Shown here: piece after piece, positions 1 through 39,375 of the stretch | Layout: every line of letters begins with the position of its first letter | Numbering within the stretch: the first letter of the stretch is position 1 | NCBI GenBank assembly: GCA_023511795.1 | Contig: JAIMAU010000017.1 | Location: forward strand, 1 to 39,375 | Direction: 5' to 3' | Origin: Armatimonadota bacterium | GTDB lineage: Bacteria; Armatimonadota; UBA5829; DTJY01 | Length of the DNA: 39,375 bases | Program-made: the position numbers and the translations under genes | Notes under the pieces: generated by a model | Database searches by the model: none | The model's input: the letters and a program-made list of their open reading frames with translations, nothing else | What the model was told of the DNA's origin: nothing

Positions 1-1211
1 TAATCAAGGCTAGTTCGTTTACATCAAAGAATCTGAAGCAGCAAATGAACTTATCTTGGTTCTTTCTGACGTCTTTTGGTTCAATAAGCTTATGGTTGTA
101 TTCGTCTTTAATTAATTTTTTCCAATTGGTTGTAGCCGCTTCAAATTCGGAATAAATTACGATGTTGTCGTCATCAAGCGATGGAATGTTAGAATCTACA
201 AGCCTCATTGCTCTTATGAGGTAAGCGTCTTTTGTTAATATTGCCAATTTTCTATCAGTCTCTTTGGCGATTTTGAGGAAAGCGTTTAGCCTTTCTATGT
301 TTCTTGAATTAAAGTCAGCAACCACTAACCCTTCCGCCTTTTTTACCTGGCGAAGAGCGTTGCTATAAACATCTTCTTCAGTACGCCTAGTGTTAGAGTT
401 GATGCGTGTTCCTTCGATTATTAGTGCCCGGGGCTTGAGTTTTTTTACCTTATCTGCAAAGTCCCATGTATAATGGCAAGCTGTTCCGTGGCATCGCAAA
501 TCGCCTGTGTAAACCACCCATCCTTCGCTTGTTTCTACTGCCCAGGCTGATGCTCCATAAATCGAGTGGTCTACGGAAAAACGGCAGATAGTCAGGTCTC
601 CACACTTTGAAGATTTTATGATAGGTTTAGGTTCATGTGCCTTTCTAGACGATGGGGTTGAGTTCCAGAATTTTATTAAGTTTTCATTAGGCTCTTCATC
701 GGTAAGGCAGTAAGGTCGCGAAGAGGTTGGCTTGTCTTTATCAACTTCGAGTTCGCCGGTAGATTTTTCCCTGCGTTCGGAGATATACGAACACTCGTTT
801 CCCATGCCAATATCTTGGCACGCTTTTGCGAGTGCCAGTGTCATGGCGGAACAGTAAATTGGAATGTCATCCTTTACATAGTGAATACTGCCAAGATGGT
901 CTAGGTGGCCGTGTGATATAAGAATGCCGTGTGTTTCTCCGATATCGCGAGCTTCTACACCCTCCCAAGGATTGGCAATGCTAGATTCCAAGTCCTTACG
1001 GTAAAGGTTGCTGATGGGAGGAATTAGCCCCATCTGGATTGGTTCATAAAGGCCTAGGCAAGCCTTTGGCTTCAAATATTCTTCATAGAACTTGCCCATA
1101 TGTGAAAAGTTGAGGCCAAAGTCGAACCAGAGCCCCGTGTTTTTGTCTTTGAGGAAAATCTTATTGCCGCCGATGCACCCAACACCGTCGAAGCATGTGA
1201 TGGTCGCCATG
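1..1211 (-). CDS. RNase J-like MBL-fold metallo-hydrolase (C-terminus beyond left edge)
   Basis: An open frame of 403 codons starts at ATG 1211 and runs off the left edge without a stop. The start is supported by a GGAGG ribosome binding site 8 bases upstream. The metal-binding HxHxDH motif is visible as SHGHLDHLGSIHYV (about residues 99-113; codons near 896-913). It is followed by a TGDLRCHG segment and by EGTRIN...RTEEDV, a pattern seen in RNase J-like/beta-CASP exonucleases. The family acts as zinc-dependent ribonucleases in the cytoplasm; which RNA this one processes cannot be told. It lies 87 bases downstream of the GAF sensor gene on the same strand, so they may be co-transcribed. A hairpin (1223-1250) sits directly before the ribosome binding site. 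Other MBL hydrolases share the core motif, so RNase activity is inferred. Confidence 0.8.
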
Positions 1212-1222
1212 TTTGTTGCCTC

Positions 1223-1250
1223 CGAAGGTAGCATCCTCATGCTATGACTT
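1223..1250 (-). promoter_or_regulatory. Leader hairpin before the RNase J-like gene
   Basis: Perfect arms TAGCAT/ATGCTA (1229-1234 and 1239-1244) enclose a 4-base loop and are flanked by a second pairing CGAAG/CTTCG. On the minus strand the hairpin ends just before the GGAGG ribosome binding site. No T-run follows, so it is not a standard terminator. Confidence 0.35.
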
Positions 1251-1298
1251 CGGCAAAAATTCAAGGAGTTCCTTTTATTGGATATAATAATGCTAAGT

Positions 1299-2837
1299 CT
1301 AAGATGCCAGTCGAATCTTTGGGGAAGAGGCTGGATTGAAAGCAGAGGAGAGGTCGGCGGCTAGAGACTTTTCATATAGCTGAGCATTTGCGATTGCCAC
1401 TGCAGCTGCAGATGCAACCGTCTGGAAAAGACGCATTTTTTCGTCATTCAAAGGGACGTGTTTGTTAAAAAATAAATTTAGTACACCTAGGGCGATATCT
1501 TGATATACCAGCGGCACTGATACAGCATAACCGCTGCTTGCGGCTAGAACCCTCCAAGGGATAAACTCAACATCTGCGAAGACATCATCTACAACGACTA
1601 TGCGTTTTTCTCTGAACGCCTTTGCTGTATGGCCGGAATAAAATCCTGGCCGGCCACTTCCCTCTACGTTCTGCGGCTTCCTTGGGTTTAGCGGCATCTC
1701 GGGCAAACCATATGTCGCGTAGGTGGTGAGAGTTGTTCCTTCTTCGTTGGCAAGCATGACCGAAGCATATGTGGCAGAAAGCATTCTAGCCATGTCAGAA
1801 ACCATCGCTAGCAATACTACCCGAAGGTCGAGTGTGTTCGATAAGCTTGATGACATATAGTGGACGGCTTCTAAATGTGAAATCCTAGCGTGTGCATCTG
1901 AGTATGATGCACCAAACTCTTTTGCCATATAGATAACTAGTAGGAAGAAGCCACAGAGCCTAAACAAATGTGCTAGCCACCACATAATGCTGTAATCTAG
2001 CCCAGATGCAGCATCAGCCATCTGCGAGAGTGCTATTAATGCGCCAAAGACCATGAGGGAACGAGTAAAATTGTCTTCTCGCTTTGCATAAGCATGTGCG
2101 CCCACATATAGTGCGGCGAATGTGGCAGTCACTAGAAGTGCGTCATGGAGGCCTTTATTCGCTAATTGTTCTTTAAAGCATTGCCAAAAGCCGCCCAGCC
2201 CGAATGGCAAATTTTCCTGTAACTTTAAATTGTATCTGGCAAGTATGGGCAGACAGACTGCGAGGCATATAGAAAGGGATAAGCTGGCAATTATAGGTCT
2301 CTTGCCCATGCGCCGCACGGTTTCGAGCTCTTCCACCTTTTCGTCCCTTGCTGTAGCTGCTAGAAGAATAGCGCAAGCGACTTGCCAACCTATACAGTAA
2401 TAGTTCACAACTCTTTCGATGATTGAACAAGAGACTGGATTAATTAAGCTTGTTATTCCATGCGCAATAAGTGCTGTGCCGGCGCCGCTAAAAGCAATTG
2501 TAGCCAAAAGGGCTCTGCGCTCACCATTTACATAATAGTGAATCCACATGCAGTAAATTAGACCAAGGTCAAGAAGCCCTGCATAACCTTCTGTGAGTGC
2601 ATGTACCCCTGGGTTGGAGTATATCCATCCAAACAGGGGCAGGTCCCGAATTGCCCAAATTAGCGCGCCTAATGCAGCCGAACATAGAATCATCCTGACG
2701 GCGTATTGTTTTGCAGGCTGCGTCTGCTGAATTAATATGTCTTGCTCGGCTTCTATTTCGGGAGCTTTTTTAATTTCAGGTGACAATACTTCCAATTTTG
2801 TGTCACCCTTCTTTGTGATGTGTAAGATGGTTTCCAA
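1299..2837 (-). CDS. Membrane-anchored GAF-domain sensor protein without output domain
   Basis: 512 residues from a TTG at 2837; an alternative TTG twelve codons later is possible and neither has a strong ribosome binding site. A short cytoplasmic N-terminus is followed by about eight hydrophobic segments (roughly residues 45-310), resembling MASE-type membrane sensory domains. A short helical linker leads to a GAF domain (about 330-490) starting near LEAVHYMSSSLSNTLDL and ending near VAIANAQLYEKS. No kinase, GGDEF, HD-GYP or phosphatase module follows; the protein stops about 20 residues after the GAF domain. GAF domains bind small ligands such as cyclic nucleotides or haem; the ligand here is unknown. 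It presumably passes the signal to a separate partner protein, or it lost its output domain. Confidence 0.75.
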   Translation of the reverse strand: METILHITKKGDTKLEVLSPEIKKAPEIEAEQDILIQQTQPAKQYAVRMILCSAALGALIWAIRDLPLFGWIYSNPGVHALTEGYAGLLDLGLIYCMWIHYYVNGERRALLATIAFSGAGTALIAHGITSLINPVSCSIIERVVNYYCIGWQVACAILLAATARDEKVEELETVRRMGKRPIIASLSLSICLAVCLPILARYNLKLQENLPFGLGGFWQCFKEQLANKGLHDALLVTATFAALYVGAHAYAKREDNFTRSLMVFGALIALSQMADAASGLDYSIMWWLAHLFRLCGFFLLVIYMAKEFGASYSDAHARISHLEAVHYMSSSLSNTLDLRVVLLAMVSDMARMLSATYASVMLANEEGTTLTTYATYGLPEMPLNPRKPQNVEGSGRPGFYSGHTAKAFREKRIVVVDDVFADVEFIPWRVLAASSGYAVSVPLVYQDIALGVLNLFFNKHVPLNDEKMRLFQTVASAAAVAIANAQLYEKSLAADLSSAFNPASSPKIRLAS

Positions 2838-2940
2838 CCAATTTGATTATCGGTGATTGTGCACTGGCTACTTAGGATACGCACCCATTAAAAAGTATCA
2901 ATGTGTGGGTATTTTGTGGTGGGCTGAAGCTAATTAGCAA

Positions 2941-2968
2941 ATGAACCCCACCGTGCGGTGGGGTTCAT
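2941..2968 (-). terminator. Intrinsic-terminator-like hairpin
   Basis: A perfect 12-base inverted repeat (ATGAACCCCACC / GGTGGGGTTCAT) with a GTGC loop lies 30 bases past the stop of the minus-strand gene ending at 2999. The T-run beyond it is weak in both directions, so termination strength is uncertain. The stem itself is unmistakable. Confidence 0.7.
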
Positions 2969-2998
2969 ACCATCTAGCGAAAAGTTGTTTAATTAAGT

Positions 2999-3649
2999 CT
3001 AAGGCATGCCCGGTAGGAGTGGCGGGAGCGAGATGTCACCGATTCCCATACCTGGAAGGTAATGGCGCGCTACATCCATCGCTTCTTCTACGCCAGCTGT
3101 CGTTTTTTCGAAAGTGCCCTCGGGAACCTGTCCGCTGATTTCCGCCACCAGCTGGTTCATAAAGGCTGATACATCGGGAGGCTTATTTCGCTCGATTTGG
3201 TCAAGCATGGCTTCGTAATCCATCGCATAGCAGGTAAACAGTGTATTCCAACCGGCTCTTGTGCGCTTTTCATTTTTGTATACTGCTGGCAGGTGAACAG
3301 TCATTATCCTGCCGTCCATGGATTTGTACTTAAACCGAAGTATTTCAGTCGCGCTGCCATCCCAGTTTTTAATTTTTACGACCTTTATGCCCGAGGACAC
3401 GACCTGTTTTAAGCCATAGACTGGTTCCGTTGGGGTCGGAGGAGGCACCGAAGCTATGGATCCTGGTTGCGCACCGGAATCAACTGGTGCACCAGTAACG
3501 CTACTCTGAGCCTGGTTTGGTGGTGGTGGCTCAGCGGGCGGGTTTTGTGCGCTAATCTCCTGCTGCCAATAAATAAAGACTCCCAATCCTGAGAAGAGAA
3601 GGCACAGTGGGATTAACCAAAAGTAGTGCTTTTTGATTATGAGCGACAT
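2999..3649 (-). CDS. Single-pass membrane protein with proline-rich linker, unknown function
   Basis: 216 residues. The start at ATG 3649 is chosen over an in-frame start at 3673 because GGGAGGT lies 6 bases upstream of it. A cationic N-terminus (MSLIIKKHYF) is followed by one hydrophobic segment (about residues 8-27) that could be a signal anchor. A low-complexity Pro/Gln/Ala-rich linker (about 35-75) and a compact region of roughly 130 residues follow, with no family I recognise. The topology suggests a periplasmic or extracellular globular domain tethered to the inner membrane. The gene is monocistronic by appearance: it has its own promoter (3747-3776) and a terminator-like hairpin (2941-2968). 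Confidence 0.65.
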   Translation of the reverse strand: MSLIIKKHYFWLIPLCLLFSGLGVFIYWQQEISAQNPPAEPPPPNQAQSSVTGAPVDSGAQPGSIASVPPPTPTEPVYGLKQVVSSGIKVVKIKNWDGSATEILRFKYKSMDGRIMTVHLPAVYKNEKRTRAGWNTLFTCYAMDYEAMLDQIERNKPPDVSAFMNQLVAEISGQVPEGTFEKTTAGVEEAMDVARHYLPGMGIGDISLPPLLPGMP

Positions 3650-3746
3650 CTGCGTACCTCCCACAGTGAGCACCTTGGGAAAATTGCGTGCGTATGATTG
3701 CGAAGGTCACATAATTAATCCTTAGGCGCTTGTGTATGCTTAACTT

Positions 3747-3776
3747 ATTCTATATCACAACATCCCTGTTTGTCAA
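3747..3776 (-). promoter_or_regulatory. Sigma70-type promoter of the 2999-3649 gene
   Basis: On the minus strand TTGACA (3776-3771) is followed after 18 bases by TAGAAT (3752-3747). This lies about 100 bases upstream of the start at 3649. The same TTGACA-18-TAGAAT layout is found at 16541-16570. Confidence 0.6.
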
Positions 3777-3810
3777 GCGTCCAAGAACTGGAGTGAGAAT
3801 AGGTTCTGTG

Positions 3811-5247
3811 CTAGGAGGTATCAGGGATTCCAGGTTCGGTTAGGGCATCTGGTTTTAGGAGCCGGTCAAGTTCCTCGGGGGTAAGGAGGCCATTTTCAAT
3901 GATGACCTCGCGGACGGATTTCCCTGTAAGAAGCGCTTCTTGGGCTACCATTGAGGCAGCTTGGTAGCCAATTTTTGGGCTCAATGCGGTTGCCAGCCCC
4001 AAGCTATTCTCTGCAAAAGTGCGGCAACGCTCTTCGTTTGCTACCATTCCGCGGAGGGCTTTTTCCGTAAATACTGAAACAGCGTTCCTTAGAATTATCA
4101 AAGATTCGAATAGGTTGCGTGCTATGACTGGTGTCATCGTGTTGAGGTCGAGGCGGCCGCTTCTTGCCGCATGAGCAATGACCGAGTCGTTGCCTATCAC
4201 TTGGCAACAAACCATTTCAAGCACTTCAGCCATCGATGGGTTGACCTTTCCTGGAATGATTGAGGAACCTGCCTGAGCGACAGGCAGGTCTATTTCGGCA
4301 AAGCCTGTCATTGGTCCTGAATACATGAGGATTATGTCGCCTGCTATTTTCATTAAAGCAACTGCAGTATCTCGGACGGCTCCCGAAATATCAAGAAAAT
4401 CATTTGCACTCTGGGTAACTTCGACCCAGCTTTCTGGTGGGCGAAGGTCTTCCATTTCGGTATATTCTTTTAGTTCATCCAGGGCTATAACTCTATATGC
4501 AATTGTGGAGTTGATTCCTGTGCCAACAGCAGTCGCCCCGATATTAAGTTCCTTTAGGTTCTCCATGGCTATGTGAACATGGCGTGAGACCTTTCCAATG
4601 GTAACCGCGTATGCGGCTAGCTCTTGGCCGAGGCGTATTGGCACAGCGTCGCGAAGATGCGTGCGTGCCGACTTTAGCATGTGGTCGAATTCATCTGCTT
4701 TGCTCCAAAGAACGTCTTCAAGCTCTGAAAGCGATTCCAAAAGTCGGTTGCCTAATTTTAAGGCAGTAATCCGCATAGCAGTTGGGAAGACGTCATTGGA
4801 CGATTGTGACATATTAACATGGTCGTTGGGATTGATTATATCGTAGCTTCCTTTTGGGAGGTTTAGCAGTTCGAGGGCACGGTTTGCAATCACTTCATTC
4901 ATATTCATGTTGAGCGAGGTGCCGGCTCCTGCTTGGAATACGTCGACAACAATTTGGTCGTGCCATTTGCCATGGATTATTTCGTCGGCGGCGTCGCGGA
5001 TTGCTAGGCCAATGTCTTCGTTTAAACGACCAATTCGCATGTTTGTCACTGCCGCGGCCTTTTTTACCATTGCCAAAGCTGTGATGAACTCGGGGATAGC
5101 CTTCTGTCCGCTTATTGGGAAGTTTTCAAGAGCGCGAACCGTATGAATCCCATATAAAGCATCTGCCGGAACTTCTTTTTCCCCAAGCCAGTCGCGCTCA
5201 ATGCGGCTGTCAGGGTTTCCTTCTTTTTCGTTCTTATTCTTGCTCAT
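3811..5247 (-). CDS. aspA: Aspartate ammonia-lyase
   Basis: 478 residues, the usual length for the class II fumarase/aspartase superfamily. The enzyme converts L-aspartate to fumarate and ammonia in the cytoplasm. The superfamily signature GSSIIPGKVNP is at residues 327-337, with the flexible-loop catalytic serine. The N-terminus (VPADALYGIHTVRALENFPISG, 26-47) is aspartase-like rather than fumarase-like, and the motifs NMNMNEVIANRA and NDHVNMSQSSNDVFPTA are intact. The glycine in PGKVNP is more common in fumarases than in aspartases, so some doubt on substrate remains. It begins 23 bases after the stop of the BON-domain gene on the same strand, which suggests co-transcription, although its own ribosome binding site is weak. 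Confidence 0.88.
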   Translation of the reverse strand: MSKNKNEKEGNPDSRIERDWLGEKEVPADALYGIHTVRALENFPISGQKAIPEFITALAMVKKAAAVTNMRIGRLNEDIGLAIRDAADEIIHGKWHDQIVVDVFQAGAGTSLNMNMNEVIANRALELLNLPKGSYDIINPNDHVNMSQSSNDVFPTAMRITALKLGNRLLESLSELEDVLWSKADEFDHMLKSARTHLRDAVPIRLGQELAAYAVTIGKVSRHVHIAMENLKELNIGATAVGTGINSTIAYRVIALDELKEYTEMEDLRPPESWVEVTQSANDFLDISGAVRDTAVALMKIAGDIILMYSGPMTGFAEIDLPVAQAGSSIIPGKVNPSMAEVLEMVCCQVIGNDSVIAHAARSGRLDLNTMTPVIARNLFESLIILRNAVSVFTEKALRGMVANEERCRTFAENSLGLATALSPKIGYQAASMVAQEALLTGKSVREVIIENGLLTPEELDRLLKPDALTEPGIPDTS

Positions 5248-5270
5248 AATTTCATTTTCCGATAGTCAAG

Positions 5271-5990
5271 CTATCTAACAAAAAGGAGATCCTGGACGTC
5301 AACAACACCGGGTGTGAATCTGGCGATTGCTTCTGCTTGCTCAACTTGCGTAAAACTATCTACAATCCCGTTGAGGGTAACTATGCCATTTTTGACAGAA
5401 ATATCTATCTTTTGGTTTGCAACAAACGCATTTTTTCTAAAGCGATCTTGCACGTCGGCTAATATTTCCGCATCTGTTCGAAAAATCTTCGGGCGCACTA
5501 CAATTTCATTCTTTACGTCTATAACGCCAGCAACTAAGCTAGTAGCCAAGCCAGCAATTTGTTTTGAATAGCTGTTGCTAAGGGTGCCACTAAGTGTAAC
5601 TACTCCGTTCTCCACTCGAACCTTTATGGCGGAGATTTCGTCTTTGCTGAGGTTGCCTTGGAGTGCCGTGCGGGTTTCTCTGAGAATTTGATTGTCGGTT
5701 TGTTTTTCCAAAGGCACGACGGTTATCTGATCAACTATCTGCTCAACTCCAATTGTTCTCTTTGCAAAATTGAGTATGCTTTGTTTGGTTTGGAGTTCGC
5801 CAACCTTGCCAGTGATTGTGACAACCCCGTTTTTGACGTTAACTGTAATGTCATCATGGGGCCTTAGTTGGGGCTTTATTCGACTTAAAATCTTCTCTTG
5901 GATTTGAGTATCGGATATATTCTGAGCCTGAGCGCCCCCTGCAACCATGTATATCAGCAGAATTATCAAAATTGTATGCGGAAATTTCAT
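5271..5990 (-). CDS. Exported protein with three BON domains
   Basis: 239 residues: a signal peptide (about 1-22, ending AQA) followed by three BON repeats at roughly 26-93, 97-165 and 170-238. Each repeat shows the V(K/R)NGVVTLSG-type core (VKNGVVTITGKV, VENGVVTLSGTL, VKNGIVTLNGIV) followed by a helix and a GV-D/E-V segment. BON domains (OsmY type) are thought to bind phospholipid and stabilise the envelope, so a periplasmic envelope-maintenance role is likely. The downstream aspA starts 23 bases later. No strong ribosome binding site sits at the chosen ATG; a 7-base inverted repeat lies upstream at 6020-6043. Confidence 0.85.
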   Translation of the reverse strand: MKFPHTILIILLIYMVAGGAQAQNISDTQIQEKILSRIKPQLRPHDDITVNVKNGVVTITGKVGELQTKQSILNFAKRTIGVEQIVDQITVVPLEKQTDNQILRETRTALQGNLSKDEISAIKVRVENGVVTLSGTLSNSYSKQIAGLATSLVAGVIDVKNEIVVRPKIFRTDAEILADVQDRFRKNAFVANQKIDISVKNGIVTLNGIVDSFTQVEQAEAIARFTPGVVDVQDLLFVR

Positions 5991-6019
5991 TGTTTCAATT
6001 CTAATAATGAACTAGCTCC

Positions 6020-6043
6020 TTATTCATATACCCTGGTGAATAA
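6020..6043. repeat. Inverted repeat upstream of the BON gene
   Basis: TTATTCA and TGAATAA flank a 10-base spacer in the 111-base gap between the protease stop and the BON start. It could be an operator or a weak hairpin; nothing decides between them. Confidence 0.3.
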
Positions 6044-6101
6044 AGAGCAAAACTAAAAGAACGAGTGCATGTGGATTGTCTTATTGGGGGCGTTGCAACG
6101 T

Positions 6102-9100
6102 TTAGTCGTATACAATGATGTCGGATTGAGCTCGCGGACGAAGCAGGCGGTAGATATCCGAACCTGATTTCCAACATGAACTTATACCAGTGACCACCAC
6201 ATACTTGCCTACGTCAGGAGCTGAAAGACCACTGCGCAACACGCGGATGCCTGGATAGCCAGACGAATCCATTATTCCCGAGCCGTCATCTATATAGAAA
6301 TAAGAATAAGATGGGTTGGAATAGGTTACTCGTCCCGTCGTGCAAACGAGGAGGCCTATGTTGCATGTCTGAGGAGAGGGTTCACCTATCTTGTCGCACA
6401 CTCCCTGCTGGCCTGCACCAGTTATTGGGTCATAGTTCCAATCGCCGCCACCTAGGTCGCGGTTTGAAAGCAAGAGGGGTTCAACTGTGCCGGTATTATC
6501 AGGGGGCGGCGATTGTTCGGCTGTTATTGCTTCTATGTACCTTTCGCCATTTGAGTTTGTCTTAATTGTGCCAACGACATTAACCCGCATTCCAGTTTGG
6601 AGTCCGTGGTATGGCTTTGAAACGGCAATTCCACATCGGCGGTCGTCGGCTTCGATATAGAAAAGGCTGGACCATGAGGCAGAGATAATTGCCCTATCTA
6701 TGGCAACCATTTCATCATTTGGCAAGCTCTTTGCGGCTTCGATTCCAATTCTGGGAAGCATGGTGAATCTAATCGCTTGATTGTTCGAGAGCAGTGTACT
6801 GCCATCATAGGAATACTTATATGCCATGTTTCCAGATGAGTTTTCGATTCCGATTGTTGCACTTCGTCCTGCTCCGCAGTTAGTATCCTCAGGCTGGACC
6901 TCGAGATACTGGAAGACTATGTCGTTCAAGTTCTCATATAGGACAACTTGGAAAGTGAATGGCTTCGAGGGCGTAGAATAATGGGGTACGCCAACCCAGC
7001 TTATCACAAATCGGCGGTTGGGTGAAGTGCCTTCAGTGCCAACCTTCACGCTGCCGGCGGCAGATGGGTCTAAATCATCCCAATAGGGGTAAAGTACTGC
7101 ATTTGGTGCGGCCGAGTTAGGTATATCCGTGTTCGAAAACGCATCAAGGCCATTGTTTAGGAAACCTATCATGCCGTTTGCGGCCACATAAAGTTGAGTG
7201 TATGCTGTGCCGTAAAAGGTGAAAGTAAACGGTATTGTCAGGGCTGGGGTAACGCCATCATCGGAAAGAGTATATGTTGTATGGTTAGTTGGGTCTACCC
7301 AATTTATTGGTATGATTTCCATGCGGTAGTTCTTTGCTATTTCGAGTTTTACGTTTCGGGTCCCGCCACCATCGCCATTGGTTGTGTTTGTAAATGTCAC
7401 CGTATCATAGTAAATCCCAACCGGCAGGGTTGCCGCTTCCGGCCCGATGGATACAATTACTTCCTCGCTCGCCCCGGGCTCGAGATTACCGGAAGTTTTG
7501 GAAAGGGTAATCCATGATGCTGTCTTGGTGGCATTCCAATCCAGGCTTGAATAGCCGATGTTGGTTAGGGTGTAAGTAATGCTGGAAGGATAAAATGGTC
7601 CACCAGGTTCTCCTATTGATTCGAAATCGGTGTTTGGGCTTACCTGTAGGCTGCCATCTCGCACAGTTAGAATAATATTTCGAGTGGTGCTACCTACGCC
7701 ATTGGTTGTGTTTAGGAAAGTAATCGTGTCGGAGTATACGCCGGCAGGTAAGCTGTTGGCATTTGAGTTGAACGAAGCCACAACGTTCGTACTCTCGGCA
7801 GGTTCAAGAGTACCATTTTCGCTGGATAAACTAACCCAAGGCTGGGTCTTGCTTGCACTCCAATTGATGGTTAAGTTGCTGTTGTTTGTTAGAGTGTAGG
7901 TGTGGCTTGGCGGGTTAAACGGCCCACCAACCGGTCCATATGAGAACGTTTCTGAGGTTGGCGTGACCGCCAAGCCGATTGCCTCTGTTGTAAAGGCTTT
8001 TAAGCAGACGTTCGCATTAGAAACGTAATTAGTGATGTCATTCCAGGATGTTCCATTGCTGCTAACATAACTCTCGCCGCTGTTTGCTGTTGCAGCGCTC
8101 GAGTATCCTGGGAATGGGTGTTCGTATGGAATCGGCCAGTTGTACCCGGGTGTCGTTAGCTTTACTACAACCGAGAATTTTTCACCAATCGTAAGTTGAA
8201 CTGGCGAATCCAAGGGGATTGTTTGGTATCCAGCGTTCGCCAGACTGCCAACCTTGCTTGCGACAGGCCCACTTGGGTTGATTGGTCCAGATGTTGGGTT
8301 GAGGTAGATATATATTTCATAGCTAGAGTTTGGCGAAGCAGCATAAAAGCTAACGGCGGCGAGATAATCGCTAGTGGCTGCGGTGAAGACATTAGCAAAC
8401 CAGCCGGTTGTGTTGCCGTAACCAAGGCTTGATACCCAGCCGAGAGGGTCATATTGATAGACTTGTTTGTAGTTGATTGTTGGCTCTGCAGAGTGGAAGA
8501 GAGCGTTGTCGGTGCCAATGCAAGTGTCGTAATATGAAATATAAAGGTATCCATTCGAACCCCAGCTTGTGCCCCAACTATTCTTGATGATGAAGGCGCC
8601 GTTACCTGGAGGGGTAATGTAGAAGTTGCTTGCTGGATAGTTGTCATCCCACCCAACGATACACACAGCATGGTTGCTTACTCCCATGCCGTTGAAATAG
8701 TATGCGCAGGTCGAGTAATTAAAATAGTAGGAGTTCCAATAGAAGGTTGTATATACTGCTCCGTAGGTCATTACAGCCTGCTTAATGTTGTTATTGTCGA
8801 GTGGTCCTGCCCTGTCCGGAATGAAATCAACTGCTTGGACATGTTTTCGAATTGCAAGCCCTGTTGGTGATGTGCAGCTTGAGGCGTTATAGATATCATC
8901 GCCTTCGATGATTGGGCCATCCCAGCGCGCAAGATATGCTGTTGACATCCAATGGTTGCCGCCTGCGCAGCATGTTGGGTCAAAGCCGTGTTGGTTCTTT
9001 AAGTTATTCTCCGAGAGATCCCATGTTTCATCAGGAAGGAGGCAAGACTCCATTGAGCCATAAGTTGCGAACGCCCAACAGCTTCCGCAGGAACCCTGGT

Positions 9101-9419
9101 TTCTTATTGGGGTAACCTTCCCGAGATTTCGCAGGTCAAATGACGAGGGGAATCCTACTAGAGTGCGAGTGGTTGAGATGCGTTCTCCTTTAGAATGTGA
9201 AAGGTCGAGTGGCGGTGGTATAAGGCCTTTTGCGATGCTTTGGTTGGCTTCGGAATTCACTAGAGCGGTCTCTTGCAAATATCTCAAGAACGCAGGATTA
9301 GGCGGGGCAGTCGTGGGGATGCTTTCTGTTTGCGAGCTGGCATGGACTGGGGTGCTCAAACAAAGCAAAATTAAGGAAAGAAAAACTGCCCTTTGTATTC
9401 GAGGAATTTTAAGCCTCAT
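6102..9419 (-). CDS. Secreted papain-family (C1A) cysteine protease with BACON-like and other accessory domains
   Basis: 1105 residues with signal peptide (1-28). The papain-like catalytic domain spans about 85-315: oxyanion Gln108 and Cys114 in NQGSCGSCWAF, His250 in SNHAVCIVGWDDNY, Asn280 in IIKNSWGTSWG. Next is a domain like the lectin-like module often fused to bacterial C1A proteases (about 320-475). Two tandem BACON-like beta-sandwiches of about 105 residues follow (about 478-690), both with the VTFTNTTNG...TRN-type end. A nidogen-like beta domain (about 700-875) comes next, and two OB-like segments (about 880-1105), the last with YIDDGSG. There is no C-terminal sorting tail. Start ATG 9419 has GAGGAGG five bases upstream. 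Cell-surface or extracellular protein degradation is likely; the target is unknown. The catalytic triad is complete. Confidence 0.85.
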   Translation of the reverse strand: MRLKIPRIQRAVFLSLILLCLSTPVHASSQTESIPTTAPPNPAFLRYLQETALVNSEANQSIAKGLIPPPLDLSHSKGERISTTRTLVGFPSSFDLRNLGKVTPIRNQGSCGSCWAFATYGSMESCLLPDETWDLSENNLKNQHGFDPTCCAGGNHWMSTAYLARWDGPIIEGDDIYNASSCTSPTGLAIRKHVQAVDFIPDRAGPLDNNNIKQAVMTYGAVYTTFYWNSYYFNYSTCAYYFNGMGVSNHAVCIVGWDDNYPASNFYITPPGNGAFIIKNSWGTSWGSNGYLYISYYDTCIGTDNALFHSAEPTINYKQVYQYDPLGWVSSLGYGNTTGWFANVFTAATSDYLAAVSFYAASPNSSYEIYIYLNPTSGPINPSGPVASKVGSLANAGYQTIPLDSPVQLTIGEKFSVVVKLTTPGYNWPIPYEHPFPGYSSAATANSGESYVSSNGTSWNDITNYVSNANVCLKAFTTEAIGLAVTPTSETFSYGPVGGPFNPPSHTYTLTNNSNLTINWSASKTQPWVSLSSENGTLEPAESTNVVASFNSNANSLPAGVYSDTITFLNTTNGVGSTTRNIILTVRDGSLQVSPNTDFESIGEPGGPFYPSSITYTLTNIGYSSLDWNATKTASWITLSKTSGNLEPGASEEVIVSIGPEAATLPVGIYYDTVTFTNTTNGDGGGTRNVKLEIAKNYRMEIIPINWVDPTNHTTYTLSDDGVTPALTIPFTFTFYGTAYTQLYVAANGMIGFLNNGLDAFSNTDIPNSAAPNAVLYPYWDDLDPSAAGSVKVGTEGTSPNRRFVISWVGVPHYSTPSKPFTFQVVLYENLNDIVFQYLEVQPEDTNCGAGRSATIGIENSSGNMAYKYSYDGSTLLSNNQAIRFTMLPRIGIEAAKSLPNDEMVAIDRAIISASWSSLFYIEADDRRCGIAVSKPYHGLQTGMRVNVVGTIKTNSNGERYIEAITAEQSPPPDNTGTVEPLLLSNRDLGGGDWNYDPITGAGQQGVCDKIGEPSPQTCNIGLLVCTTGRVTYSNPSYSYFYIDDGSGIMDSSGYPGIRVLRSGLSAPDVGKYVVVTGISSCWKSGSDIYRLLRPRAQSDIIVYD

Positions 9420-9456
9420 TTGGGCCTCCTCTTTGTTCTTACCCTAACTTATTAAG

Positions 9457-9483
9457 TTTATATCGCTACTGCCTTTTTGTCAA
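9457..9483 (-). promoter_or_regulatory. Candidate promoter of the secreted protease gene
   Basis: Minus-strand TTGACA (9483-9478) is followed by TATAAA (9462-9457) at a short 15-base spacing, or by TAAACT at 17 bases. It lies about 40 bases upstream of the ATG at 9419. Confidence 0.4.
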
Positions 9484-9504
9484 GTAAGCAATCAGAAAAC
9501 TAGT

Positions 9505-9524
9505 ATAAATATTTGGGTATTTAT
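9505..9524. repeat. AT-rich palindrome between protease and PEP-CTERM-like genes
   Basis: ATAAATA and TATTTAT flank TTTGGG in the 177-base divergent region. The size and symmetry suit a regulator binding site, but no regulator can be assigned. Confidence 0.3.
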
Positions 9525-9596
9525 GCTCTAAAGTTTTTCCTGCGCATTGCCAGAATGAAGGTTGAGCGATTTCTTGTTCGTTGAAAGGGGATCCTG

Positions 9597-10241
9597 GTGA
9601 ACATTTTACTGCGCAGGATATTTGCCGCTTTTATATTTGCCGGCATGCTCATCGTCTTGCTTACCCTCACGGCACACGCCCAGAGTTGGAATTCTGCGGT
9701 TACAAGTGGGCTGACGTCGGTGACTTGGATGTTTGCTGAAGGTGAATATACATGGACTCTTTTTAATAACTCCTCGCTCCCTGGAGATACTTGTCGTGAG
9801 TATGATATTTTGATTTGGGAATTAATTCCTTTTCAGGTGGAAGAACCACTTTCTTGGGTAGCCCCTGAAGGCTGGATATGGAACGGCAACAAATTTAAAG
9901 TCGCAGACTCAAGCAAGAAATACTTTACACCATGTGCAATTGGACCGGGACAATCTGCTGTCTTTAAATACAAACCAAAGCCCAACGGTAAGCTTATCAA
10001 CAATAATGGTCCGCAACCAGTTGGCTTGGCATTCGTTACCCATGTTGCAGCGGTTGCTTCAGGGTCGGGAGCGCTTGACGGCAGTCGCCCTTGGATTCCG
10101 AAGTTCACTCAGCATGGCTCAACATGGTTTGATGAATCGAATTTAGCGGCAGTCCCTGAGCCAGCAGGATTGGGAATTCTCGCCTTTTATGTTGGGGCTT
10201 TTACTTTATATTCTTTATATTGGAGAAATCGTTTAGGATAG
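9597..10241 (+). CDS. PEP-CTERM-like exported protein
   Basis: 214 residues from GTG 9597, preceded by AAAGGGG at good spacing. A signal peptide (about 1-28, ending AHA) precedes a domain of about 150 residues with three cysteines that I do not recognise. The C-terminus reads VPEPAGLGILAFYVGAFTLY and then a basic end (YWRNRLG): the VPEP motif, hydrophobic helix and positive tail of the PEP-CTERM sorting signal, handled by an exosortase. Such proteins go to the cell surface or extracellular matrix, often with exopolysaccharide. No exosortase is in the window. The protein is probably monocistronic, with the convergent sulfatase ending 17 bases away. Confidence 0.7.
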   Translation: MNILLRRIFAAFIFAGMLIVLLTLTAHAQSWNSAVTSGLTSVTWMFAEGEYTWTLFNNSSLPGDTCREYDILIWELIPFQVEEPLSWVAPEGWIWNGNKFKVADSSKKYFTPCAIGPGQSAVFKYKPKPNGKLINNNGPQPVGLAFVTHVAAVASGSGALDGSRPWIPKFTQHGSTWFDESNLAAVPEPAGLGILAFYVGAFTLYSLYWRNRLG

Positions 10242-10258
10242 GCAATAGCCGCCAGCCA

Positions 10259-12340
10259 TCATTCGATTTTGTGTTCCCCTGCCCAAATGCGCACATACTT
10301 AATCAGCCCGCTATACGGAATTGATTTCGAGTAGCTGCCGACCAAGCTTCCTGTATCCATGCCGATTTGTAGACCTTCGTGCGGTTTGGCAGGAAGAAGT
10401 CCCACATTCCCGGTGGATGCAACTAGCTTGCCGTCTACGTACAGCTCGATGCTGTGTTTTCTAATGGCGGCCGTGAGGCGTACCCAGTCGTTGCCTATTG
10501 GGTTGTTCCCCGCAATTTCCGTTAGGGTTTCCTCTGACCGCAATGCAAATCGGGGAATGCCGCTTTCGAGATATAGGGAGTAGCCGAAACTTTCGCCTCC
10601 CTGAGCCATGACGACGCCTTCCTTGCCTTTGATGAGCGCTTCAATTGTCCAGGGCGTCATGCAAGGATTGAGGGCGGGTGAACTTGAAACTTCGATATAG
10701 TCTCCTTTTTCAAGCTTGAGGGCTTTTCTGCCGCCTTCTTCCACAAGTTGTCCGCCGTGTAGCTTGCTACTGTTTCCATGCCCAGACACGTCAGATGCAT
10801 CGCCGCGAGCGAAGTCAAAGGAAAGAACAAGCCCCTCGATTACCTTAGCTTCTTCTACGGGCCCCACTGGCGGAGCTCCCAACTGTTTTCCTTCGGGATA
10901 TTCTGTTTCCTTCTTTAATCGCTCAAGCTCGGCACGCATTTCCTTTAGTTTCTCCAGATGTGCCGAATCTAGAGCAAGGTTGCGAACCTGAGTCGGGTCA
11001 TTTCGAAGGTCATATAGCTCCTCAATGTCGTTCATATCGGGGTAAGAACAATATGTCCAATCTTTTGAACGAACTCCTAGCATTAGGGGTAATCCTGCCG
11101 CCCATTCCTCTCGGAAATATTCATATAGGAATGACTCGCGCCACTCACTTTTCTTGCCTTTTAGGATTGGTAGGATTGAGCGCCCTTGCATTGTTTTGCG
11201 AATGTCTGCTCCTGCTATATCAAGAAGTGTTGGAGCAAGGTCTATGTTAAGAAACATTTCTTTTCTCTTGCTTCCAGGTTTTATTATCTCTGGGTAGCGC
11301 ATAAGAAGCGGGATGCGAATTGATTCTTCATATATCAATCGCTTGTCTCCCAAGCCATGTTCGCCCATGAAGAAGCCGTTGTCGCCTGCAAAGACAATAA
11401 CGGTGTTGTCAAGCTGACCAATCTCCTCAAGGGTATCAAGTACTCGTCCAACGCTTTCATCAATAGCTAGTATCGTTCTATAGTAATCTAGCCGCCTTGG
11501 CTCGCGAGGGTTCCATGCACCCCGTTCGACCTTCTTTGGGGCGGGCTCTTTCAGACTTGCAATCCACCGTTCTCGCCTGACTCCGAACGTAAACGCTCGC
11601 CGCATCCACTCGGGTTTGTCCTCGAACGTGTCCTTGTAGCTTGCGGGTTCTGGAATCTCTGCGTTGGGGAATGCATTTTTATGCCTGGGCGCGGGGGTGA
11701 ATGGACTATGAACTGCTTTGTGCGCAAGTATCATGCAGAAAGGCTTGCTTCTCTTTCGCTTTAGCCAATTGACGGCGTAGTTGGTTAATAAGTCGGTCAT
11801 ATATCCTTCTGCTTGAAACTCATGTCCGTTTTCGTTAAGGTTCGGGTTTTCATATATGCCCTGAGCCTTGAAGCTGAGCCAGTAGTCGAAACCTGGTCGG
11901 GGGTCAGCCTTCGGTTCCATATGCCACTTGCCAATGTATGCTGTTTCATAGCCGGCTTTTTGAAGGAGAAGAGGAAATGTTGGGCAGGAGGAATCTGGGT
12001 CATTAGCTTCATTATTCACAACGCCATGCCTATGGGCATAGGTGCCAGTTAAAAATGAGGCGCGGCTTGGCGAGCACAGCGCGGTGGTAACGAATGCGTT
12101 TTCAAAGTGAGCGCCTTCACGAGCGAGGCGGTCGAGGTTTGGCGTCTTTAGAAATGATGGCCGGCCCATGAAACCCATGGCGTCGTATCGCTGGTCATCA
12201 GTTAATATAAATAGGATGTTTGGTCTGTTTTCCCCAAATGCAGGCTTTGATAATGAGAGGCCTGCTGTAAGTGTTCCGATGACCGCGGCTCCTTTTGCGA
12301 CGAATTCTCGTCTGGTCATTTTGCGTGATTGTTTGCCCAT
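10259..12340 (-). CDS. Tat-exported type I sulfatase with C-terminal LamG-like domain
   Basis: 693 residues. A Tat signal (MTRREFVAK, residues 8-16, then a hydrophobic stretch to AFG) marks folded export. The alkaline-phosphatase-fold sulfatase domain (about 38-480) has the metal-binding TDDQR (47-51) and the formylglycine signature CSPSR (Cys89-Arg93) in ALCSPSRASFLTG, so Cys89 would need conversion to formylglycine. A concanavalin/LamG-like beta-sandwich (about 505-690) follows, starting near LVLSFDFARGDASDVSGHGN, and probably helps bind polysaccharide. The gene follows the LacI gene by 28 bases with a strong AAGGAGGAG site, and both follow the GH42-like gene, so removal of sulfate from the same sulfated glycan is a natural inference. 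The exact substrate cannot be read from sequence. Confidence 0.88.
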   Translation of the reverse strand: MGKQSRKMTRREFVAKGAAVIGTLTAGLSLSKPAFGENRPNILFILTDDQRYDAMGFMGRPSFLKTPNLDRLAREGAHFENAFVTTALCSPSRASFLTGTYAHRHGVVNNEANDPDSSCPTFPLLLQKAGYETAYIGKWHMEPKADPRPGFDYWLSFKAQGIYENPNLNENGHEFQAEGYMTDLLTNYAVNWLKRKRSKPFCMILAHKAVHSPFTPAPRHKNAFPNAEIPEPASYKDTFEDKPEWMRRAFTFGVRRERWIASLKEPAPKKVERGAWNPREPRRLDYYRTILAIDESVGRVLDTLEEIGQLDNTVIVFAGDNGFFMGEHGLGDKRLIYEESIRIPLLMRYPEIIKPGSKRKEMFLNIDLAPTLLDIAGADIRKTMQGRSILPILKGKKSEWRESFLYEYFREEWAAGLPLMLGVRSKDWTYCSYPDMNDIEELYDLRNDPTQVRNLALDSAHLEKLKEMRAELERLKKETEYPEGKQLGAPPVGPVEEAKVIEGLVLSFDFARGDASDVSGHGNSSKLHGGQLVEEGGRKALKLEKGDYIEVSSSPALNPCMTPWTIEALIKGKEGVVMAQGGESFGYSLYLESGIPRFALRSEETLTEIAGNNPIGNDWVRLTAAIRKHSIELYVDGKLVASTGNVGLLPAKPHEGLQIGMDTGSLVGSYSKSIPYSGLIKYVRIWAGEHKIE

Positions 12341-12368
12341 TATTGACTCCTCCTTTTTATTCAGACAC

Positions 12369-13400
12369 CTATGGGGCGGGACCGGTTGATTCTCGGATAA
12401 TCAGTTCGCCGGGGATGTATATATTCGCTCTTTTGGCGTTTGGGTTGCTTCGCAGCCGCACAATCTCATTTACTGCACTTTCTGCGACCAAGTCTGCAGA
12501 AAGGCCGACGGTGGTGAGGGAGGGGCGCCAGTACTCGCCTTCATCAAACGCTCCATAACCGACGAATGAGATATCGCGTGGACATTGCATGCCCATGGAC
12601 TGGGCACAAGCCATGGCGCCGAGTGCCATGGGGTCGTTTATGCAAATTACGGCGGTGAAATTCAGCTGGCGGGTAATAAGTTCTTGAAAACCCTGAAAGC
12701 CGCCGTCAAAGCCAAACCCTTCGACATTCTGCATGAGGCTGGGGTCTATACCAATCCCTGCCTCACGAAGCGCCCGTTCATGGCCCGCGTATTTCTGCAT
12801 GGTGGTCTTTATGCGAGAAATTGTGTCCCCGATAAATGCTATCCGCTGGTGTCCTAGTTCAATTAAGTGCCGTGTCAATGTGTAGCCGGCGTGTTCGCGG
12901 TCTGCAGTGACGCTTTCTATGTTTCCTTGGGCGCCCGGAAGAAGATCAATCACGGGCAAACCCTCGTTCGCAAGCTGGGCTAGCGTGCTCTTTTCGACTG
13001 CTGGCGAATCCCACAGGACTAATAATCCCTCGTGGTTGCTTATCATGCTTTGATTCAAAAATGACTCTGCCTCGGAATCGTTTTTAACTATATTTACAGT
13101 AAGCTGAAGCCCTCGCATTGTTGCTAAGCGGCTGAGCGCCATTGCTGTCTGCGAATGTGACTTAGCCATTTGCCAAGTAACAATTAGCAAGAGAATAGTA
13201 TCGGTATGTCCTCGCTTGAGGGCTCGGCCGACTGGATTAAACTTATACCCTAATTCCTCGGCAGCAGCCCATACTCTGAGCTTTGTTTCTTTACTTATCC
13301 TCGAGGCGTGTTTACTGCCAGCGAGAACATATGACACTGTGGCGTGTGAAACCCCTGCTCTCCTGGCAACATCTTTGATTGTCGGCTGTGTTTTTGACAT
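12369..13400 (-). CDS. LacI-family transcriptional regulator
   Basis: 343 residues, standard family length. The N-terminal helix-turn-helix TIKDVARRAGVSHATVSYVLAG (7-28) and hinge region (through LGYKFNPVGRALKRG) are typical, followed by a periplasmic-binding-protein-like sugar-sensing domain with IAFIGD and the conserved ICINDPMALGAMA. It sits between the GH42-like hydrolase (48 bases upstream) and the sulfatase (28 bases downstream) on the same strand, so it very likely controls this glycan locus, probably as a repressor relieved by a breakdown product. No clear ribosome binding site precedes ATG 13400; translation may depend on readthrough from the upstream gene. Candidate operators lie at 16488-16497 and 16584-16593, and a small inverted repeat at 13412-13425. 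Confidence 0.9.
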   Translation of the reverse strand: MSKTQPTIKDVARRAGVSHATVSYVLAGSKHASRISKETKLRVWAAAEELGYKFNPVGRALKRGHTDTILLLIVTWQMAKSHSQTAMALSRLATMRGLQLTVNIVKNDSEAESFLNQSMISNHEGLLVLWDSPAVEKSTLAQLANEGLPVIDLLPGAQGNIESVTADREHAGYTLTRHLIELGHQRIAFIGDTISRIKTTMQKYAGHERALREAGIGIDPSLMQNVEGFGFDGGFQGFQELITRQLNFTAVICINDPMALGAMACAQSMGMQCPRDISFVGYGAFDEGEYWRPSLTTVGLSADLVAESAVNEIVRLRSNPNAKRANIYIPGELIIRESTGPAP

Positions 13401-13411
13401 AGTATTGATTT

Positions 13412-13425
13412 AGTTTAAGCAAACT
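13412..13425. promoter_or_regulatory. Small inverted repeat before the LacI gene
   Basis: AGTTT-AAGC-AAACT lies 12 bases upstream of the LacI-family start codon, in the 48-base gap after the GH42-like gene. It could be an autoregulatory site, but five-base arms are weak evidence. Confidence 0.2.
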
Positions 13426-13448
13426 GAGCACTTAATTTTTTACATGTC

Positions 13449-16400
13449 TTATTGCCCAATTTCCGCCAGTACAGGCGTTACTGTTTTTAGTGTTCGCACC
13501 TTTGCCTGCCCACCAAGGGAAAGGAGATCTCGAGCCTGCAGAATTCTGGGGGACATTGGCTTATCCTCGGTAGTTTGTCTGCCCAACGAAACTATTCTTA
13601 CGTCCACTGGTTTCTCTAGAAGGTTCACCATGTTTATGACCGTTCGACTGCCGATTTTGGCAGGTAGCCATTCTACTCCCCACACCGGTTGGTTGGTTGA
13701 TGCATCTACAACGCGAATCTCGGGCAGTAGGTTCATCTTATCAAGCAGTGAGAGCAGCTTGGGCCAAAGTTCTTTATCTGGGCTTGCATCGAGAGGAATA
13801 ATCACCGCCTGTTTAGAAAGCTGGGCGACTTCGTTATCGGGAAAGTCATTTCCCCATGGGTCTTTAGATGGTGAGTTGCCGAAGATGACGCATTGGCTGG
13901 AGGGCGGCAATTTAAGGAGGCTTTTAAAGGATGCCTCTGGAAGGTGGGTTGCATTTGGAAGCATGATGATTTGGTAATCACTTCCCTTGCCGGCAGCAAG
14001 TTGCTTTTCTGAAATGAAGTCAATCTTTATGCCGCAGAAGTTCAAGGCTGTGTAAGCTCTGGACATTGCATCCAGATATTGCTGGTTTCGGGCGATAGAA
14101 GCATTTGACCACAAAATCGCCACCGGCGCCTTAACGTTCTGCAGGGCTGTAACCTCAGCCGCAAAGCGGTTTAGGTCAAGGCACGCGCGCCCGACAGCCT
14201 CCGCGCACCCTGGGCGGTCCATCACATTGCCATAGAAGTCCGACCCTTTGTCATATGTCTTTTCCCATACCCAAATAGTGGTTGCTCCCTGGCCGTGGAT
14301 TGCCCCTTGCCAAAGCGCTGTGCGGAAGTTCTCCGGTTTGATGTAATAATTCGAGCGGTCAGGGCTGATGTGGTTTTCTGAATTAAATATCGGCTTCTTG
14401 TTTAGTGAGCGCTGTAGATCATAGCCTATGTTCATTGAGCCCCAGGCGATTGTCTCGCCGCTTGGGAAAGCGTAGTTGTCATTGCCGTTAATTTGTGAAA
14501 GTTCGCCAAAAAGCTCTGGGTCAACTCCCCATGCGATTGTGTACCTTGAAAGAAGTGCTGAATCCATGATTTTTGCGTGTACAGGAACCTTTGGAGCCAT
14601 TTCATGAATAACATCTGCTTTCCATTTGTGCCAGCTTGCAAAGCGCTCTTGGTTGAACACGACATAATCGTAGAATTGCGGTGCGTCATAGTGGCCATTT
14701 GCAGGGATTGGCACCTCAGAGAAGCTTGAAAATTGGGTCTTATACCGTGCGTTCAGCGTTGCAATGTCGCCATGTACTTTGGCAAGATATTCGGCCCACA
14801 TGGCTGGTGTGTTATCACAGCCGGCGGCACGGTCGAAAATAGGCTCATTTGAGAGACAAAAGCTGTGTAGTGCCGGTTTGTCTTTGAAGAGAGGGACAAC
14901 CGTTCGCAGAAACTTCTCTATTATTTGTTTTGCTTCGGGTGCGTCCACACAATATCCAAAGAATCCACCGCCGCCTTTCATTAAATGTGGCCATTTCTGG
15001 TATGCCCAACCTGGGAAGTAGTGCGGCGAGAGGAGAATATTGACCATTACATTGTTTTTTGCCGCTTGGTCGAGAAGATTGGCGATGTCTTGGGCAGGTT
15101 TGAGATTGACCTCATTTTCCGAGGGGAAAACGGCGCTGGGACCAATCTCAACTTGAATGATGTTCACGCCATAGCCTGGCCAACGAGGCATGTCTGTCCT
15201 CACTTGGCCAAAGTGCCCATAGCCGCAGAAAAAGACTGGACCTCGGCTCTTCTTGCCACTTGAATCTTGCCTATCGCCAATGAAGCTCAAGCCCTTTATC
15301 TCAACCTTGCTCGTGCGATATCTAACAGCATTTGGCGCAAGTTTTGGATTTTTGAGATATGCCTGCATCTCCGCCATTGCGTTGTCGAGTGAGCGATTAA
15401 AATCGCCAACAGCCCAGTTAGCCCGCGTTATCTCGCCCTTCTGTAAGTCCATCCGTGCCAGCGGCAGGAACTGCTCAACCATGGTTCGCGTTACAAGCGG
15501 ATAATCGAGGGGGATTCCTTTCATCTTGCACTTTTTATAGAGTGCATCGAAATCTTTGAGTTTAGCTTCAACCTTGTCCAAATCGGCAGAAATCGCAGAA
15601 CCGAGTTTCTCAATCTTTTTTGTTCCAGCAACAACCTTGCCTTTTTCATCTGAAATGGTTATGGTGCATTCAAGCTGTCTAACTGGTGCCTTGCCGCTGT
15701 TCCACTCCCATTCGAAAGAGTTTTCGCCTGGCTTTACTTGGGCGCTCTTTTTGAAAATGATTTCGCTCCCAGCGCGAATTATAGCTTCGACGGTTGCTGT
15801 GCTTTTCCGTGTAGAATTGAGAAAGATAGCGACTGAGGCTGGAGCGTTGTCACCAATAACCGTGCCTGGCGCTAGAAACCATCCATTTATGCCTTTCGTT
15901 TCTAATGGGGAACCGATGGGTTTGAGTGAAATGTCATCAATCGCTAGTTCATCGCATAAATTGACGACGTTGATGCCAATGTTTAGGCTATTTTGGTCAT
16001 TCTTTGTTCGAAACCTTGTGGATATTTTTTGCCAATCATAGCTGCCGCTTGGGATGTTAAGGGTGTAAGAGTTCCAATCGGTGAAATGTATTGCAGATGA
16101 AACGTTTTTTCCCCGAACCCATACGCTCAATTCATACTCAGTTGCTGGCAAGACGCCGACAACCTGAAAGAGTCTGCCGTAGACCTCAGGTTCGAGAGGG
16201 CTCTCATTATGGAAGACAACGCATTGCCTGCCCGAGTAAGGGTTTTCTTTGCTTATGGCATATGTGCATTTGGCTCTGGAATACCATCCCCAACCTGCAC
16301 TGCCTTTCTCAAATCCGGGATTGGCTATCACGGGTATTACACCTGCCGTGGCTAGCCTGGCGAGTGCTAGACAAGACAAAAGTACTGTTAGAATTCGCAT
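13449..16400 (-). CDS. Secreted GH42-like glycoside hydrolase with N-terminal CBM
   Basis: 983 residues from ATG 16400, chosen because AGGAGG lies 6 bases upstream and a signal peptide (MRILTVLLSCLALARLATA) begins there. An in-frame start nine codons earlier is less likely. Residues about 20-165 form a CenC-like carbohydrate-binding module (IANPGFEKGSAGWGW ... LAIDDISL). The central TIM barrel (about 370-720) has a probable acid/base Glu519 in LSNEPIFD and a probable nucleophile Glu675 in IFNSENHIS. The following alpha/beta segment (about 755-900, APVAILWSNAS...YQIIMLPNATHL) looks like the GH42 trimerisation domain. A beta-galactosidase-type exo-activity is the family default; the real sugar is unknown. 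First gene of an operon with LacI regulator and sulfatase. Confidence 0.8.
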   Translation of the reverse strand: MRILTVLLSCLALARLATAGVIPVIANPGFEKGSAGWGWYSRAKCTYAISKENPYSGRQCVVFHNESPLEPEVYGRLFQVVGVLPATEYELSVWVRGKNVSSAIHFTDWNSYTLNIPSGSYDWQKISTRFRTKNDQNSLNIGINVVNLCDELAIDDISLKPIGSPLETKGINGWFLAPGTVIGDNAPASVAIFLNSTRKSTATVEAIIRAGSEIIFKKSAQVKPGENSFEWEWNSGKAPVRQLECTITISDEKGKVVAGTKKIEKLGSAISADLDKVEAKLKDFDALYKKCKMKGIPLDYPLVTRTMVEQFLPLARMDLQKGEITRANWAVGDFNRSLDNAMAEMQAYLKNPKLAPNAVRYRTSKVEIKGLSFIGDRQDSSGKKSRGPVFFCGYGHFGQVRTDMPRWPGYGVNIIQVEIGPSAVFPSENEVNLKPAQDIANLLDQAAKNNVMVNILLSPHYFPGWAYQKWPHLMKGGGGFFGYCVDAPEAKQIIEKFLRTVVPLFKDKPALHSFCLSNEPIFDRAAGCDNTPAMWAEYLAKVHGDIATLNARYKTQFSSFSEVPIPANGHYDAPQFYDYVVFNQERFASWHKWKADVIHEMAPKVPVHAKIMDSALLSRYTIAWGVDPELFGELSQINGNDNYAFPSGETIAWGSMNIGYDLQRSLNKKPIFNSENHISPDRSNYYIKPENFRTALWQGAIHGQGATTIWVWEKTYDKGSDFYGNVMDRPGCAEAVGRACLDLNRFAAEVTALQNVKAPVAILWSNASIARNQQYLDAMSRAYTALNFCGIKIDFISEKQLAAGKGSDYQIIMLPNATHLPEASFKSLLKLPPSSQCVIFGNSPSKDPWGNDFPDNEVAQLSKQAVIIPLDASPDKELWPKLLSLLDKMNLLPEIRVVDASTNQPVWGVEWLPAKIGSRTVINMVNLLEKPVDVRIVSLGRQTTEDKPMSPRILQARDLLSLGGQAKVRTLKTVTPVLAEIGQ

Positions 16401-16487
16401 TTTAAACCTCCTTGATTGGCAATGCACGAAAAGACAGATGCCGAAAAATAAAAGCCCAAACTAGCATAACCTAGAGGTATGGTGACT

Positions 16488-16497
16488 CGTGTAACCA
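16488..16497 (-). promoter_or_regulatory. Candidate LacI-family operator half, left copy
   Basis: CGTGTAACCA is an exact inverted match to 16584-16593. Read on the minus strand it is TGGTTACACG and starts immediately downstream of the minus-strand -10 box. GTAACC/GGTTAC half-sites are common in LacI/GalR-family operators. Confidence 0.5.
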
Positions 16498-16526
16498 ACA
16501 ATACTCCCACTCAGTAAACTTGTCAA
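16498..16526 (-). promoter_or_regulatory. Promoter of the GH42-like/LacI/sulfatase operon
   Basis: Minus-strand TTGACA (16526-16521), 17 bases, then TATTGT (16503-16498). About 100 bases upstream of the ATG at 16400, with the candidate operator directly after the -10 box. Confidence 0.55.
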
Positions 16527-16540
16527 GCGCCTACGGATAC

Positions 16541-16570
16541 TTGACAACTCTCCAACCTCACGGCTAGAAT
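16541..16570 (+). promoter_or_regulatory. Promoter of the GH-A-like hydrolase/URO-D operon
   Basis: TTGACA (16541-16546), 18 bases, TAGAAT (16565-16570), about 60 bases before ATG 16631. Its -35 box is the mirror of the minus-strand one, which gives the inverted repeat TTGTCAAG/CTTGACAA at 16520-16547. Confidence 0.6.
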
Positions 16571-16583
16571 TGGGATGAACGAC

Positions 16584-16593
16584 TGGTTACACG
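16584..16593 (+). promoter_or_regulatory. Candidate LacI-family operator half, right copy
   Basis: TGGTTACACG lies 13 bases after the plus-strand -10 box, at the expected start of transcription. It mirrors the copy at 16488-16497, so one repressor could silence both operons, possibly by looping over about 96 bases. Confidence 0.5.
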
Positions 16594-16630
16594 TTAAACT
16601 ATTTACATCAAACTTCGCGGAGTAAACTAA

Positions 16631-19462
16631 ATGGGCTTGCTCAACCGCATCATTTGGGCTACCACGGTCTTTGTTGTATTGATTATGGAGCCCTCTGCTT
16701 TGGCTATGCGGTCAATAGTGATTAGAAACAATCATGACCTGCCATACATGGGGCCAGTTACCTTCCTAGCGAATTCCGCAGATGGATATTTTGAGGCTAA
16801 AAATGGCATTGCAGAGGTAGCAAAGGGAAGGGCTTATGTGCTTATTGATATGCCCGGGCATTCGCAACTGCGCTTAACGCGAAAAGGAGATGGCCACCGA
16901 AAAGATAGTCTCCTTTTCCAAAGCATCCTCTCCGTGGAGCCGATGGCAGGTGGCCTTAGGCTTCTCTGTCGCGGCGTGGAGATAGGGCGCGTTGAGCTCG
17001 GGTTAGTGGTCGTGCCAGGCACGGAAGCCGGCACGGCCCACGCAGTGTCTTGCTTTGAACCGTTAAGCTTCGAATTCAGGGGCAAAAGATTGATAACTGG
17101 TAAGTGCCAGAACTCCGGCTACGACATCGAAATTTTGGTCATGCCATGCGCCGCCGGATTCGTTGATTTTGATGTAAAACTTACCAGGTCGGAGGGTAAT
17201 TCGGAGAAGGCATATGTTGCCCTTGTGAGGCGAGTTGCAACACCTGGAATCAAGCACTTGAGAATGCGTTGGTGTGGGAAAGTTATCGAGGGTTTGGATG
17301 AACCAGCTAAATATCACAGGAACTTCACAATGACCCACGGCGCCGATTGGTGCTCTTGGAGGGCGGGTGGTTTCCACTTTGCAGCAGTAAATGGCTTTGC
17401 GGCGGGACTGACCGCTGAGGAGAAACCAGGTCGCTGGATTGCCGTCAATAGCTACTACATCCGTGAGGCAGTTCGAAAAGATGGCGACAGCGTGTATTTG
17501 GTTTCCCAAATTGCTGGGCCAAGTCCCGAACAAGAGCGCTCACGTTCACAGTTGCCAACTTCCTATGTTCCTCCCATAAAAGGTGAGCCAGTTCGACTGC
17601 GGTGGCGGCTGGCAATTGCTGAGAAGCCTAGGGTTGGGTGGGAGGACAGCCAACTATTTGTATATTCAGGTTTTCAGCGCGTGGTTGATTTGGGTGATAC
17701 TGTAATAGTTGACCTGGGTGTTCCATTTGTTGAGTTTGGAACAAGCTATTTTCCTTATTCGACTATGTGCGAGAACTTTGACTATTATAGAGTGTCTGGT
17801 CTTGACCGAGAAGGCTGGTGGCCTTTCTCGCCAAAGCTATGGAAAAAATGGCGGGATTTAACTCCTCAAATGAAGACCGACCTTAGAATCATTCGCTCGA
17901 TGGGTTTCGATTGGGTGCGCCTGCACCACTTGGAGCTTCTCGGCGAGATGGATAGAAAAGATGCCCTTGCGTTTCTTGATTTCTACATGAGTGAGTGCCG
18001 CATGCTTGGGCTCAAAGTGTTGGTAGACACTGCAGGCTCGCCGGAATGGATGCAAACCATTGCCCGTCGGTATAGTGATGTTGTAAAGCGGGTTGAGTTG
18101 GAAAATGAAATTCTGATCCCAGGGATAAAACCAGGTGATGCGGAACGCTGGACTGCTCAGTACAATGCAATCAAGAAAATCTCCCCTGATACGCAAGTTT
18201 TTCTCACCGGCAACTGCAATGTTGGGATGTTTGATCGTCTCTTGCGGCTGGGAGTGCCTTTCGACCGCGCAGGATATCATTTCTACCAACACGGTCCAGA
18301 ATGGGACATCGCGACTTCGTCTATTGCACTTGCCATGGCAGGCTATGCCCGAACCATCTGCCGCGAGCCAACGCTTGGTGAGTTCAATTGGAAGATATTG
18401 ACTCGCTGGACTTCCGAAGCCCGAGCAAGGGAGTTTGCAAAGATATACGGCGGAATGCTCAAACCGAGAGCGATACCCGAGTTTATGCAGTTCCACTGGC
18501 AGGAAACGCTGAGTGTGAATCCGCGGCTTACTCGCCAGGGCATTCGCCATTATGAGACAATCCATCTTGACCGCCGACCAAAACCTGAGGCGGTGGAGCT
18601 AATGGGGCTTATACGACGGTATGCACGGCCCGATTCTCCCATTCGCATGTTTCCAATTACAATTGGAGAGACAGTATTTAGGGACGGCAGAGCCACGGCT
18701 AATTTTACTATCGAGAACAAGACTAGTAGGACGATATCGCTGAGGCTTTCGGCAGTTGCTTTCGGTAGTATAAAATCGCGGCTGCTCACGGGGTCATCAG
18801 TTGCCATTAAGCCTGGTGGAAAGGCGGAGGGAAGTATCGAAATCTTGCTGATGCCCGGCGCGCAAGTAGGCACTTATCATCACTTCCTTAAGGCTGACTA
18901 CCCAGGAGGTAGTGCTTGCGGCTGGGGAATTGCTTCTAATCAAGGGATGCCCAAGTTCAGCGACCCTGTTATGCCCGACCTCGTGGAGTATCCCCAGGGA
19001 CCTGGTGTTGTTAAGCAATTTGATTATGCCCATCCTATAACTGTTGCATTTGGCAAGGATTCGCCGGCGCTGGAATTGGAAATGGCTTACCAAATTTTCA
19101 ATACTCTTCAATCTGCGACAGGCCGACCACTCTACTTGTGCAGTGTTGAGGATTTGCCTAAAGAGCGGATGGCGAACGATAATTTAATTTTAGTTGGCAC
19201 TCCGAAAACAAACATGTTGATTGGCAATCTATCACAAAGCATTCCTAAAGACAAAGGAGTGGTCATACTTCATAATGCCAGCAATGGCCGCCAGTGGCTA
19301 ATTCTTACAGGCGAGTCAAAGGAACTCGTTGCGGCGGCTGCGACTGAGTTCACCTTGAGGTATTGGGTGAACGCAAAGGATTCCGTTATTAGGATAGCTG
19401 GCATGGAGAAAGGCGCCGCCCTGGGAAACCGCGCTAAGCCTGGGGAAGTTAACATGCCTTAA
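16631..19462 (+). CDS. Secreted clan GH-A-like glycoside hydrolase
   Basis: 943 residues from ATG 16631, with GGAG eight bases upstream and a signal peptide (about 1-25). An N-terminal beta-rich region (about 30-340) precedes a TIM-barrel region (about 350-680) containing IRSMGFDWVRLHH, typical of GH-A barrels. Candidate catalytic glutamates are Glu493 in VELENEILIPG (after strand 4) and Glu584 in TLGEFNWK (after strand 7); the 91-residue spacing is plausible but short. C-terminal beta domains (about 680-790) and an alpha/beta segment (about 800-930, with LILVGTPKTN) follow. I cannot assign a GH number. It is the first gene of the plus-strand arm of the divergent glycan locus and is followed after 67 bases by a URO-D-family gene. 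Confidence 0.7.
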   Translation: MGLLNRIIWATTVFVVLIMEPSALAMRSIVIRNNHDLPYMGPVTFLANSADGYFEAKNGIAEVAKGRAYVLIDMPGHSQLRLTRKGDGHRKDSLLFQSILSVEPMAGGLRLLCRGVEIGRVELGLVVVPGTEAGTAHAVSCFEPLSFEFRGKRLITGKCQNSGYDIEILVMPCAAGFVDFDVKLTRSEGNSEKAYVALVRRVATPGIKHLRMRWCGKVIEGLDEPAKYHRNFTMTHGADWCSWRAGGFHFAAVNGFAAGLTAEEKPGRWIAVNSYYIREAVRKDGDSVYLVSQIAGPSPEQERSRSQLPTSYVPPIKGEPVRLRWRLAIAEKPRVGWEDSQLFVYSGFQRVVDLGDTVIVDLGVPFVEFGTSYFPYSTMCENFDYYRVSGLDREGWWPFSPKLWKKWRDLTPQMKTDLRIIRSMGFDWVRLHHLELLGEMDRKDALAFLDFYMSECRMLGLKVLVDTAGSPEWMQTIARRYSDVVKRVELENEILIPGIKPGDAERWTAQYNAIKKISPDTQVFLTGNCNVGMFDRLLRLGVPFDRAGYHFYQHGPEWDIATSSIALAMAGYARTICREPTLGEFNWKILTRWTSEARAREFAKIYGGMLKPRAIPEFMQFHWQETLSVNPRLTRQGIRHYETIHLDRRPKPEAVELMGLIRRYARPDSPIRMFPITIGETVFRDGRATANFTIENKTSRTISLRLSAVAFGSIKSRLLTGSSVAIKPGGKAEGSIEILLMPGAQVGTYHHFLKADYPGGSACGWGIASNQGMPKFSDPVMPDLVEYPQGPGVVKQFDYAHPITVAFGKDSPALELEMAYQIFNTLQSATGRPLYLCSVEDLPKERMANDNLILVGTPKTNMLIGNLSQSIPKDKGVVILHNASNGRQWLILTGESKELVAAAATEFTLRYWVNAKDSVIRIAGMEKGAALGNRAKPGEVNMP

Positions 19463-19529
19463 AAATTAGCGCTGGCTTTTCGAAATTAGAATAGCCTTCC
19501 GCGACTTTTCCAAAAGTAAGGAGCAACAG

Positions 19530-20567
19530 ATGAAAAAAGACCAATTCGAGCAGTTGAAGGCGATTGTGCAAGGAGCTAAGATCAAGCCTCCAGTAGCTTT
19601 ATTAGTTGACAGCCCTTGGATTCCGCCGTTTGTAGGCATAGGGGCAATGGAATACTTCACAGAACCTGATAAATGGCTGGAGGCGAACCTGCACGTCGTC
19701 GAGCGCTTCCCTGACGTGATATTTATACCAGGCTTTTGGGTCGAATATGGAATGGCGATTGAGCCCTCTGCGCATGGGTGCAAAGTATCATGGTGGAAAG
19801 ATTCTCCACCTTCGGTTTCGCCTGTGCTCTCCGACATCTCCGAGGTCAGCCGGCTAACAGTACCATCGCCACAAAATGACGGACTAATGCCATTTGTGCT
19901 GCATCTTCAGCGGCGTGCCCAGGAACAGATTGCCCCAATGGGGTATTCAATTCGCATAGTCTCTGCCCGAGGTCCGCTAGCACTTGCAACATTCATTCGG
20001 GGGATTACCGAGTTCCTAATAGACATAAAAATTGAACCTGAGAACTCGCATCGTTTGCTCGATATTTGCACTGAAACCGTAATCCGCTGGCTGGATGCCC
20101 AAGCAAAGAACTTGCCCGATGTCGAGGCAATTTTCGTTCTTGATGACATAGTAGGTCTTTTATCACCAGCTGACTACGAAGAGTTCGCCCATCCATATCT
20201 TAAGCGAATATTTAATGCTTTTCATGGCATGCTCAAACTCTATCACAATGATGCGAATATTGAGCCATTTGCCGAGCGCCTCGCAGAAACGGGCTTTGAC
20301 ATCTTGAATTTCAGCCACCTAATAGACGCCGGCGAACTCTATCGGCGGATTGGAGACAAGGTAGTCCTAATGGGGAATGTCCCGCCTCTTCAGGTGCTGA
20401 CAGAGGGGACGCCGGAGCAGGTGAAAGAAAGCGCCAAGCGAGCGCTTGATGGGACTGGAGGGCGAATAATACTCTCAGCTGGCGGCGGCACGAATCCCGG
20501 CACATCAGCTGAGAATATAGATGCTCTTGTCCAAGCGGCGCGGGAGTGGTCAGAAAGCCATGGCTAG
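19530..20567 (+). CDS. URO-D-superfamily protein (not HemE)
   Basis: 345 residues, start ATG 19530 with AAGGAG seven bases upstream. The TIM-barrel uroporphyrinogen decarboxylase/MtaA-type methyltransferase fold is recognisable from IRIVSARGPLALA, LDDIVGLLSPADYEEFAHPYLKRI, LYHNDANIEPF, NFSHLIDAGELYRRIGDKVVLMGNVPP and GGRIILSAGGGTNPGT. It lacks HemE's N-terminal arginine-rich substrate motif. In MtaA/CmuA-type methyltransferases zinc is held by His-X-Cys and a distal Cys; here the equivalent positions read HND and GGTNPG, so the cysteines are absent and classical methyltransfer is doubtful. It shares the operon with the GH-A-like hydrolase, so a role tied to glycan or small-molecule breakdown is possible but unproven. 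Confidence 0.75.
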   Translation: MKKDQFEQLKAIVQGAKIKPPVALLVDSPWIPPFVGIGAMEYFTEPDKWLEANLHVVERFPDVIFIPGFWVEYGMAIEPSAHGCKVSWWKDSPPSVSPVLSDISEVSRLTVPSPQNDGLMPFVLHLQRRAQEQIAPMGYSIRIVSARGPLALATFIRGITEFLIDIKIEPENSHRLLDICTETVIRWLDAQAKNLPDVEAIFVLDDIVGLLSPADYEEFAHPYLKRIFNAFHGMLKLYHNDANIEPFAERLAETGFDILNFSHLIDAGELYRRIGDKVVLMGNVPPLQVLTEGTPEQVKESAKRALDGTGGRIILSAGGGTNPGTSAENIDALVQAAREWSESHG

Positions 20568-20575
20568 CTTTGCCG

Positions 20576-21628
20576 CTAATTGCTCGATGCGTGCCTAGGA
20601 TATCTCTTTCCGAGGAATTTCATCCCGGCAAGAACGATTACAATAGCTTGGATAACCGTGACAATCTCCTTTGGCGTTTCGGTGATTAGCTGCATGCTTA
20701 CCGCGCCATTTCTCAGTGCGCCAAAGAGGAGTGCTGAAAGCGCTGTTCCGACGGCAGTGTTATTGCCAAGAAGAGCGACAGCAATGCTGTCGAATCCATA
20801 GCCGGGGGAGAATTGGTCATAGAACCGATGGTGTACCCCTAGAACTTCAACTGCACCCGCGAGTCCTGCCAGCCCGCCGCTGAATAACATAGCAAGCACA
20901 ACCATCCCTGGCACATTTATGCCGGATGCTCGGGCGGCGTCCTGGTTAGTGCCTACCACCTTTAGTTCATAGCCGACTACCGTGCGATTCATTAGGAATG
21001 CAAAGCCGATGACACCAAGAGCTGCTACGAGAATTCCCCAATGTGCGACTCCGAGGCTACCTAAAAAAGCGGTTGGCTGAATTTCGGGCGTCTGCGGTGC
21101 CATTGAGTTGGGGTCTTGAAATTGATTGGTTACAAGGTAGTGAGTGAGGTAAAACGCGATGTAGTTAAGCATGATTGTAGTGATGACCTCATGTACACCG
21201 CGTTTTGCCTTTAACAAGCCAGGCAGGAAGCCCCAAAGCGCACCCCCAAGGATTCCCGCAATGAGGCATAAGGGGATATGCAAGGACGCTGGCAGTTTTA
21301 GAATGTAACCAGCCAACGCTGCCGCAAGCCCGCCGATTAGAAGCTGACCCTCCACGCCAATGTTGAAAATCCCTGCACGGAGACCTAATGCTACCGCCAG
21401 CCCAGCAAGCGTAAGAGGGATTGCCTTGACAATGGTTTCGCAGACTGCCGGAACACTTCCAAATGCGCCGGAGAACATTGCGCCAAATGCGGCAAAGGGA
21501 TTTTCTCCTGATGCTAGGATAACTATCGCACCAATCCCAAATGCAATTCCCAGCGTTGCCAATGGATTGCCAGCCGCATGCAAGAAAGGCGGTAATCTGT
21601 TAATTATTGGGTGCTCTTTATGTTCCAC
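20576..21628 (-). CDS. ABC transporter permease, nucleoside/BMP-type importer
   Basis: 350 residues from a GTG at 21628, chosen because AAGGAAGAAGG lies a few bases upstream and the overlap with the ATPase stop is then 11 bases; a longer in-frame reading from TTG 21673 is unlikely. Eight to ten hydrophobic segments and the branched-chain/RbsC-like permease motifs LALRAGIFNIGVEGQLLIGG-type and GYELKVVGTNQDAARASGIN identify the NupP/YufP-like subfamily, inner-membrane channels for nucleosides or related compounds. In known systems two different permeases (NupP and NupQ types) pair with one ATPase and a BMP-family lipoprotein. Here nothing follows on this strand; the next gene is the convergent URO-D gene, nine bases away. 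Confidence 0.85.
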   Translation of the reverse strand: MEHKEHPIINRLPPFLHAAGNPLATLGIAFGIGAIVILASGENPFAAFGAMFSGAFGSVPAVCETIVKAIPLTLAGLAVALGLRAGIFNIGVEGQLLIGGLAAALAGYILKLPASLHIPLCLIAGILGGALWGFLPGLLKAKRGVHEVITTIMLNYIAFYLTHYLVTNQFQDPNSMAPQTPEIQPTAFLGSLGVAHWGILVAALGVIGFAFLMNRTVVGYELKVVGTNQDAARASGINVPGMVVLAMLFSGGLAGLAGAVEVLGVHHRFYDQFSPGYGFDSIAVALLGNNTAVGTALSALLFGALRNGAVSMQLITETPKEIVTVIQAIVIVLAGMKFLGKRYPRHASSN

Positions 21629-23174
21629 CTTGACCTTCTTCCTTTGACGAAGATGGCAAAATGCCTTCTCCAAGCATCAGTGCTCCCACATTCTGGGGGG
21701 TTGCCTCTTCTCTTTTTAAGATGCCGGCAATTCGACCTTGGAACATCACCATTACTCGATCGCTAAGGCTTAGTATTTCATCTAAGTCGTAGGATATCAA
21801 CAGAATTCCTGCTCCTTGGTTGCATGCTTTAATTAAGCGCATTCGGACCTCTGCCGATGCGCTTACGTCCAAGCCGCACGTTGGCTGGCTTGCAATCAGC
21901 AGTTTAGGCTCGCGCTCAAGTGCTCGGCCAAGCACGAGCTTTTGCTGATTTCCTCCTGAGAGCTGTCCGGCAGCTATTTCAGGGCCAATTGCTCTTATAT
22001 TGAGGTTCTCGATTAAGCGTGATGCATGCTCCCGACAAGCCCTTATATTAAGAATGCCAGCCTTCGCAATTGGTTCCTCCCAGTGTGAGCCAAGTATGGC
22101 ATTATCTATTATGCGATTCTCAGGCAGGAGAGCGAAGCGGCGGTCCTCAGGTATGTATGCAATTCTTGATTTGAGACGCTGGCTGACCGACGTGCCGATG
22201 ATTTCCCGACCATCAAGCTTGATGCTCCCCAAACCTTTGCGAAGTCCAATAAGCGCCTCCGCCAGCTCCCGCTGACCGTTGCCGTCAATTCCTGCGACGC
22301 CCAGGATTTCGCCAGGGTAAAGTTCGAAGCTTACTCCATTAACTGCGGGGACGCCGGATTCCCCAATTACTCTCAGGTTGCTTACTTTTAAGATGGGTTC
22401 ACTTGCTGAATCTACTGTTTTTCTAGCCTGCCTTGGTATTTCAAAATCGCCCTCACTGCCGACCATCAGTCGGGTAAGTTCATCGGCACTCGTTGAGGTG
22501 GTTTCAAGGCAGGCGACGGATTTGCCATGTCGAAGAACCGTCACCCGGTCGGAATAACCCAGCACCTCTCGGAGCTTGTGGCTAATGAGGATGATGCACA
22601 TACCGTCTTCAACCAATCGCCTGAGCATGGCAAACAGGCTTTCCACTTCCTGTGGTGCAAGCACGCTTGTTGGCTCATCGAGGATAAGTATTCGCGCTTG
22701 CCGGTAGAGTGCTTTGAGTATTTCCACTTTTTGTTGGGATGAGACAGACAAGTCGGCTACTCGGGCGTGAAGGTCAACATAAAGTCCGAACTGCTCGCAT
22801 ATCTCGCAAAGCCGTTTCTCTGCTGCATGATAGTCGGTTTGGAACAAGTAAGTTGGCTCACAACCTAAAATGATATTTTCCGGCGCTGTGAAAGCCTGTA
22901 CGAGCATAAAGCGCTGGTGAACCATGCCAATTTTTTGACTGATGGCATCGCGCGGGCTTTGTATTCTAACTGGCTTGCCGAAGATACGTATCTCTCCATG
23001 GTCAGGCATCAGCATGCCATAAAGGATGTTCATGAGGGTCGTTTTGCCAGCTCCATTCTCGCCGATAAGCGCATGCAATTCTCCCTGATAAGCAGTAAAA
23101 TCAACCTTATCGTTTGCAATAACGCTGGGGAAACGCTTTGTTATTGCTAGCATCTCGACGACAGGTGAATCCAT
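21618..23174 (-). CDS. ABC transporter ATPase, two nucleotide-binding domains, nucleoside/sugar type
   Basis: 518 residues: two fused ABC domains as in NupO/YufO and RbsA-like proteins. Domain 1 has Walker A GENGAGKTT (38-46), signature LSVSSQQK (142-149), Walker B RILILDEPTS (161-170) and the switch histidine in LISHK. Domain 2 has a degenerate P-loop (GIDGNGQRE) but an intact LSGGNQQK signature. This asymmetry is normal for the subfamily. The substrate class is inferred from the adjoining permease. Start ATG 23174 is preceded by AGGAAG. The gene opens the minus-strand transcript and overlaps the permease by 11 bases. The expected substrate-binding lipoprotein gene is not upstream; a leader of up to 250 bases with a strong hairpin is there instead. 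Confidence 0.88.
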   Translation of the reverse strand: MDSPVVEMLAITKRFPSVIANDKVDFTAYQGELHALIGENGAGKTTLMNILYGMLMPDHGEIRIFGKPVRIQSPRDAISQKIGMVHQRFMLVQAFTAPENIILGCEPTYLFQTDYHAAEKRLCEICEQFGLYVDLHARVADLSVSSQQKVEILKALYRQARILILDEPTSVLAPQEVESLFAMLRRLVEDGMCIILISHKLREVLGYSDRVTVLRHGKSVACLETTSTSADELTRLMVGSEGDFEIPRQARKTVDSASEPILKVSNLRVIGESGVPAVNGVSFELYPGEILGVAGIDGNGQRELAEALIGLRKGLGSIKLDGREIIGTSVSQRLKSRIAYIPEDRRFALLPENRIIDNAILGSHWEEPIAKAGILNIRACREHASRLIENLNIRAIGPEIAAGQLSGGNQQKLVLGRALEREPKLLIASQPTCGLDVSASAEVRMRLIKACNQGAGILLISYDLDEILSLSDRVMVMFQGRIAGILKREEATPQNVGALMLGEGILPSSSKEEGQGGT

Positions 23175-23217
23175 GCTTCCTATTTTTCCCTCTGGCTGGC
23201 GATGAGAATCAACTCGA

Positions 23218-23243
23218 TTCGCCAGTGCTTCAGCATTGGCGAA
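23218..23243 (-). promoter_or_regulatory. Strong hairpin in the ABC-importer leader
   Basis: An 11-base-pair stem (TTCGCCAGTGC with GCATTGGCGAA, one G-U pair) closes a TTCA loop 44 bases upstream of the ATPase start. No T-run follows on either strand. It may be a leader RNA structure or a protein site. I compared the leader mentally with the purine riboswitch and found only partial resemblance. Confidence 0.35.
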
Positions 23244-23381
23244 AAAGTAAACTGAAAGTATGCCGGGTAGAGTTTAAATGCTCAGTACCGATAACTTTAG
23301 AGAATATAAAATTGCAAAACCTTATTTGGCTTTAAAACTCATTAAACCATATCAATTCGGCATTCGAACTGTCAAATTAGG

Positions 23382-23387
23382 TATAAT
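23382..23387 (+). promoter_or_regulatory. -10 box upstream of the CCA-adding enzyme gene
   Basis: A perfect TATAAT lies 38 bases before ATG 23426. No good -35 element is visible at 16-18 bases. Confidence 0.4.
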
Positions 23388-23425
23388 AAGAAACAAACGT
23401 CAAAAATGTAAAGTAGCTACAAACC

Positions 23426-24793
23426 ATGAACCCTGCCATTGAGACAATAAGAGAAATCACGAAAGGAACGCCTTATGAGGGAAAGTTATTTCTAGTGGGC
23501 GGCTGTGTGCGCGATGAGATTATGGGCTTACCGCCAACAGAGGATGTCGATATTGTCTTTGAAGGCAGTGCCCTCGAACTTGCAAAGTTTCTATACGAGA
23601 AGGGAGTAGCTGACCACCGTCCTGTAACCTACCCGCGTTTTGGGACGGCGATGGTGACAATCAAAGGTCATACGGTAGAGCTTGTCAGCGCCAGGAGAGA
23701 GGTTTATACTCCGGAGAGTCGCAAGCCTGAGGTCGAATTTGCTGGGCTTTATGAAGATGTCCTGCGCCGCGATTTTACCATAAATACTCTTCTAAAAAAT
23801 CTGCACACCGGCGAGATTCTCGATTTGACTGGGCGGGGGAAAGCAGATATCGAAGCGAAAATAATTCGCACGCCAACCGACCCCGATGCTACCTTCTTTG
23901 ACGATCCACTTAGGATGCTTAGGGCAGTTAGGTTTGCAGTCAGATTAGGATTTGAGATAGACCCGCAAACCTGGGAGGCAATTACGAGAAATGCACCCAG
24001 ATTGGCAATCATCAGCGCTGAACGCATTCGCGACGAATTTGTGAAAATTCTTTTAAGCGACAACCAAGTGCGAGGCATTCGAATGCTCAAGCAAGCTGGT
24101 CTTCTCAAGGAGTTTGCTTGGGAGCTTCTCGAAATGCAAGGCGTTACCCAGGGCGGCCGCCATGTCTATGACGTATGGGAGCATACCCTTCACGCATTGG
24201 AGTCACTGCCGCGCCAAGCCGACCTTATCTTGCGGCTGGCTGTTCTCTTTCATGACGCAGGAAAACCTCGGACAAAAACGGTAGACAGCGAGGGGCATAT
24301 ACATTTTTACGGCCATGAAGTTAAGAGCGCCGAGATTGCTAGTCGAGTGCTGAATCGTCTAAAGTTTCCAAAGAGCGAAATCTCGCGCACAGTTCGTTTG
24401 GTTGAATTGCATATGCGGGTCGGCGAATACCGAAGTGAGTGGAAGGACTCAGCAGTCAAAAGGCTTATGCGCGAGGCGGGCGACGATATATCTGATCTCA
24501 TTGCGCTTTGCAAGGCAGATAGGAAAGGTTATGGGCCGCATGCTTCGACTGAGGAATTAGAAGAGCTAGAGCAAAGGATAGAAAAGATTATATTGAAAAT
24601 TCCAATTCACAAGATTGAAAGTCCATTAAATGGTTGGGAAATCATGGAAATTCTCAACATTCCACCTGGTCCGAAGTTGAGGCAAGTTAAGCAGTTCCTT
24701 CTAGAGGAAGTGCTCGAAGGCCGTCTTTCTCCCGGCGATAAAGAAGCAGCAAAGAAGTTGGTTCGAGAGAAGTTCGCTGCCGGTGCAACTTGA
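23426..24793 (+). CDS. cca: CCA-adding tRNA nucleotidyltransferase with HD domain
   Basis: 455 residues, class II nucleotidyltransferase/poly(A) polymerase family. The head domain has LVGGCVRDEIMG (23-34), the catalytic acidic pair Asp40 and Asp42 in TEDVDIVF, and RRDFTIN (114-120). The neck follows with DDPLRMLRAVRFAVRLGF (159-176). An HD domain has LFHDAGKP (274-281; His276, Asp277), giving the possible 2',3'-phosphodiesterase activity known for this subclass. It adds or repairs the CCA end of tRNAs in the cytoplasm; family members split into CCA-, A- and CC-adding enzymes, so the exact activity is not certain. Its ribosome binding site is weak. The following hydrolase gene starts 55 bases later on the same strand. 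Confidence 0.9.
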   Translation: MNPAIETIREITKGTPYEGKLFLVGGCVRDEIMGLPPTEDVDIVFEGSALELAKFLYEKGVADHRPVTYPRFGTAMVTIKGHTVELVSARREVYTPESRKPEVEFAGLYEDVLRRDFTINTLLKNLHTGEILDLTGRGKADIEAKIIRTPTDPDATFFDDPLRMLRAVRFAVRLGFEIDPQTWEAITRNAPRLAIISAERIRDEFVKILLSDNQVRGIRMLKQAGLLKEFAWELLEMQGVTQGGRHVYDVWEHTLHALESLPRQADLILRLAVLFHDAGKPRTKTVDSEGHIHFYGHEVKSAEIASRVLNRLKFPKSEISRTVRLVELHMRVGEYRSEWKDSAVKRLMREAGDDISDLIALCKADRKGYGPHASTEELEELEQRIEKIILKIPIHKIESPLNGWEIMEILNIPPGPKLRQVKQFLLEEVLEGRLSPGDKEAAKKLVREKFAAGAT

Positions 24794-24848
24794 CACCTCA
24801 ATCCGCAAGCCCTAAACTGGTAGCCAATTATCCTTAGAGGCAGGAACA

Positions 24849-26792
24849 GTGGATATGCTTTGTTTTCTCCTGTGCGCAGTAATCCTTATGACAGCGGAAA
24901 TATCCCATGCCGCCGTCCCGCCGCCATATGAGCCGGTTAAGGCTACTGGGGCAGAAATAAGATGTCTCGGCAGGATAATCAGGCTTGGGCCGATGTTGTT
25001 GCCAGCCCAGATAAAATCGGCTGGTAAAGACCTGCTTTCCAGTCCTATAACCCTCATTGTAGACCCAATATCGGCACTTGATGGGCTTGCTGGCAAGGGC
25101 AAGGTGGTCGCTAACAATGGCGACTCGGCAGTTTTGGAATGGGAGGGAGAATCGCAGGCATTCAGTATTAAAGTACGCTTGACGGCTGATTGCGATGGCT
25201 TTTGTTGGTATAACATCACTCTTGTACCAAAGCAACCGACAAGGCTGTCTTCTCTAGCTCTGTCTATTCCTCGGCGTAAGGAGACGGCGGAATATGTGCA
25301 CACTGCGAATTTTACTTGGGGACAGGGTATATCGCAAGGGTTGGCAGAGCTTGGCGGAAATTGGTGTGGGGGCTTCATGCCTTATGTCTGGATTGGCGAT
25401 GAAGAAAGGGGACTGGCGTGGTGCTGTGAATCTGACGAGGGCTGGAACCTAAAAGATGCAAAAAGCGCGCTTTCCATAGCAAGCTTAGAATCTGCAGTGC
25501 TTTTTAAAGCCGCCCTGCTAGACCACCTTGAGAACATCAGCTTGCCAATAAATATGAGGTTCGGAATACAAGCAACTCCTGTGAAGCCGGTTTCGTTTGA
25601 TTGGCGTGCAAAGGTGCGCATATTCCACGGCATCACCTATGATTGGGTAGTCCCAAGAAAGGACGACAGGATGCCGCTAGACCTGCTTCAAAGAGCTGGC
25701 GTTAAGACCGTAATTTACCATGACATGTGGCCCACGTATTATGGCCAGCTTGTTCCCAGTTCGCCGGAACAGTTCCGCAAGCTGGTTGATGAGTGCCATA
25801 AGCGAGGAATCAGGTTCCTTGTATATGTTGGCTATGGATTGGCTCGGAATGCGCCAGAAATGCAGGGCCATCATGATGAGTGGTCCATCTTACCGCTTAT
25901 ACCTTGGGTTCCCAGCTACAAACCCGAGTTCCGCACTTTCGATGCTTGCTGTCCGAGGAGCGGCTGGGCCCGATGGCTTGTGGCAGGTATTGATAAACTT
26001 TTCTCAACCTTTGATTTAGACGGCATTTACTTTGACGGCACAAGCGAAGCATTTCGGTGCCAGAATGAGAAGCACGGCTGTGGCTGGCGCGACGCAGAGG
26101 GCAATCTTTATGCTACCTATGCAATTCTTGCTGCTCGGAGCCTTATGCGGCAAATCGCCGATGTCGTGCGTAAGCACAATCCCAATGCAATTCTCGACGT
26201 CCACATGTCTGACAACCTAACGGTCCCGACGCTTTCATTCTGTGATAGCTATTGGGATGGTGAGCAATTCGAGGTTTATAATGCTGATGATAAGGTTGAA
26301 ATACCGCTCGACCAATTCCGAACGGAGTTCATGGGATATGCCCACGGCTTGGACGCACAATTTCTCTGCTATGAAAACCGCCCGTTTTCATTTGACGAAG
26401 CAATTGCAATTGCTTGGCTACATGGAGTAGAGGTTCGTCCGATAAACAAAAACCAATTACGGAAGGTTGTACCTATTTGGGGGGCACTTGACCGGTTTGG
26501 TGCTCCATCGGCTAAGTGGCTGCCCTATTGGAAAGGGTCTGGTGTATTTTGCTCAGATTCGTCCGTTAGGGCTAGTGCATTTGCAAAAGATGGCAGAGCG
26601 CTAATATTCGTAAGCCATCTCAAGCGCGAACCGCTTTCCACTACCTTGGTAGTCGACCCTAAAATTCTCGGGCTTCCCTCGGAGAAGCTCTCGGCGACCA
26701 ATGCCATTACTGGCAAACCATTTGAGATTGAGGGGTTCTCAATTCCGCTTGTATTTGAAGGGATGGATTGGAAGCTTATTGAAGTGAAGTAG
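24849..26792 (+). CDS. Secreted GH123/DUF6067-like glycoside hydrolase
   Basis: 647 residues from GTG 24849 (GAGG eight bases upstream); ATG 24855 is nearly as good. A signal peptide ends near ISHA. The N-terminal beta-sandwich (about 25-240) contains WIGDEERGLAWCCESDEGW, a hallmark of the GH123-like/DUF6067 group. A TIM barrel follows (about 250-560) with GVKTVIYHDMWPTYYG, GIRFLVYVGYG and FDLDGIYFDGTSEA; the Asp in YFDG is a candidate catalytic residue. A C-terminal beta domain (about 590-647) completes the protein. Known GH123 enzymes remove N-acetylgalactosamine, but DUF6067 proteins are mostly uncharacterised, so the substrate is open. It follows cca without obvious functional link. Confidence 0.7.
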   Translation: MDMLCFLLCAVILMTAEISHAAVPPPYEPVKATGAEIRCLGRIIRLGPMLLPAQIKSAGKDLLSSPITLIVDPISALDGLAGKGKVVANNGDSAVLEWEGESQAFSIKVRLTADCDGFCWYNITLVPKQPTRLSSLALSIPRRKETAEYVHTANFTWGQGISQGLAELGGNWCGGFMPYVWIGDEERGLAWCCESDEGWNLKDAKSALSIASLESAVLFKAALLDHLENISLPINMRFGIQATPVKPVSFDWRAKVRIFHGITYDWVVPRKDDRMPLDLLQRAGVKTVIYHDMWPTYYGQLVPSSPEQFRKLVDECHKRGIRFLVYVGYGLARNAPEMQGHHDEWSILPLIPWVPSYKPEFRTFDACCPRSGWARWLVAGIDKLFSTFDLDGIYFDGTSEAFRCQNEKHGCGWRDAEGNLYATYAILAARSLMRQIADVVRKHNPNAILDVHMSDNLTVPTLSFCDSYWDGEQFEVYNADDKVEIPLDQFRTEFMGYAHGLDAQFLCYENRPFSFDEAIAIAWLHGVEVRPINKNQLRKVVPIWGALDRFGAPSAKWLPYWKGSGVFCSDSSVRASAFAKDGRALIFVSHLKREPLSTTLVVDPKILGLPSEKLSATNAITGKPFEIEGFSIPLVFEGMDWKLIEVK

Positions 26793-26815
26793 CCTTAATT
26801 ATAGGTTAGATGCGC

Positions 26816-28783
26816 CTATCTGTATTTCCCTGGCCAAAAATCATAGGTTGGAATCCCGAGCATTATGCCTAGAATGGTCCACAGGCTGCCGATAGTAATC
26901 TCGCCTAGTATTAAGCCAAAGAAGAATGGGAGCGCCTTTCGATACATTTTTAGTCCGCCGAATTTCAATGTGATAAATTTGGCTGTACTTCCGATGAGAA
27001 GCGGCATCCAAAGCTGTGCGACTCCCCAACTCGGTGCAAGGGCATAAGCAAGCGGATGTAAAGGGAACGCCAAAAACCGCATCCTCAGCCATCCAAGGCA
27101 CATTGAGACGATGAATCCTACCCCAACGAAAGCCATGGCGACTTTGTTTGGCGGGGTAGGTTGTTTTAGCCAGCGCTCAAGTGGTCCAAAGACGTAGCGG
27201 CCGTGCTCCACGACATAGATATCCATGTTTGCCGTCGCCCCACCATTGCGAAATATGGTATGAAGGAGCTGCCAAAATCCCAGCGGCATTGCAACTATAC
27301 CTGCGATGACTATGGCGTAAAATATACTGCGGGCGGCTGTATTTGTGCGTTCAGAGAGCTTAAATGCCTCGGCTTGATGCGGTGCAGGATGGCTGGCATA
27401 GCTTATGTTGAACCAGGAGAATGTAGAGAATCCGACGAGCGTTTGCGTTGGTATGTTTTCCGTTCCCAAGGCAGTTGTAAGTACGTAATGGGGTCCCATT
27501 GGATACATGTCAGGTACAGGAAACCCCAGTTCTGACCTTATGCGGCTTATGATTATGCAGAAAACGAAATAGAGCAGGAAGAAGATTACAATCGCCCATG
27601 CGGCCATCCCAGTAAAATAGGCAAAGATTCCCAGAAAGACAAAGCCGCCAATCGCCCCCAGTATTGCTGTTCTATAACTAATTGCCTCATTGGACTCATC
27701 AATCTCTTTTGTGCCTCGAAAAGCAGTGCGGAATACACTTCGCAGATAGCTTCGGCTAGCCCACATGCTCATGATGAGAAAGCCTAGGTATGCCCCATAT
27801 GCCTGGCTGTTTAGAAAGGGATATGCCTGGTCCAAACCACCTGCCGCTACTCTCAACTCATGTAGGCCGATGACTCGACTTCCGACTAGTTCGAGCTTGC
27901 CAATCCAATAGAAGAACCAGCAGGAAAATGAGAGCTCAAGCGGCATAAGAAACGCCAGCCCGATAGCCCAGAAGTAGAAGCCCATTGGGATATAGCCCAT
28001 CGCATTCCATGGAGGGTCGGTAACATACTTGCCGATGTCCACGCGTGTTATTCTTATATGGGGGACGGATGGATAGAGATAGTTCAAACCTGCGAGGAGG
28101 GTTAGCGTACCTGAGAAAGCAAATCCAATCCACATGTGTTTGCTTTTAAAAAGGGAGTAGGACTCGTCGGTCATCTCCAGGGGAAGCTGAATGATTGGAA
28201 AAGTGAGCTTCTCTGCTTCAACCCATTGCTTCCGGAGGATGCAGTTAATGCAAAGCATGGTGAATATAAGAACCGCCGTAAAAATTGACCACCAAAATAT
28301 AGGCACCAACCATGGAACAAAATTAGTTGGGTCATAAAGCGAGGAGTTGCCGTAGTAAAAATTTCTTAGGCTTTCTTGATTATTTACAAAAAGCCATTTT
28401 GGGAGCCGGGGCACTATCAGTTCGCCCCACTTGTTCTCAGGCGTTTGGAAAAATGATGCATATCCCATGGCTGAAACGAGGATTGACATCATGCAGTGCG
28501 AACAAACGCCGCTTGTAATGGAAATTACTATATAAATTGTAAGCATTTCCATTCGCGATAGAGCGATATTGGGCCACCGGCGCTTGATTAGCATATTGAC
28601 AACAGTAAGTACTAGGAGAGTGAAGACGCAATTGTAGAACGGTGCCGCATAAGTGGGGTATGAAGTGCGTACCGCCTCGAGTTGTACCACCCAGTAGTCG
28701 TTGATGGCAGCGAGGACAAGCGCGAGAGCGATTGACCTTTTAGTAACTCCTCGATTCGGCCGATTTGTTGGTGGCATGTCCAT
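26816..28783 (-). CDS. Multi-pass membrane protein, DUF6785/OPT-like
   Basis: About 655 residues from ATG 28783 (an in-frame TTG at 28789 and an ATG at 28777 are alternatives; none has a clear ribosome binding site). About fourteen hydrophobic segments fill the length, with conserved-looking loops such as RRWPNIALSRMEMLTIYI, KQWVEAEKLTFPIIQLPLEM, ISRIRSELGFPVPDMYPMGPHY and GGLKMYRKALPFFFGLILGE. I recognise the DUF6784/DUF6785 pattern, distantly similar to OPT oligopeptide transporters and typical of environmental bacteria that degrade polysaccharide. Transport is probable; the solute is unknown. It is convergent with the GH123-like gene (23 bases apart) and divergent from the unrecognised secreted protein. 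Confidence 0.7.
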   Translation of the reverse strand: MDMPPTNRPNRGVTKRSIALALVLAAINDYWVVQLEAVRTSYPTYAAPFYNCVFTLLVLTVVNMLIKRRWPNIALSRMEMLTIYIVISITSGVCSHCMMSILVSAMGYASFFQTPENKWGELIVPRLPKWLFVNNQESLRNFYYGNSSLYDPTNFVPWLVPIFWWSIFTAVLIFTMLCINCILRKQWVEAEKLTFPIIQLPLEMTDESYSLFKSKHMWIGFAFSGTLTLLAGLNYLYPSVPHIRITRVDIGKYVTDPPWNAMGYIPMGFYFWAIGLAFLMPLELSFSCWFFYWIGKLELVGSRVIGLHELRVAAGGLDQAYPFLNSQAYGAYLGFLIMSMWASRSYLRSVFRTAFRGTKEIDESNEAISYRTAILGAIGGFVFLGIFAYFTGMAAWAIVIFFLLYFVFCIIISRIRSELGFPVPDMYPMGPHYVLTTALGTENIPTQTLVGFSTFSWFNISYASHPAPHQAEAFKLSERTNTAARSIFYAIVIAGIVAMPLGFWQLLHTIFRNGGATANMDIYVVEHGRYVFGPLERWLKQPTPPNKVAMAFVGVGFIVSMCLGWLRMRFLAFPLHPLAYALAPSWGVAQLWMPLLIGSTAKFITLKFGGLKMYRKALPFFFGLILGEITIGSLWTILGIMLGIPTYDFWPGKYR

Positions 28784-28827
28784 GGTCAAGGAGTATGATA
28801 TGGAGAATTGTAGAGATTGTAAAGATG

Positions 28828-28844
28828 CATGAGGTTCATGAGGT
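28828..28844. repeat. Tandem 8-9 base repeat in the divergent region
   Basis: CATGAGGTT is followed directly by CATGAGGT, 45 bases upstream of the membrane-protein start. It may be a small regulator site; nothing else supports it. Confidence 0.25.
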
Positions 28845-28917
28845 ATTTAATAGAAAGAATAGGTGCCAAAGCAAGTTTGGATTCAGCGTCCTATCATGCG
28901 GGTTTTTCTCCGCGAAG

Positions 28918-28928
28918 TTTGCTATAAT
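28918..28928 (+). promoter_or_regulatory. Extended -10 promoter of the 28993 gene
   Basis: TTTGCTATAAT carries a TGn extension with a perfect TATAAT (28923-28928), 64 bases before ATG 28993. No good -35 box is seen, as expected for extended -10 promoters. Confidence 0.5.
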
Positions 28929-28992
28929 CTAACTACTGTGTATTGTTTTCATGCAGAAATTTTAGATAAAGAAGTGCTTTGAAGGTGTGCCC

Positions 28993-30054
28993 ATGTTATC
29001 TTGCAATTTTGTCATTTTTGTTGCACTGCTTATGCTTTTTGCCGGAACAATAGCGCAGGTGGACGGGTCTGCGCCGAGAAAACTTGCAAAGCCGGTCGAG
29101 GATGGGTTTTGGCTTAGGCCGTCAAAGGAATGCCCAGCTGAACCAATTATCGGACATAAGGATGGCCTCCGGATAAGTGTTCACCCTATCCATAATGGTC
29201 CAAGGGGATTAATCCGAATCCATGTGCCGTATGTTAACCCTGGCGAGCATTCAATAGTCAATTTCATCGCCATCGAACCCATTGTGGGTGGCAAACGTGG
29301 GTTCTCAGAGCTTGAACGAAGCAAATTGGACAATCAGCAAGGCCTTAGGATGTGGTTCTCCGACTCACAAGATGCATCCGAAAAGCTCCCCTGTGACACG
29401 CCACAAGGTGAAATTAGCCATGTAATAGTGGCTGGCAAGCGGATAGAGACTTTATCTGTTTACCTTCATGTCGAGAAATTTGAAAATGGAGCGCATCCAT
29501 ACTTAAAAGTAATTTTTCGAGAAGACCGCCCAAATGAAGTTGGCTTTCAAGTCTACGCCCACAAAGACAGCGCTCAAATGGAGTCTTGTATCCTCACAGC
29601 AACAATGGGTAATTACACCAGATGTCGGCTGCTTTGGCTGAAGGATGAGGTTGTGGATAGTCGAGATATTTGGAAGGATTATCAGGGGAGTGACTTTGTG
29701 TATACAGATGATTTCCCAGAGGAGCGAATAAGGCGCGAAAAGGATGGTACGCTGATAGTGGCAATCACTCCAAATGAAACCAACCTTGCTGTTCCAGTAC
29801 CCGCTGGCGGCTGGTATTACGGCGGCAAGGTTGCCACCCAATACTGGCTTAAATATCCTAGTTCATCGAAAACGGGAGTCAGGGTTCGTGTGAACGGCAG
29901 GGCGATGTATTACGGTACGAATACCCTCATACCAGGCGGCGTGGCTTTCGAAAACTTCGAGCTTATCGAAGCCTACAAGCCAGGGAACGAGCTTTGGTTC
30001 GGAGTAACGCTAAGAACCCCAAAGGAAATGGGTTGGGAAATCAAGAATCGCTAG
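28993..30054 (+). CDS. Secreted protein of unknown function
   Basis: 353 residues from ATG 28993, which has GAAGGT seven bases upstream; an in-frame GTG six bases earlier is less favoured. A signal peptide covers about residues 1-24. The rest is a beta-rich extracellular protein: an N-terminal half with GLRISVHPIHNGPRGLIRIHVPY and FIAIEPIVGGKRGFSELE, and a C-terminal half with VPVPAGGWYYGGKVATQYWLKY. The phrase order (inhomogeneous IEP-V-G-RG-SELE, later GNYTRCRLLWLKD) hints at a carbohydrate-associated beta-sandwich, but I cannot name a family. It is followed by the sigma factor after 174 bases and has its own promoter. Confidence 0.7.
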   Translation: MLSCNFVIFVALLMLFAGTIAQVDGSAPRKLAKPVEDGFWLRPSKECPAEPIIGHKDGLRISVHPIHNGPRGLIRIHVPYVNPGEHSIVNFIAIEPIVGGKRGFSELERSKLDNQQGLRMWFSDSQDASEKLPCDTPQGEISHVIVAGKRIETLSVYLHVEKFENGAHPYLKVIFREDRPNEVGFQVYAHKDSAQMESCILTATMGNYTRCRLLWLKDEVVDSRDIWKDYQGSDFVYTDDFPEERIRREKDGTLIVAITPNETNLAVPVPAGGWYYGGKVATQYWLKYPSSSKTGVRVRVNGRAMYYGTNTLIPGGVAFENFELIEAYKPGNELWFGVTLRTPKEMGWEIKNR

Positions 30055-30122
30055 CGGCTGACTGCAAACGTGTTTCCATGGTTGACTTTAATCTGCTTGA
30101 TGCTTCGAGCGTAAAACTTTGC

Positions 30123-30151
30123 TTGTGTTTGTGCCAATTTTTAGATATAAT
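30123..30151 (+). promoter_or_regulatory. Candidate promoter of the sigma/anti-sigma/htrA group
   Basis: TTGTGT, 17 bases, then a perfect TATAAT (30146-30151), 77 bases before the sigma factor start. The -35 box matches only partly. Confidence 0.4.
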
Positions 30152-30228
30152 AAAAATGCTGCATTTGCCAATTGGCGAGGAACCTTTTGCTGGCGATTAC
30201 CGTATAAGTGAACGGTGAAGGAGAAAAC

Positions 30229-30801
30229 ATGGTCGAGCTGAGCGAAGCGGCTGCTGTGGCATTTCGCGCCGAAGATAGGAAGGCGTTTGACGAGCTTGTG
30301 CACAAATACCACAAGCAGGCATATAATATCGCCTACCGAATGACAGGAAATCATGCCGATGCGGAAGACCTAACGCAGGACACATTCCTTAAGGCATATC
30401 GGTTTTTTGAAAGATACAATCGCGAAATGCCGTTTGATAATTGGCTCTATCGCATTATGTCCAATATCTTTGTAGATTGGCTGCGTCGCCGCCCGAAAGC
30501 ACAGTTCCGGTCGCTCGATGAGCCTGTAAGGCAGGAAGAGGGAGAGACTGCGCTAGAGATACCCGACACTGCGGAAGGTCCAGAGTCTCTGGCTCTTTCT
30601 AGCGAGCTGGATGCCGAACTTCAAAAAGCTCTTAACCAAATTCCTGAGGATTTCAGGCTCACCGTTATTCTTTCCGATATCGAAGGTCTTTCTTATGAAG
30701 AGATAAGCGAGGTCATGGGCTGTTCGATTGGAACTGTTCGATCCCGGCTTCATCGGGGTAGAAAACTTCTGAGGAACAAGCTTAAATCTTACCTCGACTG
30801 A
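30229..30801 (+). CDS. ECF sigma factor, RpoE-like
   Basis: 190 residues from ATG 30229, supported by GAAGGAGA four bases upstream; an in-frame GTG at 30208 is less likely. Sigma region 2 is clear (AFDELVHKYHKQAYNIAYRMTG, then DAEDLTQDTFLKAY and FDNWLYRIMSNIFVDWLRRR). An acidic linker leads to region 4 (LNQIPEDFRLTVILSDIEGLSYEEISEVMGCSIGTVRSRLHRGRKLL), so it is the two-domain extracytoplasmic-function type that directs RNA polymerase to stress promoters. The next gene, 23 bases later, is a zinc-finger anti-sigma factor, and after that comes an HtrA protease. This order is the classic envelope-stress regulon core, with the sigma factor held at the membrane until signalled. Confidence 0.93.
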   Translation: MVELSEAAAVAFRAEDRKAFDELVHKYHKQAYNIAYRMTGNHADAEDLTQDTFLKAYRFFERYNREMPFDNWLYRIMSNIFVDWLRRRPKAQFRSLDEPVRQEEGETALEIPDTAEGPESLALSSELDAELQKALNQIPEDFRLTVILSDIEGLSYEEISEVMGCSIGTVRSRLHRGRKLLRNKLKSYLD

Positions 30802-30824
30802 GGTCTCGAGGAGGGAAATAATAT

Positions 30825-31388
30825 ATGAATTGCCACAAGGTTCAAAGTCTGGTTTCGGCATATGTAGACGGCGAGCTGAGCGGTCACGAGATGCTCGCAA
30901 TTAGACAGCATCTTGCCGACTGCCGAGAATGCACCGCCGAATATGAGTCGTTGCTCAGCTTGAAGAGAATGTATGGAAGGCTTCAACCAAAGTACCCTCG
31001 GGCAGACCTCGCAACGAAAATATGCAGTGAACTTGACCGCCTCTATCAGCCAGCGCACGAACGGTGGCTAGGCATATTGAAAAGGTATTTGCATCCTTTC
31101 CCGGCGCGAGTGCGATTCGCCGCCGCAGGGCTGGCAATCCTAGCCGCATTGCTGATGATGCGCATCAGCGCCCCCATGTCGCCATATACATCATCGCCTG
31201 AATTCGTCCTTTCAGCTCAGGCGATGGCAGACTCCGATATAGGCAAGACCACCATCCCCATCTCGACAACGGCAGTTGGCAAGCGCGTTCTCCCAATCCA
31301 TGAAGTAGAAGGAGACCCCCTCTCACTTTTGACTGCAACTTATACGTCTGGGGCCAGTTCTGTGAAGACCGTCAGCTTTAGTTATTGA
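30825..31388 (+). CDS. Zinc-finger membrane anti-sigma factor
   Basis: 187 residues, start ATG 30825 with GAGGAGGG upstream. The cytoplasmic N-terminus has the ZAS/zf-HC2 motif Hx3CxxC at His29, Cys33, Cys36 (HLADCREC). A hydrophobic segment (about 98-116, RFAAAGLAILAALLMM) crosses the membrane and about 70 residues lie outside. ZAS anti-sigma factors bind and hold the cognate ECF sigma factor. The gene follows that sigma gene by 23 bases, so the pair is almost certainly functional. The periplasmic tail is short and Ser/Thr-rich, with no recognisable sensor fold. Confidence 0.88.
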   Translation: MNCHKVQSLVSAYVDGELSGHEMLAIRQHLADCRECTAEYESLLSLKRMYGRLQPKYPRADLATKICSELDRLYQPAHERWLGILKRYLHPFPARVRFAAAGLAILAALLMMRISAPMSPYTSSPEFVLSAQAMADSDIGKTTIPISTTAVGKRVLPIHEVEGDPLSLLTATYTSGASSVKTVSFSY

Positions 31389-31448
31389 GAGCGGCTATCA
31401 CAAAAATGCGCTAAAACCAATCTGAAGATAGATACGTCTAATATTACG

Positions 31449-31492
31449 TGAGGAATCACCCTGCCGCCGCGCTTCCTCAATGACGCGGCGGC
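31449..31492 (+). promoter_or_regulatory. Pseudoknot or competing hairpins in the htrA leader
   Basis: Stem 1 pairs TGAGGAA (31449-31455) with TTCCTCA (31473-31479). Stem 2 pairs GCCGCCGCG (31463-31471) with CGCGGCGGC (31484-31492). Each arm set lies inside the other's loop, the layout of an H-type pseudoknot, with loops of 7, 1 and 4 bases, or of two mutually exclusive hairpins. It ends about 20 bases before the GGAGG site of htrA. Confidence 0.45.
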
Positions 31493-31529
31493 GCGCATGT
31501 CAGTCGACGTATGGAGGTGTTGAGAATAA

Positions 31530-33011
31530 ATGGACGGGTCGAAATATATCCTATCGAAGCCAGCTAGCTTGTTGGTCGTGATTGCACTCAGCATCGCGCT
31601 CGGTGCATCGCTAGCGATGAACTTTAGTGGGCAAAACACCGCCTATGCAGTTGACCAGCAGACAGCAAAGATGGCGCAACGCGCTGCACTTAAGCAAATG
31701 CAGGAAGGATTCATCTCGATTGCCGATGAGATTCTTCCCTCGGTGGTTAGCATTACAAGCATACGAACTGTTTCGACGCGACAGACGTTCCCTTGGTTCG
31801 ATGACGAATTCTTCAAAAACCTTCCATTTGAGATACCGAAGCCTGAAATTCCCGAGAAGCGGCGGATGGAAAGCTATGGTTCGGGTGTCATTGTCCGAAG
31901 CGACGGCTACATCCTAACTAACGACCACGTTGTCGGCGGCGCAGAAAAAGTTAAGGTTCACCTAAAAGATGGCAGGCAGTTCGAAGGCAAAGTCACCCGT
32001 GATCCTCAAAGCGATTTAGCAATTATTAAAATTGATGCGAAGAACCTTCCCGCAGCCAAACTCGGCGATTCCGCCAAAGTAAAGCCTGGGTCTTGGGTAA
32101 TCGCAGTAGGAAGCCCATTTGGACTTGAGCAGACAATCACCATAGGCGTGGTCAGCGCGGTGGGCAGACAAGAAATAGCAGGTGACGGCCAGGAAAGTCG
32201 GTTCTATCCGAACTTAATCCAAACCGACGCCTCTATCAACCCTGGAAACAGCGGCGGCCCATTAGTTAACGTAGACGGCGAGGTAATTGGCATAAACACG
32301 CTGATACGGTCTCCTTTGGGTGTTGGCAATGTTGGCATTGGGTTTGCGATTCCATCAAATACCGCGAAGTTTGTAATGGAGAGACTGATAGAACACGGCA
32401 AGGTAGTTCGCGGATATCTAGGTATTGGGCCTGCCGACCTAACGCCGGATGATAAGAAGAGATATGGGGTTGAAGAAGGTGCATTGGTAACATCAGTTGA
32501 GGCTGGCACTCCTGCAGATGCGGCGGGCATTCAGGTTGAAGATGTCATTGTTGAGTTTGACGGTAAGAAGATTACAGACGAAATAAGCCTTCGCGAGATT
32601 GTTGCCAGCACGCCGCCAGGAAAGCGCGTCAAGGTTGTCGTTGTGCGAAACAAGCAGCGAATACCGCTGGAGGTAACGGTTGGCGAGCGCGATGAGGCAA
32701 TTGCTTCTTCGCAAGAAAAGGTGGAATCGGAGCTTGGATTCAGCGTGGCGGCGGTAACTCCATCACTCATTCAAAAGTACAACTTAAGCCAAGATGCAAA
32801 GGGTGTGATAGTAACCTCAGTCAGCCCTGATAGCGGAGCGGCAAGGGCCGGGCTTCAGCCTGGCGATTTGATTACAAAGATTGGCAATAAACCTATAAGA
32901 ACGATGGCAGACTTCAATGCCGCAGTCAAAGGCGTGAAATCTGGGGATGAAATCAGGATGATTGTCGTTACAGAAAAACGCAGTAGACTTGTGATTGTGC
33001 CTATAGACTAG
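31530..33011 (+). CDS. htrA: DegP/HtrA-family periplasmic serine protease
   Basis: 493 residues, start ATG 31530 preceded by GGAGGTG about ten bases upstream. An N-terminal hydrophobic segment (about 11-32) ending near AYA acts as signal peptide or anchor. The trypsin-like domain has the catalytic triad His133 (LTNDHVVGGA), Asp162 (DPQSDLAIIKID) and Ser241 (NPGNSGGPL). PDZ1 (about 292-385, with GYLGIGPADLTPDD) and PDZ2 (about 395-490, with GVIVTSVSPDSGAARAGLQPGD) follow, so this is the two-PDZ DegP/DegQ type. It degrades or refolds damaged envelope proteins. The preceding sigma and anti-sigma genes make it the likely main target of that stress response. It ends at a clear terminator. Confidence 0.95.
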   Translation: MDGSKYILSKPASLLVVIALSIALGASLAMNFSGQNTAYAVDQQTAKMAQRAALKQMQEGFISIADEILPSVVSITSIRTVSTRQTFPWFDDEFFKNLPFEIPKPEIPEKRRMESYGSGVIVRSDGYILTNDHVVGGAEKVKVHLKDGRQFEGKVTRDPQSDLAIIKIDAKNLPAAKLGDSAKVKPGSWVIAVGSPFGLEQTITIGVVSAVGRQEIAGDGQESRFYPNLIQTDASINPGNSGGPLVNVDGEVIGINTLIRSPLGVGNVGIGFAIPSNTAKFVMERLIEHGKVVRGYLGIGPADLTPDDKKRYGVEEGALVTSVEAGTPADAAGIQVEDVIVEFDGKKITDEISLREIVASTPPGKRVKVVVVRNKQRIPLEVTVGERDEAIASSQEKVESELGFSVAAVTPSLIQKYNLSQDAKGVIVTSVSPDSGAARAGLQPGDLITKIGNKPIRTMADFNAAVKGVKSGDEIRMIVVTEKRSRLVIVPID

Positions 33012-33044
33012 CAATTCTGGCTTCGATAGCGCACTTGACAGTCG

Positions 33045-33077
33045 AGGGCAGGACACGTTTCCTGCCCTTGTTTTTTT
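33045..33077 (+). terminator. Intrinsic terminator after htrA
   Basis: A 9-base-pair GC-rich stem (AGGGCAGGA / TCCTGCCCT) with a 6-base loop is followed by a run of seven T. It lies 34 bases past the htrA stop codon. Confidence 0.9.
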
Positions 33078-33353
33078 CAAGGCTCGGATTAGGTTAGGTG
33101 AAAATATGCGAGCTTTCGCTGGCAGTTTTAATTGGCATTATGGCGAGAGCGGTCCATGTGCTTTAGGTGTGGATTATTGCCTTTTGCAGCAGTGAATGAA
33201 TTCGCATTCCGTGAGGAAGGCACTGCGCGGTGCCGATTTTTGGGGAAAGCAGGCTCTGCTATTCTGCAAACAGAGCAAGCAAGCTTTGTCGGGTCAAGCG
33301 CTAATCATGCAATCTCGCGCACCTGGTTTGGTATTTTGCGAGCAAGGAATTTA
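33078..33353. other. Gene-free stretch between htrA terminator and ssrA promoter
   Basis: I see no convincing gene. It holds a short GGCAC/GTGCC hairpin followed by GATTTTT (33219-33240), which could be a second weak terminator, and a GCTCTG/CAGAGC inverted repeat (around 33251-33276). An open frame that begins at 33132 runs on into the tmRNA gene and is not credible. Confidence 0.5.
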
Positions 33354-33382
33354 TTGACTTTGCATCAAAAACGGGGTATAAT
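33354..33382 (+). promoter_or_regulatory. Sigma70 promoter of ssrA
   Basis: TTGACT (33354-33359), 17 bases, TATAAT (33377-33382). Consensus apart from one -35 base and 50 bases before the mature tmRNA 5' end, so a short leader must be trimmed. Confidence 0.85.
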
Positions 33383-33431
33383 ACAAATGTATTCTAAAAG
33401 TGCACTTCCGTTCCTCCTCGAGTTAACGCGT

Positions 33432-33782
33432 GGGGGCGATAGGTGTCGACAGGGAACCTAGCAGCATAAGTTGCGAGCCGAGGTGCCGTTGGCCTCGTTA
33501 AAAGCGGCAAAAAAACAAACGCGAATAGCACTTACGCTCTCGCTGCCTAATTAGGCGGCGCGTCCGCCCGGCCTAAGCCGGCAGGGTCGGTTTCGGGCGT
33601 CACACATGCCGGATTACCCGCGGAACCTTGCCCGGGGAGTCTGCGGGGACGTTAAATCGGGCTGGCGCAGGGGAATCCCGCCTGCAGGAGTCAACTGCGC
33701 GAGAGCAAAATGCAGGATACGCTCGTAGAAGCTTATGTAGGCTGTTCCTTGGACCGGGGTTCGAGTCCCCGCGCCTCCACCA
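33432..33782 (+). ncRNA. ssrA: Transfer-messenger RNA (tmRNA)
   Basis: 351 bases. The 5' end GGGGGCGATAGGTGTCGACAGGG-type start (33432 onward) and 3' end GGTTCGAGTCCCCGCGCCTCC plus encoded ACCA form the tRNA-like acceptor stem, seven pairs with one G-U. The T arm GGTTCGAGTCC is canonical. The internal tag frame (33506-33550) starts with resume codon GGC and reads GKKTNANSTYALAA then TAA; the YALAA end is the proteolysis signal. tmRNA with SmpB rescues stalled ribosomes. Its 3' end is a well-known integration site for islands, and the defence genes start about 450 bases beyond it. Confidence 0.95.
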
Positions 33783-33814
33783 ATGTAACTTGAACAAGGA
33801 TTCTCTCTACTGAG

Positions 33815-33841
33815 AGCGCCGGTGACGTGTGATCCGGCGCT
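33815..33841 (+). terminator. Probable ssrA terminator hairpin
   Basis: An 8-base-pair GC stem (AGCGCCGG / CCGGCGCT) with an 11-base loop is followed by only TTTC. It lies 33 bases after the tmRNA 3' end. Confidence 0.6.
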
Positions 33842-33981
33842 TTCGGCGTTCTGCGCGTGGAATTCGTGCTCAAGGATGATGTCCGGGCCGTCTTCAACAA
33901 GCCCGGCCTTTGGACTGGCTTCCGGGCCAAAATAACACATCGAGGCCCCGTTTTCTCTCTTTGCCGCCTTTTTCTCTTTCG

Positions 33982-34011
33982 CCTTTGGACTTTTGCATTT
34001 AAGTCCAAAGG
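33982..34011. repeat. Perfect 11-base-pair hairpin in the island junction
   Basis: CCTTTGGACTT and AAGTCCAAAGG flank the loop TTGCATTT. Downstream on the plus strand is AGGTTTTGATC, so it might act as a terminator; it could also be a recombination or binding site. Confidence 0.5.
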
Positions 34012-34158
34012 AGGTTTTGATCTCAGGTTTGGTACATTTCGCAACCATTCCGCGCTCGCACGATTGGAGTAGCGGGTGTTACCCACGAATAAGTCTTCGG
34101 TAACGCTCGGGGTGGTAGATTGGTCGGGCTAGTCCGTATAACTTGTGATATATAGCTG

Positions 34159-34187
34159 TTGACATGAGTCACACGGTATAGTATATT
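34159..34187 (+). promoter_or_regulatory. Sigma70 promoter of the defence operon
   Basis: TTGACA (34159-34164), 17 bases, TATATT (34182-34187): one mismatch to consensus. It is about 50 bases upstream of the first island gene. Confidence 0.75.
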
Positions 34188-34203
34188 ACTGCGTGTGGCA
34201 GTA
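34170..34203 (+). promoter_or_regulatory. Operator-like palindromes over the defence promoter
   Basis: CACACG (34170-34175) and CGTGTG (34192-34197) form a 28-base interrupted palindrome centred on the -10 box, with 10 of 14 pairs matching. A second inverted repeat TACTGC/GCAGTA (34187-34203) covers the expected transcription start. Both suit binding by an XRE-type regulator. Confidence 0.5.
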
Positions 34204-34235
34204 GGTTACAACTATAGCAGGAGAGTTATGCGGGA

Positions 34236-37200
34236 TTGAAGACCCTTGTTCCAGATGACTACTCGGAAAGAATACGAAGTCTGCGAAGCAGGAGCGGCCT
34301 GACCCAAGTCCAGTTTGCGCAAAAGCTTGGTGTTTCGTTTGCGTCCGTCAATCGTTGGGAGAACGGCAAGTCTAAGCCCACACCTATCGTTTGGGAAATC
34401 ATAGAACGATTAGAACGATCCGGCGTCGGCGGGCTTGACGATAAACCTAAAACAGACCTAGTTGATCTCAAAGCAGACACTCGCCCATCTTCTTTGGCAG
34501 CCGATTTCTCGGCGCGCCCGGACCTCGTGCGTGCGGTTGTGGAAGGACATCGCCTGGGCTATGCTCACCTCTGTAACCCGACCTTCGCTGCAGAAATGTC
34601 GCTCATCGATCCTTTGCCGCACCAGCGTATTGCTGTATACGAGCGTATGCTTCGGCAGCCCCGCCTGCGGTTCCTGTTGGCCGATGATGCTGGCGCAGGC
34701 AAGACAATCATGGCAGGTCTCTATATCCGTGAGATGCTGAGCCGGCGATTGATACGTCGTGTTCTTATCGTTGCACCTGCTGGACTCATAGGGAACTGGC
34801 AACGTGAGTTGGAGACGCTGTTCAGCCTGGAGTTCCGTATCATCACTGGCGCGGATGCTCGCAGCGCGAACCCATTTCTCGGAAATGGAAGTGACCGAAT
34901 CATTGCCAGCATCGACACTCTTGCCGGTGAGACGATGTTCCGATGCCTTCAGCATCCCGACGTGGAACCTTATGACCTAGTGATCTTTGACGAAGCCCAC
35001 AAGCTCACTGCGGACCGAGAGCCAGACTTTCACATTCGAAAGACGGACAGGTACAGGGTAGCCGAAGCACTCGCCGGAATACACAGCGACAACCAGAGGT
35101 GGTGGCTCACCTGGAAGGCCAAGCATTTGTTGCTGCTCACCGCGACGCCGCACATGGGCAAGGATTTCCCATACTACTGCCTTTGGCGCCTTCTTGAGCC
35201 TGAGTCTCTGTCAACACTCGATGCGTTCAACTCATATCCACCAGAAGCCAGATCCCAGCACTTCCTCCGACGAACCAAGGAGGAAATGGTCTACCTGGAT
35301 GGTCGACCGATATACCCTATGCGAATATCGGACACACTTAGTTACGATCTAACTCAAGGAGAGATCAGCGAGCAGAAACTATACGACGAAACGACCGAAT
35401 ACATCCAGACATTCTACACTCCTATGAGCGTGATGAACACCACGGCGGCGCAGTTGGCGAAGAGCGTATTCCAGCGCCGATTGGCCAGCTCGACATTTGC
35501 GCTAAAGAGATCTCTGGAGAAACGCTATGAGAGGGTCACCCAGTACATCTCGGATATCAACTCCGGCAAGATAACACTGAAGCAGCTTGCGTCGCGAGCA
35601 AAGCGTCTGCGGGATATCTTTGACGATCAAACCGCCGATGAGGAGGCTCTGAGCGACGGGCGCGAAGCCAATGAAGCAGCCGAGGATGACATCATAAGTG
35701 GAGTGATAGCGCGCTCGATCGTCGATCTTGAGGCGGAAGCGGTCAAGCTGGAGTCCTTGATCAGGCTCGCAGACCAAGTCCTAGACAAGGGCGACGAATC
35801 CAAGTTTGTCAAGCTGCGGGAGATCATCCAGGACCCAAAGTACAAAGACGAGAAGCTGATCATCTTCACCGAGCATCGAGATACTCTTACGTATCTGGTA
35901 AATCGGCTGGAGGGTCTTGGTTTCACCGGTCAGGTAGCCCAAATCCACGGCGGAATGGATTATCAGGAAAGGCAGGCTCAGGTGGACTTCTTCCGCAAGC
36001 CTGCCGACCAAGGCGGAGCAACGTATCTCGTGGCAACTGACGCCGCCGGCGAAGGTATCAATCTTCAGTTCTGCCGGCTGATGGTGAACTACGATGTTCC
36101 GTGGAACCCGGCTAGACTGGAGCAGCGGATGGGCAGGATTCATCGCTATGGTCAGAAGCACGACCCGGTAATCATTCTGAACATCGTGGCCGGTAAGACG
36201 CGTGAAGGCAGGGTCATAAAGGTACTTTTGGACAAGCTGGAGCGCATTCGCAAAGAGCTGTCAGCGGACAAGGTCTTCGATGTGGTCGGACGCGTGCTCG
36301 AGGGAGTTTCCATCAAGTCGTATATCGAGCAAGCTCTCACGGAAGACGGTGCGGAAAAAGCAGTGCGTGAGATTGACGAGCGTCTGACCAAAGAGCGCGT
36401 TCAGCGCGTGCAGGAAGAAGAGAAGAGCCTATACGGCTGTGTCGGTGACGTAAAGGCCGAGCTTCCCAGACTTAGAGAAGAAATCGAGCGGGAAACGTAT
36501 CGCCGACTAATGCCCGGCTATGTGCGCAGATTCCTGGAAACTTCAATCCCACTTATTGGTGCAAAAATCGACGGTGACCCCGGCGATGGGTTTTCAATCA
36601 AGCCAGCGCAGCCTGGAGCCCTTGACCCATTGCTTCCCGAGTTGGATAGATATCCGAATGGTGAGAGAACAAAGTTCACCGTTAACAAGCCCGAATCAGA
36701 CTCCAACTTGGTTTTCTTGCACGTTGGAGAGCCCTTCTTCGATGCCTATCGCGAATACATCTGCGCTAAGTTTGCACAAGACGCATTGCGTGGAGCCGTA
36801 TTCATTGACCCGACCGCTGGCGAGCCTTACCTCTTCCACCTGGCTCTGGTCACGGTTGTGCGCAAGGCCGATCCTGGTCAGAAAGCATTCTCAGGAACGC
36901 AGACTCTTGAGTATCGGCTGGTCGGGCTTAAACAGACTGAGAATGGCGACGTCCGCGAATGCCCCGTTGAGCAACTTCTGCTTCTGAAAGGAGCAGATGG
37001 AATCACGCCATCATCTGCCCGTCTTGCAGCCGGATCAGCACATTTGATAGAGGCGGCCAAGGCATACTTATTCGAATCTGTTGCCAGAAGAATTGCCCAA
37101 GAGCGGCGCGCGGCTCTTCTGGAGTCGCTCAAGGAACGCGAGGAGTTCATCCGGCGCGGGTTCGATTACGAATACGCCGAGCTTGCAAGCGCTCGGGTTG

Positions 37201-37808
37201 CCGTAAACAAAAAACTCGCAAACGGTGATCCTGCGGCCCACGCCCGATTGGCGACCATCAAAAAACGCCAGGAGGCCATCGAGCGGCACCGGGAAGAAAC
37301 TTTGGCTATTATCCGCCGTGAGCCTGAGCTTATTTCGCCTGGAGAGGTCACGTTTCTTGCGCATGCGCTCGTTGTGCCCACGCCTTTATCAAAGGAGCTG
37401 GAAGAATACGATGCCGAAATCGAGCGCATCGCAATGGATTTTGTCCGGGCCCACGAGGAATCGCGGGGCGCTCGTGTCGTTGATGTATCCACGGCTGAAC
37501 TCGCCGTTGCCGCCGGGTTGTGCGAATACCCAGGATTCGATCTTCTCTCCCATAGGCCAGATGGAACCAAGCTTTGTATCGAGGTCAAGGGTCGGGCTCG
37601 CATGGGCGAGATCGAGCTATCGGAGAACGAGTGGGCGAAAGCCTGTAACCTTAGAAATGACTACTGGCTTTATGTTGTCTACGATTGCGCCACGGCTTTC
37701 CCAAGGCTAATGCGCGTGCAGGACCCCTTCGGAAAGCTGCTGGCCAGAATGATAGGAAGCGTCAGGATATCCGAAACCCAGATATTCGACGCAGCGCAAA
37801 ACGAATAA
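34236..37808 (+). CDS. XRE HTH / SNF2 helicase / DUF3883 fusion, DrmD-like
   Basis: 1190 residues from TTG 34236. An XRE helix-turn-helix comes first (about 10-60, SGLTQVQFAQKLGVSFASVNRWENGKSKP). The SNF2 ATPase core has motif I LLADDAGAGKT (147-157), DEAH (252-255) and LTATP (301-305). The C-terminal helicase lobe (about 535-670) has FTEHRDTL, ATDAAGEGINLQ and QRMGRIHRYGQ. A long helical region leads to DUF3883 (about 1098-1175, IEVKGRARMGEIELSENEWAKA), a nuclease-fold-like or sensing domain common in defence helicases. The helicase part resembles DrmD of class 1 DISARM. AGGAGAG lies 11 bases upstream, and a three-codon ORF at 34228-34239 overlaps the TTG. A methyltransferase follows downstream, supporting a phage-restriction role. 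Confidence 0.85.
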   Translation: MKTLVPDDYSERIRSLRSRSGLTQVQFAQKLGVSFASVNRWENGKSKPTPIVWEIIERLERSGVGGLDDKPKTDLVDLKADTRPSSLAADFSARPDLVRAVVEGHRLGYAHLCNPTFAAEMSLIDPLPHQRIAVYERMLRQPRLRFLLADDAGAGKTIMAGLYIREMLSRRLIRRVLIVAPAGLIGNWQRELETLFSLEFRIITGADARSANPFLGNGSDRIIASIDTLAGETMFRCLQHPDVEPYDLVIFDEAHKLTADREPDFHIRKTDRYRVAEALAGIHSDNQRWWLTWKAKHLLLLTATPHMGKDFPYYCLWRLLEPESLSTLDAFNSYPPEARSQHFLRRTKEEMVYLDGRPIYPMRISDTLSYDLTQGEISEQKLYDETTEYIQTFYTPMSVMNTTAAQLAKSVFQRRLASSTFALKRSLEKRYERVTQYISDINSGKITLKQLASRAKRLRDIFDDQTADEEALSDGREANEAAEDDIISGVIARSIVDLEAEAVKLESLIRLADQVLDKGDESKFVKLREIIQDPKYKDEKLIIFTEHRDTLTYLVNRLEGLGFTGQVAQIHGGMDYQERQAQVDFFRKPADQGGATYLVATDAAGEGINLQFCRLMVNYDVPWNPARLEQRMGRIHRYGQKHDPVIILNIVAGKTREGRVIKVLLDKLERIRKELSADKVFDVVGRVLEGVSIKSYIEQALTEDGAEKAVREIDERLTKERVQRVQEEEKSLYGCVGDVKAELPRLREEIERETYRRLMPGYVRRFLETSIPLIGAKIDGDPGDGFSIKPAQPGALDPLLPELDRYPNGERTKFTVNKPESDSNLVFLHVGEPFFDAYREYICAKFAQDALRGAVFIDPTAGEPYLFHLALVTVVRKADPGQKAFSGTQTLEYRLVGLKQTENGDVRECPVEQLLLLKGADGITPSSARLAAGSAHLIEAAKAYLFESVARRIAQERRAALLESLKEREEFIRRGFDYEYAELASARVAVNKKLANGDPAAHARLATIKKRQEAIERHREETLAIIRREPELISPGEVTFLAHALVVPTPLSKELEEYDAEIERIAMDFVRAHEESRGARVVDVSTAELAVAAGLCEYPGFDLLSHRPDGTKLCIEVKGRARMGEIELSENEWAKACNLRNDYWLYVVYDCATAFPRLMRVQDPFGKLLARMIGSVRISETQIFDAAQNE

Positions 37809-37819
37809 GGAGGATTTCA

Positions 37820-38549
37820 ATGACAGCGAATGCGAAGTTCGACCTGCCCAACAGCGGCTACGAAGTGATAGAGAAGATACTTCACGCTTACGTGCGCACC
37901 GGGCAGCAGGCTGTATCGCTAGACGATGTGGCGTCTCGTGCGGGAATGCACAGAACGCGAATCTCGCCCAACCACGGGTTCCTTGTGGCCGTGGGGAGTC
38001 TTGGAAGGTGGTAACAAAAAGAAGTTGACTGACAGAGGTCATCAATTGGCTCTTGCAATCTGCAACAAGATTCCTGATGACGTGTCACGGAATTGGGCTG
38101 AGATCATGCAGGGATGCGAACACACTCGCAAGGTACTGGACATGGTGAATGTCCAGGGCGGTGTGTCCAAATCCGATATGCAGGGCCGCGTATTGTCCAC
38201 TCTTAGAATCGCCAGCAGCAAAAACACGAAAACCGGCGTGAACTGCCTGATCGATATAATGCTCAAAGCCGGTCTTATTGTTGAGAGCGATGGCAAATAC
38301 GTATATAACCAAGAGTTCGACAGCACAGAAGCTAGCACGAGAGACGTATCCGCAACGCTCGATGAGCCGGGTATTACAAAGCCCCTTGAGACTCAGACTC
38401 AGGTAGAGCAGATCGTCAGCGAAAGTCGGGTGGCACCAGACCCCTCGGTACATATCAACGTGCAGATCCATATCGACGCAAACGCTACGCCGGAGCAAAT
38501 TGACCAAATCTTCGCAAGTATGGCCAAACATCTCTACGGCAGGAGCTGA
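37820..38549 (+). pseudogene. Winged-helix (DUF5343-like?) protein, interrupted by a +1 frameshift
   Basis: Starts at ATG 37820 with AAGGAGG seven bases upstream, 11 bases after the helicase stop. The first frame codes 64 residues (SLDDVASRAGMHRTRIS ... HGFLVAVGSL) and hits TAA at 38012. The frame one base on continues EGGNKKKLTDRGHQLALAI and stays open to 38549. Joined at about 38003 the product would be 242 residues: a winged-helix-like N-terminus, a middle region and a conserved-looking C-terminus (VHINVQIHIDANATPEQIDQIFASMAKHLYGRS). The family is probably DUF5343-like, but this is a weak call. The join may be a mutation, a base error or a programmed slip (GGGGAG then CTT precedes it). The role is unknown; it sits inside the defence operon. 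Confidence 0.6.
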
Positions 38550-38550
38550 A

Positions 38551-39066
38551 ATGGATGCATCCGAAGTCAAGCGAATGCTGGAAGTAGCTAGGCGGATTCA
38601 GAGTATTTGCCCAGTCGCGAGCAGAAAACAAGAGCCGAAGCCCGAGAAGCTTTTTGACTTGCTGGTCACCGAATCGGAACTTAATGAATGCTGTCGCAAG
38701 CTCTTTATGGATGGACACTATGCTAACGCGGTACTAGAGGCTTACAAGTGTCTAAACAACTATGTCAGAACGAAGGTCGCGTCTTCCGAAGATGGAAGCG
38801 ACCTAATGAAGAAAGTGTTCAGCGCGAAAAGTCCCGAGCTGAGGATCAGTCGGTTCCGAGGGAAAAGCAACTACAATGAGCAGCTCGGCTATATGGAGAT
38901 ATACTCCGGGTGCATGACGGGTATCCGCAACCCACGTGCCCACGAACATGCGCACGAGGATAGCCCCGATGAGGCTCTGGAGCTAATAATCTGGGCCAAT
39001 CATCTTATGCGAAAGGCAAAGCAGGCAAAGCGAGCGAGGAAAAAGAGGAAGAGTATACATGACTGA
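38551..39066 (+). CDS. TIGR02391 (Ymh) family protein
   Basis: 171 residues from ATG 38551, with AGGAG six bases upstream and starting one base after the previous stop. The core LFMDGHYANAVLEAYKCLNNYVRTK and RNPRAHEHAHEDSPDEALELIIWANHLMRK match the TIGR02391/Ymh family: a helical domain with a conserved R-N-P-x-A-H motif found near restriction and other defence genes. The RNPRAHE motif resembles the HEPN-type RxxxxH nuclease signature (R-N-P-R-A-H), so an RNA-cleaving toxin-like activity is possible but is inference. The last bases overlap the start of the methyltransferase gene by eight, so they are translationally coupled. Confidence 0.8.
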   Translation: MDASEVKRMLEVARRIQSICPVASRKQEPKPEKLFDLLVTESELNECCRKLFMDGHYANAVLEAYKCLNNYVRTKVASSEDGSDLMKKVFSAKSPELRISRFRGKSNYNEQLGYMEIYSGCMTGIRNPRAHEHAHEDSPDEALELIIWANHLMRKAKQAKRARKKRKSIHD

Positions 39067-39375
39067 TAACCCCCGTCTCATCGAATCGGCGTTTCCGCTG
39101 AAACAGACATCTATCAATTCCGTGCATGAGAAGAACGTGCGGCACGGGCATATATCGACGCTTCATATCTGGCCCGCTAGGCGGCCGCTGGCGGCGTGTA
39201 GGGCGGCGCTTATCGCCACGCTTCTGCCGGACCCCGGAACCGAGGAAGAACGCAAGAAGCTCTGCGAGCGTATCGGCGGCAAGGTCGTCAAGGTCATCAA
39301 ACAGAAGAAACTTCCTAGCGGCCGAATTGAGAATGTCGAGACCGAGGAGACCGTCGGCGGCATACTGCATTGGGG
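39059..39375 (+). CDS. DUF1156 adenine-specific DNA methyltransferase, N-terminus only
   Basis: The first 105 codons from ATG 39059 are inside the window and the frame runs off the right edge. The start overlaps the TIGR02391 stop by eight bases. The N-terminus (PRLIESAFPLKQTSIN then HEKNVRHGHISTLHIWPARRPLAACRAALIATLLPDP) is the DUF1156 domain of COG1743 adenine methylases, such as class 1 DISARM DrmMI and the DUF1156 protein of the DUF499/DUF3780 defence clusters. GGILHW at the edge agrees with this group. The methylase is expected to mark self DNA; its catalytic motif lies outside the window. Confidence 0.85.
   Translation, partial: MTDNPRLIESAFPLKQTSINSVHEKNVRHGHISTLHIWPARRPLAACRAALIATLLPDPGTEEERKKLCERIGGKVVKVIKQKKLPSGRIENVETEETVGGILHW

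Follow-up and report, generated by a model that had tools for sequence, protein, structure and literature searches.

A phage-defence operon of the Hma or Type-1 BREX-related (BR) kind opens with a gene, hmaA, in which a helix-turn-helix (HTH) of the XRE type is fused to an SNF2 helicase-nuclease. We conclude that HmaA is very probably its own transcriptional regulator, whose HTH would bind a conserved palindrome in the promoter of its operon, with autorepression as the likeliest outcome. The window analysed, a stretch of 39,375 nucleotides, is a complete contig.

The hmaA gene and its product

The hmaA gene (34236..37808, + strand) encodes 1190 amino acids from a TTG start, which is also kept in the homologous loci L035, L036 and L039. 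An ATG at 34228 was rejected as an alternative start, being out of frame and opening a frame of only three codons. HTH and helicase are parts of one open reading frame, not the products of an enzyme gene and a separate regulator gene. The best PADLOC call for this frame was HmaA (516.7 bits, E = 3.4e-155, residues 90–1165), ahead of DrmD, BrxH and DpdE. A DISARM DrmD identity was dismissed, the NCBIfam NF038317 score (352.7 bits) lying far under the cut-off of 610 bits.

The protein consists, in this order, of the XRE/HTH_3 domain (residues 9–62), a floppy linker, the SNF2 helicase and a C-terminal NOV_C domain. The helicase core (about residues 121–652; 34596..36191, + strand) gave Pfam matches to ResIII (125–306), SNF2-rel_dom and Helicase_C (523–639), and its motifs DDAGAGKT and FDEAHK were invariant across the homologues. 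By sequence, the nearest solved helicase is RapA, an RNA polymerase-associated SNF2 ATPase that differs from HmaA in having no HTH match at its N-terminus and in not being a defence protein. NOV_C (residues 1062–1153; 37419..37694, + strand; Pfam E = 1.6e-16) has a PD-(D/E)XK-like character: D1102 and the E1116-V-K1118 segment were invariant in 40 homologues. The C-terminus is thus a predicted PD-(D/E)XK-like nuclease, as in most Type-1 BR helicases.

The initial annotation had placed a complete XRE HTH in front of the helicase, and both the domain and its coordinates proved right. The domain (34260..34421, + strand; recognition segment GVSFASVNRWEN; recognition-helix residues N39, R40 and W41) was recognized by Pfam HTH_3 on residues 13–58 (E = 1.1e-10, 41.8 bits, cut-off 23), and HTH_31 matched residues 10–56. 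An AlphaFold2 model of residues 1–90 had four helices (9–20, 24–31, 35–42 and 50–62) forming a compact domain of XRE fold between residues 9 and 62, with a block pLDDT of 90–95. Foldseek related it to HigA2, P22 c2, HipB, SinR, DdrO and the restriction-modification (RM) controller C.Esp1396I, with a probability of about 1 and E-values of 0.01–0.1, in line with the shortness of the domain. A sequence profile of the HmaA N-termini picked up the same kind of XRE proteins.

Between HTH and helicase lies an unstructured, fast-evolving linker (about residues 63–88; 34422..34499, + strand), and in the full-length model a disordered stretch (69–85, pLDDT <50) parts the two domains. Compared with L035, an 83%-identical homologue, the linker was 27% identical and the HTH 80%. 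Against the same homologue, dN/dS was 0.26 for HTH residues 9–62, and the linker (63–88) was essentially unconstrained (pN 0.53). These values point to purifying selection on the HTH. Together with the fold prediction, they establish the N-terminal XRE/HTH_3 domain of HmaA as genuine.

Operon and genomic context

Downstream of hmaA there is a variable cassette of two genes. The first is DUF5343-like (37820..38549, + strand). It was recognized from two overlapping frames and by phmmer homologues in L038, L042 (Moorella stamsii) and L073, of which those in L038 and L042 match DUF5343. An apparent frameshift near 38000 divides it between two frames and would fit an assembly error as well as decay. 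The second gene (38500..39066, + strand) belongs to the Hypoth_Ymh family (Pfam PF09509, E = 1.1e-32) and resembles Aga_HEPN of PADLOC. It is followed by the first 105 residues of hmaB, a DUF1156 DNA adenine methylase (39059..39373, + strand; PADLOC HmaB, E = 1.2e-18). The 39,375-base contig ends inside this gene, before any hmaC.

In the homologous loci hmaB is complete, and a DUF499 ATPase, HmaC, is found downstream in most of those whose contigs reach that far. Where contigs are long enough, the order is hmaA, variable cassette, hmaB, hmaC. The cassette contains DUF5343 plus Hypoth_Ymh, UvrD, a SMODS nucleotidyltransferase or others. For example, L110, from Luteimonas huabeiensis, encodes a CBASS-like SMODS nucleotidyltransferase (13583–14464) between hmaA and hmaB, and L047 (13399–15486) and L054 (13594–15627) have UvrD-type helicases in the same place. 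This content and order place hmaA at the head of an Hma / Type-1 BR phage-defence operon.

Another contig of the genome, C19, carries the end of a HmaB and the genome's one DUF499/HmaC. It was not assigned to the operon of the window, as the start of its HmaC looks different from that of the HTH clade. The same genome encodes a second HmaA (L002; G000:C2:343505-346579), which is 36% identical, has no HTH and has an N-terminus that looks TUDOR-type. In this second system, too, the contig stops within hmaB. A tmRNA gene (33432–33782, + strand; tag ANSTYALAA) precedes the Hma operon of the window by about 450 bp. tmRNA genes are typical integration sites for mobile defence islands.

Distribution of the HTH among HmaA proteins

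HmaA-like proteins were found in 53 of 291 genomes of the phylum. They fell into a closer group (49–83% identity), aligning mostly from residues 1–12, and a distant group, aligning mostly from residue 74 or later. With peptide patterns of the helicase, 80 close relatives were picked up among 84,980 species genomes; they came from Planctomycetota, Proteobacteria, Chloroflexi, Firmicutes, Verrucomicrobia, Acidobacteria, Latescibacterota, Spirochaetia and others. Nearly all of them had the HTH, with a recognition segment mostly near GVSFATVNRWEN. Searches of plasmid and phage collections returned no match extending into the HTH.

In a tree built only from the helicase portion, a fully supported branch splits TUDOR-type from HTH-type HmaA. 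On the HTH side, 76 of 86 members carry the domain, a proportion that may run slightly high, since the list was ordered by how closely its members resemble the protein of the window. The remaining ten are scattered tips, which begin at about residue 85 or have a different N-terminus, and we read them mostly as probable losses. Among them, L067 (2028–6248), of cyanobacterial origin, has a fused caspase-like CHAT domain in place of the HTH, L071 (8957–13432) has an N-terminal DUF1822 fusion, and L114 has a decayed HTH. Gene splitting was considered as well: stand-alone XRE genes were sought beside hmaA in the HTH-less relatives, and none was next to it. XRE-like genes of L009 and L067 lie at least about 1 kb upstream on the opposite strand and were set aside as unrelated.

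The ten exceptions, and the weakness of TTG as a start, could be taken to mean that the N-terminal extension is untranslated and that HmaA begins near residue 85. This reading can hardly be correct, since the HTH is under purifying selection, the TTG is conserved and the domain is kept by the great majority of the clade.

The N-termini of L002 and L015–L034 differ from that of the window protein, and were taken by eye as the TUDOR domain described in PMC12839542. In a large clade spanning many phyla, the XRE HTH thus stands at the position held by TUDOR in ordinary HmaA, and the HmaA analysed here is a variant architecture. The expectation that defence helicases usually lack a repressor domain holds for TUDOR-type HmaA and for other defence helicases; within this clade it does not, the HTH fusion being the norm.

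A conserved palindrome upstream of hmaA

A 16-bp palindrome, TATAnCAnnTGnTATA, was found upstream of 65 of the 78 HTH-bearing loci and upstream of none of 10 HTH-less relatives. Sites were scored against TATNNCANNTGNNATA, with 10 fixed bases and at least 9 matches required within 300 bp upstream. By this score the palindrome occurred in 3 of 2402 control windows taken from elsewhere in these loci, and shuffled sequences contained it at a rate of 0.6%. The copy in the window, TATAACTTGTGATATA (34137..34152), has 9 of the 10 fixed positions. With its one mismatch it would be weak by itself, and it becomes convincing through its conservation in the family.

The consensus had first been spotted by eye in these upstream regions, and hence it was relearned de novo from random halves of the loci. 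Both halves returned TATAnCAnnTGnTATA, which recovered 38 of 43 and 38 of 42 held-out loci at a false-positive rate of 1% (the 99% control quantile). The unchanged pattern was also applied to ten additional loci, which had come from IMG/VR and from other genome searches. Nine of them reached 9 of 10 positions; several of the ten are near-identical or identical to known loci, and the two most distinct positives are 80–81% identical to the training set. The sole further locus at 58% identity, L165, had no palindrome. An imperfect inverted repeat around the −10 of the window, GTCACACG...CGTGTGGC, had been the first operator candidate. L035 does not preserve this repeat, and TATAnCAnnTGnTATA took its place. 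We propose TATAnCAnnTGnTATA, newly described here, as the conserved candidate operator of HTH-HmaA operons.

The palindrome varies with the HTH

The palindrome accompanied the canonical recognition helix in 69 of 76 loci, versus one of nine with an altered helix (Fisher p = 1e-6). In tree-independent pairs, helix and operator changed together 7.7 times on average and never in the opposite sense (median p = 0.008). TUDOR-type HmaA loci had neither HTH nor palindrome. Seven of the 76 canonical-helix loci were without a good palindrome (e.g., L089, L165, L069 and L010). Two second copies of HTH-HmaA, L170 and L171, have divergent recognition helices (TLLTVHRWEA and TPLTVHRWES, respectively) and no consensus palindrome. 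L170 carries TTTATCAAGTGATAAA instead, possibly reflecting an altered operator specificity.

Because the palindrome goes with the HTH, is lost in the members that have lost the HTH and varies with the recognition helix, we infer that HmaA regulates its own operon. The HTH would bind the 16-bp palindrome, presumably as a dimer. The initial suggestion that the fusion lets the effector control its own operon thus gains strong support from a palindrome found across phyla in the promoters of HTH-bearing members.

One could also suppose that another regulator, from the operon or from the host, binds the palindrome, and that the HTH is a protein-interaction domain. The second conserved element of these promoters, described below, is unlike the palindrome and might have a reader of its own, such as HmaB or HmaC, which would suit this explanation. 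It is nevertheless improbable, as the palindrome vanishes when the HTH is lost or its recognition helix changes, and the only other constant genes, hmaB and hmaC, are present in HTH-less systems too.

Promoter geometry and sign of control

The palindrome of the window precedes a sigma-70-like promoter, TTGACA-17-TATATT (34159..34187, + strand; 11 of 12 consensus positions), and the spacing between the two is the same in L035, L060 and others. The promoter spacer contains an accessory element, CACACGGT (34170..34177, + strand), at 33 bp from where the palindrome starts; it is a degenerate copy with 6 of the 8 positions of CACGCGAT. The left arm of the rejected GTCACACG...CGTGTGGC repeat overlaps this element. 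In the homologues the accessory element (CACGCGAT, or CACnCGAT) lies either 30–33 bp from the start of the palindrome or, as reverse complement, at about −22 to −25 bp. The two arrangements mirror each other, with about 28 bp between the centres of palindrome and element, and were seen 27 and 28 times. The accessory element has no symmetry, does not resemble the palindrome and is not a second copy of it. The regulatory module therefore appears to be a palindrome plus one asymmetric element, usable in either orientation. The CACnCGAT element may be read by another part of HmaA, or by HmaB or HmaC; it might also serve as a methylation site.

The place of the palindrome relative to a sigma-70-like promoter differs: in many loci it overlaps the −10, and in the subclade of the window it lies immediately upstream of the −35, with the accessory element within the spacer. 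Since the core promoter of most loci is overlapped by either the palindrome or the accessory element, repression is the likeliest sign of control. Autorepression would keep the whole operon (hmaA, variable cassette, hmaB and hmaC) at a low homeostatic level.

The position of the palindrome just upstream of the −35 in the window's subclade is compatible with activation too. The HTH might activate the operon, or activate it at low dose and repress it at high dose as RM controllers do, the palindrome and the accessory element being two operators. The fixed distance between the elements, the accessory site in the spacer and the resemblance of the HTH to C.Esp1396I would all agree with such a scheme. 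We regard it as possible but doubtful: the overlap of the palindrome with the −10 in many loci favours repression, and the accessory element does not repeat the palindrome.

The other role proposed in the initial annotation was that the fusion aims the helicase at a DNA sequence. As a target-recognition domain fused in cis to the effector, the HTH would steer the helicase-nuclease to a site on invading DNA, and additional DNA contacts are conceivable. The conserved site, however, is in the system's own promoter. The bare palindrome occurred 5 times in the host genome, versus 4 times for a reversed control, which is chance level and also speaks against a genome-wide regulon in the host. The exact module was present in none of the 291 genomes of the phylum, the degenerate copy of the window falling outside the exact pattern. 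In 2.9 million IMG/VR contigs, searched on both strands for one module orientation, it was found only on two contigs, both encoding HTH-HmaA. A targeting role finds no support in these counts and is highly improbable.

Returning to autoregulation, HmaA might further sense its own engagement. At rest it would sit on its operator; drawn onto invading DNA together with HmaB and HmaC, it would vacate the operator, and the operon would be induced. CACnCGAT would then be read by a second surface, or by a partner, of the same complex. We consider this extension rather unlikely, any relief of repression on infection being conjectural.

Comparison with known defence systems

The Hma system was named in PMC8565338. 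According to the accessible text of a 2026 study (PMC12839542), Type-1 BR combines three proteins, a DUF499 ATPase, a DUF1156 N6-methylase and an SNF2 helicase. The helicase begins with a TUDOR domain and in most cases ends with a PD-(D/E)XK nuclease, which is present in 79% of Type-1 BR taxa. The operons of the homologues agree with the Hma / Type-1 DUF499-centred BR systems in having an SNF2 helicase with a PD-(D/E)XK-like C-terminus, a DUF1156 methylase and a DUF499 ATPase. They differ in that the published BR helicases, as far as that text describes them, have a TUDOR where the XRE HTH stands here, and in that the operon begins with hmaA, preceded by a conserved candidate operator. The accessible text of PMC8565338 and PMC12839542 mentions neither the HTH-HmaA fusion nor the operator. 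In the open-licence literature, of which our coverage was incomplete, we found neither an HmaA effector with a fused HTH nor a TATAnCAnnTGnTATA operator described.

BrxR is a wHTH-WYL protein that binds a pseudo-palindrome in the BREX promoter (PMC9122589). The BrxR and CapW WYL regulators of BREX and CBASS resemble the present case in pairing a pseudo-palindrome in a defence promoter with a binder from the same operon. BrxR is, however, a separate protein, whereas here the putative regulatory domain is part of the effector, and a WYL domain for ligand sensing is missing. RptR and the C proteins are separate regulators too (PMC12255303). The C proteins of Type II RM systems, such as C.Esp1396I, share the XRE fold and autoregulate a restriction operon (PMC12255303), as is proposed here for HmaA, but they are encoded by separate small genes. 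In HmaA the HTH is part of the enzyme, and the candidate operator is one palindrome with a dissimilar accessory element. The nearest precedent for an enzyme-regulator fusion is found in the M.SsoII-type cytosine methyltransferases, in which, according to the accessible parts of PMC3978073 and PMC6100179, a 71-residue N-terminal region regulates transcription of their own system. In those systems the regulatory region belongs to the protective methylase, and in HmaA the HTH belongs to the helicase-nuclease effector.

Where it is known how a defence system contains the danger of its effectors or is induced, the regulators are separate (BrxR, CapW, RptR and C proteins). In HTH-HmaA, effector and putative regulator are one polypeptide, in a lineage found in many phyla. 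The precise operator makes two ideas testable, self-repression by a helicase-nuclease and the lifting of this repression when phage DNA is engaged. If the second were true, the operon would be induced exactly while its enzyme is at work.
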